64,000 bases of DNA, taken from contig NZ_JAGQBB010000006.1 in assembly GCF_024345415.1 (NCBI RefSeq), positions 1-64,000 of the forward strand. The letters are read 5' to 3'. This DNA is from Synechococcus sp. Tobar12-5m-g. GTDB lineage: Bacteria; Cyanobacteriota; Cyanobacteriia; PCC-6307; Cyanobiaceae. The translations under genes and the position numbers were made by a program. Below the pieces are notes generated by a model. The model was not told where the DNA came from. It did not search any database and worked only from the letters and a program-made list of their open reading frames with translations. Below, one piece after another: positions 1-64,000 of this stretch. The first letter of the stretch is position 1; every line of letters starts with the position of its first letter.

Positions 1-1006
1 CTGCCCACCCCGGCTCGCTCTCGAGAGCGCCACCATCCAGGCCGATCTCGATCGACGCAAGCCGGGCCAGAGCCGCATCACAACCCCCCGCAAGGAAGAG
101 GACCGGGTCGAGATCCTCAGTGGCGTGCTGGACGGATTGACCCTGGGCACACCGATTGCAATGCTTGTGCGCAACAAGGATCAACGCCCCGGCGACTACA
201 GCGAGATGGCGATGGCCTTCCGGCCCTCCCACGCCGATGCCACCTACCAGGCCAAATACGGCATCCAGGCCCGCAGCGGTGGAGGCCGTGCCTCAGCCAG
301 GGAAACGATCGGACGGGTGGCAGCCGGAGCCATCGCCAAGCAACTGCTGGCCCATGCCCACGGCACGGAGGTGATCGCCTGGGTGAGCCGGATCCACACG
401 ATCGAATCCCGGATGGACCCGGCCAGCATCGACCTGGCGGCGGTGGAGGGCTCCATCGTGCGCTGCCCCGATCCGGAGGCCGCGAGCCTGATGATCGAAC
501 GGATCGAAGCGATCGGCCGGGAGGGTGATTCCTGCGGCGGCTTGATCGAGTGCGTGGTGCGCAGACCGCCGGTGGGACTCGGCATGCCGGTTTTCGACAA
601 GCTGGAAGCGGATCTGGCCAAGGCGGTGATGTCGCTGCCAGCCACCAAGGGATTCGAAATCGGCTCAGGTTTCGCTGGAACGTTGCTCAAAGGGAGTGAG
701 CACAACGACGCCTTCCTCGCCAATCCCGAAGGCCGGCTCCAAACCGCCACCAACAATTCCGGCGGGATCCAGGGGGGCATCAGCAACGGTGAGGAGATTC
801 GGCTGCGGGTGGCCTTCAAACCGACCGCCACGATCCGCAAAGCCCAGCAGACGATCAACGCCAACGGCGAACCAGTGGTCATGGAAGCCAAGGGTCGCCA
901 TGATCCCTGCGTGCTGCCCCGGGCCGTGCCGATGGTTGAAGCGATGGTGGCCCTGGTGCTGGCCGACCATCTCCTGCGCCAGCAGGGACAGTGCAGCCTC
1001 TGGTGA
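1..1006 (+). CDS. aroC: Chorismate synthase, 5' end outside the window
   Basis: Chorismate synthase converts 5-enolpyruvylshikimate-3-phosphate to chorismate using reduced FMN, the last common step of aromatic amino acid synthesis in the cytosol. The frame is open from the first bases, and the segment [20 protein letters not shown] near the window edge is the family's conserved N-terminal region, so only a few dozen residues are missing. Further family signatures are [12 protein letters not shown] (about 50 codons after the GTG at 125) and the C-terminal FKPTATI. It ends in TGA at 1006, just before a convergent gene. The internal GTG at 125 is not the true start because conserved residues precede it. 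Confidence 0.95.
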
Positions 1007-1007
1007 C

Positions 1008-1727
1008 CTAGATCTGCGGCGCCGCTGCTGCCGGCAGGGAACCATCACCGTTGCCTAGCGGCGGAACGGTGGCCGTGCTGAGACGACTGACCGCCTTGGC
1101 CATTCGCTTGGCCAGAGATGACTTGGCCGCAGCCTGGGTGGTGGCTTTCGTTGTGGGCTTCGGCGTGGCCTTGGCAACTTTCGCGGTGGACTTCGCGACT
1201 GCTGGTTTGGCAAGAGGGGACTTCGCGGGAGCTGCCTTTGCTGCTCTGGCCTTGGTGGGCGAAGCCTTGGACGGGAGAGTTTCCGAGGGAGTGGAAACGT
1301 CTGGACTGGATTTCGCCGCAGCGACCTTGGTCCTGACCATCGTGGTGGAGCGGGTCGTCGTCGTGGAACGGGTTGCCTTGGCGGTCGACGGTTGACGCTT
1401 GGTGGACTTGGCGTCGGCGGCAGCGTCGGGGAGGGAGCCGGTGCGGCTGCGGTGGGACAGGATCAAAGCCCACTCCTGATCGCTGATCGCAGCTGGCTTG
1501 GTGCCGTGCCTGTGGGTGATCGCGGCGGCCTTCTCGATGTCGTCGACCAGATTGCGCCAGGAGGTGGCGAAGCGCTTGTCCGACTGGGATTTCGCACCAC
1601 TTTCGAGCAGGGTTTCGACGACCCCCGCGGCGGAAACCTTCTTGCGTCGCCGGTTGAAAATCTGCTTCTGCAGTTGCGCGATCAAGGCTTCAGCCTTGCT
1701 GCTGATCTGAATCGTGAGCTGTGCCAT
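1008..1727 (-). CDS. Small DNA-binding-like protein with a histone-H1-like Lys/Ala/Pro tail
   Basis: No named family is recognised with certainty. From ATG 1727 it encodes 239 residues. The first ~45 (starting MAQLTIQIS, then a basic NRRRKK patch and a helix) resemble a ribbon-helix-helix or small nucleoid protein fold. The middle (~residues 45-100) is mixed and helical. From about residue 105 to the end the protein is built of Lys/Ala/Pro/Thr/Ser steps such as AKAAP and AKATPKPTT, as in histone H1 and H1-like bacterial proteins. The frame stays open 26 codons above this ATG, but that part overlaps the likely promoter. A TAGGAGA sequence lies about 16 bases upstream, which is rather distant. 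Binding DNA is inferred. Confidence 0.75.
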   Translation of the reverse strand: MAQLTIQISSKAEALIAQLQKQIFNRRRKKVSAAGVVETLLESGAKSQSDKRFATSWRNLVDDIEKAAAITHRHGTKPAAISDQEWALILSHRSRTGSLPDAAADAKSTKRQPSTAKATRSTTTTRSTTMVRTKVAAAKSSPDVSTPSETLPSKASPTKARAAKAAPAKSPLAKPAVAKSTAKVAKATPKPTTKATTQAAAKSSLAKRMAKAVSRLSTATVPPLGNGDGSLPAAAAPQI

Positions 1728-1811
1728 CGAGGGACGTGTGTTGTCTCCTAGTGGTAACACCTCTGTGTTGGAGTTGACAACTCGAAGCGATCGACACAGG
1801 CCCAAAACCTG

Positions 1812-2471
1812 CTATCTATGTCGGGCCTCAAGCCACTGCACCAATCCCCTCAAGGCGGGGTTGGGGCGCGCCGGCCTCGCCGTCCGATCGAAAAGCGCTC
1901 CACCAAGAGCCACCGCATCGACGCCCGCTTCCAGCCAGTCGGGCACGGCCGAGGGGTGCAACCCACCCGCGGCGATGCAGAAGGGAAGCGCGCCCAGGGG
2001 GCCTTGCAACTGTCGCCAGTAGGTGATTCCCAGCGTCGCCGCCGGAAACAGCTTCACCAAACGGCAGCCGAGGCGCCGGGCTCGATCCACTTCGGTGGGA
2101 GTCAGCACACCGGGCACCAGGGTGATCCCGAGACGTTCAGCCTGGCGGACCAGCTCCGTTTCGAGGATCGGTGACATGGCGAAGCCGAGACCGGCCGCAG
2201 CGCAGTCCTCCAGGGCCCGACCCCCACACACCGAGGCTGCGCCAACGTGCAGGTTGGGGTAAAGCTCCCGAATCCGCAGGCAGTGGTCGATCCAGCCAGG
2301 TGCCTCACTCCAGGCCAACTCGAGATGATGGACACCCAGGCTCTGGAGCTGATCGATCGAGGCGAGCGCCTCACGGGATTCCGAGCAGCGCAGGACAGCC
2401 ACCAAGGGCTGCCGCCGCAGCGAGGCGATCAGCTCAAGGGGACTAAACGTATTCGGCAACCCGCACGTCAC
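1812..2471 (-). CDS. eda: 2-dehydro-3-deoxy-phosphogluconate (KDPG) aldolase
   Basis: Class I aldolase that splits KDPG into pyruvate and glyceraldehyde-3-phosphate, the second committed step of the Entner-Doudoroff route. The 219-residue length is normal. The Schiff-base lysine lies in LVKLFPAA (about residue 139), and the catalytic glutamate region reads HHLELAW. A glycine-rich phosphate site (AAGGLHPS, then VALGGALF) closes the barrel. The start used is GTG 2471, inside the last 29 bases of ftsH, so translation of the two is probably coupled. The next possible start is the TTG four codons later. Confidence 0.9.
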   Translation of the reverse strand: MTCGLPNTFSPLELIASLRRQPLVAVLRCSESREALASIDQLQSLGVHHLELAWSEAPGWIDHCLRIRELYPNLHVGAASVCGGRALEDCAAAGLGFAMSPILETELVRQAERLGITLVPGVLTPTEVDRARRLGCRLVKLFPAATLGITYWRQLQGPLGALPFCIAAGGLHPSAVPDWLEAGVDAVALGGALFDRTARPARPNPALRGLVQWLEARHR

Positions 2472-4287
2472 TGCGGATCAACAGCTCCTGAAGCTCCTCG
2501 GCATCGACAGTTTCCTTCTCGACCAGGATCTCGGCGAGTTCATCAAGCACGGCGCGGTTCTGGAGCAGCACCGATTTGGCGCGGCGGTAGGCCTGCTCCA
2601 CGAGCACGCCCACCTCCTCATCAATGGCCGCCGCCGTGTCCTCTGAGAAATCGCGATCGGCGGCGATGTCACGACCAAGGAACATCCCTCCCTGGGGCCG
2701 ACCGAGGGCCACGGGACCTAGACGATCACTCATGCCGAAGCGGGTGACCATCTGCCTGGCCACCCGGGCCACCTGCTGGAGGTCATTGGACGCTCCGGTG
2801 GTGACTTCGTCTTCGCCGTACACGATCTCCTCGGCGACGCGGCCTCCCAGGGCCACCGCCATCTGGTTCTGGAGATAGGCGCGGGAATAGAGGCCCGACT
2901 CCATCCGCTCTTCACTGGGGGTGAAGAAGGTGAGGCCACCGGCCTGGCCGCGGGGAATGATGCTGATCTTCTGGACCGGGTCGTAATCGGGCATCAGGGC
3001 ACCCACCAGGGCATGGCCGGATTCGTGATAGGCAACGAGCCGCTTGCGCTTCTCACTCATCACCCGGTCCTTCTTCTCCGGACCCGCCATCACCCGCTCG
3101 ATCGCATCGTTGACCTCGTCCATCGAGACCTCGGTGAGCTGGCGGCGGGCCGCAAGGATGGCCGCCTCATTGAGCAGGTTGGCCAGGTCGGCGCCGGTGA
3201 AGCCGGGGGTGCGGCGGGCCACCCGGTCGAGGTCGACGTCCTTGGCCAGGGTCTTGCCACGGGCATGGACCTGGAGGATCTGCAGCCTGCCGTTGTAATC
3301 GGGCCGGTCGACCACCACCTGGCGGTCGAAGCGACCGGGACGCATCAGGGCCGAATCGAGCACATCGGGCCGGTTCGTGGCCGCCACGATGATGATGCCA
3401 GTGTTGCCCTCGAAGCCATCCATCTCGGTGAGCAGCTGGTTGAGGGTCTGCTCGCGCTCGTCGTTGCCGCCGCCGAGGCCGGCGCCCCGCTGACGCCCCA
3501 CGGCGTCGATCTCGTCGATGAACACGATGCAGGGGGCATTCTTCTTGGCCTGCTCGAACAGATCACGGACGCGGCTGGCGCCGACGCCGACGAACATCTC
3601 GACGAATTCAGAGCCCGAGATCGAAAAGAAGGGAACCCCCGCCTCTCCAGCCACGGCCTTGGCCAGCAGAGTCTTGCCGGTGCCGGGCGGACCAACCAGC
3701 AACACCCCCTTGGGAATCTTGGCGCCGACGGCGGTGAAGCGATCCGGATTCTTGAGGAAGTCGACAACTTCGGTGAGTTCGAGCTTGGCCCCCTCGATGC
3801 CGGCGACATCGCCGAAGGTCACCTGGGACTGGGGCTCCATCTGGACGCGGGCCTTGCTCTTGCCGAAGCTCATCGCAGGATTGCCGCCACCACCCTGGGC
3901 GCGGCGCAGCAGGAAGAACAATCCGCCGAGCAAGAGCAAAGGAAACAACAGGCTGCCGAGGGCCGATTGCCAGGCCGTCGGCTCCCGGCTGGGCTGGACG
4001 GCGATGTCGACGTTGTGGTCAGTGAGCAGCTTGAGCAGATCCTTGTCGGGGGCAAGGTTGACCAGGGCCCGGCCGCCATCGTTCTCGACCACCTGGGCAG
4101 TGCCCCGATCCGGGGAGATCAGCACCCTGGCGATCTGGTTGTCCTGAACGGCTTCAACGAAATCGCTGTAGCGGAGGTTGCGGGGGGCATTGGCGGGATC
4201 GGGGCGATCCAAGAAAGCGGTGCCGATGGCAATCACCACAACGGCCAGGAGCACGTAGAGCCCCGCATTGCGCCAGCGCTTGTTCAA
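2443..4287 (-). CDS. ftsH: ATP-dependent zinc metalloprotease FtsH
   Basis: Membrane-anchored AAA+ protease that unfolds and degrades damaged membrane proteins; in cyanobacteria FtsH hexamers handle photosystem II repair among other tasks. The 614 residues show two transmembrane segments (about 8-27 and 108-128) flanking a lumenal/periplasmic loop. They are followed by Walker A GPPGTGKT (199-206), Walker B VFIDEID (255-261), the second-region-of-homology arginines in MRPGRFDRQ, and the zinc site HESGH (421-425). Cyanobacteria carry several FtsH paralogues, and which one this is cannot be told from the window. It is followed directly by eda with a 29-base overlap. Confidence 0.97.
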
Positions 4288-4399
4288 CCTGGGAACCCTC
4301 GATCAGAAACGTAAAGGAATGTTAACCACCCTCCAGAGCCCGAACTGGGGTCCTGGAAGCGTCAACTCAATCCTAAGGAGCCGGGAGGGGCGTGGCGGC

Positions 4400-5218
4400 T
4401 CAGGCCTCTTCGAGGCGGCCGTAGAGCTGACCGGTGATCTTGACGTCAACGGCCAATTTGCCGCCCATGTCGGTGTCGGAGGGCTGGATGGCCGTGAACA
4501 CGCCGGCGAATTCACCGGTGGTGCTGTCGACCTTGGTGATCGACAGGTTCATGGTGCCGGTGCCGTCCACATACTGCTTGACGTTCTCCGTGGTCAGCCC
4601 CTCGTCATCGCCGGCGGGCACCAGACCCACGGCGCTGCTGTAGCCACTGGTGAGGCCCCGTCCCTTGGGATCAAGGAAGTTGCTGGTGCGATAGCTGGGG
4701 GCGCGATAGCTGCCGTCGAAGTCGGTGCTGGTACTGATCGCGGTGCCCGAAGCGGTGGCCACCAGCTCCTTGCTGGAGAAGGTGAAGGGCACTTCCTCGC
4801 CCCCTGGCATCAGCACGGTGATCGGTTGAAAGTCGATGCCCCCAAGCTCCATGAAGGTGAGGCCATCGCCGGCGATCTTCAGATCGCCATAGACCTGATC
4901 CAGGCTGGAGGTGAATCGGGTGAGGATCCGGCCGGCCACGAACTGGGCCTCCTGGCGCTTGTTGGCCGGTTCGCCCTTGACGAACACCTCGGAGGGATGG
5001 AGGCAGATGTCGCGGAGCTGGTAGCGGATCGAACCATCCAGGGGAATCGAGCCTCGGGCCGAATCCGGAAGGGTGGGGCAGTCATTCGCCTTGCCCGTGT
5101 TGACGATGTCGTCGTAGGTGACATTGGCCCGCTCAACAGCCTTGGCGCCACCGCTGCAAGCCGTGACAAGGGTGAGGCAAAGCGCCAGCACAAGAGCCAG
5201 CAGGGGTCGGAAACGCAT
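4400..5218 (-). CDS. psbO: Photosystem II manganese-stabilizing protein PsbO
   Basis: Extrinsic lumenal subunit that stabilises the Mn4Ca cluster of the oxygen-evolving complex. ATG 5218 gives 272 residues. A hydrophobic signal (MRFRPLLALVLALCL) ends in LVTAC-SGG, which fits a lipoprotein-type or Sec cleavage site. The family features follow: LTYDDI-like N-terminus (VTYDDIVNTG), a cysteine pair (NDCPTL and DICLHP) and the GRGLTSGYSSAVGL segment. The frame runs 50 codons further upstream, but that stretch is not PsbO-like and overlaps the coaBC 3' end. About 100 bases between 5219 and 5318 would hold the promoter. Confidence 0.95.
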   Translation of the reverse strand: MRFRPLLALVLALCLTLVTACSGGAKAVERANVTYDDIVNTGKANDCPTLPDSARGSIPLDGSIRYQLRDICLHPSEVFVKGEPANKRQEAQFVAGRILTRFTSSLDQVYGDLKIAGDGLTFMELGGIDFQPITVLMPGGEEVPFTFSSKELVATASGTAISTSTDFDGSYRAPSYRTSNFLDPKGRGLTSGYSSAVGLVPAGDDEGLTTENVKQYVDGTGTMNLSITKVDSTTGEFAGVFTAIQPSDTDMGGKLAVDVKITGQLYGRLEEA

Positions 5219-5318
5219 GGGGAGAAGCCGCACGGGCAGGGTGAAAAACCGAGTGAAAGGTGCGCCACTGGCGATCCTACCGATCAAAATCCCTGCCCCC
5301 CAAAGGCTGTTGCGGCTC

Positions 5319-6611
5319 TCAACAACCTGGCGGGGAGGCCCCCAAGGCTTCAGCGTTCGGGGGCTCAAGCAGGGCGGCGAGCGCCGTCAACAGCCGATGG
5401 GCGAGCGCCAACTTGCTCAAGGGGGCGATCTCCTCCTGACATTCACCTGGCCCCAGCAACCAGCCCCGGTTCGTCGGCGCGCCGAAGCCGGCGCCGGGCC
5501 GATCAATCGGGTTGGCGAACAGCAGATCGCAGCCCTTGCGCGCGAACTTCGCGCTGGCCTGGGGAAGCACCTGGCCGGACTGGGCGGCAAAGCCCAGCAA
5601 CCTCTGGCCGGCGGGCCGGTGGGCCGCCAGTTCGACCAGGAGATCGGGAACCTCCTGCCAGCCGCCCTCCAGGCCGGCCAGCAGGGTCTGCTTGTCGCCT
5701 TTGTGGATCTGGGGCGCTGCTGGGCGGTGATCGGCCACGGCAGCAGCCATGGCGATCGCATCCACCTCCGCCTGCAACCGCCGCAACGCCTGCTGCAACT
5801 GGTCTGCACTCTGCACCGCATGGCACTGCAGCCCTTCCAGCAGGGCGGGATCGAGGCGCAGTGGTCCATGGATCAGGTCCACCCGGGCACCACGCAACCG
5901 GGCCGCCTGGGCCAGCAGCACCCCCATCAGTCCGCTGCTGGGGTTGGTGAGGCAGCGGGCCGGGTCGAGGAATTCCTGGGTGGGCCCGGCCGTCACCAGC
6001 AGCCGGCGCCCCTGCCAGTCGCGCCGCCAGCCCCACAGGAGCAGGGATTCGAGGCCAAGCAGCAGCAAGGCGGGGTCGGCCATGCGCCCTTCCCCCAGGC
6101 GATCGCAGGCGAGCAGACCCGTCTCCGGCAGCAGCGGCAGAACCCCCTCCATCGCCAGGAGCCGCTCCCAGTTGCCCTGAACCGGGGCGGCACGCCACAT
6201 CGCCGTGTTCATCGCCGCGGCCGCCAGCACCGGCGCCTCACAGGCCAGCAGGGTGCTGGCCAGCAAGGTGTCTGCCAGGCCATGGACCCAGCGGCCCAGG
6301 CTGGTGGCGCTCAGCGGGGCCACCAGCACCAGTTCGGCCCATTCCGCCAGCTCGATGTGGAGGGGGCGCGGCGCCTGGTGGCTCCATTGATCCGCATCTA
6401 GAAAACAGGGTTGGCGGCTGAGGCTGGCCAGGGCCACCGGACTCACCAACCGGGCGGCGCTGGGGGTGACCACGCAACGGACCTGGGCGCCACGCTTGGC
6501 CAGGGCACTCACCACCAGGGGCAGCTTGACGGCGGCAATGCTGCCGCTGATGCCCACCAGCACCCGCCGGCCGGTGAAGGAATCGGGCAGCGGCGCCGCC
6601 TCATTCCTCAT
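5319..6611 (-). CDS. coaBC: Bifunctional phosphopantothenoylcysteine decarboxylase / phosphopantothenate-cysteine ligase
   Basis: Carries out two successive steps of coenzyme A synthesis: joining 4'-phosphopantothenate to cysteine, then decarboxylation. The first ~185 residues form the FMN-dependent flavodoxin-like CoaC domain (GISGSIAAVK near the N-terminus; PALAAAMNT-type motif as VLAAAAMNTAMW; catalytic-cysteine region GLLACDRLGEGRM). The rest is the CoaB ligase (LVTAGPTQEFLDPAR, then NPSSGLMG, then IAMAAAVADHRP). At 430 residues the length is typical. The 5' end overlaps the DUF2555 gene by 11 bases, suggesting co-transcription. Confidence 0.93.
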   Translation of the reverse strand: MRNEAAPLPDSFTGRRVLVGISGSIAAVKLPLVVSALAKRGAQVRCVVTPSAARLVSPVALASLSRQPCFLDADQWSHQAPRPLHIELAEWAELVLVAPLSATSLGRWVHGLADTLLASTLLACEAPVLAAAAMNTAMWRAAPVQGNWERLLAMEGVLPLLPETGLLACDRLGEGRMADPALLLLGLESLLLWGWRRDWQGRRLLVTAGPTQEFLDPARCLTNPSSGLMGVLLAQAARLRGARVDLIHGPLRLDPALLEGLQCHAVQSADQLQQALRRLQAEVDAIAMAAAVADHRPAAPQIHKGDKQTLLAGLEGGWQEVPDLLVELAAHRPAGQRLLGFAAQSGQVLPQASAKFARKGCDLLFANPIDRPGAGFGAPTNRGWLLGPGECQEEIAPLSKLALAHRLLTALAALLEPPNAEALGASPPGC

Positions 6612-6870
6612 CGAAGGGTTCCTGGTCCACCAGATGGACGTAGGGGCGGGCCAAATCGGGCCGGTGGATTGCCAGGGCCCGCATCAGGTGCCAGTCCTGG
6701 AGGCCGGCGAAGGGGGACGGATAGTCGTCGTCGTCGAGGCGCTGGGCCAGGGCTGCGGTGGAGGCCTCATCGAAGGCCGCAAGCCGCTCGAGGGTGATCG
6801 ATTCCGCCATGGAAGCCGCCGCCGCCGAATCGACCGGGCTGGAGGAAGACGCAGAAGTGGGCTCGACCAA
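6601..6870 (-). CDS. DUF2555 family protein
   Basis: Small acidic cytosolic protein of the cyanobacterial DUF2555 family, function unknown. The family core is the C-terminal half, with the DDDYPSPFAGLQDWHLMRA block followed by a short RPDLARPYVHLVD segment. The first 20 residues are Ser/Ala-rich, so the internal ATG at 6810 (MAESITLERL) is an equally possible start. It overlaps coaBC by 11 bases and probably shares its transcript. Confidence 0.8.
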   Translation of the reverse strand: MVEPTSASSSSPVDSAAAASMAESITLERLAAFDEASTAALAQRLDDDDYPSPFAGLQDWHLMRALAIHRPDLARPYVHLVDQEPFDEE

Positions 6871-6957
6871 GGTGCTGAAGGGAAGTGCTCAACCCTCATT
6901 CCATCGCATCAGGGGGCGCAGCGGCTGCCCGAACAACGGTGATAAGTTGCAATTCAC

Positions 6958-7030
6958 GGGGAATTAGCTCAGCTGGTAGAGCGCTGCGATCGCACCGCAG
7001 AGGTCAGGGGTTCGAGTCCCCTATTCTCCA
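6958..7030 (+). tRNA. tRNA-Ala (anticodon CGC)
   Basis: A full cloverleaf can be drawn: acceptor GGGGAAT pairing with ATTCTCC (one G-U), D arm TAGCTCAGCTGGTAGAGC, anticodon stem CTGCG/CGCAG with loop ATCGCAC, T arm with GGTTCGAGTCC, discriminator A at 7030. The anticodon CGC reads GCG (Ala). No CCA is encoded. The anticodon stem and loop contain the HIP1 octamer GCGATCGC. Confidence 0.95.
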
Positions 7031-7056
7031 TGCCCAGCCAGAACTGACCAGCCAGC

Positions 7057-7608
7057 TCACTCCTGAGCCGCACGCATCCGGGCCGAGGCCCGGGCTTCCG
7101 GGTTCACCCCGGCGAATGTGGGGGGCAGGGCCGCCCGGACCACCATCAACAGGGCCATCGCGGCGAGGAAGGCGCAGACGGCAAGGATCTGGCGCCAGTC
7201 GGTTTCGAGAACCCCTTTGACGATCACCTCCCGCAACACCGAAACGATCGCAATCTCCACCGAAACGCTGATCGAAACGCGTTGCTCCTGCAGATAGATG
7301 ATCAGCAGGCGGAACAGCTCCACCAGGATCAGGATGAAGAGGATATCGGCTGTGACCTCATGAAATTGAAAGGTGGTGAACAACAGCGAGAAGATCGACT
7401 TCATCTGCAAAGCCATGGCACAGAACAGGCTCACGCACAACGACACGGCGATCAGGTCCTGGACGGCCTCCAGAGCCTGCACCACCTGCACCCGCCGAAA
7501 AACCCTGTACCAGGGCACACCGGACCCTTCCTCCGCTGATCGGTGATGCTGCTCTGATTCGCTTGAATCAGCGCTCTTGATTGGCTTGATCGTCGGTATC
7601 GTGAACAT
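7057..7608 (-). CDS. PsiE-like phosphate-starvation-inducible membrane protein
   Basis: Inner-membrane protein of the PsiE family (known from E. coli as phosphate-starvation inducible; biochemical role unknown). The 183 residues have a charged ~40-residue N-terminal tail and four hydrophobic segments at about 48-66, 85-108, 112-130 and 140-160. The helix reading ILVELFRLLIIYLQEQRVSI, followed by VEIAIVSVLREVIVKG, is the family signature. No Pho box was recognised upstream. Confidence 0.8.
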   Translation of the reverse strand: MFTIPTIKPIKSADSSESEQHHRSAEEGSGVPWYRVFRRVQVVQALEAVQDLIAVSLCVSLFCAMALQMKSIFSLLFTTFQFHEVTADILFILILVELFRLLIIYLQEQRVSISVSVEIAIVSVLREVIVKGVLETDWRQILAVCAFLAAMALLMVVRAALPPTFAGVNPEARASARMRAAQE

Positions 7609-7732
7609 GGTGACCCTTCAACGACGGCCTTTTACAACAGGCTAGGAGCCGCTCTCTGAGCGGGTCAATCACCCTGTGTTCGGCCGCCCACCACGGCAGG
7701 AAGGGCGGCCCTTGGCCACTGGAGAGAGAGCG

Positions 7733-7846
7733 ATGGAGTGGACGGAAGCCGCCGAGGCGAAGTTGAAGGAGGTGCCGTTTCGCGCGAAAGTGATCGTTCG
7801 GCCGGCGGGCCGAATCGGCTGCGAAAGGAGCCCGGGCAGGCGATAA
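7733..7846 (+). CDS. Short reading frame with a PCP_red-like N-terminus, possibly truncated
   Basis: ATG 7733 opens a 37-codon frame beginning MEWTEAAEAKLKEVPF. This matches from memory the start of the PCP_red domain (the C-terminal piece of light-independent protochlorophyllide reductase subunit B, also found as small stand-alone cyanobacterial proteins). The usual continuation FVRxxARRRIE is only partly present (VRPAGR), after which the frame ends, so this may be a frameshifted remnant. A GGAG lies about nine bases upstream. The rest of 7609-7879 shows nothing else I can support. Confidence 0.4.
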   Translation: MEWTEAAEAKLKEVPFRAKVIVRPAGRIGCERSPGRR

Positions 7847-7879
7847 GGTAAAAGAGAGGGAGTATCAAACGCCTGCTCC

Positions 7880-8080
7880 ATGTCGCAATCAAAGCGAGAA
7901 CAGGTGGTGAGTCACCTTCGCTACATCCGCCAGGAGCTGCGGGAGATGCACCAAGGCGTGATGGAAGATGGATTGCTGCCGGAAGCTGGTGAGGTACGAG
8001 GGGTGATGGCCCAGATGGAAGCCCTGCTGGAATTGCTGGAGGGCAAGGGGTCACGCAAGGCCAAGGACAGCGAAGGCTGA
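7880..8080 (+). CDS. Hypothetical helical small protein
   Basis: Sixty-six residues, charged and predicted almost fully alpha-helical with heptad-like spacing (REQVVSHLRYIRQELREMH, then VMAQMEALLELLE), ending in a Lys-rich tail. No signal peptide or membrane segment. No family recognised. A purine-rich GAGAGGGAG sequence lies about 18 bases before the ATG. The codon pattern is coherent over the full length, which supports a real gene, but there is no homology evidence. Confidence 0.55.
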   Translation: MSQSKREQVVSHLRYIRQELREMHQGVMEDGLLPEAGEVRGVMAQMEALLELLEGKGSRKAKDSEG

Positions 8081-8252
8081 GTCCACCCCTGTCCCGGGGC
8101 GGCCAACGGCACCAACCGCCTCGTTTGATTGAAATCCCCTATGGATGGGGTCAACACCACCCCAGCACTCCAGAAATGGTGTAAACAGGGTGCGGCAGGC
8201 TGCTGGGTCGGGTGATGGGGATCGCCAACCGGAGTGCCTGCCCACCCTTGCC

Positions 8253-8591
8253 GTGAGCCGCCTCCAGCAGACCCGCTTGCAACGCCAGGTTGGACAAGCC
8301 GGCCAGCGGCTTCAGCTCTGGGCAGGGAATCCCTGGCGGCGGATCTCCCTCCAGCTGATCGTGCTGCTCGGCGGTTTCTTTTTCGGGGGCGCGGTCGGCA
8401 TGCTTGCCGGTGCCATGGACTTCCTCGATCCCTTGGCGGCCTTGCTCTGCCTGGTGCCAATCGAGCTGAGCGTGCGCACCCGCCGGCAGCTTCTCCTCCA
8501 GCGCGGGGACAAGCTCACGCTGCAACTGATCGACGCGGCAAGGTTCGGCTGGCTCTACGGCCTGTTGATCGAGGGCTTCAAGCTGCTCTGA
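8253..8591 (+). CDS. DUF565 / Ycf20-like membrane protein
   Basis: Ycf20-family proteins are small membrane proteins of cyanobacteria and plastids, linked in algae and plants to thermal energy dissipation. GTG 8253 gives 112 residues: a basic N-terminal helix (SRLQQTRLQRQ), the hallmark NPWRRISLQLIVLLGGFFFG entering the first membrane segment, a second membrane segment around LAALLCLVPIELS, and a basic C-terminus. The frame extends 36 codons upstream to ATG 8145, but that part is low in conserved character. Start choice is uncertain. Confidence 0.75.
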   Translation: MSRLQQTRLQRQVGQAGQRLQLWAGNPWRRISLQLIVLLGGFFFGGAVGMLAGAMDFLDPLAALLCLVPIELSVRTRRQLLLQRGDKLTLQLIDAARFGWLYGLLIEGFKLL

Positions 8592-8594
8592 CCC

Positions 8595-9635
8595 TCAGGC
8601 TGGCGGCCCCTCGGCCGCCGCCAGCAGGTAGAGCAGGGCCATGCGGATCGGAATGCCGTTGCGCACCTGCTCCTCCACCAGGCAGACGGCGGAGTCGTCG
8701 AGGAGTTCTCCGCTCAGTTCAACCCCCCGGTTCACCGGGCCGGGATGGAGCACCGGCACCGCCTGGCCGCAGAGCTCCAGCCGCCGGTGGCTGAGGCCAA
8801 ACTGGCGGTGGTAGCTCTCGAGGCTGGTCAGCAGGTGCTGGTCCATGCGCTCCTGCTGCAGGCGCAGGGTCATGACCGCATCGGCGCCCGGCAGGGCCTG
8901 CTCCAGGCTGCGCACCACGGTGATCCCCCCGCGTTGTTCGACCGGATCGTGCCGCTGACCGGGGGGTGGCGCCTCCACGAAGGCTTTGAAGCATTCGGGC
9001 AGAAGGGTGGCTGGACCACACAGCACCACATCCGCGCCACAGGCGCTCAGGGCCCAGAGGTTGGAGCGGGCGACCCGGGAGTGCAGCACATCGCCGACGA
9101 TCGCGATCCGCTTCCCCCGCAGGGCCTCCGGTGTGGGGGAAGCTGGGCAAAAGTGGCGCGCCAGGGTGAACAGATCCAGCAGCCCCTGGCTGGGATGGCT
9201 GTGGAGCCCATCGCCGCCGTTGAGCACCGCCACCCGCCGGCCCCCACCATCGAGGCCCCGCGCCAGGATTTCCGGCACCCCGGCACAGCGGTGGCGCACC
9301 ACCAGCACATCGGCTCCCATCGCCACATAGGTGCGGGCCGTGTCCAGCAGGCTCTCCCCCTTGCTCAGGGAGCTAGTGGCCGGCGAAAAACTCTGGACAT
9401 CGGCGGACAGGCGCCGGGCAGCCAGCTCGAAACTGCTGCGGGTGCGGGTGCTCGGCTCGAAGAAGAGGCTGGTGACGAGCTTGCCCTGCAGGGCCGGCAG
9501 CCGGCGGGCCCCGGTGGTGGGCAGGGAGCGGAAGCGCTGGGCCAGCTCCAGCACTGTGGCGAAATCGCCCAGGGAGAAGGCCGCCAGATCGAGGACGTGG
9601 CGGTGGGCCCAGCGGCTGCTCACTGGGAACCCCAT
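8595..9635 (-). CDS. pyrB: Aspartate carbamoyltransferase catalytic subunit
   Basis: Transfers the carbamoyl group from carbamoyl phosphate to aspartate in pyrimidine synthesis. ATG 9635 yields 346 residues. The carbamoyl-phosphate site [13 protein letters not shown] (about 65-77), [12 protein letters not shown], the HPSQGLLDL block and the C-terminal [10 protein letters not shown] with the aspartate-binding arginines are all present. It overlaps the upstream glycosylase gene by 16 bases. The same frame continues far upstream without stops, but only as a high-GC artefact. Confidence 0.95.
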
Positions 9636-10333
9636 GATCCGGGCCGGAAGGCCTGGTCGGCCAGGGGGGTTCGATCCCCCCGGGCCCGGCGGCTGACACT
9701 GCGGCTGGCCCGCAGGTACCAGCGCCAGGGCAGCTCCTGGGCCTGGGACACCCCGATCCGGCTGCTGGCCAGCAGGGGGGGGACCCCCAGCCGCTCCTGG
9801 GCCGCCAGCCAGTCGCTGAAGCAGGCGGGCCGGGGGGCCAGCCAAGCCCCGCTGGCCGGTTCCAACGGCCGGCGATCGAAGTGGCGATCGATCCCGAAAC
9901 GCCGGGCCAACAAGGCCGGACCGGCGGCGATCCGCTCGGGCTCGCCCGGGATGGCCACGGCCCGCAGCAGAACACCGCTGGCCCAGTTGTCGTGGTGGGT
10001 CACCACATTCACGCAGTGATGCAGGCCGTAGGTCAGGTAAACGTAGAAGCGCCCAGGCGGGCCGAACAGGGTTTCGTTGGCGGGAGAGCGGCGGCGGTGG
10101 CCGTGGCAGGCCGGTTCGCTCTGGCAGTAGGCCTCCGTTTCCACCACCATCCCCCAGAGAAGGCTTCCCCCCTCCTGCCGCCGAAGCAGCAGACAACCGA
10201 CCAGCTCCGGCGCCACCTGCTCGGCGGGGCGGGCGAAGAAGCCGGCCGGAAGGAGGCCCGTCAGGGAATCGGCGCCGATCGGCAGCGGATCCAGGGCGGG
10301 GAGCGTCGGAGGCGTCAGAATCCCTTGGGGCAT
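9620..10333 (-). CDS. DNA-3-methyladenine glycosylase (AAG/MPG family)
   Basis: Base-excision repair glycosylase that removes alkylated purines. ATG 10333 gives 237 residues. Family marks are GCLLLRR, the VVETEAY segment that carries the catalytic Glu and DNA-intercalating region, [21 protein letters not shown], the [15 protein letters not shown] strand, and LLRAVAI further on. It shares a 16-base overlap with pyrB and is probably co-transcribed with it. A longer frame to 10411 exists but would overlap the divergent small gene at 10377. Confidence 0.9.
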
Positions 10334-10376
10334 TGACGATTTGTCCCTGGCTCCGCGACCCCTCCGCACCTCCACC

Positions 10377-10520
10377 GTGTCCAGCGCTCTTTCCGGTTTC
10401 AACCTCGGCACCGTGCTGCTGGCCGGCAGCGGCCTTTTTTGCCTGGCCAGCCTCTACTTCGGCACCCGGGGCGGCTTCTACGACACCAAGGCCTACGAGG
10501 GCAACGGCACCGCGCACTGA
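10377..10520 (+). CDS. Small single-pass membrane protein, unknown function
   Basis: GTG 10377 opens a 47-residue frame: a short N-terminus ([11 protein letters not shown]), one hydrophobic segment at about 12-28 ([17 protein letters not shown]), then a polar tail rich in Gly/Tyr/Asp ([19 protein letters not shown]). The layout resembles small photosynthetic-membrane or thylakoid subunits, but I do not recognise the family. It is divergent from the glycosylase gene at 10333, with 43 bases between, and ends 23 bases before the convergent DUF6679 gene. The compact, compositionally clean frame supports a real gene. Confidence 0.6.
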
Positions 10521-10543
10521 AGGCCGGGTAGCAGGCCACACGC

Positions 10544-10843
10544 TCAGCCCTGGCTGCGCAACTGCTCGGCCTCCGGGCAGTCTTCGGCGGTTTCGAGATC
10601 CTCGGCCTGGGTGCTGCGGCTGAAGAAGGCCAGTCGGGTGCTGACCGCACCGATCGAGTCAAGCCGCACACTCTCCTCCCAGCTGTGCAGTTCGTCGTCC
10701 TCCTCGGAGTCATAACGGAGGGTGACCAGGTCGCCTTGGATCTCCACCACCAGGGCCTGCTCGATCCAGCGCTGCTGATCCCGCAGGTACACCCAGACCG
10801 GCCGTTGCTCGCTGAAGAACTGATCGAGCTTGCGATGCAGCAT
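10544..10843 (-). CDS. DUF6679-like conserved cyanobacterial protein
   Basis: Ninety-nine residues, cytosolic, acidic C-terminus. The N-terminus [25 protein letters not shown], the [11 protein letters not shown] strand pair and [15 protein letters not shown] match the small cyanobacterial family I know as DUF6679, whose function is unknown. The core suggests an Sm-like or small beta-barrel domain (inference). It has its own upstream space before the divergent creatininase-family gene at 10935. Confidence 0.75.
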
Positions 10844-10934
10844 TCCCTCTCTTCCGGCGCCAGGCCGTGGCCGGATCAGGTCCGGATTGAGCCAATCCTA
10901 GGGATGATGCAGCGAACCCTTCCGTTGCCGCCCA

Positions 10935-11729
10935 ATGACCAGCCCTGGAGCCGTCGACCACACCGAGGCCATCCGCCTGCAACTGCGCAGCTGGCCTGAA
11001 GTGGAGGCCTACCTCAGCACCTGCAAGGGGGTGATCGTGCCGCTGGGCTCCACCGAGCAGCACGGCCCCACCGGGGCGATCGGCACCGACGCCCTCACCG
11101 CCGACGCCGTGGCCCTCGAGGTGGGGCGGCGCACGGGCGTGTTGGTCACACCCCCCCAGCCCTTCGGCATGGCGGAGCACCACCTGGGCTTCGCCGGCAC
11201 GATCAGCCTTCAACCCACCACCCTGCTGGCGGTGCTCCACGACGTGGTGCTGTCCCTGGCGAGGCACGGCTTCGAGCGGATCTTCGTGATCAACGGCCAT
11301 GGCGGCAACATCGCCACCTGCCGGGCCGCCTTCACCGAGGCCTACGGCAGCGCCGCGGCTCGGGGGCTGGCCGCCGCACCCCAGCTGCGCTGCAAGCTGG
11401 CCAACTGGTTCATGGCCGGGCCGGTGATGCGCCAGGCCCGGGATCTCTACGGGGAGCGGGAGGGCCACCACGCGACCCCCAGCGAAATCGCCCTCACCCT
11501 CCACCTGGAGCCCAGCCTCGCCGCCAAGCAGCGGCCGTTGCCGGAGCCAGCTCCAGCCGGACCGATCCATGGACCGGAGGATTTTCGGCGGCGGCATCCG
11601 GATGGGCGGATGGGCTCCGACCCCTTCCTGGCAAGCGCGGCCGATGGCGCCCGCTTCCTGGATCTGGCCGCCACCGCCCTGGCCCTTGATCTGGATGCGT
11701 TCCTGGCCGATGCCGATTCAGCCGACTGA
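10935..11729 (+). CDS. Creatininase-family metal-dependent hydrolase
   Basis: Member of the creatininase/creatinine amidohydrolase superfamily, whose members act on small amides or ring compounds (for example mycofactocin and riboflavin-related steps). The 264 residues keep the metal-binding pattern: PLGSTEQHGP with Glu and His, IGTDAL with Asp, AEHHLGF, then INGHGGN and the late GHHATPSEIAL with His and Glu. Cyanobacteria carry one such gene of undefined substrate. It precedes gatC by 54 bases on the same strand. Confidence 0.85.
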   Translation: MTSPGAVDHTEAIRLQLRSWPEVEAYLSTCKGVIVPLGSTEQHGPTGAIGTDALTADAVALEVGRRTGVLVTPPQPFGMAEHHLGFAGTISLQPTTLLAVLHDVVLSLARHGFERIFVINGHGGNIATCRAAFTEAYGSAAARGLAAAPQLRCKLANWFMAGPVMRQARDLYGEREGHHATPSEIALTLHLEPSLAAKQRPLPEPAPAGPIHGPEDFRRRHPDGRMGSDPFLASAADGARFLDLAATALALDLDAFLADADSAD

Positions 11730-11783
11730 ACGGGGAGCCGCCCACCGGCCGCTAGCTTCAGCGCTGGTTCCCACGGAGTAGCG

Positions 11784-12077
11784 ATGGGCAGGATCACGGC
11801 CGACGACGTGCGCAAGGTGGCCCTGCTGGCACGGCTGGATCTGGCCGAGGGCACGATCGCCACCTACACCAGCCAGTTGGAGCGGATCCTCGATTACGTC
11901 GGCCACCTGGAAACGGTGGACACGACGGGAGTTCCCCCCACCACCCGGGCGGTGGAAGTGGTGAATGTGACCCGAGCGGACCTAGTGGACCCGACGCCGG
12001 TGCGGGAGGAGCTGCTGGAGCTTTCCCCCCAGCGGCAGGGTGATTTCTTCCGGGTTCCGAAGATCCTGGCCGACTGA
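11784..12077 (+). CDS. gatC: Asp-tRNA(Asn)/Glu-tRNA(Gln) amidotransferase subunit C
   Basis: GatC stabilises the GatA subunit in the GatCAB complex, which amidates mischarged Glu-tRNA(Gln) and Asp-tRNA(Asn). Ninety-seven residues, the usual size. Typical features are [17 protein letters not shown] at the N-terminus, the [22 protein letters not shown] block, and the terminal [11 protein letters not shown]. It is convergent with crtR, two bases apart from its end. gatA and gatB are not in the window. Confidence 0.93.
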
Positions 12078-12079
12078 GC

Positions 12080-13120
12080 TCAGGGCAGGCTGGGGCTCGG
12101 CTTCGGTGAGACGGCGGTGCGATGCAGCAGGGCAAGCACATGGCGCCGGGAGCGGGCCGTGGGCATCATCGCCGCGAGGGGGCGCAGGCGGCTGCGGCGA
12201 CGTTTGTGGCTGCGGATACCGAAGAAGATGTCGTAGAGAAAGTTGAGGCCATCGCGCCGTGTTTCGAACAGGCCCAGCCGTTGCGGGCATCCCTTGGACG
12301 CAAGCAGCGGCTGGGTGGCCCGGTAAGCATCCTGATACTCGAACCAGGGAATCGAGGGCCAGAGGTGATGAACGAGGTGGTAGTTCTGGCCCATGATCAG
12401 CCAGTTCATCATCCTGCTGGGATACACCCGTGCGTTGTGCCAACGGCTGCGGGAGAGGAAAGGGCGGTGGGGAAGATAGTCGAAGAAGAGGCCGAGGGTG
12501 ACGCCGACCATCAGGGCTGGCGCAAACCAGCAGTTGAAGATGAAAGGCAAGAAGTTGAACTTCACGGCCGCAATCACGATCGCAAAAAAGAGGCCCCGTG
12601 CCAGTCCCCATTCCAGCAGTTCCCAGCGCCGCCAGAGGCGATGGCGGAAGAAAAACACCTCGTGATAAAAGAAGCGCGGGGCGATGAGCCAGAGCGGCCC
12701 GAAGGTGGAGACGATGTGATCCGGGTCGTGTTTTGGATCGTTCACATGGGCGTGGTGCTGCAGGTGCACCCGGGTAAACACCGGAAAACTGAAGCCCAGC
12801 AGGATGGCGGCACCATGGCCCATCACCGCGTTCCAGAAGCGGCTGGGGTGCGCGGCGTTGTGGCAGGCGTCGTGGATGACGGTGCCCTCCAGATGCAGGG
12901 CTAAGAAGCCAAGGGCCAGGAGCACCGCCAGGGGCCACTGGCCCACGAACCAGCCCCAGATGGTGAGGGCGGCCAATCCGTAGCCGGACAGGAACAAGGC
13001 CACGGTGGGATTCCAGGCCGCCGGGGGATCGAGGTACTCTCGCGGCACGGAGCGCGGCAGCGGGGCCTGGCTGACCGTGGCGGCGCGCTGGGCAGGCGTC
13101 AGGGTCAGAGCTTGTGTCAT
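12080..13120 (-). CDS. crtR: Beta-carotene hydroxylase (CrtR type)
   Basis: Di-iron membrane hydroxylase that adds the 3-hydroxyl to beta-ionone rings, producing zeaxanthin. ATG 13120 gives 346 residues. Histidine boxes typical of the fatty-acid-desaturase superfamily are visible: HDACHNAAH, HLQHHAHVN and the late YHLVHHLWP. Hydrophobic spans lie around residues 40-75, 95-115 and 185-215. The C-terminal ~40 residues are Arg-rich (KRRRSRLRPL). A GTG seven codons upstream (13141) is an alternative start. Confidence 0.9.
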   Translation of the reverse strand: MTQALTLTPAQRAATVSQAPLPRSVPREYLDPPAAWNPTVALFLSGYGLAALTIWGWFVGQWPLAVLLALGFLALHLEGTVIHDACHNAAHPSRFWNAVMGHGAAILLGFSFPVFTRVHLQHHAHVNDPKHDPDHIVSTFGPLWLIAPRFFYHEVFFFRHRLWRRWELLEWGLARGLFFAIVIAAVKFNFLPFIFNCWFAPALMVGVTLGLFFDYLPHRPFLSRSRWHNARVYPSRMMNWLIMGQNYHLVHHLWPSIPWFEYQDAYRATQPLLASKGCPQRLGLFETRRDGLNFLYDIFFGIRSHKRRRSRLRPLAAMMPTARSRRHVLALLHRTAVSPKPSPSLP

Positions 13121-13170
13121 CGCCTGGATGCGACCCCCCACCTAAACAATCGTGCCCCACCTTACGGGCA

Positions 13171-13817
13171 ATGAATCGCCGGCTGAAGGTCTGGGGCTGG
13201 CGGCAGCATTGGCATCGGCCCATCGCATCGGGCGCAACGATGAGCTGCAGCACGGTCCCGCCCGACGACGCCCGGCTCGACGCCCTGCGCCAGGAATTCG
13301 AGCATGAGGCCAGCTTCAGCCAGGTGTTCGTGGTGCTCACGGTGGGGGCCACCCTGATTGCCACCCTGGGCCTGCTGGCCAACAGTCCTGGGGTGGTGAT
13401 CGGCGCCATGGTGGTGGCCCCCTGGATCCTGCCCCTGCAGGCGATGGCCTTCGAGATCCTGCGGGGGCAGTTGCCGATGTTCCTGCGGGCCCTGCGCACC
13501 TTGATGCTGGGGGTGGTGATCTGCGTGCTGCTGGCGATATCGATCTGGTGGGAATCTCCATCGACTGGCAGAAGAACCCGCCGCTGATCAGGGCCCGGGT
13601 GCGGGTCACCGATCCGGAACTGCCCACTCCCAAGCAAGTGGCTGCTGTGCAGGCGTTCATCAATCAGCAGCAGGGGCCCCTGCGCTTCCGGTTGGTGCAA
13701 CAACGCACCGCCGTGGACCTGATCGGCCCGGACACCGCCCCCAACCCCCCCGAGCTGGAGGTGCTGCCACCCCCGCCGATCCCGCCGCTGCCGGAGTCGG
13801 AATGCAAGGAGGCATAG
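13171..13817 (+). pseudogene. Remnant of a DUF389 (TIGR00341-type) membrane protein gene
   Basis: Two pieces in different frames look like the two ends of one protein. The first (about 13240-13535) has the soluble lead-in LRQEFEHEASFSQVF and the membrane core LTVGATLIATLGLLANS then GVVIGAMVVAPWILPLQAMA, typical of DUF389. The second (about 13535-13817, frame shifted) reads LVGISIDWQKNPPLIRARVR, then PTPKQVAAVQAFIN, like the C-terminal domain of the same family. The central membrane part appears deleted at the junction near 13535-13545. A functional product is unlikely. Confidence 0.7.
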
Positions 13818-13965
13818 GAGGCTGTTGCAGATGGATCAGCGCCCCATGGGCCATGGGGATCGTGCCCTCGCGGCCTTTGCCCCACTCGTCACTGATCCGC
13901 TCCGCGATGCCGCAGCGTTCCAGCATCTTGTTGCTTTCGCGCTCGATCACCCCCTTGAACCATCC
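13815..13965 (-). pseudogene. Protein-like antisense stretch between the DUF389 remnant and narB
   Basis: On the minus strand about 48 codons read without a stop and look like real protein sequence: WFKGVIERESNKMLERCGIA, then ERISDEWGKGREGTIPMAHG. I cannot assign a family. There is no plausible complete gene around it. It lies in the region that also contains the decayed DUF389 gene, so it may be another fragment of degraded DNA. Low confidence. Confidence 0.3.
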
Positions 13966-14092
13966 CCTCCCGCATTGCTCCCTCCTTGGGGATGGTCTTC
14001 AGCAGCCACCTAAGATTTCCAATGGCTCGTTCATCAGCTTGGTCGCACGCAGGACCCTCGGCGATCACGGGCTGTTGTTCGCGTCATCGGCA

Positions 14093-16234
14093 GTGCTTCA
14101 ACCCGCCCGGGCCCAGTGCCCCTACTGCGGCGTCGGTTGTGGCCTGGAACTCAAACCACCGGCCGAGGGCGATGGCGAGACCCATGGCACCGGCGGCGAT
14201 TCCTGGACGGTGCGGGGCGACCGGCACCATCCCTCCTCCCTGGGGCAGGTGTGCGTCAAGGGGGCCACCGTGGGCGAAACGCTGGACAAGAACCGTCTCA
14301 CCACACCGCTGTTCCGTGAGCGGATCGACCAGCCCTTCGCCCCGATCAGCTGGGAGGAGGCCCTGGGCCGGATCGTCACCCAGATCCAGGGGGTGCTGGC
14401 CGAGCGCGGGCCGGCTGGTCTGGCCATGTACGGCTCCGGCCAGTTCCTCACCGAGGACTATTACCTGGCCCAGAAGCTGTTCAAGGGCGCCCTGGGCACC
14501 AACAATTTCGACGCCAATTCCCGCCTGTGCATGAGCTCGGCGGTCTCCGGCTATGCCCGCAGCCTCGGCAGCGACGGCCCCCCCTGCTGTTACGACGACT
14601 TCGACAGCTGCGACACGGTGCTGCTGATCGGCACCAACACCGCCGAGTGCCATCCGGTGCTGTTCCAGCGCCTGCTCAAGCGCAAACGCAAGGACAAGAA
14701 CTCCCTTCAGTTGATCGTCGTCGATCCACGCCAGACCGCCACCTCCGACGCGGCCGATCTGCACCTGGCGATCCGGCCGGGCACCGATCTGGTGCTGCTG
14801 CATGGCATCGGCCACCTGCTGCTCCGCCAGGGAACCCTGGACCAGGCCTACATCGCCGCCTCCACCGAGGGCTACGCCGAGCTGGCCGAGCTGTTGGAGG
14901 GCTGGACGCCCGAGCGGGTGTGCGCGCTCTGCGGCATCGAGCCGCAGCAACTGGAAGCCGTGGCAGAGCTCTGGGGCCGCAGCCACGCCCTGCTCAGCCT
15001 CTGGTCGATGGGGGTGAACCAGAGCGTGGAGGGCACGGCCACCGTGTCCGGCCTGATCAACCTGCACCTGCTCACGGGCCAGATCGGCCGAGCCGGGGCA
15101 GGGCCCTTCTCCCTCACCGGCCAGCCCAACGCCATGGGGGGCCGTGAAGCGGGCGGCCTGGCACCGTTGCTGCCCGGCTATCGCTTCGTCGCAGATGCCT
15201 CTCATCGCGCCGAGCTGGAGCGCCACTGGGGCTTCCCCGCCGGTGCCATCGCCGCGGAGCCGGGCTTCGATGTCTGGCGGCAGATCGAGGCGATGGAGCG
15301 CGGCGAGCTGGGCCTGTGGTGGGTGGCGGCCACCAATCCGCTGGTGAGCCTGCCCTCGCTCGATCGGGTCAGGGCGGCCGTGGCCCGCTGCCCGCTGGTG
15401 GTGCTCTCCGAGGCGTATGCCGGCACAGAAACTGAGGCCGTGGCCCACCTGGTGCTGCCGGCGGCCCAGTGGAGCGAAAAGGCCGGGGTGATGACCAATT
15501 CCGAGCGCCGCGTCACCCTCTGCGAGGCCTTCCGCCCGGCGCCGGGCCAGGCGCGGGCCGACTGGGCGATCTTTGCCGAGATCGGCCGGCGCCTCGGCCA
15601 TCGCGATGCCTTCACCTACGGCTCCAGCGCCGAGGTGTACGCCGAGTTAGCGGCGATCACCGCCGGGCGCGTGTGCGACCACAGCGGCCTCAGCCACCAG
15701 CTCCTGGCCGCGCACGGCCCCCAGCAGTGGCCTTTCCCGGTCGGCGCTGCCCCCGGTGGCGGCAGCGCCCGCCTCCACACCGAGGGCCGCTTCCCCACCC
15801 CCAGTGGCCGGGCACGGTTGATCGCCGAGCAGCCCCTTGGCCTGGGCGAACCACCCGATGACGCCTACCCGCTGGTGCTCACGGTGGGGCGGTATCTCGG
15901 CCACTGGCACACCATGACCCGCACCATGCACGTGGAGCGCGTCCGCCGGCAGCACCCGGAGCCGTTGCTGGAGGTGAATCCCGGCGATGCCAGCCGCCAT
16001 GGGCTTGAGAATGGCGCCCTGGCGCGGATCAGCTCACGGCGGGGCGCCCTGGAGGTGAAGGTGCTGGTCACCGATCGCATCCGGCCTGGCACCGTGTTCC
16101 TGCCGATGCACTGGGGTGCATCCCAGGCCAACGCCTGCGAAGCCAATCGGCTGATGCATGAACAGGCTTGCCCGATCTCCAGGCAACCGGAACTGAAGGC
16201 GGCGGCGGTTCGACTGGAGCCCGCCTCAGCCTGA
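14093..16234 (+). CDS. narB: Assimilatory nitrate reductase, ferredoxin-dependent
   Basis: Reduces nitrate to nitrite with electrons from reduced ferredoxin. It carries a [4Fe-4S] cluster and a bis-molybdopterin guanine dinucleotide cofactor. The cluster cysteines are in CPYCGVGC (residues 9-16) with the fourth in QVCVKG (residue 54). Downstream are DANSRLCMSSAV, the molybdopterin regions LLIGTNTAECHPV and LTGQPNAMGGREAGG, and the C-terminal MTRTMHVERV/PMHWG dinucleotide-binding domain. No ATG lies at the right distance: GTG 14093 gives 713 residues, and TTG 14075 is an alternative. It is convergent with nrtD, 12 bases apart. No clear NtcA site was seen upstream. Confidence 0.95.
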   Translation: MLQPARAQCPYCGVGCGLELKPPAEGDGETHGTGGDSWTVRGDRHHPSSLGQVCVKGATVGETLDKNRLTTPLFRERIDQPFAPISWEEALGRIVTQIQGVLAERGPAGLAMYGSGQFLTEDYYLAQKLFKGALGTNNFDANSRLCMSSAVSGYARSLGSDGPPCCYDDFDSCDTVLLIGTNTAECHPVLFQRLLKRKRKDKNSLQLIVVDPRQTATSDAADLHLAIRPGTDLVLLHGIGHLLLRQGTLDQAYIAASTEGYAELAELLEGWTPERVCALCGIEPQQLEAVAELWGRSHALLSLWSMGVNQSVEGTATVSGLINLHLLTGQIGRAGAGPFSLTGQPNAMGGREAGGLAPLLPGYRFVADASHRAELERHWGFPAGAIAAEPGFDVWRQIEAMERGELGLWWVAATNPLVSLPSLDRVRAAVARCPLVVLSEAYAGTETEAVAHLVLPAAQWSEKAGVMTNSERRVTLCEAFRPAPGQARADWAIFAEIGRRLGHRDAFTYGSSAEVYAELAAITAGRVCDHSGLSHQLLAAHGPQQWPFPVGAAPGGGSARLHTEGRFPTPSGRARLIAEQPLGLGEPPDDAYPLVLTVGRYLGHWHTMTRTMHVERVRRQHPEPLLEVNPGDASRHGLENGALARISSRRGALEVKVLVTDRIRPGTVFLPMHWGASQANACEANRLMHEQACPISRQPELKAAAVRLEPASA

Positions 16235-16246
16235 GCCGCTCGCCGC

Positions 16247-17080
16247 TCAATCCTCGTCGTGGGCGTAGCGGCGGTAGAGGAAATCAAGGGCGCGGTTGCG
16301 CAGGTCGAAGTATTCCGGCTGCTCCATCAACCGAGCCCGATCCCGCGGGCGCGCAAACGGCAGCTCGAGGATTTCACCGATCGTGGCGGCGGGGCCGTTG
16401 GTCATCATCACGATCCGGTCTGCGAGGAACAGGGCCTCATCGATGTCGTGGGTGATCATCAGCACGGTCACCCTGTGGTCGGCCCAGATGCGCAGCAACT
16501 CCTCCTGGAGTTCCTCGCGGGTGATCGGATCGAGGGCGCCGAACGGCTCGTCGAGCACCAGCACCTTGGGCTTGAGGGCCAGGGCGCGGGCAATCGAAAC
16601 CCGCTGCTTCATGCCACCGGAAAGGCTGGCCGGCTTCTTGTGGGCGGCCTCGCTCAGGCCCACCAGGGCCAGGTTCTGCTCCACCAGTTCCCGGGCTCCG
16701 CCATTGCGCTTCAGCTCGGGATACACGTTGTTCACCGCCAGGGCGATGTTGTCGTGGGCACTCAGCCAGGGCAGCAGCGAATAGTTCTGGAACACCACCA
16801 TCCGGTCCGGTCCTGGTTCCTGGATCACCTGGGATTCCAGCCGCACCTCTCCACTGGTCGGCTGGCGGAAACCCGACACCATGTCGAGCAGGGTGGATTT
16901 GCCGCAGCCGGAATGGCCGATCAGGCAGACGAACTCACTTTCGGCAACGCTGAGCTGAATGTTGTCGAGAACGGTGTAGGGCCCCGATTTGGTGGGGTAC
17001 ACCTTCGAGACACCATCAATCACCAGAAAAGGTTCCTTGTCCTGATGCGCCGTAGGCGCGGTGGCGGTCTGGGTCTGCAT
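16247..17080 (-). CDS. nrtD: Nitrate ABC transporter ATP-binding protein NrtD
   Basis: One of two ATPases of the cyanobacterial nitrate/nitrite/bisphosphonate-type importer. The 277 residues contain Walker A GHSGCGKST, Q-loop FQNYSLLPW, ABC signature SLSGGMKQR, Walker B VLVLDEPFGALD and the switch histidine in MITHDIDEA. It is the last gene of the nrtABCD run, 12 bases after nrtC, and lacks the extra substrate-binding-like domain of NrtC. Confidence 0.95.
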   Translation of the reverse strand: MQTQTATAPTAHQDKEPFLVIDGVSKVYPTKSGPYTVLDNIQLSVAESEFVCLIGHSGCGKSTLLDMVSGFRQPTSGEVRLESQVIQEPGPDRMVVFQNYSLLPWLSAHDNIALAVNNVYPELKRNGGARELVEQNLALVGLSEAAHKKPASLSGGMKQRVSIARALALKPKVLVLDEPFGALDPITREELQEELLRIWADHRVTVLMITHDIDEALFLADRIVMMTNGPAATIGEILELPFARPRDRARLMEQPEYFDLRNRALDFLYRRYAHDED

Positions 17081-17092
17081 CGGTTTGGGGAC

Positions 17093-19117
17093 TCAGCGGT
17101 GTGGGGACAGGGAGACCGGCAGCGCACCGGGCCTGGGCGGTAGCCGAACCGTTTCGCGGCTGATCGCGCCGTTGGCCCCGAGCGCCTCGAGGTAGCCCAG
17201 GGGATCGCCGGGGTCGAGCGTTTGCACTCCGAACGGCTGCAGCACGCTGGGTGCCCGGCTCTCGAGCGGCAGGCCAAGGGAGCCGGCGGCTTCGGCGTAG
17301 AGGTCGGGACGCTGCACCCGCTCGATCACCTCCTCCCAGTTGAGCGGGAAGGGGCTGATGCCCCAGCGGGCCAGCTGGGTGAGGATCCAGGTGGCGTCGC
17401 CAGGGTCGGGCGGGTTGATGTGGGCCCCGTAGAAGCGGACGAACTCCGGCATCGGTTGTGGTTCGCCGAGGCCCCGGTCGAAGGGGCCGATCAGGCCTGG
17501 CCGCAGCAGGGCCGCATCGGTGCCGACATACTCCCGGCGGGCCAGCAGCTCGCAGAGATCGTCGCGGTTGGCGGGATCGTCGCAGTAGCGGCAGGCTTCG
17601 ATCAGGGATTTGATCAGGGCCTGGTGGGTGAGCGGGTGGGCGGCTGCCCAGTCTTCGCGGACGCCCAGCACCTTTTCGCAGTGGCCGTTCCAGAGCTCCA
17701 TATCGGTGGCAATCACCGTGCCCAGCCCTTCTTGCACGGCGCGGCTGTTCCATGGCTCCCCGACACAAAAGCCGTCGATGCTGCCGGCCTTGAGGGTGGC
17801 CACCATCTGGGGCGGTGGAATCACGATCAGCTCCACATCCCGCCCGGGTTCGATGCCACCGGAGGCCAGCCAGGCCCGCAGGATCAGGTTGTGCATCGAG
17901 GCGGGATGCACCATGGCCAGCACGGGCTTCCTGCCAGGATTGGCGACGATCCAGCCCTTGAGGTCAGCCAGGCTGTCCACCCCGGCCTCGTGGAAGCGGC
18001 GGTGCAGCGTGATCGCATTGCCGTTGCGCGAGAGGGTGAGAGCCGTCAGCACGGGCAAAGGCTGCTGTCCGCCACTGCCCAGGGTCATGGCCAGGGGCAT
18101 TCCCGCCACCATCTGGCCCGCATCCAGCACCTTCTGGCGAATGTTGGTTTCGAGGGTCTTCCAGTTCGTTTCACGCCGCAACGTCACCTGATCCAGGCCG
18201 TATTTGGCGAAGTAGCCCCGCTCCTGGGCCACCACCAGGGGGGCGCAATCGGTGAGCGGGATGAAACCGATCTCCAGGTTCACCTTCTCAAGGGTGTTGG
18301 CGGCGATGGCGCTGGCGGGATTGAGGCGTTGGCGCCTGGCCAGGCGCTGCTGATTGAGGAACTGCACCACCTCGCCTCGCTGGGCGTAATAGGTGGGATG
18401 CGCTGCGGCAGAGAGATGGGTGCGGGGGCGGGGCAGGTCCACCTGGATGATCTGGCCGATGTAGGCCTCCGGGCCATTGGTCATCAGCACAACGCGATCG
18501 GAGAGCAGCAACGCCTCATCGACGTCGTGGGTGACCATCACCGTGGTGACCTTGGCCTCCTCACAGATTCGCATCAGCTGCTCCTGGAGATTGCCGCGGG
18601 TGAGGGCATCGAGGGCCCCGAACGGCTCGTCGAGCAGCAGCAATTTGGGGCGCAGTGCCAGGGCGCGGGCAATCGCCACCCGCTGCTTCATGCCACCGGA
18701 GATTTCGGAGGGAAACTTATCGGCTGCCGCCTTGAGACCCACCAGCTTGATGTGGTGGTCGATGATCGATTCCCGCTCGGCCAGGCTTCTGGACGCCATC
18801 ACGTTGTTGACGGCCAGGGCGATGTTCTGACGCACCGTTTTCCAGGGCAGCAAGGAATAGTTCTGAAACACCACCATCCGGTCCGGCCCCGGATCGGTGA
18901 CCTGGCGCCCCGCCATCAGGATGCCGCCCTCTGTGGCCTGGGTGAGGCCGGCCAGCAGGTTGAGCAGGGTCGACTTGCCACAGCCCGAGTGGCCCACCAG
19001 GGAGACGAACTCACCCTCGGCGATGTCAAGGAAGACATCCTTCAGGGCGACGTAACGTCCACCGTCGCGGAGGGTGAAACTGTGGGTGACGTTGTCGACC
19101 GTGCAGAGGGCAGGCAT
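17093..19117 (-). CDS. nrtC: Nitrate ABC transporter ATP-binding protein NrtC with regulatory NrtA-like domain
   Basis: ATPase fused to a substrate-binding-like regulatory domain. ATG 19117 gives 674 residues. The first ~255 form the ABC domain (GHSGCGKST, FQNYSLLPWKTV, EISGGMKQR, LLLLDEPFGALD, MVTHDVDEA). After a linker the rest is homologous to NrtA: IGFIPLTDCAPLVVAQERGY, then IPPPQMVATLKAGSIDGFCV. In other cyanobacteria this C-terminal domain is needed for ammonium-promoted inhibition of nitrate uptake. The gene lies two bases from nrtB. Confidence 0.95.
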   Translation of the reverse strand: MPALCTVDNVTHSFTLRDGGRYVALKDVFLDIAEGEFVSLVGHSGCGKSTLLNLLAGLTQATEGGILMAGRQVTDPGPDRMVVFQNYSLLPWKTVRQNIALAVNNVMASRSLAERESIIDHHIKLVGLKAAADKFPSEISGGMKQRVAIARALALRPKLLLLDEPFGALDALTRGNLQEQLMRICEEAKVTTVMVTHDVDEALLLSDRVVLMTNGPEAYIGQIIQVDLPRPRTHLSAAAHPTYYAQRGEVVQFLNQQRLARRQRLNPASAIAANTLEKVNLEIGFIPLTDCAPLVVAQERGYFAKYGLDQVTLRRETNWKTLETNIRQKVLDAGQMVAGMPLAMTLGSGGQQPLPVLTALTLSRNGNAITLHRRFHEAGVDSLADLKGWIVANPGRKPVLAMVHPASMHNLILRAWLASGGIEPGRDVELIVIPPPQMVATLKAGSIDGFCVGEPWNSRAVQEGLGTVIATDMELWNGHCEKVLGVREDWAAAHPLTHQALIKSLIEACRYCDDPANRDDLCELLARREYVGTDAALLRPGLIGPFDRGLGEPQPMPEFVRFYGAHINPPDPGDATWILTQLARWGISPFPLNWEEVIERVQRPDLYAEAAGSLGLPLESRAPSVLQPFGVQTLDPGDPLGYLEALGANGAISRETVRLPPRPGALPVSLSPHR

Positions 19118-19119
19118 GG

Positions 19120-19962
19120 CTACTGAACCCCCCGGGCGGCCTTGCGGCCCAGCCAGGCCACCAGCCGATCCAGGGCCAGGCCCACCAGCCCCACGTAGAC
19201 GATCGCCAACAGGATCTGGCTGGTGCTGCTGTCCCCACCTGCGTTGTAGGCGTCCCAGATGAAGAAGCCGATCCCACCGTCGGCCTTGAGCATCTCGGCC
19301 GCCACGATCGCCAGCCAGGCCAGGCCCACGGCGATACGCAGACCGGTGAAAACATAGGGCGCCGTTGCTGGAATGACGATCTCCCAGATGTAGCTCCGCT
19401 TGCTCAGCCGCAGCACTTTGGCCACGTTGGTGTAGTCCTGAGGGATCTCGAGGATGCCGGCGGCGGTGTTGATCACGATCGGCCACACGGCCGTGACGAA
19501 GATCACGAAGACCGCCGCCACGTCCGCCTGCTGGAACAGCAACAGGGAGATCGGCAGCCAGGCCAGGGGCGGCACCGTGCGCAGCACCTGGATCAGGGGA
19601 TCGAAGCCGCGGCGGATGAAGCCGTTGAGGCCCAGGGCCAGGCCGGCAGCGATGCCGATCACGGCAGCCAGGCTGTAGCCGATCGCCACCCGCTGCAGGG
19701 AGATCAGGATCTGCCAGCCCAGCCCCTTGGCCGTGCCGCCATCGTCATAGAAGGGCCGGCTGATGTAGGGATTCCAGGTCTGGGTGACCACCTCGATCGG
19801 TCCGGGGAAACCGCCACCGCCGATGCTGGCCAGCACTTGCCAGAGCAGCAGGGTGAGCCCGGTGCAGACCAGGGGGGCCTTGATCTGGCGGGCGAGCGGT
19901 GAGCGCAGCCAGGCGTTGGCCGGGCGCTTCCGCTGTTGTGAGGGAACGGTGGCCGTGATCAT
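19120..19962 (-). CDS. nrtB: Nitrate ABC transporter permease NrtB
   Basis: Membrane-spanning subunit of the NrtABCD importer. ATG 19962 gives 280 residues with about six hydrophobic segments after a basic N-terminus (QQRKRPANAW). The binding-protein-dependent permease (EAA) loop reads KVLRLSKRSYIWEIVIPATA. The frame is open 22 codons further upstream but that part is Pro/Ser-rich. It is immediately upstream of nrtC and 90 bases downstream of nrtA. Confidence 0.94.
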   Translation of the reverse strand: MITATVPSQQRKRPANAWLRSPLARQIKAPLVCTGLTLLLWQVLASIGGGGFPGPIEVVTQTWNPYISRPFYDDGGTAKGLGWQILISLQRVAIGYSLAAVIGIAAGLALGLNGFIRRGFDPLIQVLRTVPPLAWLPISLLLFQQADVAAVFVIFVTAVWPIVINTAAGILEIPQDYTNVAKVLRLSKRSYIWEIVIPATAPYVFTGLRIAVGLAWLAIVAAEMLKADGGIGFFIWDAYNAGGDSSTSQILLAIVYVGLVGLALDRLVAWLGRKAARGVQ

Positions 19963-20052
19963 CGGGGCGATGGGGCGGGAAGGGGTCTTGAGAAGGGTTG
20001 TGGAGCCCTGGCCGGAGCCAGGGTCCACAGCGGAGCCAGGGGCTCGGGAGCC

Positions 20053-21360
20053 CTATTGGAGGGCCTTGAACTTGAGGGCCTTGAGGTAGGCCTGGGGGTT
20101 GTTCGCATCGAACTTCACCCCGTCGAAGAACACCTCCACACCGCGGGAGTCGCCGGAGGGGATCTCCTTGTATCCATTCTCCTTGGCCGCCTTGCGCCAG
20201 AGGTCCGAGCGGTTCACCTTGGCGACCAGCGCCTTGATGTTGGTGGTTTTCGGCAGGTAGCCCCAGCGGATGTTCTCGGTCACGAACCAGGTGTCATGGC
20301 TCTTGTAGGGGAAGGAGGCGTTGCTCTGGAAGAACAGCATCTTGTAGGGCGAGTTGGTCACCTTGCGGCCATCGCCGTAGTCAACGGTCCCCTGCAGTCG
20401 CGGCAGCAGGTCATCGACGCTCGCCTTGACGTACTTGTCCTGGGCCAGGATCGTGGCCAGCTCTTTTGTGTTGGCCGGGTTGTCGGCCCACTTCTGGGCC
20501 TGCTGCACCGCCATCAGCAGCCGCAGGGAGGCGTTGGGGTTTTTCTTGACCCAGTCGGAGCGCATCGAGAACGCTTTCTCGGGGTGCTGCTTCCAGATTT
20601 CGCCGGTCTGGAGAACGGTGTAGCCAAGCTTCTTGTTGACCAGCCGCTCGTTCCAGGGTTCGCCCACGCAGAACACATCCATGGTGTTCGACTGCATGTT
20701 GGCCACCATCTGCGGCGGTGGGATCACCACGATGTCGACGTCCTTGTTGGGATCAACGCCATTGGCGGCCAGCCAATAGCGCATCCAGAGGTCGTGGGTG
20801 CCGCCGGGGAAGGTGACGGCCGCCTTGAACTTGTCGCCGGTCTTGTTCTTCTTGTCGATCACGCTCTCCAGGTTGGCGCTCTTCACCTTGAACTTGGCCG
20901 GCAGGAAGGCCTTGGAGGCGGAGAGGCCCTGCCCTTGGGTGTTGAGGCGGGCCAGGATGCTGATCGGCACCGGTTGGCGACTTTTGGCGATGGCTCCCGT
21001 GGTGAGCAGGTAGGCCATCGGCGTGAGCAGGTGGGCGCCATCGATGCCGCCGCGTCCACCGCCCAGTTCCAGGTTGTCCCGGGTGACAGCCCAGGAGGTC
21101 TGCTTCTTCAGGTTGACCCCGGTCATGCCTTCTTTGGCGAAGAATCCCTTTTCCTTGGCGATGATCAGCGGGGCCGCATCGGTGAGGGCAATGAAGCCCA
21201 GATCCACCTCGGTGGTTTCGGCTTTGCCGGGTGCCGCCAGGGCCGGAATCGGCGCCAGGGCCATTGATCCGACCAGGCCGAGGCCAAGGCCGAAGGCGGT
21301 GGTTCCGGCGGTACTGCACAGCAAAAATTGGCGCCGAGAGAAGTGCGTCATCAAAGACAT
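20053..21360 (-). CDS. nrtA: Nitrate ABC transporter substrate-binding protein NrtA
   Basis: Extracytoplasmic nitrate/nitrite-binding protein. ATG 21360 gives 435 residues; a second ATG is three codons later. The N-terminus has a twin-arginine motif (SRRQFLL) and a hydrophobic stretch up to PIPALAAP, so Tat export or a membrane anchor is likely. Family blocks follow: VDLGFIALTDAAPLIIAKEK, IPPPQMVANMQSNTMDVFCV, then GEPWNERL. The frame continues upstream to 21459 without a credible start. An NtcA-like site lies 127 bases upstream. Confidence 0.95.
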   Translation of the reverse strand: MSLMTHFSRRQFLLCSTAGTTAFGLGLGLVGSMALAPIPALAAPGKAETTEVDLGFIALTDAAPLIIAKEKGFFAKEGMTGVNLKKQTSWAVTRDNLELGGGRGGIDGAHLLTPMAYLLTTGAIAKSRQPVPISILARLNTQGQGLSASKAFLPAKFKVKSANLESVIDKKNKTGDKFKAAVTFPGGTHDLWMRYWLAANGVDPNKDVDIVVIPPPQMVANMQSNTMDVFCVGEPWNERLVNKKLGYTVLQTGEIWKQHPEKAFSMRSDWVKKNPNASLRLLMAVQQAQKWADNPANTKELATILAQDKYVKASVDDLLPRLQGTVDYGDGRKVTNSPYKMLFFQSNASFPYKSHDTWFVTENIRWGYLPKTTNIKALVAKVNRSDLWRKAAKENGYKEIPSGDSRGVEVFFDGVKFDANNPQAYLKALKFKALQ

Positions 21361-21486
21361 TCGTGGTTGGCAGTGTGCATTCGGTCTGGCTTCAGAACGC
21401 GGCGACCAGAACCGGCGATCAACGATCGCGTTGGCGCACAGGCTGACCAACTCATTCACAACACCACATTGAGCGGCCGCTGCAGA

Positions 21487-21500
21487 GTGATGGTTGTTAC
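21487..21500 (-). promoter_or_regulatory. NtcA-like site upstream of nrtA (one mismatch)
   Basis: Read on the minus strand the element is GTA-ACAACCAT-CAC. It fits the minimal GT-N10-AC rule and differs from GTA-N8-TAC at one base. It lies about 127 bases before the nrtA start and touches the last bases of the nitrate-reductase-associated-protein gene. No convincing -10 hexamer follows at the usual distance. Confidence 0.4.
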
Positions 21501-21967
21501 GAACAGTCTGGATTGGTCAGGAACTCCGCAAGCGCATGGGGGAGATTGCGGTGCTCATGGCCCGGATGGCTGAGCTTCACCAGCGTGAACCGCTGCAGTT
21601 CATCAAGTCCCTGCCACTGCTGAGGCAGGAGGGAGGCGCCGATCTGGGCGCAGGCGGCCGCCAGCATCGGTGGAATCGCCTCCCCCTGCTGCCAACTGGC
21701 GCCCCGGGCCGGCTCGATCGCCTTCGCCGGTCCATCCGCCAGGGCCGCCGTGCGCTCCAGCAACCAGGCCCGCAGGCTCGCCGTCGCCTCGGCATCGTCG
21801 CCCCAGGCCAGCAGTTGCCGGCGCTCCTGGGGTTCCAGGGCCGCCCATTGGCTCAGCTTGAGCTTGACCCCCGCCAGGTCGAGCTTGCGCCGCACGGCCA
21901 TCGGCAGGCAGCGGAGGTTGCCGCTGAACTCGGCCTCGAAGCGGAAGCAGTTGTCGTGCAGGCTCAT
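21497..21967 (-). CDS. Nitrate reductase associated protein
   Basis: Belongs to the small cyanobacterial family annotated as nitrate-reductase-associated protein (Nitr_red_assoc), always near nitrate assimilation genes; its biochemical role is not settled. The 156 residues show FRFEAEFSGNLRCLPMAVRR at the N-terminus, then KLDLAGVKLKLSQWAAL and the C-terminal LQRFTLVKLSHPGHEHRNL, all family signatures. Cytosolic, no membrane segment. It overlaps the TrpD-like gene by four bases (ATGA) and precedes nrtA by 136 bases. Confidence 0.9.
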   Translation of the reverse strand: MSLHDNCFRFEAEFSGNLRCLPMAVRRKLDLAGVKLKLSQWAALEPQERRQLLAWGDDAEATASLRAWLLERTAALADGPAKAIEPARGASWQQGEAIPPMLAAACAQIGASLLPQQWQGLDELQRFTLVKLSHPGHEHRNLPHALAEFLTNPDCS

Positions 21968-22992
21968 GCCGCCAGGGTGGCCCTTCGGGCCTCTCCGGCG
22001 TGGGCCTTCAGCAGGGCTCCAGCCTGCTCCAGCGCCCCTTCCAGGTGCTCGAAACTCCCGCTCTGCCAGAGAATCGCAGCCAGGTTCCAGCGCACGGCAT
22101 CCAGCAGTGGGCCCTCCCCCACCAGGGCCGCTCGGGCCTGGTGGGTCCAGGTGGTCAGGTCAAGCCAGGGCACCTCGTCACTGGTGATGCCATGGTCGCG
22201 GGGGTGAAGGATCACCCGCTCCACCTGGCCATGGCGCACCCGGGCGGTGATGCCGGCCCTCGTGGTGGGGAGGTCGGTGGAGCCCTCCAGACCCTTGACC
22301 GTGTAGAGATCGGTTTCGCCGGCGGCCGCGAGGGCCTCCCAGGCCCGGGTTTCCGTGGGCGGATGCACGAAGCCGCTGATCAGCAGATGCTGGCCCTGAT
22401 GGGGGGTCCAGAGCAGTTCCAGGCTGGCCACCGGGGGCCGCTTGCCGATCTCATCGCGCACCGGCAGCAGCCGTTCGGCGGCGGCGAAGTGCTCGGGCTG
22501 GTGGGTGAGGGCGAGATCGTGGCGATCGAGCCGCCCCTGCACCTCCAGCAGGCTGAGGCCGCGCCACTCGATTCCAAGGGCGGCGAACAGCTCCGCCAGG
22601 GTGATGCCGTACTTCACGGGCATCGGCGAGCCGCCGTGCAGCACCACCGGCTGGCCGTTGGCGGCCAGCAGCAGGGCCAGCAGCGGCAGCAGCGGCGCGG
22701 TGCGGCTGCGGCCGTCGTAGGGGACGCCGAAGCAGAGGGCCCGCCGGCCTGGTGTGCGCAGCACCGGGCCGTGGGTGCGGTAGCTGTCGAGCATGCCGCT
22801 GAGTTCGATCGGGGAGGGCCGCCGGATGCGATGGGCGATCAGGAAGGCGCCGAGCTGGGCCTCCCCCACCTCGCCCTCCAGCATCAGGTCCATGGCCTCG
22901 CGCGCCTCGATCCTGCTCAGGCCTGTGCTGGTGTGCTCGCCACTGCCCACCTTGGCCAGCAACTCCCGGAAGCGCAGGGCGTCGGACGCCAT
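21964..22992 (-). CDS. Anthranilate phosphoribosyltransferase-like protein of the nitrate cluster
   Basis: Resembles TrpD (class III phosphoribosyltransferase) in length (342 residues from ATG 22992) and fold: an N-terminal helical region (RFRELLAKVGSG, AREAMDLML), then a glycine-rich strand and a large alpha/beta domain. The phosphate-binding KHGNR-type loop of real TrpD is replaced by VVLHGGSPMPVKYG, so the substrate is probably different. Such paralogues recur beside nirA in cyanobacteria. The frame can be extended to TTG 23058, but that would cover the nirA control site. Confidence 0.85.
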   Translation of the reverse strand: MASDALRFRELLAKVGSGEHTSTGLSRIEAREAMDLMLEGEVGEAQLGAFLIAHRIRRPSPIELSGMLDSYRTHGPVLRTPGRRALCFGVPYDGRSRTAPLLPLLALLLAANGQPVVLHGGSPMPVKYGITLAELFAALGIEWRGLSLLEVQGRLDRHDLALTHQPEHFAAAERLLPVRDEIGKRPPVASLELLWTPHQGQHLLISGFVHPPTETRAWEALAAAGETDLYTVKGLEGSTDLPTTRAGITARVRHGQVERVILHPRDHGITSDEVPWLDLTTWTHQARAALVGEGPLLDAVRWNLAAILWQSGSFEHLEGALEQAGALLKAHAGEARRATLAA

Positions 22993-23042
22993 GGCCGGCC
23001 TGCGCTGGGCGGCTGGGCTCGCCTCGTCAGCATGGATGTCCG

Positions 23043-23056
23043 GTAGTGGTTGCAAC
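23043..23056. promoter_or_regulatory. NtcA-like site in the divergent nirA / TrpD-like promoter region
   Basis: The sequence GTA-GTGGTTGC-AAC fits GT-N10-AC and differs from the GTA-N8-TAC consensus at one base. It lies 58 bases before the nirA ATG. A GATGAT sequence begins 22 bases after the site, a spacing like that of NtcA-activated promoters. The site is 50 bases upstream of the divergent TrpD-like gene, so it could serve both directions. Confidence 0.5.
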
Positions 23057-23114
23057 AAAGAGGAGGCGCTCCGGCCAAGATGATCAGTTACAAAACTCAG
23101 TCTCGGCTGTCATC

Positions 23115-24686
23115 ATGCCCGTTGCACAGCCTTCCCCTGGTTCCACCTCGGCTTCGGTGCCGACCAAGCGCAACAAGGTGGAGCAGGCCAAGGCCGAGTT
23201 CTGCGGGCTGGCCCTGGAGCCCCGGCTGGCGGAGCTCGGCCAGGCCGGCTGGGAATCCCTCGACGAAGCGACCCTCACCATCCATCTGAAATGGCTGGGC
23301 ATCTTCTTCAGGCCGGTCACCCCCGGGCGGTTCATGGTGCGGCTGCGGCTGCCGAATGGGCTGATCCAGGCGAACCAGCTCGAGGTGCTGGCCGAGGCGG
23401 TGGACCGCTGCGGCGACCATGGCAGCGCCGACATCACCACCCGCCAGAACCTGCAGTTGCGCGGCCTGTTGCTCGAAGACATGGCGCCCCTGGTGGCGGC
23501 GATGGGCGCGGTGGGGCTGACCAGCCGGCAGTCCGGCCATGACAACCCCCGCAACGTCACCGGCAATCCCCTGGCGGGGATCGACCCCGAGGAATTCGTG
23601 GACACCCGGCCGCTGGTGGACGCGATCCAGGACCTTCTGCTTGGTCCGGAAGGCCCGAAGAACCTGCCCCGCAAGTTCAACGTGGCCGTCGGCGGGGCCC
23701 CCGACAGCTTCCTGCTCCACAACGACCTGGCCTACCTGCCGGCACTCCACGGGGGAGAGCTGGGCTTCAGCGTGGTGGTGGGCGGTTTCTTCTCGGCCCA
23801 GCGCAACGCCCTGGCCATCCCGCTCGGCCTCTGGCTGCGCGGTGATCAGTTGCCGGAGTTCAGCCTCGCGGTGCTGCGGCACTACGAGCGCCAGGGGGAT
23901 CGGGCCAACCGCAACAAGACCCGGCTGATGTATCTGATTGATGCCCTCGGAATCGAGCGCTACCGCAGCGACGTGCTCGACACCTACGGCGAGTTCGCCG
24001 GAGCGGCGGCAGCGGCGGGGGTGCCACGCCACGATGGCTCCCACCTGGTGGAGCGCGCCCCGAGGGACATCTGCGGGGTTCATGCCCAGAAGCAGGACGG
24101 CCTCCACTGGGTGGGCCTGCATGTGCCGATGGGCCGCCTCGACGCCGCCGCGATGGCCGAGCTGGCCCGCCTGGCCCGCGCCTATGGCAGCGGCGAGTTG
24201 CGCTTCAGCGAAAGCCAGAACCTGCTGATCTGCCATGTTCCTGGCGGACGGCTGGAGGCTCTGCTGGCGGAGCCGTTGCTGCAACGGTTCCGGGTCGACC
24301 CCGGCGCCCTGGAGGCCGAGGCGGTCAGCTGCACCGGCAACCGCTACTGCAGCTTCGCCCTGATCCCCACCAAGAGCACCGCCCAGGCGGTGGTGGAGGA
24401 GCTGGAGCGGCGCCTGGAGCTGCCCCAGGCCGTTCGCACCCACTGGACCGGTTGCCCCAACGCCTGCGGCCAGCCCTACATGGGCGAAATCGGCCTGATG
24501 GGGGCCAAGGCCCGCCTGGATGGCCAGATGGTGGAGGCGGCCAAGATCTTCCTGGGCGGCTCGATGGCGGGCGACCCCCGCCTGGGCGAACTGCACGACA
24601 AGCCCGTGCCGCTCAGCCAGCTGCCTGATGTGCTCGAAGCGCTGCTGGTGGAGCGCTTCGGGGCCCACCGCCGCCCAGGCGCCTGA
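23115..24686 (+). CDS. nirA: Ferredoxin-nitrite reductase
   Basis: Six-electron reduction of nitrite to ammonium using reduced ferredoxin, with coupled siroheme and [4Fe-4S] cofactors. ATG 23115 gives 523 residues. Two ferredoxin-like nitrite/sulfite reductase repeats are visible, with the first siroheme-binding region around TTRQNLQLRG. The cluster cysteines are in VSCTGNRYCSFA and HWTGCPNACGQPY (CxxxxxC...CxxxC). No C-terminal ferredoxin extension. It is divergent from the TrpD-like/NRAP/nrt genes. Confidence 0.97.
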   Translation: MPVAQPSPGSTSASVPTKRNKVEQAKAEFCGLALEPRLAELGQAGWESLDEATLTIHLKWLGIFFRPVTPGRFMVRLRLPNGLIQANQLEVLAEAVDRCGDHGSADITTRQNLQLRGLLLEDMAPLVAAMGAVGLTSRQSGHDNPRNVTGNPLAGIDPEEFVDTRPLVDAIQDLLLGPEGPKNLPRKFNVAVGGAPDSFLLHNDLAYLPALHGGELGFSVVVGGFFSAQRNALAIPLGLWLRGDQLPEFSLAVLRHYERQGDRANRNKTRLMYLIDALGIERYRSDVLDTYGEFAGAAAAAGVPRHDGSHLVERAPRDICGVHAQKQDGLHWVGLHVPMGRLDAAAMAELARLARAYGSGELRFSESQNLLICHVPGGRLEALLAEPLLQRFRVDPGALEAEAVSCTGNRYCSFALIPTKSTAQAVVEELERRLELPQAVRTHWTGCPNACGQPYMGEIGLMGAKARLDGQMVEAAKIFLGGSMAGDPRLGELHDKPVPLSQLPDVLEALLVERFGAHRRPGA

Positions 24687-25035
24687 GCCCCGATCCCACC
24701 AGCTGGGTCCAGCGCGATCGTCTGGGGGCTGCTGCCACGTCAAGTTCGGCCAGGGCCTGCCGGTCCTCGGGATCCTGGCTCCCATAGAGCAGGCGGGTGA
24801 TCCGCTCCGGATCGATCTCCAGGGCCAGCACCTCCTGCCAGAGCCGCCCGCTCAACGCCGGGTCGGCGCGCCGGAACTGGGCATCGGCCAACTGCCGCAC
24901 CAGCTGAAAGACCAGTTGCTGTTGTTTGCGATCGGCGAAGCTGCCCGGAGCCACGCCCTGAGCTCTCACAGCAGGCGGCGGGCAGCGTGAGGGATTCGGG
25001 CTGGTCCTGTTGATGCTTGCTCTGGCTGACGTCAT
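24613..25035 (-). CDS. Hypothetical protein beside nirA
   Basis: ATG 25035 opens 140 codons. The central part (about residues 33-100), with KQQQLVFQLVRQLADAQFRR and WQEVLALEIDPERITRLLYG, looks like a genuine helical protein domain; the C-terminal third lies antisense to the last 74 bases of nirA and is low complexity. No family recognised. It is divergent from the chelatase-like gene and shares with it the intergenic region that contains a perfect NtcA-type site, so a link to nitrogen control is possible. Confidence 0.5.
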   Translation of the reverse strand: MTSARASINRTSPNPSRCPPPAVRAQGVAPGSFADRKQQQLVFQLVRQLADAQFRRADPALSGRLWQEVLALEIDPERITRLLYGSQDPEDRQALAELDVAAAPRRSRWTQLVGSGLRRLGGGGPRSAPPAALRAHQAAG

Positions 25036-25125
25036 GGCGACTGTCCTTGCGGATCCCAGGGGATCTGGGCTCCTGACTCCTTGCTAGAGCCTGAGGCAGG
25101 GGCCGGCCCGTCAATGGCACCAAAC

Positions 25126-25139
25126 GTATCAACCGCTAC
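25126..25139. promoter_or_regulatory. Perfect NtcA consensus site (GTA-N8-TAC)
   Basis: The sequence GTATCAACCGCTAC matches the NtcA consensus GTA-N8-TAC exactly. It lies 29 bases before the ATG at 25169 and about 90 bases before the divergent hypothetical gene. A TATTAC hexamer at 25155-25160 could be the -10 element, though it is closer to the site than usual. This is the best NtcA-type match found in the window. Confidence 0.65.
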
Positions 25140-25168
25140 AGGCAGGCCGCCTGCTATTACGGCCCGGA

Positions 25169-26542
25169 ATGGCGGTGCCATCGTGGGCCAGGCCCGCCGC
25201 CCCTGAGAGCGGGGCAACCTCCTCCCCCTTGGACCCTTCCCTGATCCCCTCTGCGCTGCCGCCACCGGGGAGTTCGGAGCGCTGGCCCTGGCTGCAGCGG
25301 TTGCGACGCCAGGGCGACCCCGATCTCGCCCCCTGGCTCGAGGCCCTCGAACGGGGTGAGCTGGGCGCCGAGAGCGACCTGTTGGCCGTGCTGGCCGAAC
25401 GGCTCGATGCCGCCGGCAGCGAACGGCTGCTGGCCTGGTGGTTGGGGGGGTCAACCGATCCCACCCTGCTCCCGTTGATCGCCCGGGCCCGTACCCCCCG
25501 TTGCGGGGCCCTGTTGCGCCAGGCCGTGCTGGAGCGCTCCAGCCTGCAGAGCCGGGTGCCTTTGCTGCCCTTGCTGGGCCACCAGCGGGATCCCACCGAT
25601 TACGCGCTGCTCGCCCGGCTCAGCCTGGAGGCTGGCCCGCTGCCCCTGCGCCTGGCGGCCCTGGAGGCCCTGGCTCTGGGCCTGAGCGCCTGGCCGCTGA
25701 CGCCGCTCCGCCAGCACCTGCTGACCCTCGCCACCGACCTCCAGCCCCAGCTGGCGGGCCAGGCGGTCGACCTGCTGGCCCGCCTGCCCCGGGGCCGCTG
25801 GGCCCTGCTCCCCCTCACCGGCCGCCGGCTGGATCCAGCCGTGGCAGATCGGTTGCGCCGCCGCTGGGGGGCCCTGGCGCCCAGCCCGCTTCTGTTGATC
25901 GTGCACGGCAGAGCTGGCGGGGTGATTCCCGGGGAGTTGCTGGCCCTGGCGGGCGAGCTGGAGGAGCGGCGCGGCAGGCCGGTGCGGATCCAGGTTCTGA
26001 CCGGCGGCACGCCGCCAACCCCGGCCAGCTTCGGGACCCTGGCTGGATCGGTGGGTCTCACGCCCTGGCTCTCAGTGGTGCCGCTGTTCCTGCTGCCCGG
26101 CAGCCACGTTCGCGTCGACGTGCCTGCCATCGCCGCCGTCTGGCGTGCCCACGGCCCCGTGCGCCGCCTGCCCTTTCTGGGGGCCTGGCCCATCTGGCAG
26201 CGGGCCCTGGCCGCCGAACTGGCCGCCATGGTTCAGGCGCGAGGCGGCTCAGCGGACTCCGGCCCCAGGGCACCCCTGCTGCTGCATCACCCGCTGGAGG
26301 ATGGCCTGGGCGCCCGGTATCTCGCCCATCTCCAGTCCGTCACCCAGGCCCGGTTCCTGCCCACTCCATACACTGCGGCAGATCTGCAGGAGATCAAACT
26401 GGCGATCCATCCCAGGGCCCTGCCCCTGACCCTGGCGGCCAACCGGCTCACGGAAAGCCTTCCCGATCAGCTCGGGGCTCCCCTGTTGGCGCGCCCCCGG
26501 TTCCGGCAGCTGTTGGTGCGGGAGCTCGAGGCCCTGCCATGA
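25169..26542 (+). CDS. Sirohydrochlorin chelatase-like (CbiX) protein with a long helical N-terminal domain
   Basis: Probable ferrochelatase step of siroheme synthesis (iron insertion into sirohydrochlorin). The 457 residues split in two. About 35-225 is Leu/Ala-rich and helical, like degenerate HEAT-type repeats. About 235-450 is CbiX-like, with LLLIVHGRAGGVIPGELLAL (first conserved His) and VVPLFLLPGSHVRVDVPAIA (second conserved His). Start is uncertain: a -10-like TATTAC ends only nine bases before ATG 25169, so translation might begin downstream (e.g. an in-frame TTG near 25229). The stop overlaps the start of cobA. Confidence 0.75.
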   Translation: MAVPSWARPAAPESGATSSPLDPSLIPSALPPPGSSERWPWLQRLRRQGDPDLAPWLEALERGELGAESDLLAVLAERLDAAGSERLLAWWLGGSTDPTLLPLIARARTPRCGALLRQAVLERSSLQSRVPLLPLLGHQRDPTDYALLARLSLEAGPLPLRLAALEALALGLSAWPLTPLRQHLLTLATDLQPQLAGQAVDLLARLPRGRWALLPLTGRRLDPAVADRLRRRWGALAPSPLLLIVHGRAGGVIPGELLALAGELEERRGRPVRIQVLTGGTPPTPASFGTLAGSVGLTPWLSVVPLFLLPGSHVRVDVPAIAAVWRAHGPVRRLPFLGAWPIWQRALAAELAAMVQARGGSADSGPRAPLLLHHPLEDGLGARYLAHLQSVTQARFLPTPYTAADLQEIKLAIHPRALPLTLAANRLTESLPDQLGAPLLARPRFRQLLVRELEALP

Positions 26543-27312
26543 CCGGCAAGGTGTACCTGGTGGGGGCCGGACCCGGGGATCCCGAGCTGCTCACCCTCAA
26601 GGCCCACCGCCTGCTGCGCCAGTGCGATGCCCTCGTCCATGACGCTCTGGTGCCCCGGGCCCTGCTCGATCTCGTCCCGGCCGGCTGCGAACGGCACTTC
26701 GTCGGCAAGCGGCGAGGCCACCACTCGGTTCCCCAGCCCACCACCAACGCCGTGCTGGTGCAGCTGGCCCAGCGCTGCCGCTGCATCGTGCGGCTCAAGG
26801 GCGGCGATCCGTTCCTGTTCGGCCGCGGCGGCGAGGAGGCAGCCCACCTGGTGCGCCAGGGCGTGGCGGTGGAGGTGGTGCCCGGCGTCACCGCGGGGAT
26901 CGCGGCGCCGGCCTACATGGGGATTCCGATCACCCACCGGAGTGCCGGCTCCAGCGTCACCTTCGTGACCGGCCACGAGGAGATCGACAAGGCCCGCCCC
27001 GGCGTTGACTGGCGCGGCCTGGCCCGCAGCAGCGACGGCCTGGTGATCTACATGGGCCTGCACAACCTGCGCCGCATCGGCGAGGAATTGATGGCCGGCG
27101 GCCTCGACCCCGCCACCCCTGTTGCCGTGATCCAGCAGGGCACCGTGCGGGGCCAGCGGGAGCTGGTGGCCAGCCTCGGCGTCCTGGCCGACCGGGTGGA
27201 AGCGGAGAGCTTTGAATCACCGGCCATCGTGGTGATCGGCCAGGTGGTGGCAGAGCGGGTGCCGGCCTGTGCGCCCCTTCCGGCCGAAGCGGACATGCCG
27301 ATTCCCTTCTGA
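26539..27312 (+). CDS. cobA: Uroporphyrinogen-III C-methyltransferase
   Basis: Uses two S-adenosylmethionines to make precorrin-2, the branch point to siroheme (needed by NirA) and cobalamin. The 257 residues contain YLVGAGPGDPELLTLKA (SAM-binding start), VHDALVP, GKRRGHHS, LKGGDPFLFGRGGEEA and VVPGVTAGIAAPAYMGIPIT, all diagnostic. It is a stand-alone SUMT without the CysG dehydrogenase/ferrochelatase part. It overlaps the chelatase-like gene by four bases, so both steps are likely co-expressed. Confidence 0.95.
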   Translation: MTGKVYLVGAGPGDPELLTLKAHRLLRQCDALVHDALVPRALLDLVPAGCERHFVGKRRGHHSVPQPTTNAVLVQLAQRCRCIVRLKGGDPFLFGRGGEEAAHLVRQGVAVEVVPGVTAGIAAPAYMGIPITHRSAGSSVTFVTGHEEIDKARPGVDWRGLARSSDGLVIYMGLHNLRRIGEELMAGGLDPATPVAVIQQGTVRGQRELVASLGVLADRVEAESFESPAIVVIGQVVAERVPACAPLPAEADMPIPF

Positions 27313-27325
27313 GACTGGCCAGACC

Positions 27326-28063
27326 TCACTCCAGCTTCAGGGTGCCGCCGGTGCGCTGGCGCCGTTGCTGGTCCTGGGCCTCGAAGCTGGCCATGCAGTT
27401 GTCCCTGGGCACCAGCAGGGAGCTCACGTAGCTGGAGGCGTCGATCAGGGTGGCGCGGATGGCCTTGGCGGCGGGGGTCCGCAGGGTCTGGGCATTGTTG
27501 GAGCCGAAGTTCAAGGTGCCGGCGGCGCCGGTGAGCACCTGGCCGGCGCGGCCCAAGTTCGGGGCCAGCAGCAAGGCGCCGACCGCCACCGGCAGCAGGC
27601 TGACCCCCTGCGCCTTCGCTTCGGCGCTGTTGCTGGCCCGGCCCTCCACGGTGCGGCGGCCCACCACCTCACCGGTGGTGCTGTCGACGACCCGGATGTC
27701 GATCGCCAGCTAATCCCTGGTTTCGACCTGCTGCTGCTTGGTGCAGAAACCGAGCAGGCCGAAATTGCTGCCCGAGCTCTTGCTCTCCACGTTGGAGTCG
27801 TAGGAGGTGACGGTGCCCAGCACGATCTAGCAGGCGCGGGTCATCTGGCCCTTCTGGGCCCCGTTCTGGCCCTTGCGCACGATGCCGAGGTCGGTGAGCT
27901 CCTGCTCCGAGAGCACCTGCTTGAGGTTGCTGAGCTCCACCACCTTCAGATCGCCGCTGGCCACCAGTTCGTTCCCCAGAATCGCGGCCAGATCCTCCGC
28001 CACCGGACCCTGCCACCACCAGGTCTGCTGGGTCACGATTGGCACAGGGTGTGGGGCATTCAA
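27326..28063 (-). pseudogene. CsgG/HfaB-family gene interrupted by two in-frame TAG codons
   Basis: One reading frame spans the region and resembles CsgG-type proteins: TWWWQGPVAEDLAAILGNEL, then GDLKVVELSNLKQVLSEQEL, then LAIDIRVVDSTTGEVVGRR and DASSYVSSLL. It is broken by TAG at 27827-27829 (after QMTRAC, before IVLGTVTSYDSN) and by a second TAG just before LAIDIRVVD near 27710. From memory both positions are often tyrosine in the family. The N-terminus also lacks an ATG and a signal peptide; only a TTG at 28063 is available. It is probably decayed. Confidence 0.7.
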
Positions 28064-28256
28064 GCGAGGTGAATCGGAGCGACGTCGCGGGCAGGGTCCT
28101 GCTGACTTGTACGATCAAACCTTGTTCACCGGCCACCCCCGGATTGGATTCCGTCACCCGACCTGGGTTCCGTAGCGGTCCGCACGGCTCGGACGCGGAA
28201 GCCTTCGGTTAGGTGGAACGACTTTCAAACGTCACCTTGCGGCCGGCGTTGTTCCA

Positions 28257-28787
28257 ATGTCCAGCTCCGTCCTGCAGACCAGCGAATCAAAAGCGCCAAG
28301 GCCGGCGCCGATGTTCGAGCTGATTCCCTACGAGAAGTTCCGCGACACCCCGTCGGTTCGCTTCTTCGACATCACGGTGCCCACCTCCAATGCCCGCGAC
28401 CTTGTGGTGCACACGGGCCCGGCGATCAGCCCACCGGATGACCCGGAATCGGGCGCCTGGCAGTTCTACCTGCACCCCCACCAGGAGGACAACCTGCTCG
28501 CCATGCATGGCGGCCGCACCTTCTTTCTGGTGAACCTGGGCTGGAACTATCCCTTTCACATCGTGCGGCTCGACACCGGCGGTGACATCCTGCGGATTCC
28601 CCCAGGCACCTTCCACCGTTCCGTTTCCGACCCCGACGGCTCCCTGGTGCTCAACCAGGCCGTTCGCAAGGAAGGGGTCAGCCTCGTGGAGGAATTCCGG
28701 GTGTACAACAGCCATCGCATCCCCCGGCTGTTCGCCGTCACCAGCCAGACCGCGCCCCTGCCCAAACTGCACGGCGTCAGCTGGTGA
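28257..28787 (+). CDS. Cupin-fold protein, unknown function
   Basis: The 176-residue protein shows a cupin pattern: the metal-type motif WQFYLHPHQEDNLLAMHGGR (His-x-His, a Glu/Asp pair and a later His-Gly) and a second strand IPPGTFHRSVSDPDG ending in His. It has no signal peptide. The upstream 28064-28256 region holds no gene; it contains a TTGTAC-like -35 candidate but nothing firm. I do not know the substrate. Confidence 0.65.
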   Translation: MSSSVLQTSESKAPRPAPMFELIPYEKFRDTPSVRFFDITVPTSNARDLVVHTGPAISPPDDPESGAWQFYLHPHQEDNLLAMHGGRTFFLVNLGWNYPFHIVRLDTGGDILRIPPGTFHRSVSDPDGSLVLNQAVRKEGVSLVEEFRVYNSHRIPRLFAVTSQTAPLPKLHGVSW

Positions 28788-28826
28788 CGGCGGTCTGAGC
28801 ATTCCAGGAGGGCAGGCCTGCTCCTA

Positions 28827-28846
28827 AAGTGAGTATTCACTCACTT
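28827..28846. promoter_or_regulatory. Inverted repeat, probable TetR operator at the tetR promoter
   Basis: AAGTGAGT-ATTC-ACTCACTT is a perfect 8-base inverted repeat with a 4-base spacer, ending 11 bases before the GTG start of the TetR-family gene. The same half-site (AGTGAGT...ACTCACT) recurs in front of the efflux operon at 32164-32185. This is the arrangement of a self-regulating TetR repressor. Confidence 0.7.
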
Positions 28847-28857
28847 GGAGTCTTCGC

Positions 28858-29574
28858 GTGGCCCGGGCCCTCTCCTCTCCCGCCGCCGAACGCCGCGCCG
28901 ACGCCGTGCGGGCCCTGATCGAGCTGGCCGCCTCGGTGTCGCCTGACGCGATCAGCACCGCGGCGATCGCCGAGCGCATGGGCCTCAGCCACGGGGCTCT
29001 GTTCCGTCACTTCCCCTGCCGGGACGACCTCTGGGCCGAAACCGTGCGCTGGGCCACCGAGGCGCTGTGGCAGCGCTTCGATGCCGTCGATCCTGGCGGG
29101 CTGGTCCATCCCCTGGAGCGGGTGGAGGCGATCCTGCTGGCCCACGTGGGCTTCGTGCAGGAGCATCCGGGCCTGCTGCGCATGCTGTTCGCCGAACTGC
29201 AACGGCCCGAAACCAGCGCCGCCCGCGAAACGGGCAAGGCCTTCATGGCCCGTTACCGCCAGCGCATCACCGGGCTGCTGCAAAGCGCCCAGGAGCGGCG
29301 GCTCCTCGACCCGCTGCTGGACGCTCCGGAACTGGCCGGCCAGGTGCTCGCCGTCTACCAGGGCCTGATGCTGCAGGGCCTGATCAACGGCAGCCTCACC
29401 GACCTCCCCTCCCGCACCCGCCAGGCCCTGGCCGTGCTGTTCAGGGGGCTGGGGCCACCGACGGCCGGCCCAGCAGTAACACCAGGGGGATCGCGGCCAG
29501 GAACACCGCCCCCACCACCTGGAAGACGTCGCCGAAGGCCAGCAAAGCCGCCTGTTGATTCACCTGCCGATTGA
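28858..29574 (+). CDS. TetR-family transcriptional regulator
   Basis: Likely local repressor of the adjacent efflux pair. GTG 28858 gives 238 residues. The N-terminal helix-turn-helix reads ISTAAIAERMGLSHGALFRH (about residues 32-51), followed by FPCRDDLWAE and a ligand-binding helical domain to about residue 195. The last ~45 residues (Pro/Gly/Arg-rich, for example GTPPPPPGRRRRRP) are encoded antisense to the 3' end of the MFS gene, over 134 bases, and look like a read-on tail rather than a folded domain. The inverted repeat at 28827 lies just upstream. Confidence 0.88.
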   Translation: MARALSSPAAERRADAVRALIELAASVSPDAISTAAIAERMGLSHGALFRHFPCRDDLWAETVRWATEALWQRFDAVDPGGLVHPLERVEAILLAHVGFVQEHPGLLRMLFAELQRPETSAARETGKAFMARYRQRITGLLQSAQERRLLDPLLDAPELAGQVLAVYQGLMLQGLINGSLTDLPSRTRQALAVLFRGLGPPTAGPAVTPGGSRPGTPPPPPGRRRRRPAKPPVDSPAD

Positions 29575-31009
29575 GCATCTCCAGGGCCTGGTCCTGCAGC
29601 TGCCCCGCGGCACTGCCCTGGGATTGCAGCCATTGCTGCAGCACCTGCAGCCGCTCCAAGAGCAGGGGGTTGGTGGTGGCCAGGGCCTCCACCAGGTGGG
29701 CGCGGTGCAGGCTGCTGCGGTGATCGATCACCACGGTGAGCAGGGCAATCCCGAAGCTTCCCCCCAGCTGGCGGGTGAGGTTGAACAGGCCGCTGCCCGC
29801 TCCCACCTCGTCGCGGGGCAACGTCCCGAGGCTGGCCAGGCTGAGGGGCAGGAACATCATCACGGTGGCCGCCCCGCGCAGGATCAGGGGCCAGAACAGG
29901 GAGTCTTCCCCGGTGCTCGGGCTGATGGCGCCCATCCAGCCCATCGTCAGCACCATCAGCAGGGAGCCCACCACGATCAGGAGGCGGGGATCGAAGCGGG
30001 CCACCTGGCGGCTGAGCAGTCCCATGGTGAGGGCCGAGGCGCAGGCCCCCGGCAGCAGCAGCAGCCCGGTCTGGGTGGCCGTGTAGCCCAGCACGGACTG
30101 GGCAAAGATCGGCACCACGAAGACCGTGCCGTAGAGGCCCAGGCCCAGCACCATCGAAAACAGGCTGCCGGCGGCCAGGGACCGGTGCCGGAGCACCCGC
30201 AGATCCACCGCCGGCCGGGCCTGGTTCAGTTCCCAGATCACGAACACCGGCAGACACACGGCCGAGAGCAGGGTCAGCTGAACGATGGCCGCGCTCTCGA
30301 ACCAGTCGAACTGGCGGCCCTGCTCGAGCACGATCTGGAGGCTGGCCAGGCAAAGAATCAGCAGGCAGATCCCAACCCAGTCGACGCTGCTGCGGCGCCG
30401 GGCCAGCTCGGCGCTCCGCTCCGGGGGCATCACCGCCAGGGCCATCAGCACCGCCAGGATCCCGAAGGGCAGGTTGACGAAAAAGATCCAGCGCCAGCCC
30501 AGCGCATCGGTGAGCACGCCGCCGAGGGTCGGGCCCAGGGCCGGGCCGGCCAGCAGAACCACGCCGAACACCCCCTGGGTCTTGCCCTGCAATGAGGGCG
30601 GCACCGACTGGAACATGATCGACTGGGCCTTGGCCAGCAGCCCGCCGCCCAGCAGGCCCTGCAGGATCCGGGCAGCCACCAGGGCCGGCAGGGTGGGGGC
30701 CAGGCCGCACAGCACCGAGGCCACGGTGAAGCCCGCCAGCGAAAACACGAAGGTGCGGTTCTGCCCGAAAACGTCGCCCAGCCAGGCGATCAGCGGGATC
30801 ATCACCACATTGGCCATGGCGTAGCCGGTCACCACCCAGCCCACCTCCGCCAGGGTGGCGCCGAGGCTGGCCTGGATGCTGGTGAGGGCCACGTTGGTGA
30901 TGCTCGTGTCGAGCACCTCCAGCAGGGCCGCCAGCGACGCCGTGAGCACCACGGCCCACTGCCGGCCGGTGAGCCGCTCCGGCACGGGCGCGCCGGCGGC
31001 GACGCTCAC
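29441..31009 (-). CDS. DHA2-type MFS multidrug efflux transporter (EmrB/QacA-like)
   Basis: Proton-driven drug exporter with 14 predicted membrane segments in 522 residues. Motifs: ASLAALLEVLDTSITNVALT in TM1 (DHA2 motif D1), GDVFGQNRTFV in the TM2-3 loop (motif A), and GPALGPTLGGVLTD (motif C of antiporters) in TM5. It overlaps the membrane-fusion gene by four bases and probably works with it as an EmrAB-like tripartite pump. Its 3' end overlaps the convergent TetR gene by 134 bases. Confidence 0.93.
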   Translation of the reverse strand: MSVAAGAPVPERLTGRQWAVVLTASLAALLEVLDTSITNVALTSIQASLGATLAEVGWVVTGYAMANVVMIPLIAWLGDVFGQNRTFVFSLAGFTVASVLCGLAPTLPALVAARILQGLLGGGLLAKAQSIMFQSVPPSLQGKTQGVFGVVLLAGPALGPTLGGVLTDALGWRWIFFVNLPFGILAVLMALAVMPPERSAELARRRSSVDWVGICLLILCLASLQIVLEQGRQFDWFESAAIVQLTLLSAVCLPVFVIWELNQARPAVDLRVLRHRSLAAGSLFSMVLGLGLYGTVFVVPIFAQSVLGYTATQTGLLLLPGACASALTMGLLSRQVARFDPRLLIVVGSLLMVLTMGWMGAISPSTGEDSLFWPLILRGAATVMMFLPLSLASLGTLPRDEVGAGSGLFNLTRQLGGSFGIALLTVVIDHRSSLHRAHLVEALATTNPLLLERLQVLQQWLQSQGSAAGQLQDQALEMLNRQVNQQAALLAFGDVFQVVGAVFLAAIPLVLLLGRPSVAPAP

Positions 31010-32163
31010 GACCGCTGCACCCGCACCGAGGCCGAAAGGCCCGGGACCAGTTGCTGGCGAATCGCGGCGGGCAGCTGGGCCGAGCCGGAACGTTCATCGA
31101 AGGCGATCCGCGCGGTCACCCGCTGCACCACCTTGGTGAAGTTGCCGGTGGCGTTGTCGGGGGGGAGCAGGGCGAAGCGGGCCCCTGAGGCCGGCGCCAG
31201 GCTGACGATGTGGCCGGCGAAGACCCTGCCCGGAAAGGCATCGAGCCTGATCTCAGCAGCCTTGCCCGCCCGCAGGGCCTCCAGCTGGGTTTCCTTGAAG
31301 TGGGCCTCTACCCAGGGTTGGGCCCCCACCAGCAGCATCAGCGGCTGGCCGGTCTGCACCTGGCGACCCGGTTCCGCCTGGCGGGCGCCGATGCGGCCGG
31401 CCACGGGCGCCAGCAACCGCGTGTAGGACAGCTGCAGGCGCGCCGCCGCCACGGAGGCCTGGAATTGGTCGATGCGGGCCCGGGCGGCGGAGGCTTTCTG
31501 GGTGTCCACGCCCACCTGCCGATCGCTGGAGCGGGCCTGCTGGGCGGTGGCCACGCTGCGGGTCCGCTGGCCCAGGGCCTGCCGGTAGGTGGCGCGGGCA
31601 CGGTCCACGTCCTGCTGGGACACGCCCCCCTGGCTGAGCAGAAACTCCAGGCGTCTGAGTTCGGCGCCGCTGCGGATCAACTCGGCGCTCGCCTCCTCCT
31701 GATCGGCCCTGGCCTGGCTGCCGGCCGCCTGGGCCGCGCTGGCGGTGCTGCCGGTCTGGGCCGTCAGGGCTGCGGCCTGGCGCTCGGCTTCGCGAAGGTT
31801 CGCTTCGGTGAGCTGGAGCTGGGTGCGAGCGTCACGGTCATCGAGCGCGACGAGCAATGCGCCGGCCGCAACCGTCTGGTTGTCCGCGACGGCCACCAGG
31901 GAGATCGTGCCACCAACCCGGCTGGAGATTTGGGTCAGGCTCGCCTGCACCTGGGCGTCATCGGTTTCCACGGATCCTTTGTGCACAGCCATCCAGCCGC
32001 CGATCCCTGCGGCCACGGCCAAGGCCAGCCAGGGGATCAGCCAGAGCGGCTTTCCAGCTGGCCGTACCGAGGCCGACCCTGGGGGAGCATCGGGCAGGGG
32101 CTGGGCCGTGGGCGGCGGCGCCTTTGGACGGACCAGGGTGCCAGGGAAGGGGTGACGGGCCAT
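31006..32163 (-). CDS. HlyD/EmrA-family membrane fusion protein
   Basis: Periplasmic adaptor linking the MFS pump to the outer membrane. ATG 32163 gives 385 residues. There is a Pro-rich cytosolic N-terminus, one transmembrane helix around WLIPWLALAVAAGIGGWMAV, the split lipoyl/biotinyl-like domain (VETDDAQVQASLTQISSRV; RLLAPVAGRIGARQ) and a long coiled coil rich in Ala/Gln between about residues 115 and 225. The longer frame to 32184 would run through the inverted repeat that probably is its operator. Confidence 0.92.
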   Translation of the reverse strand: MARHPFPGTLVRPKAPPPTAQPLPDAPPGSASVRPAGKPLWLIPWLALAVAAGIGGWMAVHKGSVETDDAQVQASLTQISSRVGGTISLVAVADNQTVAAGALLVALDDRDARTQLQLTEANLREAERQAAALTAQTGSTASAAQAAGSQARADQEEASAELIRSGAELRRLEFLLSQGGVSQQDVDRARATYRQALGQRTRSVATAQQARSSDRQVGVDTQKASAARARIDQFQASVAAARLQLSYTRLLAPVAGRIGARQAEPGRQVQTGQPLMLLVGAQPWVEAHFKETQLEALRAGKAAEIRLDAFPGRVFAGHIVSLAPASGARFALLPPDNATGNFTKVVQRVTARIAFDERSGSAQLPAAIRQQLVPGLSASVRVQRS

Positions 32164-32185
32164 AGTGAGTGAGCGCTTACTCACT
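32164..32185. promoter_or_regulatory. Inverted repeat, probable TetR operator of the efflux operon
   Basis: AGTGAGT-GAGCGCTT-ACTCACT carries the same 7-base half-sites as the repeat at the tetR promoter, with an 8-base instead of a 4-base spacer, and an inner AGCGCT palindrome. It ends directly at the ATG of the membrane fusion gene, so bound repressor could also cover the ribosome binding region. Confidence 0.65.
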
Positions 32186-32276
32186 CTAGTGATTTCGGTT
32201 CCGTTACGCCGAAATCAAGGAATGCCAATGCCAACCTTGCGCGGGCCATGGCTGCCCGTGTCTGGTGAGTCCTGGA

Positions 32277-32349
32277 TGGGGGTCCCGAGGATCGAACTCG
32301 GCTCAGGCGGATTATGAGCCCGCTGCATTCACCAGATTGCTAGACCCCC
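32277..32349 (-). tRNA. tRNA-Met (anticodon CAT), probably elongator
   Basis: The minus strand folds into a full tRNA: acceptor GGGGGTC/GACCCCC, D arm GCAATCTGGTGAATGC, anticodon stem GCGGG/TCCGC with loop CTCATAA, T arm CCGAG-TTCGATC-CTCGG, discriminator A. The CAT anticodon could also mark a lysidine-modified tRNA-Ile; the initiator is unlikely because the acceptor begins with a paired G. No CCA is encoded. Confidence 0.9.
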
Positions 32350-32357
32350 CGGTGCCG

Positions 32358-33005
32358 CTACCAGAGCCCCCGGACGGGGGCATCGGCAGGGGTGTAACGA
32401 GGGCCGGAAACCCTGCCTGGTCCAGCGAAAAGCCCAGGCGAAGGCTGGTAACCGCCGAGCTGGGAGATCGGAATGGCGGACAATTCCGTGCCGGTCTGGA
32501 GGCTGCTGGTGAACTGGTTGGGCAGGTCGCCGCTGCGCCAGGGAATCGGCGAGCCCTGCTCCTCCAGCAATGCCGCCGTGGTGTTCTGAATCGCCGAACC
32601 ATCCCAGACGATCGCCTGGTCCGGGAAACCCAGCCCCATCACCGTGTTGCCATCGCTTCCCCCCATCGCGATGCCGAGGATGTCGGTGATCTGGTGGGTG
32701 AGGCTGACGCCCCGGGCAAAGCTGGATCGCCAGGTGAATGCGCGCCGGTCCACCAGGGCGTCGGTGGTTTCCACCACGCCGCAGCGGGTGAGCTCGATCG
32801 GACCCGTCGCAGCGGCCACCCCTTTCCTCCCCCCCTGGGGCGGAGCTTCCAGGGTGGTGGTGCAGACCACCGGAGCCGCCACCGCCGGCAGGGAGGGCAA
32901 GGTGAGGCTGGCGGTCGCCAGGGCGACCAAGCCACAGCCGACAGCAACGGTGGGGCGGTGACGCTGCTGGGAGCGGAGATGCCGCCGGGGAAGGGGGTGG
33001 CCCAT
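32358..33005 (-). CDS. Secreted protein of unknown function
   Basis: ATG 33005 gives 215 residues. A basic N-terminus (PRRHLRSQQRHRP) and hydrophobic stretch (VAVGCGLVALATASLTL) end in LPAVAAPVVC, a good signal-peptidase I site, so the protein is probably exported. The mature part has a Cys pair (VVCTTTLEAP and LTRCGVVETTDALVD), then GVSLTHQITDILGIAMGGSD. It ends in a Pro-rich segment. I believe it belongs to a conserved cyanobacterial family but cannot name it. Confidence 0.65.
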   Translation of the reverse strand: MGHPLPRRHLRSQQRHRPTVAVGCGLVALATASLTLPSLPAVAAPVVCTTTLEAPPQGGRKGVAAATGPIELTRCGVVETTDALVDRRAFTWRSSFARGVSLTHQITDILGIAMGGSDGNTVMGLGFPDQAIVWDGSAIQNTTAALLEEQGSPIPWRSGDLPNQFTSSLQTGTELSAIPISQLGGYQPSPGLFAGPGRVSGPRYTPADAPVRGLW

Positions 33006-33157
33006 GCTGGGCTGCTGGCAACAGTTGTCCATCAATGTAGGTAGTCGATCCGCATATGCCCTGGTGGCCCGGGGTGGACAGCACCGGGGTCGCCCCTGCA
33101 GATCAGGACAACCGCCTCCAAGCGAACCGCACCGAAGAGAACCCCCCTCCGGATTCC

Positions 33158-33739
33158 ATGCCGCCGATCTCCACACCAACCCACCACCGGGCCATCGTCC
33201 TCGCCCTGCTGGCCAGCCGCTCCTACCGCCACGGCCGCTTCACCCTGGCTTCGGGCCGCAGCAGCGACCACTACATCAATTGCAAGCCGGTCAGCCTGAG
33301 CGGGTCCGGGCTGGCCTCCCTCTCGGCGCTGCTGCTGGAGCAGGTGGAGCCGGATGCCGCCGCCGTGGCCGGCCTGACCCTCGGCGCCGATCCGCTGGTG
33401 TCCGGGGTGGCGATGGCCGCGGCCCTGGCGGGGCGAAACCTGGATGCCCTGATCGTGCGCAAGGAAGCCAAGGGCCATGGAACCGGCGCATGGCTGGAGG
33501 GTCCGCTCCCCCCCGCCGGCAGCCGGATCACCGTGCTGGAAGACGTGGTCACCAGCGGCGGCTCTTCGCTCAAGGCGGTGCAGCAGTTGCGCCAGGAAGG
33601 CTTCCAGATCGAGCGGGTGGTCACGATCGTCGACCGCCAGGAGGGGGGCCTCGAAACCCTGGCGGCGGAGGGACTGGAGCTGCGCAGCATTTATCTGCTG
33701 GAGGAGATCGCCGCCGCCGCCCGGGGTTTGCAAGGCTGA
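33158..33739 (+). CDS. pyrE: Orotate phosphoribosyltransferase
   Basis: Converts orotate and PRPP to OMP in pyrimidine synthesis. ATG 33158 gives 193 residues. Family blocks: [20 protein letters not shown] at the N-terminus, the flexible-loop KEAKGHGTG, and the PRPP motif [12 protein letters not shown]. The frame extends upstream to 33056, but that part is Asn/Pro-rich and unlike PyrE. It is followed by ygfZ after 23 bases. Confidence 0.93.
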
Positions 33740-33762
33740 GTGCCGCGAACCCTTCCTCCGCT

Positions 33763-34728
33763 GTGAGCCGTCCCCCTTTCGACCCCTGGCAGTGGCAGCC
33801 ACCGCAGCCCTGCCGCTGGCAGCAACCGGCCTGGTTGATCCGCCTCGACGGCGCCGGGGTGCTGCGCTTCCTCCATGGCCAGACCAGCCAGGATCTGGAG
33901 CGTGCCCGGCCGGGCGCTGTCCTCTCCACCTGCTGCATCACCCCCACGGCCCGGATCCGGGGGCTGGCGGAGGTGCTGGTGGACGCCAGCGGCGCCTGGC
34001 TGCTGATCACTGTCGGTGAGGGTCGCGCGATCCACCAGGCGCTCGATCGGGTGCTGTTCCCCGCCGATCAGGTGGTGCTCGTCGCTCCCCAGGAGGCCAG
34101 GCTGATCACCGTGCTGGCGGCGGGAGACTGGCGCGCGCTGGGGGCGGAACCTGGCAGGGGCTGGCTGCTGGAGGCTCCCAAGCGGGTGGTGCTTCGAGCC
34201 GATCAACCCACCCCCGCCTGGCTGGAGCGCCTGCCGGAGCTTGCGGGGGTGGATCAAGAGCGCTGGCGGCTGCAGCAGGGCGAGCCCGCTCTGCCGGCCG
34301 AGATCAACGACGAGCTGAATCCGTTCGAGTTGGGGTTGGCGGAGCGGGTCAGCCTCAGCAAGGGCTGTTACGTGGGCCAGGAAACCCTCGCCAAGCTCGC
34401 CACCTACGACGGGGTCAAGCAGCAACTGAGGCGCTGGGCCTGGGTCCCTGACCAGGCCCAGCCAGCTGCCGTGGCGGAAGCCCCGGCAGCTGGAGCCCCG
34501 CTGTTCAGCGCCGCCGGCGAGCGGGCCGGACGGATCACCTCCTGCCTGGAGCTGCCCGCCGATGGGGCCCACCCCCGCCGGCTGATCGGCCTGGCCCTGG
34601 TGCGGCGTCAGTTCCTCGCGGAGGGCACCCTGCTGGCCGGCGGCCTGCCGCTGGCGATCTCCACCCCGGCCGGGTTCCAGGCTCCGCCGGTGGGGGCCGG
34701 GAGCTCCGTCGCCGGCAGGGGGTCCTGA
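33763..34728 (+). CDS. ygfZ: Folate-binding YgfZ/GcvT-like protein
   Basis: YgfZ-type proteins bind tetrahydrofolate and help assemble or repair certain Fe-S enzymes. GTG 33763 gives 321 residues. The hallmark KGCYVGQET (about residue 201) carries the conserved cysteine, and DLERARPGAV/LHGQTSQDL represent the GcvT-fold N-terminal domain. The C-terminus (after about residue 280) lies opposite the 3' end of the RecB-like gene over 121 bases. Confidence 0.88.
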   Translation: MSRPPFDPWQWQPPQPCRWQQPAWLIRLDGAGVLRFLHGQTSQDLERARPGAVLSTCCITPTARIRGLAEVLVDASGAWLLITVGEGRAIHQALDRVLFPADQVVLVAPQEARLITVLAAGDWRALGAEPGRGWLLEAPKRVVLRADQPTPAWLERLPELAGVDQERWRLQQGEPALPAEINDELNPFELGLAERVSLSKGCYVGQETLAKLATYDGVKQQLRRWAWVPDQAQPAAVAEAPAAGAPLFSAAGERAGRITSCLELPADGAHPRRLIGLALVRRQFLAEGTLLAGGLPLAISTPAGFQAPPVGAGSSVAGRGS

Positions 34729-36200
34729 GCCAGCAGCCAGCTGGCCACAGCCCAGGTGGCCAGGGTGTCGTCGTGGTTGTAGCGGAGGATCCGCAGCAGG
34801 TTGTGGCGGCTGCCCCGGCCAGGGTGGGTGCCATCGCCGCGCCACTGGCGCCACCAGAGCAGGCAGCGGGCCCCCTCCACCCCCTTCTGGCTCCAGCGGA
34901 AACCGAGCCAGGTGGCCACCGCCTTGAGGCCGTAGCTGTTCACCGGCAGCAGCCAGTGCTGCCGCAGGCGCTGGTGCAGGTCCACCATCCGGGCCCGCAG
35001 CAGCCGCACCTCGTGCTCCGTCGCTCCCTGGCGCTGGGCCAGGCGGGTCAGCCCGATCGATTCGGTTTCGCCGAAATGGAGCAAGGGCCAGCCGGGATGG
35101 CGATCCAGCAAGTTCCGCAGCCGCCGCCAGAGTCGGGCTTCGCCGTGCTCCTGCAACGCCAGGATCGGTTGGTAGGTTGCCGCCTCGGCGTGGCTGGGCC
35201 AGGAGCCATCAGGCTCGCGGGGGATCCGCAGGAAGCCGTGCAGGAAGTCGTCGCGGGCATCGGGATCGGATTCGATGTCGTAGACGAGCACACCCTCAGC
35301 CTGGCTCAACTCGGGCAGGCAGAGCCCAGCGGAGCCGGCGGCCCGGGGGATCCGCAGGGGCACGCCCATTTGCTGCACCTGAGCCTGGGCCACCAACTGG
35401 GCCGCCAGTTCCCGGTGCTGCTCGCCGTGGGCCTCCAACCCATCGGCGAGAGTGTCGGGATCGGCCTCGGCCAGATCGGTGAGGCGTTGCAGCCCCAGTT
35501 CGATCAGCAGCTCCCGGCGCTTGCCACCAACCCCACTCACCTCGCTGAGATGGCCCGAGGCGGCCGCTTCTCGGTCGCAGGCACCACGCCAGGAGCAGAG
35601 CACGCACTTGCGGCGGTCGTTCACCAGGGGGGGTGGCACCCGGGCGTCCAGGTCGTCGGCGAGCCTGGGCAGGGCCTCCTCCAGCTGACGGCTGAGGCCC
35701 GGGGTGAGGGGAAGTTGCTCGCGCTCCTGGCGGCGGCCGTGGCCAGCCACCACGAGGCCATGGCTCACCGCTTCCCCTTGCGTTCCCGCCAGCAGACGCC
35801 CCCAGAAGGTCAGCACCAGGCGGTGTTCGCGGGTGAGGCGCCTGCCCTGGCGGGCCAGGGCAGGCTGGTAGGCATGGTCCCCCCAGCGGCTGCGGCCGGT
35901 CGTGCGCACCAGCAGGGGCGGATGGCCTTCCAGCTGGAGTCCCCCGGGCGTCCGCTCCACCAGCCGCATTCCCACCACGGCGGGGGCGCCGGCCAGGCAG
36001 GCCGCCTCACCCTTGCCGGGACGCTGGCCCAGCAGGCTCACGAAACAACGTTGCTGGTCGTCGAGCTGCAGGGTGCGATGGGCGCTCCACAGCCGTTGCG
36101 CCGGGTCGCCGTGGCGGTCCAGCCAGGCCCGCCGTCGGCAGCGCAACCAGCTGCGCAACAACCGGTCGGTCACGACCTGGGTCTGAACGGCAAGAGGCAT
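34608..36200 (-). CDS. TM0106-family RecB-like nuclease
   Basis: Putative nuclease with two parts. The N-terminal ~200 residues look like a RecB/PD-(D/E)XK-type module (LLRSWLRCRRRAWLDRHGDP at the start) with a cysteine cluster CVLCSWRGACD. The middle has a helix-hairpin-helix-like SGVGGKRRELLIELG. The C-terminal half starts with VLVYDIESDPDARDDF, an RNase H-like/DEDD motif, and continues through LLHFGETESIG to a late RYNHDDTLATWAV. The 530-residue length fits. Cellular role is unknown. Its end overlaps ygfZ by 121 bases, convergently. Confidence 0.8.
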   Translation of the reverse strand: MPLAVQTQVVTDRLLRSWLRCRRRAWLDRHGDPAQRLWSAHRTLQLDDQQRCFVSLLGQRPGKGEAACLAGAPAVVGMRLVERTPGGLQLEGHPPLLVRTTGRSRWGDHAYQPALARQGRRLTREHRLVLTFWGRLLAGTQGEAVSHGLVVAGHGRRQEREQLPLTPGLSRQLEEALPRLADDLDARVPPPLVNDRRKCVLCSWRGACDREAAASGHLSEVSGVGGKRRELLIELGLQRLTDLAEADPDTLADGLEAHGEQHRELAAQLVAQAQVQQMGVPLRIPRAAGSAGLCLPELSQAEGVLVYDIESDPDARDDFLHGFLRIPREPDGSWPSHAEAATYQPILALQEHGEARLWRRLRNLLDRHPGWPLLHFGETESIGLTRLAQRQGATEHEVRLLRARMVDLHQRLRQHWLLPVNSYGLKAVATWLGFRWSQKGVEGARCLLWWRQWRGDGTHPGRGSRHNLLRILRYNHDDTLATWAVASWLLAQDPLPATELPAPTGGAWNPAGVEIASGRPPASRVPSARN

Positions 36201-36302
36201 GGGGCCAGGCTAGGCGCCTGGTGGCCTGCCACCAGGCCGGCACCTCCTTCCCCCCGCTGGCCTTGTCCCCCTGCTACGAGCTTCCTGTCGCTCCCTCGCT
36301 CG

Positions 36303-37772
36303 ATGGTTTCCGCACCCCTCCCCCTGGAGCCCAGCCCGATCAAGTTCGGCACCGATGGCTGGCGCGGCATCCTCGGCGTCGACATCACGGTCGAGCGCCT
36401 GCTGCCGGTGGCGGCTGCCGCGGCCAGGGAACTGGAACGGTCGGCCCCCGTGGATCTGCACAGCCGCGAGGTGGTGATCGGCTACGACCGCCGTTTCCTG
36501 GCACCGGAGCTGGCCGAGGCGATCGCCAGCGCCGTGCGGGGGGCCGGCCTGGAGCCCCTGCTCACCGACACCGCCGTGCCAACACCGGCCTGCAGCTGGG
36601 CAGTGGTGGAGCGGGGCTCGCTGGGGGCGCTGGTGATCACCGCCAGCCACAACCCCCCCGAATGGCTCGGTCTGAAGATCAAGGGCCACTTCGGCGGCTC
36701 GGTGGAAGGGGATTTCACCGCCCGGGTGGAGCAGCGCCTGGAGGCGGGCGGCATCACCGTGCCGATCTCGGGTGACACCCCCCGCTTTGACGGCTGGAGC
36801 GGCTACCTGAACGGCTTGCGCCGCCAGGTGGACACCGCCCGGTTGAGCCAGGGCCTGGAAGCACTCGGCCTGCAAGTGATCGTCGATCCGATGCACGGCT
36901 CCGCCGCTGGTGGTTTGCCAGCCCTTCTCGGAGGCAGCGGTTCCGGGTCCGCGGCGATCCTGGAGATCCGCTCCAACCGGGATCCCCTCTTCGGTGGTCA
37001 CCCCCCCGAACCGCTCGCCCCCTATCTGGGCGAGCTGATCGCCGCGGTGCAGGCCTCCGGCGCAGCTGGCCGGCCGGCGGTGGGGCTCGTGTTCGATGGC
37101 GATGGCGACCGCATCGCCGCCATCGATGAGCACGGCCGCTACTGCAGCACCCAGTTGCTGATGCCACTGCTGATCGACCACCTGGCCCGCGCCCGTTCCC
37201 TGCCCGGAGCGGTGATCAAGACCGTGAGCGGCTCCGACCTGATGCAGCTGGTGGCCGAAGGGCTCGGCAGGCGTGTGATCGAGAAGCCGGTGGGCTTTAA
37301 GTACATCGCCGCCGAAATGCTGACCGGTGACGTGCTCGTCGGCGGTGAGGAATCGGGCGGGGTCGGCTTCGGCGTGCACCTGCCCGAACGGGATGCCCTG
37401 CTGGCCGCCCTGCTGCTGGTGGAGGCGCTGGTGGAGGGAGGCCTGCCCCTCGGGGAGCGGCTCGACCGCCTGCAGGCGGCCCATGGCGGTGGCGGCTCCT
37501 ACGACCGCCTCGATCTGCGCCTGAAGGACATGGCCAGCCGGGAGCACCTGGAGGCCCAGCTGGCGGAAGCCCCGCCGGGAGAGGTGGCGGGAGCAGCGGT
37601 GCAGGAGGTCATCCGCACGGACGGGGTCAAGTTGCGCCTGGGGCCGAGCCACTGGCTGATGCTGCGCTTCTCCGGCACCGAGCCCCTGCTGCGGCTCTAC
37701 TGCGAAGCCCCCACGGCCGAGAGGGTTGAGGCCGTGCTGGCCTGGGCGCGGCACTACGCCGAGGCGGTGTGA
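36303..37772 (+). CDS. Phosphoglucomutase/phosphomannomutase-family protein
   Basis: Alpha-D-phosphohexomutase of 489 residues. Active-site phosphoserine loop ITASHNPPEWLGLKIK (about 100-115), Mg-binding FDGDGDRIA (about 263-271), sugar-binding GGEESGG (about 350-356), and C-terminal phosphate-binding RFSGTEPLLRLY are all present. The substrate (glucose-, mannose- or glucosamine-phosphate) cannot be read from motifs alone. ATG 36303 is preceded by 100 bases without a gene; the stop overlaps the next start by four bases. Confidence 0.9.
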   Translation: MVSAPLPLEPSPIKFGTDGWRGILGVDITVERLLPVAAAAARELERSAPVDLHSREVVIGYDRRFLAPELAEAIASAVRGAGLEPLLTDTAVPTPACSWAVVERGSLGALVITASHNPPEWLGLKIKGHFGGSVEGDFTARVEQRLEAGGITVPISGDTPRFDGWSGYLNGLRRQVDTARLSQGLEALGLQVIVDPMHGSAAGGLPALLGGSGSGSAAILEIRSNRDPLFGGHPPEPLAPYLGELIAAVQASGAAGRPAVGLVFDGDGDRIAAIDEHGRYCSTQLLMPLLIDHLARARSLPGAVIKTVSGSDLMQLVAEGLGRRVIEKPVGFKYIAAEMLTGDVLVGGEESGGVGFGVHLPERDALLAALLLVEALVEGGLPLGERLDRLQAAHGGGGSYDRLDLRLKDMASREHLEAQLAEAPPGEVAGAAVQEVIRTDGVKLRLGPSHWLMLRFSGTEPLLRLYCEAPTAERVEAVLAWARHYAEAV

Positions 37773-38401
37773 CCGGGCTGCTGGTGATCGCCACCGGCAA
37801 TGCCGGCAAGCTCGGCGAGTTCCGCCGGTTCCTGTGCCAGCCGGCCGTCGACCTGGAGCTCCGCCCCCAACCCGAGGGGCTGGAGGTGGAGGAAACAGGC
37901 GCCAGCTTCGCCGCCAACGCGCGCCTCAAGGCGGAGGCGGTGGCGCGGGCCACCGGTGAATGGACCCTGGCCGATGATTCGGGCCTCTCGGTGGAGGCCC
38001 TCGGTGGCGAGCCGGGGATCCGATCGGCGCGCTATGCCCCGACGGATCCGGAGCGAATCGCCCGGTTGTTGCGGGAACTGGAGGCCGCCAACGCCATCGC
38101 AGGCCCGGCCGGCAAGCCCGGCCGGCAAGCCAGGTTCACGGCCGCCCTGGCGGTGGCGGATCCCAGCGGCCGGATCGCCCTTGAGGTGGAGGGGATCTGC
38201 GAAGGGGAGATTCTGAGCGCTCCGCAGGGAACCGGAGGGTTTGGCTACGACCCCGTCTTCTACGTTCCCGAGCTGATGCTCAGCTTCGCCGAGATGGATC
38301 CCGAACAGAAGCGACGGGTGGGCCACCGGGGCCAGGCGCTGCGGGTCCTGCTGCCCAGGCTGGCGGCACTGCTTTCGATGAGCAGCGCCCGGACCGACTA
38401 G
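37769..38401 (+). CDS. rdgB: RdgB/HAM1 non-canonical purine NTP pyrophosphatase
   Basis: Hydrolyses ITP, dITP and XTP to monophosphates and so keeps deaminated purines out of nucleic acids. GTG 37769 gives 210 residues. Motifs: VIATGNAGKLGEF at the N-terminus (NTP-binding), EETGASFAANARLKA, LADDSGLSVEALGG (metal-binding Asp), GFGYDPVFYVPEL and the terminal HRGQAL. It is translationally coupled to the mutase gene (GTGA overlap). Confidence 0.94.
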   Translation: MTGLLVIATGNAGKLGEFRRFLCQPAVDLELRPQPEGLEVEETGASFAANARLKAEAVARATGEWTLADDSGLSVEALGGEPGIRSARYAPTDPERIARLLRELEAANAIAGPAGKPGRQARFTAALAVADPSGRIALEVEGICEGEILSAPQGTGGFGYDPVFYVPELMLSFAEMDPEQKRRVGHRGQALRVLLPRLAALLSMSSARTD

Positions 38402-38429
38402 GACAGAAGGTGACCCGAAGGCCACTCCC

Positions 38430-38594
38430 ATGTCCAAATCCCAGCTCAGTGCCTTCCTGTCCGAGGTGGAAGCCGACCCTGCCCTCAAGCTCCGGGTCGA
38501 GGCCGCCGCCGATGCCAGTGCTGTTGTGCTCATCGGCCAGGAGAGCGGTCACGTGTTCTCCGCGGCCACCCTGGCCCGTCATCTCCGCGGTTGA
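38430..38594 (+). CDS. Nif11-like small protein (54 residues)
   Basis: The frame starts MSKSQLSAFLSEVEADPALK, continues LRVEAAADASAVVLIGQESG, then HVFSAATLARHLRG. This is the Nif11 domain, known from nitrogen-fixation-linked proteins and as the leader region of many cyanobacterial and picocyanobacterial modified peptides (for example prochlorosin-like precursors). It ends right after the leader-like domain, with no Cys/Ser/Thr-rich core, so it is a stand-alone Nif11 protein or an incomplete precursor. GAAGG sits about eight bases before the ATG. No lanthionine synthetase lies within the window. Confidence 0.75.
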   Translation: MSKSQLSAFLSEVEADPALKLRVEAAADASAVVLIGQESGHVFSAATLARHLRG

Positions 38595-38604
38595 TCAAGC
38601 AGCC

Positions 38605-39054
38605 TCAGGGGCCGAGGGCGGCCCGCAACTGCTCCACCCTGCGCCGGTTCACGCCGAGATCGGAATCCCCCAGCCTGGACGCCGAGCGGATTTCAAGCAC
38701 CCCACGCTGGGGATCGGCGGCCAGTTCGAGGTCGTCGATGAAGCCGAAAAGGCTGCTTTCGGCCGTGGCATGGAGGTAGCCAGGGGGTCCTGCAGACTGA
38801 GCCGAGCCTGGTCGATCGGCTTCGATGCGGGCGCCGGGCAGGGCCGCCACCACCGGCCTCAGTTGCTCCAAGGCCGCGACCGGATCGGCGCAGGGCCAGT
38901 CCTCTCGAACGCAGTGGGCTGCAGAAAGGCAGGGTGCGAGCTGGCCGCCCCTCAGACCAAGGCTCTCCGGCACTGGCCCTGCCAGGTGCAGCAGGGAGGC
39001 TTCGGCTGGCAGGGGGAGCCAGAGCAGGATCAACACAAGGAGCAGCCGCACCAT
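38605..39054 (-). CDS. DUF1499 family exported protein
   Basis: The 149 residues begin with a signal peptide (MVRLLLVLILLWLPLPAEAS) and contain the DUF1499 marks: a cysteine segment LAPCLSAAHCVR, YLHATAESSLFGFIDDLEL, and IRSASRLGDSDLGVNRRRVE at the end. The function of the family is unknown. It is two bases downstream of the carotenoid oxygenase, so the two are probably co-transcribed. Confidence 0.85.
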   Translation of the reverse strand: MVRLLLVLILLWLPLPAEASLLHLAGPVPESLGLRGGQLAPCLSAAHCVREDWPCADPVAALEQLRPVVAALPGARIEADRPGSAQSAGPPGYLHATAESSLFGFIDDLELAADPQRGVLEIRSASRLGDSDLGVNRRRVEQLRAALGP

Positions 39055-39055
39055 C

Positions 39056-40537
39056 TCAGCCGGCCTCCACCCAGCTGCCGTGCAGGCCGTGGGGGATGGC
39101 CAGGGGCAGGGGCAGCACCGCCTGCTCGCTGAGGTCGTCGGCGCGGAGGATCACCAGATCGCTGGCGCAGCGGGCCCCATTCCAGACCACCACCAGCAGC
39201 CAGCCGTCGTCCTCTGCGGTTCCTCCGGCTCGCGGCACCATCACCGGTTCGCTGACGAAGCCCCGGGGCGCGGCACTCCAGAGCAGCCGCTCACCGGTGT
39301 CCAGGTCAAGCTTCTCGATCGCCTGCAACGGGGCATTTCCCAGCTCCTTCTCGGTGACCGCCATCCAGGCATGGCGGGCCTTAAGGCCCACCCGTTTGGG
39401 GTTCACCGTGGCGAATTCGCAGCAGCGCTCCTCCAGCACCTCGGTGGAAACGGTGCCGACAGCCAGGTCGATGCGGCAGCGCTTGAGCTGGCCGATCGGC
39501 AGGGTGGCGAAGTCCACGTCGCGGAAGTCCACACCTGGGCCGATCGACGGGAAGTCGGCATAGAAGATCGAATCCACCACCACCGTGCCGGCGGCGCCAA
39601 CGCCGGGCTCCTCGTAGGCGTTGAGGTGGTGAAACACGAAACCCTCGGGAGCTGGCACCTGCAGCGCCTCACCTTCGCCGGAGCGGGGCACCAGCCAGAA
39701 CTCGCCGGGCACACCGGGCTTGGAGCCCAGGCACTGGGCGGCCCCCTTGAGGCCGAACACGAAGCCAAGCGGATTGAACGACACGGCGTTCTGGAGGAAC
39801 ACGGCCCATTGGGGCGTGATCGCGAAATCATGCAGGAAGGCGAATCCCTTGAACTGGCGTTTCTGATCCGCCACCAGGGCTCCAGACTCGGCGCCTTCGG
39901 CGTCGAATTCCATCAGCCGGATCGTGCTGCGCGGTCCGGCCTTGACGCCGAAGGTGACCATGCGCCGGCCGCCGTGATGGCCGGGATCAAAGCGTGGGTG
40001 GGCGCTGAAGGCCTCAGCAGTGGCCAGGGTGCCGCCGAGGAGATCGATGCCCTTGGTGTCAAGCGTTTCGGGGTCGAGGGCGTGGGGAGAGCTGGCCTCC
40101 CACAGGGCCAGCAGCTTGTCCCCTAGCCGCACCACATGGGTGTTGGCGATGTTCTTGAGCCGCAGGTCGAAGGCATTGGCCACGGGCCCGCCGGGCTTCT
40201 GGGTGCCGAACACGCCGCGGTAGGTGAACTGGCCCGCCTCCTCTTCCGCCTGCCAGCCCTCCGTGCGCACGAAGCGGTTGGTGAGGTGAGCCGCGCCGGC
40301 CTCGAACCGCAGGGCGGTGATCATGCCGTCACCATCGAAGGGATGATGCACCCAGCGGCCGCCCCGCTCCAGCCGCCCCGGCCCATTGCGATACAGGGTG
40401 CCGCTCAGCTCGGCCGGGATCGTGCCCGAACTGGCCTCCTGGCCCACAGCGGTGAGCTCGCTGCCCACATTGCGGAAGGCACTGGCCCAGTCGGCGCGGT
40501 CGTAGTCGGTGGCTGGGCGGCTGGGGGCGACGGTCAT
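39056..40537 (-). CDS. Carotenoid oxygenase (RPE65/CCD family)
   Basis: Non-haem iron dioxygenase family that cleaves carotenoids or apocarotenoids. ATG 40537 gives 493 residues. The four iron-binding histidines can be placed in FSAHPRFDP, FLHDFAIT, FHHLNAYEE and the C-terminal IPHGLHGSW. N-terminal GTLYRNGPGRLERGG and HPFDGDGMI are typical. Which bond is cut (for example 15,15' in apocarotenals) is not readable. DUF1499 follows after two bases. Confidence 0.9.
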   Translation of the reverse strand: MTVAPSRPATDYDRADWASAFRNVGSELTAVGQEASSGTIPAELSGTLYRNGPGRLERGGRWVHHPFDGDGMITALRFEAGAAHLTNRFVRTEGWQAEEEAGQFTYRGVFGTQKPGGPVANAFDLRLKNIANTHVVRLGDKLLALWEASSPHALDPETLDTKGIDLLGGTLATAEAFSAHPRFDPGHHGGRRMVTFGVKAGPRSTIRLMEFDAEGAESGALVADQKRQFKGFAFLHDFAITPQWAVFLQNAVSFNPLGFVFGLKGAAQCLGSKPGVPGEFWLVPRSGEGEALQVPAPEGFVFHHLNAYEEPGVGAAGTVVVDSIFYADFPSIGPGVDFRDVDFATLPIGQLKRCRIDLAVGTVSTEVLEERCCEFATVNPKRVGLKARHAWMAVTEKELGNAPLQAIEKLDLDTGERLLWSAAPRGFVSEPVMVPRAGGTAEDDGWLLVVVWNGARCASDLVILRADDLSEQAVLPLPLAIPHGLHGSWVEAG

Positions 40538-40726
40538 CGGGCGGGCACCGCGAAGGCTTGCAGGCTCCCCATCATCACGTAACGAACCGTTAAGGCGTGG
40601 CTGCGGGTCCTGGGGCAATTCCTTTAACCAGCTTGTGACCAAACGCAAGGGGAGAGAGGGCGATCAAGGGCCGGCCACGGCGGGGTGAGAGAACCCACAG
40701 GGGCGTCGCCCCCTTTGGCCGGTGGC
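40538..40726. other. Intergenic region between the carotenoid oxygenase and anti-sigma genes
   Basis: No gene is supported here. It would contain the promoter of the carotenoid oxygenase (minus strand). A GGGGC-GTC-GCCCC hairpin lies near 40704-40716, close to the end of the anti-sigma gene, but it lacks a T-tract in the right direction, so it is not called a terminator. Confidence 0.5.
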
Positions 40727-41449
40727 TCAGAGGCTGCTGGTGAGCACGAAGGGGCCGGTGGGCTTCGCTCCGACCGGATCGTTTTCCACGCTCACGCTCA
40801 CGCTGGTGGCCAGGCTGGTGGGCATCGGCGGGATCAACATCGCCACATGGCCCTGCTCGGTTGGCAGGAAGGAAACGCATCCCACCTTCTCGCCGCCCAC
40901 GGTGGCCCAGAGCCGGTAGACGTGGTGGGGCGGCGGCGGTGGCAGGTGATTCAGCATCAGCACGTTGTGGGTGGGATTGCCCGTCACCATCACCTCACCA
41001 CTGGCCTGGAGGCCGGGTTCGGCAGCCTCCAACGGGAGTCGCCTGCTCAACCCCGGGGTGTCGGATGACCATCCAGGGGCTTGGGCTTGGAGCTGGGTCT
41101 GGATCTGAGCCAGTTGCTGGCGGGTCTGGCGCAGCTCGAGGCCAAGGCCCACCAGGGCCAGGCTCAGCAGCGCCAGTATCACCCACCCCAGGGATCTGGC
41201 CTGGCTGCGATGGGCTGGCTGGGCCAGCAAGCGCTGGCGCAACCGGGGCGGCGGCAGGGCAGCCACCGGCAGGGCGAGGGGCAGCAGCTCCAGGGTGGTC
41301 TGGAATTCGCTCAGCCGCTCCTGCAGGGCAGGATTCTGCTGAAGCAGTTCCGCCAGTTTCTGACGCTCGGCCCCATCGAGATCGCCGAGCGCCTGGCCGG
41401 CCAGCAGGGCGTCAATCTCGGCTCCAGAGGGTGGGTTGTGGGGGTTCAT
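40727..41449 (-). CDS. Anti-sigma factor (RskA-like)
   Basis: Single-pass membrane protein likely to hold the adjacent sigma factor. The 240 residues show an N-terminal zinc-free anti-sigma domain with acidic helix (SGAEIDALLAGQALGDLDGA, then KLAELLQQNPALQERL). A transmembrane segment lies around LGWVILALLSLALVGLGLEL (about 85-104) and the external C-terminal domain is of the RskA type (EVMVTGNPTHNVLMLNHLPP, then VYRLWATVGGEKV). It overlaps the sigma gene by four bases (ATGA). Confidence 0.88.
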   Translation of the reverse strand: MNPHNPPSGAEIDALLAGQALGDLDGAERQKLAELLQQNPALQERLSEFQTTLELLPLALPVAALPPPRLRQRLLAQPAHRSQARSLGWVILALLSLALVGLGLELRQTRQQLAQIQTQLQAQAPGWSSDTPGLSRRLPLEAAEPGLQASGEVMVTGNPTHNVLMLNHLPPPPPHHVYRLWATVGGEKVGCVSFLPTEQGHVAMLIPPMPTSLATSVSVSVENDPVGAKPTGPFVLTSSL

Positions 41450-42051
41450 GGCTGGTTCCGGAAATCGATCAGCAGCTCCCGAAGACGGATCAGCCCCTGG
41501 CGGGAGCGGGTCTTGATGGTGCCGAGGGGCTGCTGGAGTTTTTCGCTGATCGCCGATTGACTCAGCCCCTCGTAATAGGCCATCTCCAGCACCTGGCGTT
41601 GGTTGGCGGGGATCGCCTCGAGGGCCGTTCGGACCCGCTCGGCCAGATCGTCCGCTTCGACCCTGGCCTGGGGATCGGGCACGCCCGCTGGAAACAGCTG
41701 CTCTGACCACCGTTGCACCAGTTGCCAGCGGTTCTTGCGCTGGTTGATCCGGTTGATCGCCATCGATCGGGTCAACAGCAGGAGGTAGGCCAGCAGCGGC
41801 CCGCGGGAGGGTTCGTAGCGATCCTGCCGCCAGAAGCGCAGAAAAACGTCATGACAGAGATCTTCCGCCTCCGAGCTGTTGCGGCAGAGGCGCAGGGCCA
41901 GGCGATACACAGGGCCCGCGTAGGTGTCGTACAGCCCGGCCAGGTCGTCGAATGGCGGAGTCCGGTGCGGTTGATCCTGCTCCCGCTGAGTCAAGGCACG
42001 GGGCAAGGGGTCGATGGCGTCCCATGGTGTTGGTGGTTCAGCTCCCGTCAT
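41446..42051 (-). CDS. ECF-type RNA polymerase sigma factor
   Basis: Group IV sigma factor of 201 residues. Region 2 is visible in LAGLYDTYAGPVYRLALRLC, then SEAEDLCHDVFLRFWRQ, and region 4 in AIPANQRQVLEMAYYEGLSQ, then ISEKLQQPLGTIKTRSRQGL (helix-turn-helix). No extra domains. The start ATG overlaps the stop of the EamA gene by four bases and its end overlaps the anti-sigma gene, so three genes are tightly coupled. Its target promoters are unknown; the divergent redox genes are candidates by position. Confidence 0.9.
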   Translation of the reverse strand: MTGAEPPTPWDAIDPLPRALTQREQDQPHRTPPFDDLAGLYDTYAGPVYRLALRLCRNSSEAEDLCHDVFLRFWRQDRYEPSRGPLLAYLLLLTRSMAINRINQRKNRWQLVQRWSEQLFPAGVPDPQARVEADDLAERVRTALEAIPANQRQVLEMAYYEGLSQSAISEKLQQPLGTIKTRSRQGLIRLRELLIDFRNQP

Positions 42052-43031
42052 GGCATGTACCGCCGAAGGGCCTGATTGGATGGGTTCGAGCGGTGGCTGA
42101 CCATCACCCCCGCCAGCAACAGCACCAGCCCAGCGACGGTGACGATGCCCAGCGGTTCCCCCAGCAGCAGGGCGGCGCTGGCGATCGCCACGACGATGGT
42201 GAGGGAGCCCCAGATCGACACGGTGGCCACGCTGCAGTGGCGGTAGGCCAGCCGAAGGGCCCGGTTGCTTCCCAGGGAGAGGGTGAGGCCGTAGACCAGG
42301 ATCACCCCGACAACCCAGCTCAGGTTGAGCAGGTGGAAGTGGCCGGGGCCGAACAGCGCCAGGGCGATCAAGCCGAACACCAGGGCGGTCACCGTTGAGG
42401 GGACCCCCACGGTGATCACGGCCGGCCATTGCCGGGTGGCGATGGCACGGCCGGTCACGGCGGTGGAGCCCAAGGCCAGCACCCCGACCAGGGCCCAGCC
42501 GTAACCTCGGAGCTGATCGCCATGGCCCCCTGACATCGCCATGGCCGCCCCCGGCAACAACAGACCGGTGGCGATCAAGACGAGGCTGATCCAGAAGCCT
42601 TGTGGCAAGGGTTCCGCCAGGAACTGCCTGGCCAACAGAGCGGAAACCGGCAGGACCAGGGAGAACAGCAGGGTCTGGCTGATCACCGAAAGGGATTCGA
42701 GGGCGAAGTAATAGGCGATCGGACCGATGAACAACCCCAGGCCCGCATCGATGAACAACAGCCAGCGATCGGCTGGTTTCAGGAGTGCCAGGCCAGGCCG
42801 GATCCCGGCGTGGCCAGGGAGCAGGTACGCCAGGCCGACCACCAGCTGGGCCACGAAGAACACGTTGCAGAAGCTGATCGGGTTCTCGCCACCGACGGGA
42901 TGGGCGGCGCCGTAAGTCTGCAGCCCCTTGAGTGCCGTGGCATCCAGCCCCTTGAGCAGCACGTACAGCCCAAGGGGGACAACACGCCGCCAACCAGGAT
43001 CCTTCAGCACCAATCCGATCGGTGAGCTCAT
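42048..43031 (-). CDS. EamA/DMT-superfamily membrane transporter
   Basis: Multispanning membrane protein, 327 residues from ATG 43031, with about ten hydrophobic segments in two halves as in drug/metabolite transporters (ISFCNVFFVAQLVVGLAYLL in the first; IWGSLTIVVAIASAALLLGE in the second). The GEP segment near the last helices is common in EamA proteins. Substrate unknown. It overlaps the sigma gene by four bases and is divergent from the DM13 gene, with 78 bases between. The longer frame to TTG/ATG 43100 would overlap most of that space. Confidence 0.8.
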   Translation of the reverse strand: MSSPIGLVLKDPGWRRVVPLGLYVLLKGLDATALKGLQTYGAAHPVGGENPISFCNVFFVAQLVVGLAYLLPGHAGIRPGLALLKPADRWLLFIDAGLGLFIGPIAYYFALESLSVISQTLLFSLVLPVSALLARQFLAEPLPQGFWISLVLIATGLLLPGAAMAMSGGHGDQLRGYGWALVGVLALGSTAVTGRAIATRQWPAVITVGVPSTVTALVFGLIALALFGPGHFHLLNLSWVVGVILVYGLTLSLGSNRALRLAYRHCSVATVSIWGSLTIVVAIASAALLLGEPLGIVTVAGLVLLLAGVMVSHRSNPSNQALRRYMP

Positions 43032-43109
43032 CGGTAGAGCGAAGGTCTGAGGACCATGCCGCTTCGGTTCATGGCCTTGGCTTTCCAACTCTGTCTGCAT
43101 TCATTCGTC

Positions 43110-43583
43110 ATGACGGCTCTCAAGACAACACTGGTCAGCGCCCTTGCCTTGGCCATGCTCGGCGGTTCCGCCGTTCCCGTTCATGCGCAAAGCATGATGA
43201 AGGAGGACAAGATGATGGCTCCCACTGGCGCGATGGCCAAGGGCAGCTTCCGCAAGGCCGAGGCGCCCGTCAGCGGCAGTTTCCAGATCAAGAAAGAGGC
43301 TGGCAAACAGGTGCTGGTGCTCAGCAGCGACTTCAAGACCAACGACATGGCCCCCGATCTGAAGGTGATCTTCAGTCCGTCGGCCACCCCCCTGGCGAGC
43401 ACCAAGGCCCCAGCGTTTCCGCTCAAGGCCGGCAGCTACACGATTCTCGCCTCGCTCAAATCCGCCGCCGGCGCCCAGAGCTACGTGATCCCCGCCTCGA
43501 TCGACCTGAGCAAGCAGGGGTCGGTGCTGATCTGGTGCAAGAAGTTCAACGCCACGATGGCCTGGGCCCCCCTGAAGCCCTGA
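43110..43583 (+). CDS. Secreted DM13-domain protein
   Basis: ATG 43110 gives 157 residues. The signal peptide (MTALKTTLVSALALAMLGGS to VPVHAQS) is followed by a Met-rich stretch (MMKEDKMMAPTGAMAKG). The rest is a DM13-type domain: GSFQIKKEAGKQVLVLSSDF, APDLKVIFSP, then LIWCKKFNATMAWAPL, with the near-invariant late cysteine. DM13 domains are proposed to carry out redox or electron-transfer functions in animals and bacteria. The position at the head of a redox gene run fits that. Confidence 0.82.
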   Translation: MTALKTTLVSALALAMLGGSAVPVHAQSMMKEDKMMAPTGAMAKGSFRKAEAPVSGSFQIKKEAGKQVLVLSSDFKTNDMAPDLKVIFSPSATPLASTKAPAFPLKAGSYTILASLKSAAGAQSYVIPASIDLSKQGSVLIWCKKFNATMAWAPLKP

Positions 43584-43586
43584 GCC

Positions 43587-44300
43587 ATGCAAAGCGTCGA
43601 CTGGCTCTGGCTGCTCCACCCAGCCCTGGCTGTGGTGCTCGTCTACCCCCTGCTCGGGATGGTGCTGCGGCTGGCGCAGCAGACCCGGGACCGCCGCCTG
43701 ACCCAGGCGAAGCATCCCCCCACCGTCGGCCGTGATCACGCCGATCTTGGCAAGTGGCTGGCGGGTTCGGTGGTGGCGATCGTGCTGCTGGCCGAAGCGG
43801 TGGTGATCGCCACCAAGCACCCCCTCTCCGCCTTCGCAGGGGGTGGTTCGCGTCTGGCGCTGCTGCTGCTGGTGCTGGTCGGCTCCGGTGTTGCCCTGGC
43901 GGCTCTCTGGCGGGTCAAGCGGCCCGCCTATCGGGCCAGCTTCGCCCTGCTCTGCTGGGCGGGGCTGATCGGCCTGGGTCTGCAGCCGGAGGTGTTCCGG
44001 CTCAGCGACAACCCGTTCGACCCGGCCTTCTGGCAGTCGCATTTCTGGGGCGGCGTCGGGCTCAGCGGCCTGATGCTGTTCTCGGTGGCCTGCCGGCCCG
44101 AGATCCACAAGCACCTGCGTTGGCGCCGGCTGCACGTCAGCGCCAACGTCCTGGCGGCCCTGATCTTCCTGGCCCAGGGGATCAGCGGGCCCAGGGATCT
44201 GCTCGAGATTCCACTCAGTTGGCAGAAAGCCACCCTCTACAGCTGTGATTTCGTGGCGAGAACCTGCCCGGCCCCGGCCCCGGTTCCTCCCACCCCCTGA
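43587..44300 (+). CDS. DUF4079 family membrane protein
   Basis: The 237 residues have about five hydrophobic segments and conserved histidines that could ligate haem as in cytochrome b561-like proteins: LLHPALAVVLVYPLLGMVLR at the N-terminus, FWQSHFWGGVGL in the middle, and RRLHVSANVLAALIFLAQGI near the end. A haem role is inference. It starts three bases after the DM13 gene, so the two are surely co-transcribed. Confidence 0.8.
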   Translation: MQSVDWLWLLHPALAVVLVYPLLGMVLRLAQQTRDRRLTQAKHPPTVGRDHADLGKWLAGSVVAIVLLAEAVVIATKHPLSAFAGGGSRLALLLLVLVGSGVALAALWRVKRPAYRASFALLCWAGLIGLGLQPEVFRLSDNPFDPAFWQSHFWGGVGLSGLMLFSVACRPEIHKHLRWRRLHVSANVLAALIFLAQGISGPRDLLEIPLSWQKATLYSCDFVARTCPAPAPVPPTP

Positions 44301-44336
44301 ATCCACACCAACTGAATCCACGCCGTCAACAACGCC

Positions 44337-45584
44337 ATGGCCCTGCTGCTCCTGGCCTTCCTGGCCGGTGCGCTGACGATCCTGAGCCCCTGCATCCTTC
44401 CCGTGTTGCCGTTCGTGTTCACCGGGGCCGGGCGGCCGTTCCACCGCCGGGGTCTGCCTCTGTTGGCTGGGATGGCGCTGTCCTTCACCACCGTTGGGGT
44501 TCTGGCCGTGGTAGGGGGGAACTGGGTGGTTCGGGCCCACCAGTTCGGGCGGATGGCGGCCCTGCTGGTGTTGGCTGCCTTCGGGTTGGCGCTGCTGTTT
44601 CCCGCCCTGGCCAACCGGCTCAGCCAACCGCTGGTGCGGCTGGGGCAGGGTCTGTCGCGACGATCGGATCAGGCTCGAAGCTCCGGGGCAACGGCCGCTT
44701 CATCCGCTCTGCTGGGCGTGGCGATTGGCCTGTTGTGGGCGCCCTGCGCCGGCCCGATCCTGGGTCTGGTGCTGACCGGCGCGGCGCTCCAGGGGGAGCC
44801 TGCCGGCACGGCACTGTTGCTGCTGGCCTATGCCGTTGGCGCCAGCACCTCCCTGGCGATCGCCCTGCTCGCCGGCGGGCGCATGGCCAACATCCTGCGG
44901 CGTTCCCTTCAGAGCACCGCCTTGTTGCGCCGGGCCCTGGGGGGTGCGGTGATCATCAGCGTGGGAGCGATCGCCCTGGGCCTGGAGCAGGCCTCCCTGG
45001 CCCGCTTCGCCCTGGCGGACACCAATGCCGTTGAGCAGACCCTGCTCGCGCAGGTTCCCGTCGCTCCCCGGGCCGGGGCAACCGCCACTGCGGCGAGCCC
45101 GCTGCCCGTTCTCGGCACCCTGCCGCCCTTCCCGAAGGGGGCGGTGTGGCTGAATTCGCCCCCACTCACCCGTGATCAGCTCTGGGGCAAGGTGGTGCTG
45201 GTGGACATCTGGACCTATTCCTGCATCAACTGCGTGCGGACCCTCCCCCACGTGCGCTCCTGGGCCAAGAAATACAAGGACCACGGTCTGGTGGTGATCG
45301 GGGTCCATTCACCGGAGTTCCCCTTCGAGCGCGACCTCGGCAATGTTCGGCAGGCCACCCGCAAACTTGGGGTCACCTACCCGGTGGTGATCGACAACGA
45401 CTTCGCGATCTGGAAGGCGTTCAACAACACCTACTGGCCAGCCTTCTATTTCATCGACACCCAGGGCCGCATCCGCGCCACCCACTTCGGCGAAGGTGCC
45501 TATGCCAAATCAGAGCAGACGATTCAGCAGCTGCTTCGGGAGGGTGGCTTCAGCCCTGTGCCCACCGGTCTGGTCAAGCCCTGA
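44337..45584 (+). CDS. CcdA-like transmembrane reductase fused to a thioredoxin-like domain
   Basis: Moves reducing power across the membrane to the periplasm or lumen. The 415 residues have a six-helix CcdA/DsbD-type core (about 1-225) with its two conserved cysteines in LSPCILP (C19) and WAPCAGP (C137). This is joined to a TlpA/DipZ-like thioredoxin domain (about 255-405) with active site WTYSCINC (C296, C299) and the cis-proline region TYWPAFYFID. The fusion form resembles mycobacterial DipZ. It follows DUF4079 and precedes the Kir-like gene by six bases. Confidence 0.9.
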   Translation: MALLLLAFLAGALTILSPCILPVLPFVFTGAGRPFHRRGLPLLAGMALSFTTVGVLAVVGGNWVVRAHQFGRMAALLVLAAFGLALLFPALANRLSQPLVRLGQGLSRRSDQARSSGATAASSALLGVAIGLLWAPCAGPILGLVLTGAALQGEPAGTALLLLAYAVGASTSLAIALLAGGRMANILRRSLQSTALLRRALGGAVIISVGAIALGLEQASLARFALADTNAVEQTLLAQVPVAPRAGATATAASPLPVLGTLPPFPKGAVWLNSPPLTRDQLWGKVVLVDIWTYSCINCVRTLPHVRSWAKKYKDHGLVVIGVHSPEFPFERDLGNVRQATRKLGVTYPVVIDNDFAIWKAFNNTYWPAFYFIDTQGRIRATHFGEGAYAKSEQTIQQLLREGGFSPVPTGLVKP

Positions 45585-45590
45585 ACCAGC

Positions 45591-46529
45591 ATGGCCATCT
45601 TGAACTCCCTTGGCCCCGCCCTACGTTCCCTGCTCCGGCGTCACCGCCTGACCCTCGGCCACCAGCGCAGCCCCTGGACCAGCCTCTGGCGCCAGCCGGT
45701 GTCGATGGCACTGCGGATGCCCTGGCCTGTGTTCTTCCTGGCCATGACCAGCCTTTATCTCATCGAAGTGGTGATCTTCGCGATCGCCTTTCAACTGGAT
45801 GGCCGCCACCTGGAGGGGGAAGGAGCCATGGGCCTGCCCACCAGTGTGGTGTTCTCGCTTCAGAATCTCCTCAGCGCCAGCTTCCAGCCCGCCAGGGTCA
45901 CCTCGATTTACATCCTGGCACTGGCGTCGTTGCAACAGATTGCCGGGCTGCTGACCAACGCCATGGTCACCGGTCTGTTCTTTCTGCGCTTCACCAAGGT
46001 GGATGCCCCGCTTCGGTTCAGCCGAAATCTGTGTCTGAGTTTCTTGCCCGGGGGCTATCTCAGCTGCCGGTTTGTGACCAGCGATCCCACCTACTGGTTG
46101 CGGGTGTCCTATTCGATGGTGCTCTTCCTCGATGAGGAGATCGAACCCGGGGTGGTGCAACGGCGGCTTCATCCTCTGCCGCTGCTCAACAACAGAACAC
46201 CCCAGCTGCATGTGACCGCCGTGCTCAGCCACAGCCTGGGCGCCGAGAGCCCCTTTGTTCGCCATGGAATGGAGGCGATCCGGAGGGCCAGCGGGGCCAT
46301 CCTGGTGATGGTGGAAGGCACCGACGAGGTGACCGGATCGCCGCTGCTTCAACTGCACAACTACCGGATCGAGGACATCCTCCAAGGGCATGTGTTCGAT
46401 GATTTGGTGTCCGAAGACGCCAACGGGCTCCGCAGGGTTGATCTGGATGCCTTGCATCGCACCCGCTTGATCGGCGAGCCTCCCCACACCGTCCGCTCTG
46501 ATCCATCCAAACGTTCCGCTCGCCTGTAA
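45591..46529 (+). CDS. Inward-rectifier (Kir) channel-fold protein with altered selectivity filter
   Basis: The 312 residues align along the length of bacterial Kir channels: slide helix and TM1 (WPVFFLAMTSLYLIEVVIFA, about 45-64), pore region FSLQNLLSASFQP (88-100), TM2 (SLQQIAGLLTNAMVTGLFFL then RF), and the cytoplasmic immunoglobulin-like domain (CRFVTSD, LHVTAVLSHSLGAESPF, then VMVEGTDEVTGSPLLQLHNY). In the filter, the usual T-x-G-Y-G is SASFQ (95-99), without gaps in the flanking alignment. A K+ conductance is therefore doubtful. It lies between CcdA-thioredoxin and msrA. Confidence 0.82.
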   Translation: MAILNSLGPALRSLLRRHRLTLGHQRSPWTSLWRQPVSMALRMPWPVFFLAMTSLYLIEVVIFAIAFQLDGRHLEGEGAMGLPTSVVFSLQNLLSASFQPARVTSIYILALASLQQIAGLLTNAMVTGLFFLRFTKVDAPLRFSRNLCLSFLPGGYLSCRFVTSDPTYWLRVSYSMVLFLDEEIEPGVVQRRLHPLPLLNNRTPQLHVTAVLSHSLGAESPFVRHGMEAIRRASGAILVMVEGTDEVTGSPLLQLHNYRIEDILQGHVFDDLVSEDANGLRRVDLDALHRTRLIGEPPHTVRSDPSKRSARL

Positions 46530-46553
46530 TCCAAGAGGCCGTTCCCCAAACCC

Positions 46554-47192
46554 ATGCGCCTGTCCGTTTCTGTCGCCTTCGCCGCGCTCGGCCTCTGGGC
46601 CCTGCCGGGCATGCTCGCCGCAAGTTCAGCGGTCCCACCCACCTCCGCCAAGCCAGGTTCCACCCAAACGGCCGTTCTGGCTGGGGGCTGTTTCTGGGGT
46701 GTGGAGGCGGTTTTCGAGCGGGTACGGGGTGTTTCGGAGGTGGTGTCTGGGTATGCGGGAGGTTCCAAGGCGAGCGCTGATTATCAGCAGGTGAGTGCAG
46801 GAACCACGGACCATGCCGAAGCGGTGAAGATCACCTACGACCCGAAAGTGGTGAGTTACGCCCAACTGCTGAGCATCTACTTCTCCGTTGCCCACGACCC
46901 CACCGAACTCAACCGCCAGGGCCCGGATGTCGGCAGGCAATACCGCTCCGCCATCTTCTTTGCCACCCCGTCCCAGCAGACGGCGGCCAGGGCCTCAATC
47001 GCCGCTTTGCGTAACCGGAAGGTGTTCCCACGGCCGATCGTCACCCAGGTGGTTCCCTTGCAGGCGTTTTTTTCAGCAGAGGCTTATCACCAGAATTACA
47101 TCGCCCACAACCCCTTCAATCCTTACGTTGTGGTGAATGATCTGCCCAAGCTTGCCCAGCTGAAGCGGCAGTTCCCCCAGTTGCTCAAATAG
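46554..47192 (+). CDS. msrA: Secreted peptide-methionine (S)-S-oxide reductase
   Basis: Reduces methionine-S-sulfoxide in proteins. The 212 residues begin with an apparent signal peptide (MRLSVSVAFAALGLWALPGM, then LAASS). The catalytic GCFWG is at 45-49 (Cys46), followed by VSGYAGG, DHAEAVKITYDP and the C-terminal YHQNYIAHNPFNPYV. An exported MsrA would need an external reductant, which the CcdA-thioredoxin fusion two genes upstream could supply (inference). It is convergent with the molybdoprotein gene, 17 bases apart. Confidence 0.93.
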   Translation: MRLSVSVAFAALGLWALPGMLAASSAVPPTSAKPGSTQTAVLAGGCFWGVEAVFERVRGVSEVVSGYAGGSKASADYQQVSAGTTDHAEAVKITYDPKVVSYAQLLSIYFSVAHDPTELNRQGPDVGRQYRSAIFFATPSQQTAARASIAALRNRKVFPRPIVTQVVPLQAFFSAEAYHQNYIAHNPFNPYVVVNDLPKLAQLKRQFPQLLK

Positions 47193-47209
47193 CTGGTTGT
47201 GGCTGCGCC

Positions 47210-47935
47210 TTACAGCCCCGCAAACCACTCGTAACCCTGGTCCTCCCAGGTGCCGCGGCGCTCTTCCAGGCTGGCCATCACCTTCAGGCCCGTGACCCAT
47301 TTGCTGAGCTTGTAGCCGAGTTTGATCGGCGTGGCGAGGCGCACTGGGGCCCCATTGGCTGCCGGCAGAGGTGCACCGTTCATGGCGGTGGCCAGCAGGG
47401 TCTGGGGATGCAGGGCCGAGGCGATGTCCCAGGTCTCGAAGTACTGATCGGCCGAGTCGATGGCCAGGTAGCCGCCCAAATTGGAGATCCCAGCCAGAGC
47501 GAGCACATCGGCCAGGCGCACCCCGGACCAGGCCACGATCGCTGCCCACCCTTCCACGCAGACGTGGCGCATCACCAGCTCCTGCTGGGGCAGGGCCGCC
47601 AGCGCCGCCAGATCGAGGCTCAGGGGCCGGCTCACCAGGCCGTCCACCCGTAGCCGGTAGCGGGCGGGATCCAGCTGGGGCACTCCGTTGAAACTGTTGA
47701 CCAGCAGATCCTTGGGGTCCACCTGATCCCGGCGGAACAACGGCACCGGGCCCTTGCCCTGCATCAACGCCTCGATCCGTTCGTTGAGCGGCTGGGTGGC
47801 ATTCCCCACCGTTTCGCTGAGGCCATTGAGGGCGCAGCCCCCCAGCAGGAGCGAGGAGCCCCCGCTGAGACCAAGCCCAAGCAGCTGGCGGCGATTCAGG
47901 TGGGTCGCATCTTTCGTGGCAGCTTGTTGTGCCAT
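47210..47935 (-). CDS. Sulfite-oxidase-fold molybdopterin lipoprotein (MsrP-like)
   Basis: ATG 47935 gives 241 residues. The N-terminus has a twin-arginine motif (NRRQLLG, residues 14-20) and a lipobox LLLGGC (Cys34), so a Tat-exported, possibly lipid-anchored protein. The Mo-binding cysteine is in RHVCVEGW (Cys126), and the fold's other blocks are RYRLRVDGLV, GVRLADVLALAG, and APVRLATPIKLGYKLSKW. Relatives oxidise sulfite or reduce sulfoxides (MsrP). It overlaps the cytochrome b gene by one base and is convergent with msrA. Confidence 0.88.
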   Translation of the reverse strand: MAQQAATKDATHLNRRQLLGLGLSGGSSLLLGGCALNGLSETVGNATQPLNERIEALMQGKGPVPLFRRDQVDPKDLLVNSFNGVPQLDPARYRLRVDGLVSRPLSLDLAALAALPQQELVMRHVCVEGWAAIVAWSGVRLADVLALAGISNLGGYLAIDSADQYFETWDIASALHPQTLLATAMNGAPLPAANGAPVRLATPIKLGYKLSKWVTGLKVMASLEERRGTWEDQGYEWFAGL

Positions 47936-48552
47936 CAGGCGAACATCGAGCGCAGCAGCCGCAGGCCACCGATCCGCCAGGAAAGCGTCACATGGGCAAG
48001 CATCAGCAGGGCGATGGCGGGGATCGTGGCCAGGTGGCTGATCCTCAGGGTCTGCCAGCTGGTGGAGCCAAACGCCTCGCCGAAGCTGAACAGGCCCGAG
48101 AGCCACCAGAACTGGGCCGGTTTATACATGGCCATTCCCGTGATCAGGCCGAAGGCCAGCAGGATCAGCATCAGGGTGTACACCAGCCGGTGGGCTGAGA
48201 GCCGCCGCTTGGCTTTGTTTTGGCTGGCTTTCAGCGTGCCGAGGTCACCGGTGTCCGCCAGCTTTCGGCGCCGTTGCCCGATCAGCAGAGCGATCCAGAC
48301 GCCGAGATTGAGGGCGTAAAGGCCCATGAAGCCGAAGTGCCAGTCACGTCCGCCCGCCAACCAGCCCCCCAGGGTGAGGAGCTCCGGCACGGTGGCTCCA
48401 CCCCGACCGCCGAACACCGGGTTGGCGTTGTAGATCTGCAGGCCGCTGGCCGCCATCACCAGCAGCACCAGCAGGTTGAGGCTGTGGAAGGCCCGCGTCC
48501 AGAGGGGGCTGTGGCGGATCGGCGCTGGGTGATGGGCCATTGCCTCGTCCAT
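47935..48552 (-). CDS. Cytochrome b561-type membrane subunit, partner of the molybdoprotein
   Basis: ATG 48552 gives 205 residues (ATG 48540 is also possible). About four membrane helices carry histidines suitable for b-type haem: RAFHSLNLLVLLVMAASGLQ, DWHFGFMGLYALNLGVWIAL, SAHRLVYTLMLILLAFGLIT, and ATIPAIALLMLAHVTLSWRI. Such proteins feed electrons to sulfite-oxidase-fold enzymes (like MsrQ does for MsrP, though this is a different cytochrome family). The stop overlaps the molybdoprotein start. Confidence 0.88.
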   Translation of the reverse strand: MDEAMAHHPAPIRHSPLWTRAFHSLNLLVLLVMAASGLQIYNANPVFGGRGGATVPELLTLGGWLAGGRDWHFGFMGLYALNLGVWIALLIGQRRRKLADTGDLGTLKASQNKAKRRLSAHRLVYTLMLILLAFGLITGMAMYKPAQFWWLSGLFSFGEAFGSTSWQTLRISHLATIPAIALLMLAHVTLSWRIGGLRLLRSMFA

Positions 48553-48642
48553 GGATTTCGGTTGGATCGTTGCCGTGCTTCCTGATCCCTGTACCGCCGA
48601 GCCCGGTGATTGGATTCCCAACCCGGGCTGCCCAGCTGGGCT

Positions 48643-48876
48643 TCAGGCGCCGCCGTTGCTCCGCTGCTCGGCCGGCCGTTCCTCCGGAACGATCGCACCC
48701 TCCACCGGGCACACCTGCAGGCAGATGCCACAGTCGATGCAGGTGTCGAAGTCGATCCAGTAGAACCCCGTGCCCTTGACATTGGCGCCGCTGCCGGGAT
48801 GGATGCAGGCCACCGGACAGGCGTCGACGCAGTCGGCCACCCCCTCGCAGACGTCGGTGAGGATGCTGTGGGCCAT
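48643..48876 (-). CDS. Two-cluster [4Fe-4S]/[3Fe-4S]-type ferredoxin
   Basis: Seventy-seven residues with eight cysteines in two groups: C10, C16, C20, C24 (DVCEGVADCVDACPVACIHP) and C46, C49, C52, C56 (TCIDCGICLQVCP). This is the layout of bacterial-type seven- or eight-iron ferredoxins. It is a soluble electron carrier. It lies 37 bases after hisZ on the same strand, and 90 bases upstream of the cytochrome b start, so it could belong to either unit. Confidence 0.92.
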   Translation of the reverse strand: MAHSILTDVCEGVADCVDACPVACIHPGSGANVKGTGFYWIDFDTCIDCGICLQVCPVEGAIVPEERPAEQRSNGGA

Positions 48877-48913
48877 GGGGCTCGGAAAGAGGTTGGCCCG
48901 ATCCTAGAAATGC

Positions 48914-50089
48914 TCAGCCAAGCCACTCAACGGCCTGGTTCCCCCTGGTTCGGGCCAGCGCCTCGGCCTGCTGCGCGTCGGCGCAGGGATCGGGCAGAAG
49001 TTCGGCGGCCAGTCCTGAGCGATGCAGGGCCTCCAGTCGCTCCAGGGCCGCGGGCAACTGGCTGGCCTGGCCGTAGGCCAGCAGCAGCGGCCCCTGGCTG
49101 GGCCCGGGGCCTTCGCCTGAATCCAGCAGATCCCTGATTTCTTCGATCCTGAATCCGAAGCCCACACCGGCCGCCGCGTCTGGATCCAGGCTGAATCGCG
49201 CCACCAGCCCGTCGTAGCGCCCACCGCTGGCGATCTCCACCGGGGCCGCCTCTCCCTGGCACACCAGCTTGAACACCAGACCGTCGTAGTAGTTGAACTG
49301 GGGCTGGAAGCTGGGGTCCAGCTGGATGCCAACCCCGAGCCGCTGGGCGGCCGCCTCCACCAACTGCAGGGTCTGGGCCAGATCCTCGAGCAGGGCGAGC
49401 GGACCAAGCTGTTGCTGCAGCTTGTCGATCACCTGGGCGGGTTCCCCCCGGAGCCGCAGCAGGACCAGCAGCTGGTCCACCTCGTGGCCCGGCAGGGGAA
49501 GGGCGGCCAGGGCGAGGGGATCGAAGTTGGTGAGCGCCTGGCGACAGGCGGTGCGCTCGGCAGCCGGTACCCGGTCGAGCAGGGCGCTGAGCACGCCGTG
49601 GTGACCCACCAGCAACAGGGGCTGGTGACGCCCCCGCAGGCCCAGGGTTTCGGTGCAGGCCAGCAGCAGGCGCAGCAGTTCCGCATCGGCCGCCGCCGAG
49701 GGCACCCCGAGCAGCTCAACGCCGCTCTGCAGTTGTTCACTGATCCGCTGGCCGCCCCCATCCCCGACGAAGGTGCGGAAGGTGGCCCCCTCCGCCCACA
49801 AACGAAGCGGACGGGGACGGGCGGCCAGCCGGGTGCAGGCCGCCCGGGCGATCGGCGCCGTCAGCTCGGGTCGCAGGCCCAGGGGCTCCTCCGCCGCCAG
49901 GCGCACCACTTCTGCCTGGGGGCCCCCGCCCCGGGCCTGGAGCGTGTCGAGCCGTTCGATCGCCGGGGGGGCGACCTCCTGGTACCCCCAGAGCCGGTAG
50001 ACCGCCGCCAGTTGCTGGCAGAGGCGGCGGTTGCGCTCCACCTGGCCAGGATTGAGATCCCTGGCGCCGGCGGCAGGTTGCAGGGCCAT
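48914..50089 (-). CDS. hisZ: ATP phosphoribosyltransferase regulatory subunit
   Basis: HisZ resembles histidyl-tRNA synthetase but lacks tRNA charging; it forms a complex with short HisG for the first step of histidine synthesis. The 391 residues show the class II-like motifs RLWGYQEVAPPAIERLD, LGLRPELTAPIARAA, FVGDGGGQRISEQLQSGVEL and FQPQFNYYDGLVFKL. The C-terminal anticodon-binding domain of true HisS is replaced by a short region. It follows the inositol-phosphatase-family gene by 61 bases. Confidence 0.9.
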   Translation of the reverse strand: MALQPAAGARDLNPGQVERNRRLCQQLAAVYRLWGYQEVAPPAIERLDTLQARGGGPQAEVVRLAAEEPLGLRPELTAPIARAACTRLAARPRPLRLWAEGATFRTFVGDGGGQRISEQLQSGVELLGVPSAAADAELLRLLLACTETLGLRGRHQPLLLVGHHGVLSALLDRVPAAERTACRQALTNFDPLALAALPLPGHEVDQLLVLLRLRGEPAQVIDKLQQQLGPLALLEDLAQTLQLVEAAAQRLGVGIQLDPSFQPQFNYYDGLVFKLVCQGEAAPVEIASGGRYDGLVARFSLDPDAAAGVGFGFRIEEIRDLLDSGEGPGPSQGPLLLAYGQASQLPAALERLEALHRSGLAAELLPDPCADAQQAEALARTRGNQAVEWLG

Positions 50090-50150
50090 GGGGGGCGGAG
50101 CAAAAGGAAAGGAGGAACGGGCTGGATCCTATGGAGCAGCAGGGGCAGGC

Positions 50151-51059
50151 TCAGCCGTCCAGTTCGGGGGCACCGAAACTGGCGCCCGGGAGCGGCTGGC
50201 ATTTGGCCAGGCCCTCCACCAGGGCGCCATGGAGTCCGGGCGCCGAGGCGATCAGCCGTCCTTCCGCCAGCAGCAGCGGTCCGCCGTCGTAGCGGCTCAC
50301 CACGCCACCGGCCTGCTCCACCAGCACCACCCCGGCGGCGAGATCCCAGGGGGAGAGCCCCCGTTCCCAGTAGCCGTCGAGCCGTCCGGCGGCCACGAAG
50401 GCCAGATCCACCGCGGCCGCCCCGTCCCGCCGCACGCCCTGGGTGCGATGGGTGAACCAACAGAACTCCGCGTAATTGGTGTCCCGCTGGGTTTGGCGGT
50501 CGTAGGCGAAGCCCGTGACCAGCAGGGCGCTGCCCAGCTGCTGGGCGTTGCTCACCGCCAGGCGCTGGTCGTTGCACCAGGCTCCAAGGCCGGGCGCCCC
50601 CCAATAGCGTTCCTGCAGGGCGGGCACCTCGATCGCCCCCAGCAAGGGCAGTCCCTGCCAGGTGAGGCCCACGGAGGTGGCGTAGCAGGGGTAGCAATGG
50701 GCGTAGTTAGTGGTGCCATCGAGGGGATCGACGCACCATTCCAGCGCTGATCCTGTGGAGCGCCGGCCGCTTTCCTCGGCCAGTACCCCCAGCGATGGGG
50801 TGTCCTGGGCCAGCACCGCCAGCACGGCCCGCTCAGCGGCCAGATCGGCCTCGGTGACCAGATCCCCCGCCCTCCCCTTCTCGCGGATGTCGGTGAGCTG
50901 GCCGTGAAAGCGCCGCAGTTCCGCCGCGCCGGCGCTGGCGGCAGAGCGGGCAACGCCACTCAGCCTCTCCAGCTCCCCACGGCTGAGGCCTGAGCCGGCC
51001 AGGGCCTGCTCACAGAGCAGGGGGGGCTTGGGCTGTGCTTCGCTGCCCATCGTGCTCAT
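50151..51059 (-). CDS. Inositol monophosphatase-family protein
   Basis: Li+-sensitive Mg-dependent phosphatase family. The 302 residues contain AEESGR (metal-binding Glu), WCVDPLDGTTNYAH (signature with two Asp and Thr), and SPWDLAAGVVLVEQAGG near the C-terminus. The substrate could be inositol phosphate, fructose bisphosphate or histidinol phosphate; the last is worth noting because hisZ follows in the same unit. The start overlaps the ferredoxin stop by four bases; ATG 51050 is an alternative start. Confidence 0.88.
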   Translation of the reverse strand: MSTMGSEAQPKPPLLCEQALAGSGLSRGELERLSGVARSAASAGAAELRRFHGQLTDIREKGRAGDLVTEADLAAERAVLAVLAQDTPSLGVLAEESGRRSTGSALEWCVDPLDGTTNYAHCYPCYATSVGLTWQGLPLLGAIEVPALQERYWGAPGLGAWCNDQRLAVSNAQQLGSALLVTGFAYDRQTQRDTNYAEFCWFTHRTQGVRRDGAAAVDLAFVAAGRLDGYWERGLSPWDLAAGVVLVEQAGGVVSRYDGGPLLLAEGRLIASAPGLHGALVEGLAKCQPLPGASFGAPELDG

Positions 51060-51424
51060 TCCTCCTCGATCGGCAGGCCTGGGCGCACCCGTCCCCTGGC
51101 GAAGAACCGGCCGAACTGGAGCTCATAGACCTCGTCCTCGTCCTGGGTTTCCACCACCAGGGGCGCGGTGGCCCTGGCGACGCACAGCAGGCCATAGCCC
51201 TGGCGGCGCAGTTCCTGGGAGAGGCCAAGGGCTTCGGACTGGTCGATCTGGCCGGAGATCACCCGGACGGCACAAGCGGTGCAGCAGCCATTGCGACAGC
51301 TGAAGGGAAGGGGCTCCCCCTGTTGCTCGAAGCTGCGCAGGATGTACTCCCCTTCCGGCACCTCCAACGCAATCACCCGGTCTTGCTGGCGCCAATGCAC
51401 CGTGATCGGGACCTGTCGTGACAT
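51056..51424 (-). CDS. Plant-type [2Fe-2S] ferredoxin with C-terminal extension
   Basis: The 122 residues carry the plant-type cluster pattern C43-x4-C48-x2-C51 (SCRNGCCTACAVR, with a doubled cysteine at 47-48) plus a fourth cysteine in GYGLLCVAR. The C-terminal ~25 residues (EDEVYELQFGRFFARGR) extend beyond photosynthetic ferredoxins, as in the cyanobacterial FdC-type proteins. It is cytosolic and overlaps the phosphatase gene. Confidence 0.9.
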   Translation of the reverse strand: MSRQVPITVHWRQQDRVIALEVPEGEYILRSFEQQGEPLPFSCRNGCCTACAVRVISGQIDQSEALGLSQELRRQGYGLLCVARATAPLVVETQDEDEVYELQFGRFFARGRVRPGLPIEEE

Positions 51425-51486
51425 CGCGCTTGCGCAGGTGGGTGAAGGCTGACTGCTACATTGCCACGTGCCCCGGCATCATCGAA

Positions 51487-51573
51487 GGAGAGGTGGCCGA
51501 GTGGTCGATGGCGCAGCACTGGAAATGCTGTATAGGGGCAACTCTATCGAGGGTTCGAATCCCTCCCTCTCCG
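51487..51573 (+). tRNA. tRNA-Ser (anticodon GGA)
   Basis: Class II tRNA: acceptor GGAGAGG/CCTCTCC, D arm TGGCCGAGTGGTCGATGGC, anticodon stem GCA/TGC within AGCACTGGAAATGCT with loop CTGGAAA (anticodon GGA, reading TCC/TCT), long variable arm (GTATAGGGGCAACTCTATC), T arm GAGGGTTCGAATCCCTC, discriminator G. It is followed after nine bases by a strong terminator. Confidence 0.95.
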
Positions 51574-51582
51574 TTCTCCATC

Positions 51583-51610
51583 AAAAAGCCGGCTTCAAAG
51601 CCGGCTTTTT
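51583..51610. terminator. Bidirectional rho-independent terminator
   Basis: AAAAAGCCGGC-TTCAAA-GCCGGCTTTTT forms an 11-base stem with a 6-base loop, and A and T runs on both sides. It can end the tRNA-Ser transcript on the plus strand and the pstCAB transcript on the minus strand (26 bases after the pstB stop). Confidence 0.9.
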
Positions 51611-51635
51611 CTTTGGAGAACGTGTGCAGGAATCC

Positions 51636-52454
51636 CTAACCAAAACGGCCGGTGACGTAATCCTGGGTAGCCTGTTGAACCGGGGCATTGAAGATCTTTT
51701 CGGTGTCGTTGAATTCCACCAGATAACCCACTTTGCCGCTGCCCCCTTCAACCGCTTCTGCGTTGAAGAAGGCGGTTTGGTCGGAAACACGAACCGCCTG
51801 CTGCATGTTGTGGGTGACGATCACGATCGAGAAGGTTTTTTTGAGTTCATGCATCAACTCCTCGATTTTGAGAGTGGAGATCGGATCCAAGGCTGAGCAG
51901 GGCTCGTCCATCAGAATCACTTCAGGCTCGATCGCGATCGCCCGGGCGATGCAGAGACGCTGCTGCTGGCCACCGGACAGGGAGTTGCCGCTTTGCTTAA
52001 GCTTGTCCTTGGTTTCATCCCAGATGAATGCCTTGCGCAGGGAACTTTCCACCAACTCGTCCATGTCACCGGTGAAACCGTTGATGCGGGCGCCGAAGGC
52101 AATGTTCTCGTAGATCGATTTGGGGAACGGGTTCGGCTGTTGAAACACCATGCCGATGCGTCGCCGCACTTCCACCGGGTCCACCTCGGGTGCATAGATA
52201 TCCTGGCCATCGAAAACCACCCGCCCTTTCAGACTGCAGCCCTCGATCAAGTCGTTCATGCGGTTCAGGCCGCGCAACACGGTGGATTTTCCACAACCGG
52301 ATGGGCCGATGAAGGCGGTGACCTTGCCGCGGGGAATGTCCAAGTAGACATCACGCACCGCTTCGAAGCTGCCGTAGCTGATGGTGACTTTTTCGAGGGT
52401 GAGGCAGTTCTGATCAGTGGCCTTTGACATGGGGCGCTGCAGGGAGACGGTCAT
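51636..52454 (-). CDS. pstB: Phosphate ABC transporter ATP-binding protein
   Basis: ATPase of the high-affinity phosphate importer. From ATG 52454 it has 272 residues (ATG 52430 is also plausible). Walker [24 protein letters not shown] (Q-loop follow-up typical of PstB), [16 protein letters not shown], and [13 protein letters not shown] with [14 protein letters not shown] are family hallmarks. It is the last gene of pstC-pstA-pstB; pstS is not in the window. The codon usage is visibly less GC-rich than that of its neighbours. Confidence 0.95.
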
Positions 52455-52519
52455 GGTGGGATGGGTGAAGTGAATGCAGAAGAAACCAACCGGTGATGGG
52501 ATCAGTCGGATGACAGGAT

Positions 52520-53410
52520 TCAGTTGGCGAACCGCCGCAACCAACGGGCCAGCAAATTGGCACCGAGGATGAGCACCACCAAGACGAAAGAGGCGGCCCA
52601 GGCCAGCTCATTCTGGGCCTCGTAGGGCATGATGGCGAAATTGAAGATCAACACCGACATGGTGGCAATGGGGTTGAACACCCCTTCCGGCCAAAACGGT
52701 GAAAACAGGGCGGTGAAGATCAAGGGAGCGGTTTCGCCGGCGGCGCGAGCAATCGCCAGAACAATGCCCGTAGCAATCGGGGTGAAGGCACTCGGAAGGG
52801 TGATCCGGGTGACTGTCACGAACTTGGAAGCCCCGACCCCGATGGCCCCCATGCTCAAGGCTTTGGGTACCAGCTTGAGTCCTTCATCCGTAGTTTTGAT
52901 CACCGTTGGAAGCATCAACACCGCAAGCGCGATGCCGCCTGCAACCGCAGTATAGGACTGGCCAAAGAACACCCTGGTGGCCACGATCGCTCCATAAACG
53001 AAGACCCCGCAGATGATCGAAGGAACCCCAGCGAGGATGTCATTGCCGGTGCGTATGAACCGGGCGAAAGGCCCACCTGTGGAGTATTCAGCCAGGTAAA
53101 CGCCACCACCAACTCCAATTGGAATGGCGATCAGCGAGGCCACAATGGTCACCACGAAGGTGCCGATGATCGCGTTGCCAATGCCTCCCCCTTCAAGACC
53201 AGGAGCTGGAGGAAGCTGGGTGAAGAGAGGGATGCTGATCAACCTGCCACCCTGGATGATCACATAAACAAGAACCAGAAAAAGGGGCATCACGACGATC
53301 AGGCTGAAGAAGCCGGACAGTGCGTTGTAAAACTTGTCGAGCCTGTTTCTCTTCAGTGCAGGGTCGTAGCGCAGTGAAGATGCTTGGAGAGCAGGAGTGA
53401 AGGAGGTCAT
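52520..53410 (-). CDS. pstA: Phosphate ABC transporter permease PstA
   Basis: One of two membrane subunits of the phosphate importer. The 296 residues have six hydrophobic segments, with the first around [20 protein letters not shown]. The permease (EAA) loop is in [20 protein letters not shown], then VTRITLPSA. The segments [20 protein letters not shown], then [10 protein letters not shown] are PstA-typical. It lies 65 bases before pstB and 12 bases after pstC. Confidence 0.94.
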
Positions 53411-53422
53411 CTGTTTAGAGAA

Positions 53423-54376
53423 TTAGTAACGAAGGCTGAGCTTCCTGACGATCCATTGAGCAAAGATATTAACCGCAAACGTCATCAACATGAGAATCAA
53501 AGCTGCGTACAACAACGCGGAAACTTGAATGCCACTTGCTTCACCGAATTGGTTGGCGAGCATGGCCGAAATCGTGTTGCCGGGTGCGAGCAGGGACCAG
53601 CTGAAGTTGGTGGAGTTGCCGATGATCATCGTGACCGCCATGGTTTCTCCCATTGCTCGACCCAGGGCGAGCATGATGCCGCCGACGATCGAGGAAATGG
53701 CCGCGGGGAGGATGACATCGAAAATGGCAATCCAACGGGTGCTGCCCACCCCGTAGGAACCCTGGCGCAAAGCTATGGGGACCTGGTTGAGGGCGTCTCG
53801 CGAGATGGCAGTAATGATGGGAAGAATCATCACAACGAGAATGAGCACTGCTGGCGCCACCCCAGGCCCTTGTGGGGCGGTGCTGAAGAAGGGCAGCCAC
53901 CCCAGAGCAGTGTTCAGAAAAACAAGGAGGGGCCGCAGAAAAGGCTCCATCACGAAGATGGCCCAGAGCCCAAGCACCACCGAAGGGATGGCGGCCAGCA
54001 GTTCAACCATCACCCCGATGATTTCCCGCCAGCGCAAGGGGAGCAGGTTTTCGGTGATGAAGATCGCGGTGCCCACCCCAAGGGGCACCGCGATGAGAAG
54101 AGCCAAGAACGATGTGACAAGGGTGCCGTAGATGGCCGTAAAGGCACCGTATTCGCCTGTGACAGGGTTCCAGCTGGAGGTGGTCAGGAACTTGAGGCCG
54201 AATTCCTTGATTGCATCCTGAGCGCCCTCAAACACCGTCAGGAAGATGGCCAGCAACACGATGGCCACCGTGGAAGCCAAGGCGATCGTTAGGTAGCGAA
54301 ACCCCCCATCCACGATGCGGTCCGCCGGCGGACGCTTCCTGCGAGTGAAGCGAGCCTGTATTTGATCCGTCATCAT
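53423..54376 (-). CDS. pstC: Phosphate ABC transporter permease PstC
   Basis: Partner permease of PstA. The 317 residues start with a basic cytosolic segment (RFTRRKRPPADRI), then TM1. Typical are FLTTSSWNPVTGEYGAFTAI, VLGLWAIFVMEPFLRP, and the EAA loop ALRQGSYGVGSTRWIAIFDV. Six membrane segments are visible. It is first in the pst operon and is divergent from dnaK, with 155 bases between, where a weak Pho-box-like repeat lies. ATG 54373 is an alternative start. Confidence 0.94.
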   Translation of the reverse strand: MMTDQIQARFTRRKRPPADRIVDGGFRYLTIALASTVAIVLLAIFLTVFEGAQDAIKEFGLKFLTTSSWNPVTGEYGAFTAIYGTLVTSFLALLIAVPLGVGTAIFITENLLPLRWREIIGVMVELLAAIPSVVLGLWAIFVMEPFLRPLLVFLNTALGWLPFFSTAPQGPGVAPAVLILVVMILPIITAISRDALNQVPIALRQGSYGVGSTRWIAIFDVILPAAISSIVGGIMLALGRAMGETMAVTMIIGNSTNFSWSLLAPGNTISAMLANQFGEASGIQVSALLYAALILMLMTFAVNIFAQWIVRKLSLRY

Positions 54377-54461
54377 GGGCGGACTGGGGCGATGAACAAA
54401 TTCCGCAACGGTAAGGAAAACGTTGTGTTCAGCAACTTACTCGCCACAGCTTGATTTCTTC

Positions 54462-54479
54462 CACTAAGAATTCGTTAAC
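54462..54479 (-). promoter_or_regulatory. Candidate Pho-box-like repeat upstream of pstC
   Basis: On the minus strand GTTAACG-AATT-CTTAGTG gives two Pho-box-like heptamers (compare CTTAACC) 11 bases apart, about 86 bases before the pstC start. Only weak similarity; no second pair was found. Confidence 0.3.
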
Positions 54480-54531
54480 CCCTTCCCCGCCCTGGTCGAG
54501 ACGGTAGTTTGGGGCTTCGGTTTGGGGGTCC

Positions 54532-56571
54532 ATGGGGCGGATCGTTGGCATCGACCTGGGCACCACCAACTCGGTGGTGGCGGTTCTGGAGGCGGGTCGT
54601 CCCCAGGTGATTGCCAATGCCGAAGGGGTCCGCACCACACCATCCGTGGTGGGCTACAGCCGCGAGCAGGAGCTGCTGGTGGGCTCCCTGGCCCGCCGTC
54701 AACTGGTGCTCAACCCTCGCAACACCTTCGCCAACCTCAAGCGTTTCGTCGGCCGCAGTTGGGATGAGCTCGAGGACAGCAGCCTCGCGGTCCCCTACAC
54801 GGTTCGGGCCAACGACCAGGGCAAGGTGCGGGTCGTCTGCCCGGTCACCGAGCGGGAGTACGCCCCGGAGGAGCTGCTGGCCAGCATCCTGCGCAAGCTG
54901 GTGGACGATGCCTCCACCTATCTGGGGGAGCCGGTGGAAGCGGCGGTGATCACCGTGCCGGCCTATTTCAATGATGCCCAGCGCCAGGCCACCCGCGATG
55001 CCGGTCGCCTGGCAGGGCTGGCGGTGGAGCGCATCCTCAATGAGCCCACCGCCGCTGCCCTCGCCTACGGCTTCGATCGCAGCGCCGTGAAACGGGTGCT
55101 GGTGTTCGACCTCGGTGGCGGCACCTTCGATGTGTCAGTGCTGCGCATCGCCAACGGTGTGTTCGACGTCAAGGCCACCAGTGGCGACACCCAACTGGGG
55201 GGCAACGACTGGGATCGTCGCATCGTCGACTGGCTCGCTGATGGCTTCGAGGCCGACCACGGCATCGACCTGCGCCGCGATCGCCAGGCCCTGCAACGGC
55301 TCACCGAGGCGGCTGAGAAAGCCAAGCAGGAGCTCTCCGGGGTCCGGAGCACCCCGGTGTCCCTGCCCTTCATCGCCACCGGCCCCGAAGGGCCGCTTCA
55401 CATCGAATGCAGCCTGGAGCGGCGTCAGTTTGAGGCCCTCTGCCCCGATCTGCTGGATCGGTTGCTGCGGCCGGTGCAACGGGCCCTGCGCGATGCCTCC
55501 CTGGCCGCCGAGGACATCGACGACGTGGTGCTGGTGGGGGGTGGGACCCGCATGCCGATGGTGCAGGAGATGGTGCGCACCCTGATTCCCAGGGAGCCCT
55601 GCCAGTCGGTCAACCCCGATGAGGTGGTGGCGGTCGGGGCGGCGGTTCAGGCCGGCATCCTCACCGGTGAATTGCGAGACCTCATGCTCAACGATGTGAT
55701 CCCGCTCTCCCTGGGCCTGGAGACGATCGGCGGCGTGATGAAGGTGCTGATTCCTCGGAACACCCCCATCCCCGTGCGCAAATCCGACGTGTTCAGCACG
55801 TCCGAGGCGAACCAGTCGGCGGTGGAAGTGCACGTGCTCCAGGGAGAGCGCCAGATGGGCAGCGACAACAAGTCCCTGGGCCGGTTCCGGCTCTCCGGGA
55901 TTCCACCGGCGCCGCGGGGGGTCCCCCAGGTGCAGGTGTCCTTCGACATCGATGCCAATGGCCTCCTGCAGGTCTCGGCCACTGACCGCACCACGGGCCG
56001 CCAGCAGAGCGTCTCGATTCAGGGCGGATCGAACCTGAGCGAGGAGGAGATCACCAAGCTGCTGGAGGAGGCCACGCGTCAGGCCGTCGAGGACCGCCGC
56101 AAACGGGCCGAAGTGGATCGCCGCAACCGGGCCCTGACCCTGGCCGCCCAGGCGGAGCGGCGGCTCAGGGACGCCGCCCTGGAACTGGGCCCCTATGGGG
56201 CCGAGCGCCAGCAGCGCTCGGTGGAACTGGCCCTCCGTGATGTGCAGGCACTGCTCGGCGGCGACGACTCCGTGGAACTGGATTTGGCCGTGAGTCAGCT
56301 CCAGGAAGCCCTCTATGGGCTCAATCGACGCCTGATCAGCGAGCGCAAATCGGAATCCGGGCCGCTTCAGGGTCTGAAGAACACGCTCGGCTCCCTCAAA
56401 GATGACCTCTTCTCCGATGACGACTGGGATGACTGGGACCGGCCGGGGGGGCGGGCCCGACCGGGCCGTGACCCGTGGGAGCAGCCGGCGATGAGCCGGG
56501 GTGGGTATCAGCCGCCCCGCTATGAACGGCCGGCCTCCCGCTCGAATCAGGATCCCTGGGCTGAGGACTGA
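54532..56571 (+). CDS. dnaK: Molecular chaperone DnaK (Hsp70)
   Basis: ATP-driven chaperone of 679 residues. Nucleotide-binding domain (1-380) has GIDLGTTNSVVAV, the NEPTAAALAYGF and FDLGGGTFDVSVL signatures, and VLVGGGTRMPMVQEM. The substrate-binding domain starts near LMLNDVIPLSLGLETIGGVM. The C-terminus is not the usual EEVD-like end but a Gly/Pro/Arg/Trp-rich tail (DDDWDDWDRPGGRARPGRDP). Cyanobacteria have several DnaKs; this resembles the DnaK1-type partnered with a neighbouring DnaJ. dnaJ starts four bases after its stop. Confidence 0.95.
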   Translation: MGRIVGIDLGTTNSVVAVLEAGRPQVIANAEGVRTTPSVVGYSREQELLVGSLARRQLVLNPRNTFANLKRFVGRSWDELEDSSLAVPYTVRANDQGKVRVVCPVTEREYAPEELLASILRKLVDDASTYLGEPVEAAVITVPAYFNDAQRQATRDAGRLAGLAVERILNEPTAAALAYGFDRSAVKRVLVFDLGGGTFDVSVLRIANGVFDVKATSGDTQLGGNDWDRRIVDWLADGFEADHGIDLRRDRQALQRLTEAAEKAKQELSGVRSTPVSLPFIATGPEGPLHIECSLERRQFEALCPDLLDRLLRPVQRALRDASLAAEDIDDVVLVGGGTRMPMVQEMVRTLIPREPCQSVNPDEVVAVGAAVQAGILTGELRDLMLNDVIPLSLGLETIGGVMKVLIPRNTPIPVRKSDVFSTSEANQSAVEVHVLQGERQMGSDNKSLGRFRLSGIPPAPRGVPQVQVSFDIDANGLLQVSATDRTTGRQQSVSIQGGSNLSEEEITKLLEEATRQAVEDRRKRAEVDRRNRALTLAAQAERRLRDAALELGPYGAERQQRSVELALRDVQALLGGDDSVELDLAVSQLQEALYGLNRRLISERKSESGPLQGLKNTLGSLKDDLFSDDDWDDWDRPGGRARPGRDPWEQPAMSRGGYQPPRYERPASRSNQDPWAED

Positions 56572-56575
56572 GCCG

Positions 56576-57610
56576 GTGACCCGCAGCCCAACCCCGCCGG
56601 TGGCAACGGACTACTGGACGGTGCTCGGCCTCTCACCTGGCGCCGATGCCGCCAGCTTGAAGCGGGCCTTCCGTGAGCAGGCCCGGCGCTGGCACCCCGA
56701 CCTCAACGGCAACGATCCCGTGGCCGAGGAGCGATTCAAGGCGGTCAACGAGGCCTATGCGGTGCTTGGAGATCCCAAGCGCCGGGCGGTGTGGGAAGAG
56801 GGTCGCGATCCGACGGCCTCGCCCGGGGGAACGGCGGATCCCTTCGCCACAGGGTTTCCTGAATTCGAGGTCTACCTCGATGCCCTCCTCGGCCGTCGCC
56901 AGGCCAGCCGGGAGCGAGAGAGCGGCCCTGCCGGCGCAACCGACTTCCCCTTCGATCCGCCCACCCCCGAGGACGATCCAGGGCCAGAGCCAGCTTCTGC
57001 CTTCGATTTCGACCTGGATCACCCACCCGCGCCTGGGCGGCGGCCGTCAGCAGGCGTCACCCATGCGCCGCCACCACCGCCGCCGGTGCAGGCCAGCGCC
57101 GATCTGGAAACCGTGGTCGAGCTCACCCCGGATCAGGCCCTCTCTGGAGCCCGCCTGGAGCTGGAGCTGCCCGGCGGCACCGCGGTGGAATACTGGAGTC
57201 CGCCCCTGGCCGGGGACGGCTGGCGGTTGCGGTTGGCGGGCGTGGCTCCGGGGGGCGGGGACCATTTCCTGCAGTTGCGGGTGCGCACCGCCGAGGGCCT
57301 GCGCATCGAGGGTCTGCGGGTGCTGTACCAACTGGAGTTGTCACCACCGGAAGCGGTTCTCGGCTGCCTCGTGGTGGTGCCCACCCTGCAGGGCCCCGTC
57401 CAGTTGCGGGTGCCGCCGGGCTCCTCCAGCGGCCGGCTGCTGCGGCTGCGCGGCAGGGGCCTGGTGCTGGGGGAGCACCGGGGGGATCAACTCGTGGAGG
57501 TGCGGATCGTCGTGGCCGAGCAGCTCGATGAAGCGGAGGAAGCCCTCTACCGGCGCCTGGAGCAGCTCTCGGCTCAGAACCAGCGGGAGTCGGAGGAGGC
57601 CAATCGGTGA
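56576..57610 (+). CDS. DnaJ-type co-chaperone (J domain, no zinc finger)
   Basis: GTG 56576 gives 344 residues. J domain at about 14-80 (DYWTVLGLSPGADAASLKRA, with the HPD tripeptide in RRWHPDLNGND). Then a Pro/Asp-rich linker (residues 85-175) in place of a Gly/Phe and zinc-finger region, then a C-terminal substrate-binding beta domain (VELTPDQALSGARLELELPG; VVVPTLQGPVQLRVPPGSSS). It is CbpA/type-II-like. It is coupled to dnaK, which it would stimulate. Confidence 0.9.
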   Translation: MTRSPTPPVATDYWTVLGLSPGADAASLKRAFREQARRWHPDLNGNDPVAEERFKAVNEAYAVLGDPKRRAVWEEGRDPTASPGGTADPFATGFPEFEVYLDALLGRRQASRERESGPAGATDFPFDPPTPEDDPGPEPASAFDFDLDHPPAPGRRPSAGVTHAPPPPPPVQASADLETVVELTPDQALSGARLELELPGGTAVEYWSPPLAGDGWRLRLAGVAPGGGDHFLQLRVRTAEGLRIEGLRVLYQLELSPPEAVLGCLVVVPTLQGPVQLRVPPGSSSGRLLRLRGRGLVLGEHRGDQLVEVRIVVAEQLDEAEEALYRRLEQLSAQNQRESEEANR

Positions 57611-57641
57611 GACACTGGCCGCAGCGGCGCTGAGGCCCTTG

Positions 57642-58043
57642 ATGGCGGTTCATGTTCTGCTCTTCGATGCCGGCTCCGACAACGAAGGCATCCATTCCCT
57701 CGAGTTGAACGGCCACACCGTTGTGTTGCTGTTCGAGGAGATGGACGACGCGGAGCGCTATGCCGGCCTGCTCGAAGCCCAGGACTTTCCGGTCCCCACC
57801 GTGGAGGCGCTCTCCCGGGACGACATGGAGCTGTTCTGCGTGCAGGCGGGCTACGAGGCCCGCTTTGTCCCGGCCGGCTTCCTTCCCCAATCCCCCGAGG
57901 AGCGGCTGTTGATCGCACCGCCGGAGCGCAACATGGACGTGAGCAACTGGAAGGACGACCAGCCCGCCGATGCCAATCAACCCGGCCAGGCCGAGCGGGA
58001 CGCCATGGAGGCGTTCCGGCGCCGCCTCGAGGGCCTGCTGTGA
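57642..58043 (+). CDS. DUF3110 family protein
   Basis: ATG 57642 gives 133 residues. The family core is MAVHVLLFDAGSDNEGIHSL, then VVLLFEEMDDAERYAGLLEA and PTVEALSRDDMELFCVQAGY. This suggests a small alpha/beta fold that pairs with other proteins; function is unknown and the family is cyanobacterial/plastid. The C-terminal part is acidic and Gln/Asp-rich. It overlaps murQ by four bases. Confidence 0.85.
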   Translation: MAVHVLLFDAGSDNEGIHSLELNGHTVVLLFEEMDDAERYAGLLEAQDFPVPTVEALSRDDMELFCVQAGYEARFVPAGFLPQSPEERLLIAPPERNMDVSNWKDDQPADANQPGQAERDAMEAFRRRLEGLL

Positions 58044-58960
58044 ACTGTGCCGACCGTGGCCACCTGCTCACCGAGCAGGCCAATCCCGCCAGCGCCCGCC
58101 TCGACCAGCTCAGCTCCGGTGAACTGGTGGATCTGTTCTGCCGTGAAGATGAAAAGGCGCTGCTGGCCATGGAGGCAGCGGCACCGGCCCTGGCCGAGGC
58201 GGTGGAGGCCATCAGCGCTCGCCTGCGCTCCGGCGGCCGGCTCTTCTACCTCGGTGCCGGCACCTCCGGGCGGCTCGGCGTGCTCGATGCGGCCGAGTGT
58301 CCCCCCACCTTCTGCACTCCCCCGGAACTGGTGCAGGGCGTGCTGGCCGGCGGTGCACCGGCCCTGCTGCGCAGTTCCGAAGGACTCGAGGATCTCCACG
58401 AAGCCGGCCGCGATGATCTGATCGAGAGGGGCTTCAGCTCCGCCGATGCCCTGGTTGGCATCGCCGCCGGTGGCACCACCCCCTATGTGCTCGGTGGTCT
58501 GGAGCACGCCCGCGCCATCGGCGCCCTGGCCATCGCCATGGCCTGCGTTCCCAGTGAGCAAGCGCCGATGCCCTGCGCCATCGACATCCGGCTGGTCACT
58601 GGAGCGGAGCTGCTCACCGGCTCCACCCGCCTCAAAGCCGGCACGGCCACCAAGATGGCCCTGAACATCATCTCCACCGGGGTGATGGTGCGGCTGGGCA
58701 AGGTGTACGGCAACCGCATGGTGGATGTGGCCGTCACCAACAGCAAGCTGGAGGATCGCGCCCTGCGCATCCTCAGGGACCTGGCCGGGGTGGAGCGGGA
58801 GCGCGGCCACGAGCTGCTGGCCGCCGCGGGCGGTTCGGTCAAACGGGCCCTGGTGATGGCCGCCGCCGGTTTGAGCGCCGAGCAGGCCGATCTGGCTCTG
58901 AGCGCCCACGAAGGCCAGGTGCGGCAGGCCTTGGAGCAGCTCGGTGCTCAGCTGGCCTGA
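58040..58960 (+). CDS. murQ: N-acetylmuramic acid 6-phosphate etherase
   Basis: Cleaves the lactyl ether of MurNAc-6-phosphate during peptidoglycan recycling. GTG 58040 gives 306 residues. SIS-domain sugar-phosphate site FYLGAGTSGRLGVLDAAECP, the catalytic-Glu region within it, EDLHEAGRDDL, and GAELLTGSTRLKAGTATKMA, then LNIISTG are diagnostic. No MurNAc kinase or transporter neighbours are present. It is convergent with mtnP, 18 bases apart. Confidence 0.94.
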   Translation: MNCADRGHLLTEQANPASARLDQLSSGELVDLFCREDEKALLAMEAAAPALAEAVEAISARLRSGGRLFYLGAGTSGRLGVLDAAECPPTFCTPPELVQGVLAGGAPALLRSSEGLEDLHEAGRDDLIERGFSSADALVGIAAGGTTPYVLGGLEHARAIGALAIAMACVPSEQAPMPCAIDIRLVTGAELLTGSTRLKAGTATKMALNIISTGVMVRLGKVYGNRMVDVAVTNSKLEDRALRILRDLAGVERERGHELLAAAGGSVKRALVMAAAGLSAEQADLALSAHEGQVRQALEQLGAQLA

Positions 58961-58978
58961 GCTGGAGAGGAGGCCGAC

Positions 58979-59908
58979 TTATAGCTCATAGGGGCCCCAG
59001 TAGGGGCTGGTGAGCAGATCGAGCTTCTGGCGTGTGGCTGCGGGCACCTGTTCCTTGGGGGTCATCAGGGCACTGCGCAGGGCGGTGTGGGCGCTGCTGA
59101 GCGGACGCTGGGCGGCCACCCGTTCGGCCGCCAACGCCACGATCTGCTGGGCCAACAGGGCATTGGCGCGGAGATTCTCGATCACCAGGTCCACCGTGAC
59201 CGAGGCATGCTCCGCGTGCCAGCAGTCGTAGTCAGTGACCATGGCGAGGGTGGCATAGGCAATCTCAGCTTCCCTGGCCAGCCGAGCTTCGCTGTGGTTG
59301 GTCATGCCGATCACCGAGCATCCCCAGCTGCGGTAGAGATTGGATTCGGCCCGGGTCGAGAAGGCCGGCCCCTCCATGCACAGGTAGGTGCCGCTGCGGT
59401 GCAGCTGGCGGCCTGCGGGCATCAGGCTCTCGGCCCCATCGGCCAGCAGGCGGCTGAGGGTTGGGCAAAAGGGGTCGGCGATCCCGACATGGGCCACCGC
59501 TCCCTCGCCGAAGAAGGTCAGGGGCCGCTGGTGGGTGCGATCGATGAACTGGTCCGGCACCAGCATGTCAAGGGGGCGGAGAGGCTCCTGCAGGGAGCCC
59601 ACGGCGGAGCAGGAGAGGATCCAGCGCACGCCCAGGGAACGGAGCGCCCAGAGGTTGGCCCGGTAGGGCACGTCCGTGGGCGAATGGGTGTGATGGCGGC
59701 CGTGGCGGGCCAGGAAGACCACCTCCAGATCGCCGACACGGCCCAGCCTTAACCGGTCGGAGGGACGCCCAAAGGGGGTGTCGAGCTCGATCTCCTCAAC
59801 CGCTTCCAGACCATCCATGCCATAGAGCCCACTCCCGCCAAGCACTCCCAGCCGGGCGGTGGCCAGATCGGGGCCGGCCTTGGCGGTGGGGACGGCTGGC
59901 TCGCTCAT
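58979..59908 (-). CDS. mtnP: S-methyl-5'-thioadenosine phosphorylase
   Basis: Phosphorolysis of methylthioadenosine in methionine salvage. ATG 59908 gives 309 residues. [15 protein letters not shown] (phosphate site), [55 protein letters not shown] and [16 protein letters not shown] (substrate-specificity Asp and Ser/Thr region) match MTAP rather than PNP. A longer frame to 60076 would overlap the divergent cyclophilin gene. Confidence 0.93.
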
Positions 59909-59993
59909 GGCGTTCGTCTGCGCTCTGGGGGCGCCGGGATCGGGGACCGTTCTACCCGAGAGTGGATACAGTCCGCCTTTGCCTCCGTTCCCC

Positions 59994-60434
59994 GTGACCA
60001 AAGCCCTGATGGAAACCGATGCTGGCACCGTGGAACTTGAGCTCTTCGATGCCGAAGCGCCTGCCACCGTCGCCAACTTCGTGAAACTCGCCGAGGCCGG
60101 CTTCTATGACGGGCTTTCCTTTCACCGCGTCATCGACGGCTTCATGGCCCAGGGCGGTTGCCCCAACACCCGCCCCGGGGCGGGCGGAGCCCCGGGCACC
60201 GGCGGGCCGGGCTACAAGATCCCCTGCGAGATCAACAGCCACAAGCACCAGGCCGGCACCCTCTCGATGGCCCACGCCGGCAAGAACACCGGCGGCAGCC
60301 AGTTCTTTCTCTGCCACGACGCCCAGCCCCACCTTGACGGCGTCCACACGGTGTTCGGTCAGGCCGCCAACGTGGATGTGGTGCTGGCGATCAAGAAAGG
60401 GACGAAGATCAACAAACTCACGATCCTGAGCTGA
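59994..60434 (+). CDS. Peptidyl-prolyl cis-trans isomerase, cyclophilin type
   Basis: Small cytosolic cyclophilin, 146 residues from GTG 59994 (ATG 60009 is an alternative). Signature blocks: [20 protein letters not shown] (catalytic Arg in FHR), [10 protein letters not shown], then [20 protein letters not shown] and [11 protein letters not shown]. No signal peptide. Confidence 0.94.
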
Positions 60435-60474
60435 TCGCGGCTGAGTGCCGCTCAGAGCTGGTTCTCGCGCCGCC

Positions 60475-62082
60475 TCACTGCCAGCGCAGAAAAGCACCCG
60501 GCTGCAACGGCAACTGGGGGCTTCGCTGGCGCAGCTCCAGCAGGGGCCGCTGTTCCGGCTCCAGGGTCACGCTGGGGTGGCTGCTGCGTTGGCTGTCGGG
60601 GGTGAGCAGGAGGCTCACGGCCCTGGTGTGCGGCCAGGTCGCCATCTGGCTCAGCACCGCCGTGAGCGCCGCCTCCTCCAGTTGTTGGCCGGCGGCAGGG
60701 GTGAGAAGGATGGCCAGGTCCGGACGTTCCAGCAGGGCCAGCAGCCGGGGGTGCTCCTCCCGTTTGAACTCCAGTTGGCGCTGCGACGTCCAGGCGCGCA
60801 GGCTCAGCCAGTGCTCGGCTTCGGCGCGTTCCGGCTCAGGGCCATGGCCCTGCCAGGCAAGCAGCCCCTGCCAGGCCAGCACCGCGCTCAGGCCCCGGTC
60901 GTTCGGCTCGGGGGTGCGATCGGCTGAGGCCTGGAGCCAATGGCCCAGCTTGAGGCGTTTGGTGTCCAGGTAGGCGGCGTTGTGCAGGCCGGGATCCATC
61001 TCCAGGGGCACCCGATCCTCCACCTGGAGTCCGTAGCCGCCGAGTCCGGCGATCTTGCGGGGATTGTTGGTGATCAGCAGCAACCGCCGCACCCCCAGAT
61101 CGCTGAGGATCTGGGCGCCGACGCCGTAGTTGCGCAGATCGGCCGGAAACCCCAGGCGCTCGTTGGCCTCCACCGTGTCGAGCCCGCCGTCCTGGAGGCT
61201 GTAGGCCTTGAGCTTGTTGATCAGGCCGATGCCACGGCCTTCCTGGCGGAGATAGACCACCACGCCTTCCCCGGCCGCTTCGATCATGCGCAAGGCGGCT
61301 TCCAGTTGGGGTCGGCAGTCGCAGCGCAGGGAGCCGAAGGCGTCCCCGGTGAGGCATTCGGAGTGGACCCGCACCAGCACAGGCCCGCTGCTCAGCTCGG
61401 GGCGACCCTTGACGATCGCCACGTGCTCGCTCCCGTCCAGCTCGTTGCGGTAGCCGATCGCCCGAAAACTGCCGAAGGCACTGGGCATCTGGGCCTCCGC
61501 CTGGCGCCGCACAAACCGCTCGGTGTCGAGCCGGTAGCTGATCAGATCGGCGATGTTCAGCAGGCGCAGGCTGTGGCGGCTGGCGTAGTCGGCCAGCTGG
61601 GGCAGCCGCGCCATCGATCCATCCGGGTTCTGGATCTCACAGATCACCCCGGCCGGATAGAGGCCGGCCAGCCGGGAAAGATCAACGGCCGCCTCGGTGT
61701 GACCGGCTCGCTTGAGCACGCCGCCCTCCCGGGCCCGGAGTGGAAAGATGTGGCCGGGTCGGCGCAGATCGCCCGGACGGCTGTGGGGATGGATCGCCAC
61801 CTGGATCGTGCGGGCCCGGTCTTCAGCCGAAATCCCTGTACTGACACCGTTTTCTGGTCCCGCGTCGACACTCACCGTGAAGGCCGTCTGGTTGCTGTCG
61901 GTGTTGCGGTCCACCATCAGGGGAAGCTCGAGCGCATCGAGCCGCTCCCCCTCCATCGCCAGGCAGATCAGTCCCCGGGCCTCGGTGGCCATGAAGTTGA
62001 TCTGTTCGGGGGTGGCGAATTGGGCGGCGCAGATCAGATCCCCTTCGTTTTCCCGGTTTTCGTCATCCACCACCACCACCAT
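60475..62082 (-). CDS. ribBA: Bifunctional RibBA: DHBP synthase and GTP cyclohydrolase II
   Basis: Makes the two precursors of riboflavin. The RibB half shows [12 protein letters not shown] and GHIFPLRA, then GHTEAAVDL; the RibA half shows [17 protein letters not shown] (zinc cysteines), [11 protein letters not shown] and [13 protein letters not shown] ~110-residue extension follows. ATG 62082 is the first standard start, but in the same open frame just upstream lie [15 protein letters not shown], which are the conserved first RibB residues. The frame stays open to a TAA at 62272-62274 without any ATG, GTG or TTG, so the true start may be non-standard (for example CTG 62148 or ATT 62133). Confidence 0.93.
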
Positions 62083-62325
62083 CTCGCCGTTGCGGATGGC
62101 GGCCAGACCGTCGGCGACCGGGTCGAAGCGAATCGGTTGATGGGCCAGGCCATTGCCGAGCTTTCCGGCGGGGATCGGGGTGGTGTCGCGGAGGGAGTCG
62201 GCCGGGGCTGGACCCCGTTCGGAACGGGCTGTCAGAGGGGTTCGGGCCTGAAGTGGCGCAGCGGTCCTCCGTTATAGAGCCGGTCACAAACGGACCGGTA
62301 CGATCTCCCCTTCCGTGCTCGCGGC

Positions 62326-63402
62326 ATGTCCAGATCCATCCCAGCCCAGCGGGTGGGCGTGATCGGCGCCAGTGGTTACGGCGGTCTGCAGACCCTTCGC
62401 CTGCTCCAGGGGCATCCCCACCTGTCCATCACCTTCCTGGGCGGGGAACGCAGCGCCGGCAAGCGTTGGAGCGAACTCTCGCCGTTCCTGCCCCTGGCGG
62501 GCGATCCGATCGTGCAGGTCCCCGACCCTGGCGCGATTGCGGCGGCGGCGGATCTGGTGGTGCTCAGCCTGCCGAACGGCCTGGCCTCCACCCTTGTCCC
62601 CGACCTGCTGAAGCGGGGCGTGCGGGTGGTGGATCTCTCCGCCGACTACCGCTTCCGTTCCCTGGCCGAATGGAAGCGGGTGTACGGTGCCGAGGCGGCC
62701 CTGTTTCCCCGCGACGACAAGGCGCTCTGTGAGGAGGCGGTGTACGGGCTGCCGGAGTGGGAGGACGCCCGGCTTCGGCAGGCTCGCCTGGTGGCAGCCC
62801 CGGGCTGCTTTCCCACCGCTGGGTTGCTTCCCCTGTTGCCGTTCCTGAAGCAGGGGTTGATCGAGCCGGCGGGAATCATCATCGACGCCAAGACCGGCTG
62901 CTCCGGCGGCGGCCGCGCCGCCAAGGAACACCTGCTGCTGGCGGAAGCCGGCGAGGCGGTGGCGCCCTACGCGGTGGTGGGTCACCGCCACACCAGCGAG
63001 ATCGAGCAGGCGGCCAGCGCCGTGGCTGGCCATCCGATTCAGGTCCAGTTCACGCCCCACCTGATGCCGATGGTGCGGGGCCTCCTGGCCACGGTCTATG
63101 CGCGGCTTCGGGATCCAGGCCTCACCGCTGACGATTGCACCACCCTGTTGAGGGCCGCTTACCGCCACAGCCCCTGCGTGGAGGTGCTGCCGGTGGGCAC
63201 CTACCCCTCGACCAAATGGGTGCGGCAGACGAACCGGGCCCTGCTCTCGGTTCAGGTGGATCGGCGCACCGGCCAGCTGATCGTGATGAGCGCCATTGAC
63301 AACCTGGTCAAGGGCCAGGCGGGCCAGGGGGTCCAGTGCCTCAATCGGATGGCCGGCCTACCCGCCGACACCGGCTTGCCGCTGCTGCCGTTCTACCCCT
63401 GA
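62326..63402 (+). CDS. argC: N-acetyl-gamma-glutamyl-phosphate reductase
   Basis: NADPH-dependent reduction of N-acetylglutamyl phosphate in arginine synthesis. The 358 residues have the nucleotide-binding GVIGASGYGGLQTLRLLQGH, VVDLSADYRF, the catalytic cysteine in APGCFPTAG, then KTGCSGGGR, VGHRHTSEIEQ and TPHLMPMVRG. It is divergent from ribBA; its 3' end overlaps the convergent purN by 10 bases. Confidence 0.95.
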   Translation: MSRSIPAQRVGVIGASGYGGLQTLRLLQGHPHLSITFLGGERSAGKRWSELSPFLPLAGDPIVQVPDPGAIAAAADLVVLSLPNGLASTLVPDLLKRGVRVVDLSADYRFRSLAEWKRVYGAEAALFPRDDKALCEEAVYGLPEWEDARLRQARLVAAPGCFPTAGLLPLLPFLKQGLIEPAGIIIDAKTGCSGGGRAAKEHLLLAEAGEAVAPYAVVGHRHTSEIEQAASAVAGHPIQVQFTPHLMPMVRGLLATVYARLRDPGLTADDCTTLLRAAYRHSPCVEVLPVGTYPSTKWVRQTNRALLSVQVDRRTGQLIVMSAIDNLVKGQAGQGVQCLNRMAGLPADTGLPLLPFYP

Positions 63403-64000
63403 TCCAGCCTGGCTGGGCCCAGCCGCTGGGCGGCGAGGGCCACGGCCAGGGGAAGGATGCGGTGCTCTTGCTGATGAATGCGGCGGCTCAGGCTGCTGTG
63501 GTCGTCGCCCGCCAGCACGGGCACCGCCGCCTGCACCAGGATCGGTCCTCCATCCACCTGCTCGGTGACCAGGTGGGCGGTGCAGCCCGTCAGGGCCACC
63601 CCGGCGGCAAGGGCCTGCCCAATGCCATCCAGCCCAGCGAAGCTGGGCAGCAGCGACGGATGGATGTTCACCAGCCGGGCGGGGAAAGCGTCGATCAGCA
63701 CCGGGGTGACGATCCGCATCCAGCCCGCCATCACCACCAGATCGACCCGGGCCGCCTGGAACGCCAGCAGCAAAGCCTGATCGAGGCTCTGCCGCTGGGG
63801 GTGAAGCCGGTGGTCGATCACCTGGCAGGCCACCCCGAGGCGCTCGGCGCGGCGTTGGGCTCCACAGCCCGGGTTGTTCACCACCAGCAGCTCCACCACG
63901 GCGTTCAGCGGTCCCTGGCGGCAGCTGGCCACCAGGGCCTCGAAGTTGGAGCCGTTGCCGGAGGCCATCACCCCCAGCCGCAACAAGGGTTGCGGCTCAG
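63393..64000 (-). CDS. purN: Phosphoribosylglycinamide formyltransferase, probably cut by the window edge
   Basis: Transfers a formyl group from 10-formyl-THF to GAR in purine synthesis. Visible are LGVMASGNGSNFEAL at the N-terminus, LVVNNPGCGA, the catalytic MAGWMRIV and NIHPSLLPSFAGLDG (Asn, His), and VTEQVDGGPIL (Asp). The first standard start is TTG 63986. The frame remains open to the window edge (EPQPL before it), so the true start may lie outside. It is convergent with argC with a 10-base overlap. Confidence 0.9.
   Translation of the reverse strand, partial: EPQPLLRLGVMASGNGSNFEALVASCRQGPLNAVVELLVVNNPGCGAQRRAERLGVACQVIDHRLHPQRQSLDQALLLAFQAARVDLVVMAGWMRIVTPVLIDAFPARLVNIHPSLLPSFAGLDGIGQALAAGVALTGCTAHLVTEQVDGGPILVQAAVPVLAGDDHSSLSRRIHQQEHRILPLAVALAAQRLGPARLDQG

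Follow-up and report, generated by a model that had tools for sequence, protein, structure and literature searches.

Can a protein with the architecture of a Kir channel still form a pore once its K+ filter has been replaced, and if so, for which ions and under what control? This question is raised by a gene of the cyanobacterium Synechococcus sp. Tobar12-5m-g that lies in a stretch of 64,000 nucleotides (contig NZ_JAGQBB010000006.1, positions 1 to 64,000 of the forward strand), referred to here as the window. A preliminary description recognized a Kir fold with an altered filter next to redox genes, and offered three readings of the product: a non-K+ pore, a sensor, or a structural relic. Here, we show that the altered Kir family is real and conserved. 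It is a variant of the NirBac-like kind and carries a cysteine pair and a redox linkage.

Kir architecture and the replaced filter

The gene is an ATG-initiated ORF at 45591..46529 on the + strand and encodes 312 amino acids. In a phmmer comparison with PDB chains, the window protein matches KirBac1.1 (2wll, 7swj and 1p7b) over residues 30-299 with E-values of 2e-28 to 4e-28, and KirBac3.1 at 4e-22 and weaker; eukaryotic Kirs also match, more weakly than KirBac1.1. The sole Pfam match is IRK_C (33 bits, E 5.9e-8), which corresponds to the Kir cytoplasmic domain, and NCBIfam yields no match at E 0.1. The protein has the Kir architecture, namely TM1, pore helix and TM2 followed by a Kir cytoplasmic domain. 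TM2 spans approximately residues 106-134 (45906..45992, + strand), as placed by the alignments. Residues conserved at 95% or more in canonical and altered rows alike include W45, F48, F88, T127, F131, R133, F143, S144, R160, H214, G243 and D245, among others. The TM2 gate residues T127 and F131 are found in all 25 aligned members of the altered family, and we take F131 to occupy the place of F146, the bundle-crossing phenylalanine of KirBac1.1.

Within this architecture, the codons for S95-A96-S97-F98-Q99 (45873..45887, + strand) lie at the place of TVGYG in ungapped alignments to KirBac1.1 and 12 canonical KirBacs. A Kir fold with its filter replaced at residues 95-99, as first described, is thus borne out by the alignment to KirBac1.1 (E ~2e-28). 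The gapless alignment claimed for pore helix, TM2 and cytoplasmic domain holds from pore helix to TM2 but not in the cytoplasmic domain, which is nearly gap-free, with three single-residue gaps: one residue fewer in the betaA-betaB turn and two gaps near the C-terminus. When the 25 family members are compared, profile to profile, with 12 canonical cyanobacterial KirBacs, the filter columns again align without gaps (probability 99.9%, E 1.6e-36). The chance that the real filter lies elsewhere in the protein was also looked into by alignment, and no TxGYG motif occurs anywhere in the window protein.

SASFQ departs from the TxGYG-type filter of Kir and KirBac K+ channels, and the departure extends to the family. 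GYG is absent from all 25 aligned altered members and present in all 80 other cyanobacterial Kirs (two alignments of 40) as well as in all 20 canonical control loci, among which two recur from the earlier sets; this survey covered cyanobacteria and, of the matches in the 388-genome class search, a part. Among 12 further partial ORFs of canonical type, ten carry GYG and one (L109) is without the loop; the remaining one (L112, genome G290), a short ORF of 122 amino acids, has G-F-G instead of G-Y-G. The 25 strings found at residues 95-99 are SASFQ (10), SASFR (3), ANGFN (3), ANGFD (2) and, once each, VASLS, ANAFN, ANTFD, ANGFT, NNGFN, ANAFS and ANGFS. Despite this variety, position 97 is S, G, A or T in every member, position 98 is F in 24 of 25, and position 99 is polar throughout, with no Gly in any member. 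All 25 rows have lost the second filter glycine, and 17 have lost both.

Three loci (L011, L012 and L042) have SASFR at the filter place and, nine residues beyond it, where TM2 begins (roughly residues 104-108 of the window protein), the string T-S-G-Y-G, where the window protein reads T-S-I-Y-I. We rejected this string as a second filter, as nine residues is too distal and the motif is missing from the window protein. It is probably there by chance.

Distribution, descent and selection

Altered Kirs were found in 27 of 400 genomes of the window's own family, taken from its named relatives to be the Cyanobiaceae. Fifteen carriers belong to what we call clade A, 11 to clade B, and one (G296) is intermediate. 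A scan of species genomes gave 12 relatives with 66-84% identity to the window protein, from Synechococcus, Cyanobium, Aphanothece or an uncultured cyanobacterium, and identity to the window protein falls to 41-45% in clade B. When the 25-member profile was run against 388 genomes of the class, the altered family ended at E 1e-94 and the next match stood at 5e-48; in the sampled cyanobacterial genomes, the altered clade is restricted to Cyanobiaceae. The 25 aligned members omit loci that repeat the same gene, L005 (a near copy of L004, also SASFQ), and L014 and L044, which are disrupted so that the filter is unreadable.

The phylogeny called for in the preliminary description was run for cyanobacteria, with 68 rows (26 altered, 42 canonical) and with the filter and cysteine columns excluded. 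In this unrooted tree, all 26 altered rows fall on one side of a branch with support of 100/100. Clade A is supported at 97/95, the intermediate as its sister at 97/90, and clade B at 94/87. The branch that separates the altered family from canonical prokaryotic Kirs is very long (2.2 + 1.3 changes per column), which implies that the entire protein has been remodelled, beyond the filter alone. A single origin of the altered family would be the simplest reading of this tree.

Selection on the new loop was gauged in both clades. Across 14 rows of clade A, pN/pS of the five filter codons is 0.10, the lowest among nine regions, compared with 0.39 for the whole gene, 0.35 for the pore helix, 0.36 for TM2, 0.34 for the cytoplasmic domain and 0.83 for the post-filter residues; pore helix and TM2 overall are not more constrained than the cytoplasmic domain. 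Across 11 rows of clade B, the values are 0.26 for the filter, no lower than the 0.25 of TM2, 0.31 for the gene and 0.58 post-filter. The sample of five codons is small, and the synonymous sites of clade B approach saturation. For the window gene, dN/dS is 0.17 against L003 and 0.16 against L013; as judged from these ratios, the gene is under purifying selection. These values for the nearest relatives, together with filter columns that are the most conserved region in clade A, speak against a structural relic.

The charge of the outer mouth adds a complication. Most clade A rows have R or K near it (R99, or R/K102), which implies that cations are not favoured there. In clade A, Gln99 occurs with R, K, M or G at position 102, and all three rows with Arg99 have Glu102, which looks like a balancing of charge at the outer mouth.

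The altered gene is also dispensable, since it is disrupted or reduced to a remnant in four genomes. The clade A copy of G061 is disrupted, and three more of the 400 genomes (G362, G308 and G220) hold remnants alone, that of G220 being a 56-residue match with stops at G220:C1:43365-43532. The remnants in G308 (L106) and G220 adjoin a DM13 gene; that in G362 is L105.

The window genome (2.95 Mb, 47 contigs) has two Kir genes, the altered one and a canonical one with S-I-G-Y-G; they are about 31% identical and lie on different contigs. The canonical KirBac (L002:1471-2445, with a neighbouring ORF at L002:795-1505) adjoins a rubrerythrin-like gene and lies near an HxlR-like regulator, both judged by eye, surroundings that differ from the redox cluster of the window. 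A match of canonical type is present in 14 of the 15 clade A genomes, the window's included, and in 2 of the 11 clade B genomes. At E <= 0.001, none was found in the other nine clade B genomes, two of which are 82-88% complete, or in the clade A genome G008, except for weak pore-only matches in G202, G012 and G106. This implies that the altered family can occur alone. The canonical paralogue is matched by nine plasmid records, of which two served as reference rows, and among viral contigs no relative of the canonical Kir profile could be confirmed. A comparison of picocyanobacteria (PMC9361551) lists an inward rectifier cluster (CK_00046459), which may be either the altered or the canonical family, for 45 of its 67 freshwater strains, for 11 of its 17 brackish ones and for none of the marine strains. 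Among the open-licence papers listed in searches on prokaryotic Kir, KirBac, NirBac and Kir redox, titles and abstract beginnings contain no description of this altered-filter Kir family.

Cysteine pair and gene neighbourhood

The window protein has exactly two cysteines, Cys148 (codon 46032..46034, + strand) and Cys159 (codon 46065..46067, + strand). Both are present in all 25 aligned family members, in which any other column has Cys at most once. Neither occurs in the 80 GYG Kirs or in 22 control rows, KirBac6.1 included. Such a pair, invariant and specific to the family, is a pattern expected of a dithiol redox switch. From the alignment, the two residues probably lie on the two strands of the betaA-betaB hairpin below TM2, where a turn at 152-155 would set them face to face. 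AlphaFold2 models of the whole protein and of the cytoplasmic part (12 rows each) are poor, with mean pLDDT of 38.5 and 37.4; both show strands at 148 and 159, and the geometry of the pair hence rests on the alignment and on low-confidence strands. Between the cysteines, His156 is present in 23 of 25 members; the window protein has Tyr at this position, and L017 has Cys. In mammals, Kir channel activity is modulated by oxidation of cytosolic cysteines (PMC11631806).

In the window, the altered Kir is the fourth gene of a same-strand cluster. DM13 (Pfam PF10517; 43056..43583, + strand), the first gene of a possible operon, is followed by DUF4079 (PF13301; 43587..44300, +), by a CcdA/DsbD-type membrane domain fused to a thioredoxin-like domain (DsbD_2, DsbD_TM, AhpC-TSA and Redoxin; 44337..45584, +), by the Kir gene, and by msrA, encoding peptide methionine sulfoxide reductase (PF01625, TIGR00401; 46554..47192, +). 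The spacings agree with those first reported: the Kir ORF begins six bases after the CcdA-thioredoxin gene, and msrA 24 bases after the Kir stop. Since the gaps (3, 36, 6 and 24 bases) are short and all genes are on one strand, the cluster may be one operon. A promoter scan of the cluster gave no promoter-like site, and a terminator scan gave one terminator-like site, on the opposite strand, fewer than in shuffles. Downstream on the - strand are two recurring neighbours, a molybdopterin oxidoreductase-domain protein (PF00174; 47210..48106) and a cytochrome b561-type membrane protein (PF01292; 47935..48621, start codons unsettled). The two ORFs overlap as called (47210-48621), and the pair recurs near altered Kirs.

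The proposed link to redox genes was supported in one part and not in another. In the 12 fetched clade A loci, Kir is always near parts of the window's gene set, in three gene orders: after CcdA-thioredoxin (L003, L013, L014), between DUF4079 and CcdA-thioredoxin (L011, L012), or before DM13 (L004-L010). CcdA-thioredoxin lies within 5 kb of Kir in 9 of these 12 loci, and DM13 in 12 of 13 when the window is included. A close CcdA-thioredoxin is found in 17 of the 400 family genomes, 12 of 15 clade A carriers versus 5 of 385 others (Fisher 9e-17, uncorrected for shared descent). In all 12 clade A genomes with both genes, the two share a contig and are no more than 1.5 kb apart (5-1448 bases, match to match); they abut directly in seven, counting the disrupted G061 copy. 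The unsupported part is msrA, which is near Kir in just 2 of 13 clade A loci, the window and L011 (L003 ends 2 kb after the gene), and which we reject as a conserved partner. Five genomes (G021, G141, G175, G314 and G326) hold CcdA-thioredoxin and DM13 on the same contig and give no altered Kir match.

Outside clade A, the linkage is thinner. DM13 occurs in 76 of the 400 family genomes; all 15 clade A carriers have it, as do 6 of the 11 in clade B. Redox-type genes chosen from those of the window lie within 5 kb (between midpoints) of 5 of 11 clade B loci versus 0 of 20 canonical Kir loci, a count that excludes EamA, includes some clade B loci cut by contig ends, and has a Fisher value of 0.003 uncorrected for shared descent. 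Around L094, L096, L097 and L099 of clade B and the intermediate L098, the searched redox genes are absent; L098 has EamA alone. Two clade B Kirs have as neighbours same-strand genes of the peroxidase family, both of catalase-peroxidase size: one 4 bases before Kir (L089:2800-4989), and one 453 bases after it (L090:2186-4555). From Pfam and length, both may be KatG-like. The redox linkage is mostly within one clade and may reflect shared descent. The thioredoxin domain of the CcdA-thioredoxin neighbour presumably faces outward, and because the Kir domain should be cytosolic, a direct partnership between the two is unlikely.

A proposed pore of altered selectivity and its rivals

Of the readings offered at the outset, a non-K+ pore is the likeliest, by analogy with two precedents. 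NirBac1.1 and 1.2, which have replaced P-loops, are tetrameric and pass Na+, K+ and Rb+ (PMC4607889); that paper reports stable tetramers, non-selective monovalent cation flux and activation by POPG, and its main text does not contain the words cysteine, redox, disulfide or thioredoxin. The window protein shares with this type a Kir architecture and a P-loop other than TxGYG. Like NirBac1.1, 1.2 and 2.1 (from Anaeromyxobacter and Gemmatimonas), it is Kir-like apart from the replaced K+ filter; unlike them, it has other P-loops (NirBac2.1 has TTGTD) and comes from another phylum, with NirBac compared here by description only. The other precedent is weaver GIRK2 (mouse G156S), in which K+ selectivity is lost through a G-to-S change at the first Gly of GYG, the position of S97 (PMC9001731); weaver, however, is a single mutation and not an evolved family. 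KirBac1.1, KirBac3.1 and KirBac6.1 of Synechocystis resemble the window protein in architecture, gate residues and Kir cytoplasmic domain, whereas KirBac1.1 and KirBac6.1 have TVGYG and lack Cys at 148 and 159. KirBac6.1 restores K+ uptake to E. coli, and Synechocystis cells that lack it grow unchanged at high salt or high osmolarity (PMC13099474); PMC4607889 cites a modest growth phenotype that depends on K+.

We tentatively favour a working channel with the Kir fold whose selectivity for K+ is reduced or altered, and we put this explanation at just short of even chances. That the window protein forms a tetramer and conducts seems to us probable, and loss of K+ selectivity, given conduction, very likely. 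Four copies would assemble into a KirBac-like pore with slide helix, TM1, pore helix, TM2 gate and cytoplasmic ring. In place of the K+ filter stands a conserved different loop, mostly of the form small - A/N - small - F - polar, and from this replacement we expect cations to pass with a preference for K+ that is slight or changed. The remodelled cytoplasmic domain carries the fixed Cys148 and Cys159, probably face to face on the betaA-betaB hairpin after TM2, and the pore would open or close as this pair is oxidized, to a disulfide or another modified thiol state, and reduced again. Such gating would tie membrane potential or ion balance to redox stress, matching the surrounding redox cluster. 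Thiol gating, which we infer from the cysteine pair and the neighbourhood, is the weaker part of the proposal and somewhat doubtful. A bolder version, in which these proteins are a Kir class of small cyanobacteria in its own right, with a new filter and thiol switch that co-evolved on the Kir scaffold and with redox state in direct control of a non-K+ membrane conductance, is unlikely.

It is also possible, if unlikely on balance, that the protein does not conduct, and that its membrane part serves only to anchor a cytoplasmic ring, which senses redox state or a ligand and has another protein of the cluster as its partner. The loss of the filter, the neutral or positive post-filter loop of clade A, and a pore helix and TM2 no more constrained than the cytoplasmic domain are all consistent with such an anchor, as are the domain's own invariant residues and the recurring redox cluster. 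An anchor, however, has no need of fixed filter columns (clade A) or of the TM2 gate residues T127 and F131 (25/25), and no effector domain is attached. The cysteine pair has a further reading, in which the cysteines, together with the almost invariant His156 (C148-x7-H156-x2-C159; His156 in 23/25), coordinate a metal or haem and form no redox disulfide; the Tyr at this site in the window protein and the Cys in L017 make this improbable.

Two more rivals, each of which we give a small chance, keep K+ in the picture. One is a still K+-selective channel with an unorthodox filter. The precedent is TbIRK of Trypanosoma brucei, likewise a Kir homologue without the signature filter, for which PMC5429665 reports GGYVG and K+ selectivity (PK/PNa above 7), and an aromatic residue is kept at the Tyr position in 24 of 25 altered members. 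TbIRK, though, is eukaryotic and retains three glycines, whereas the altered family has lost the second filter glycine throughout and both in 17 of 25, and in GIRK2 a single G-to-S at the same site abolishes selectivity (PMC9001731). The other is a regulatory subunit that joins the cell's canonical KirBac in heterotetramers. Co-occurrence in 14 of 15 clade A carriers fits this idea, but the two Kirs of the window genome are only about 31% identical and encoded on separate contigs, and G008 and nine of 11 clade B genomes are without a canonical Kir (E <= 0.001), weak pore-only matches aside. On the same ground, we reject an obligate heteromer for the altered family as a whole. A pseudogene, sequencing error or misalignment might be suspected from the disrupted and remnant copies in G061, G362, G308 and G220; for the window gene, this is refuted by intact replaced-filter ORFs in many separate genomes, by purifying selection and by the ungapped alignment.

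GYG is the defining filter of K+ channels, and here an entire clade has lost it and keeps another loop under selection. SASFQ/R, VASLS, ANGFN and the other strings form a natural series from which to learn how selectivity is made and remade on a single scaffold. If the two cysteines do gate the pore, the protein would be a bacterial redox-gated Kir channel of simple two-cysteine design, and a role would be gained for a bacterial Kir-type protein, in a group with few clear roles in the cell.
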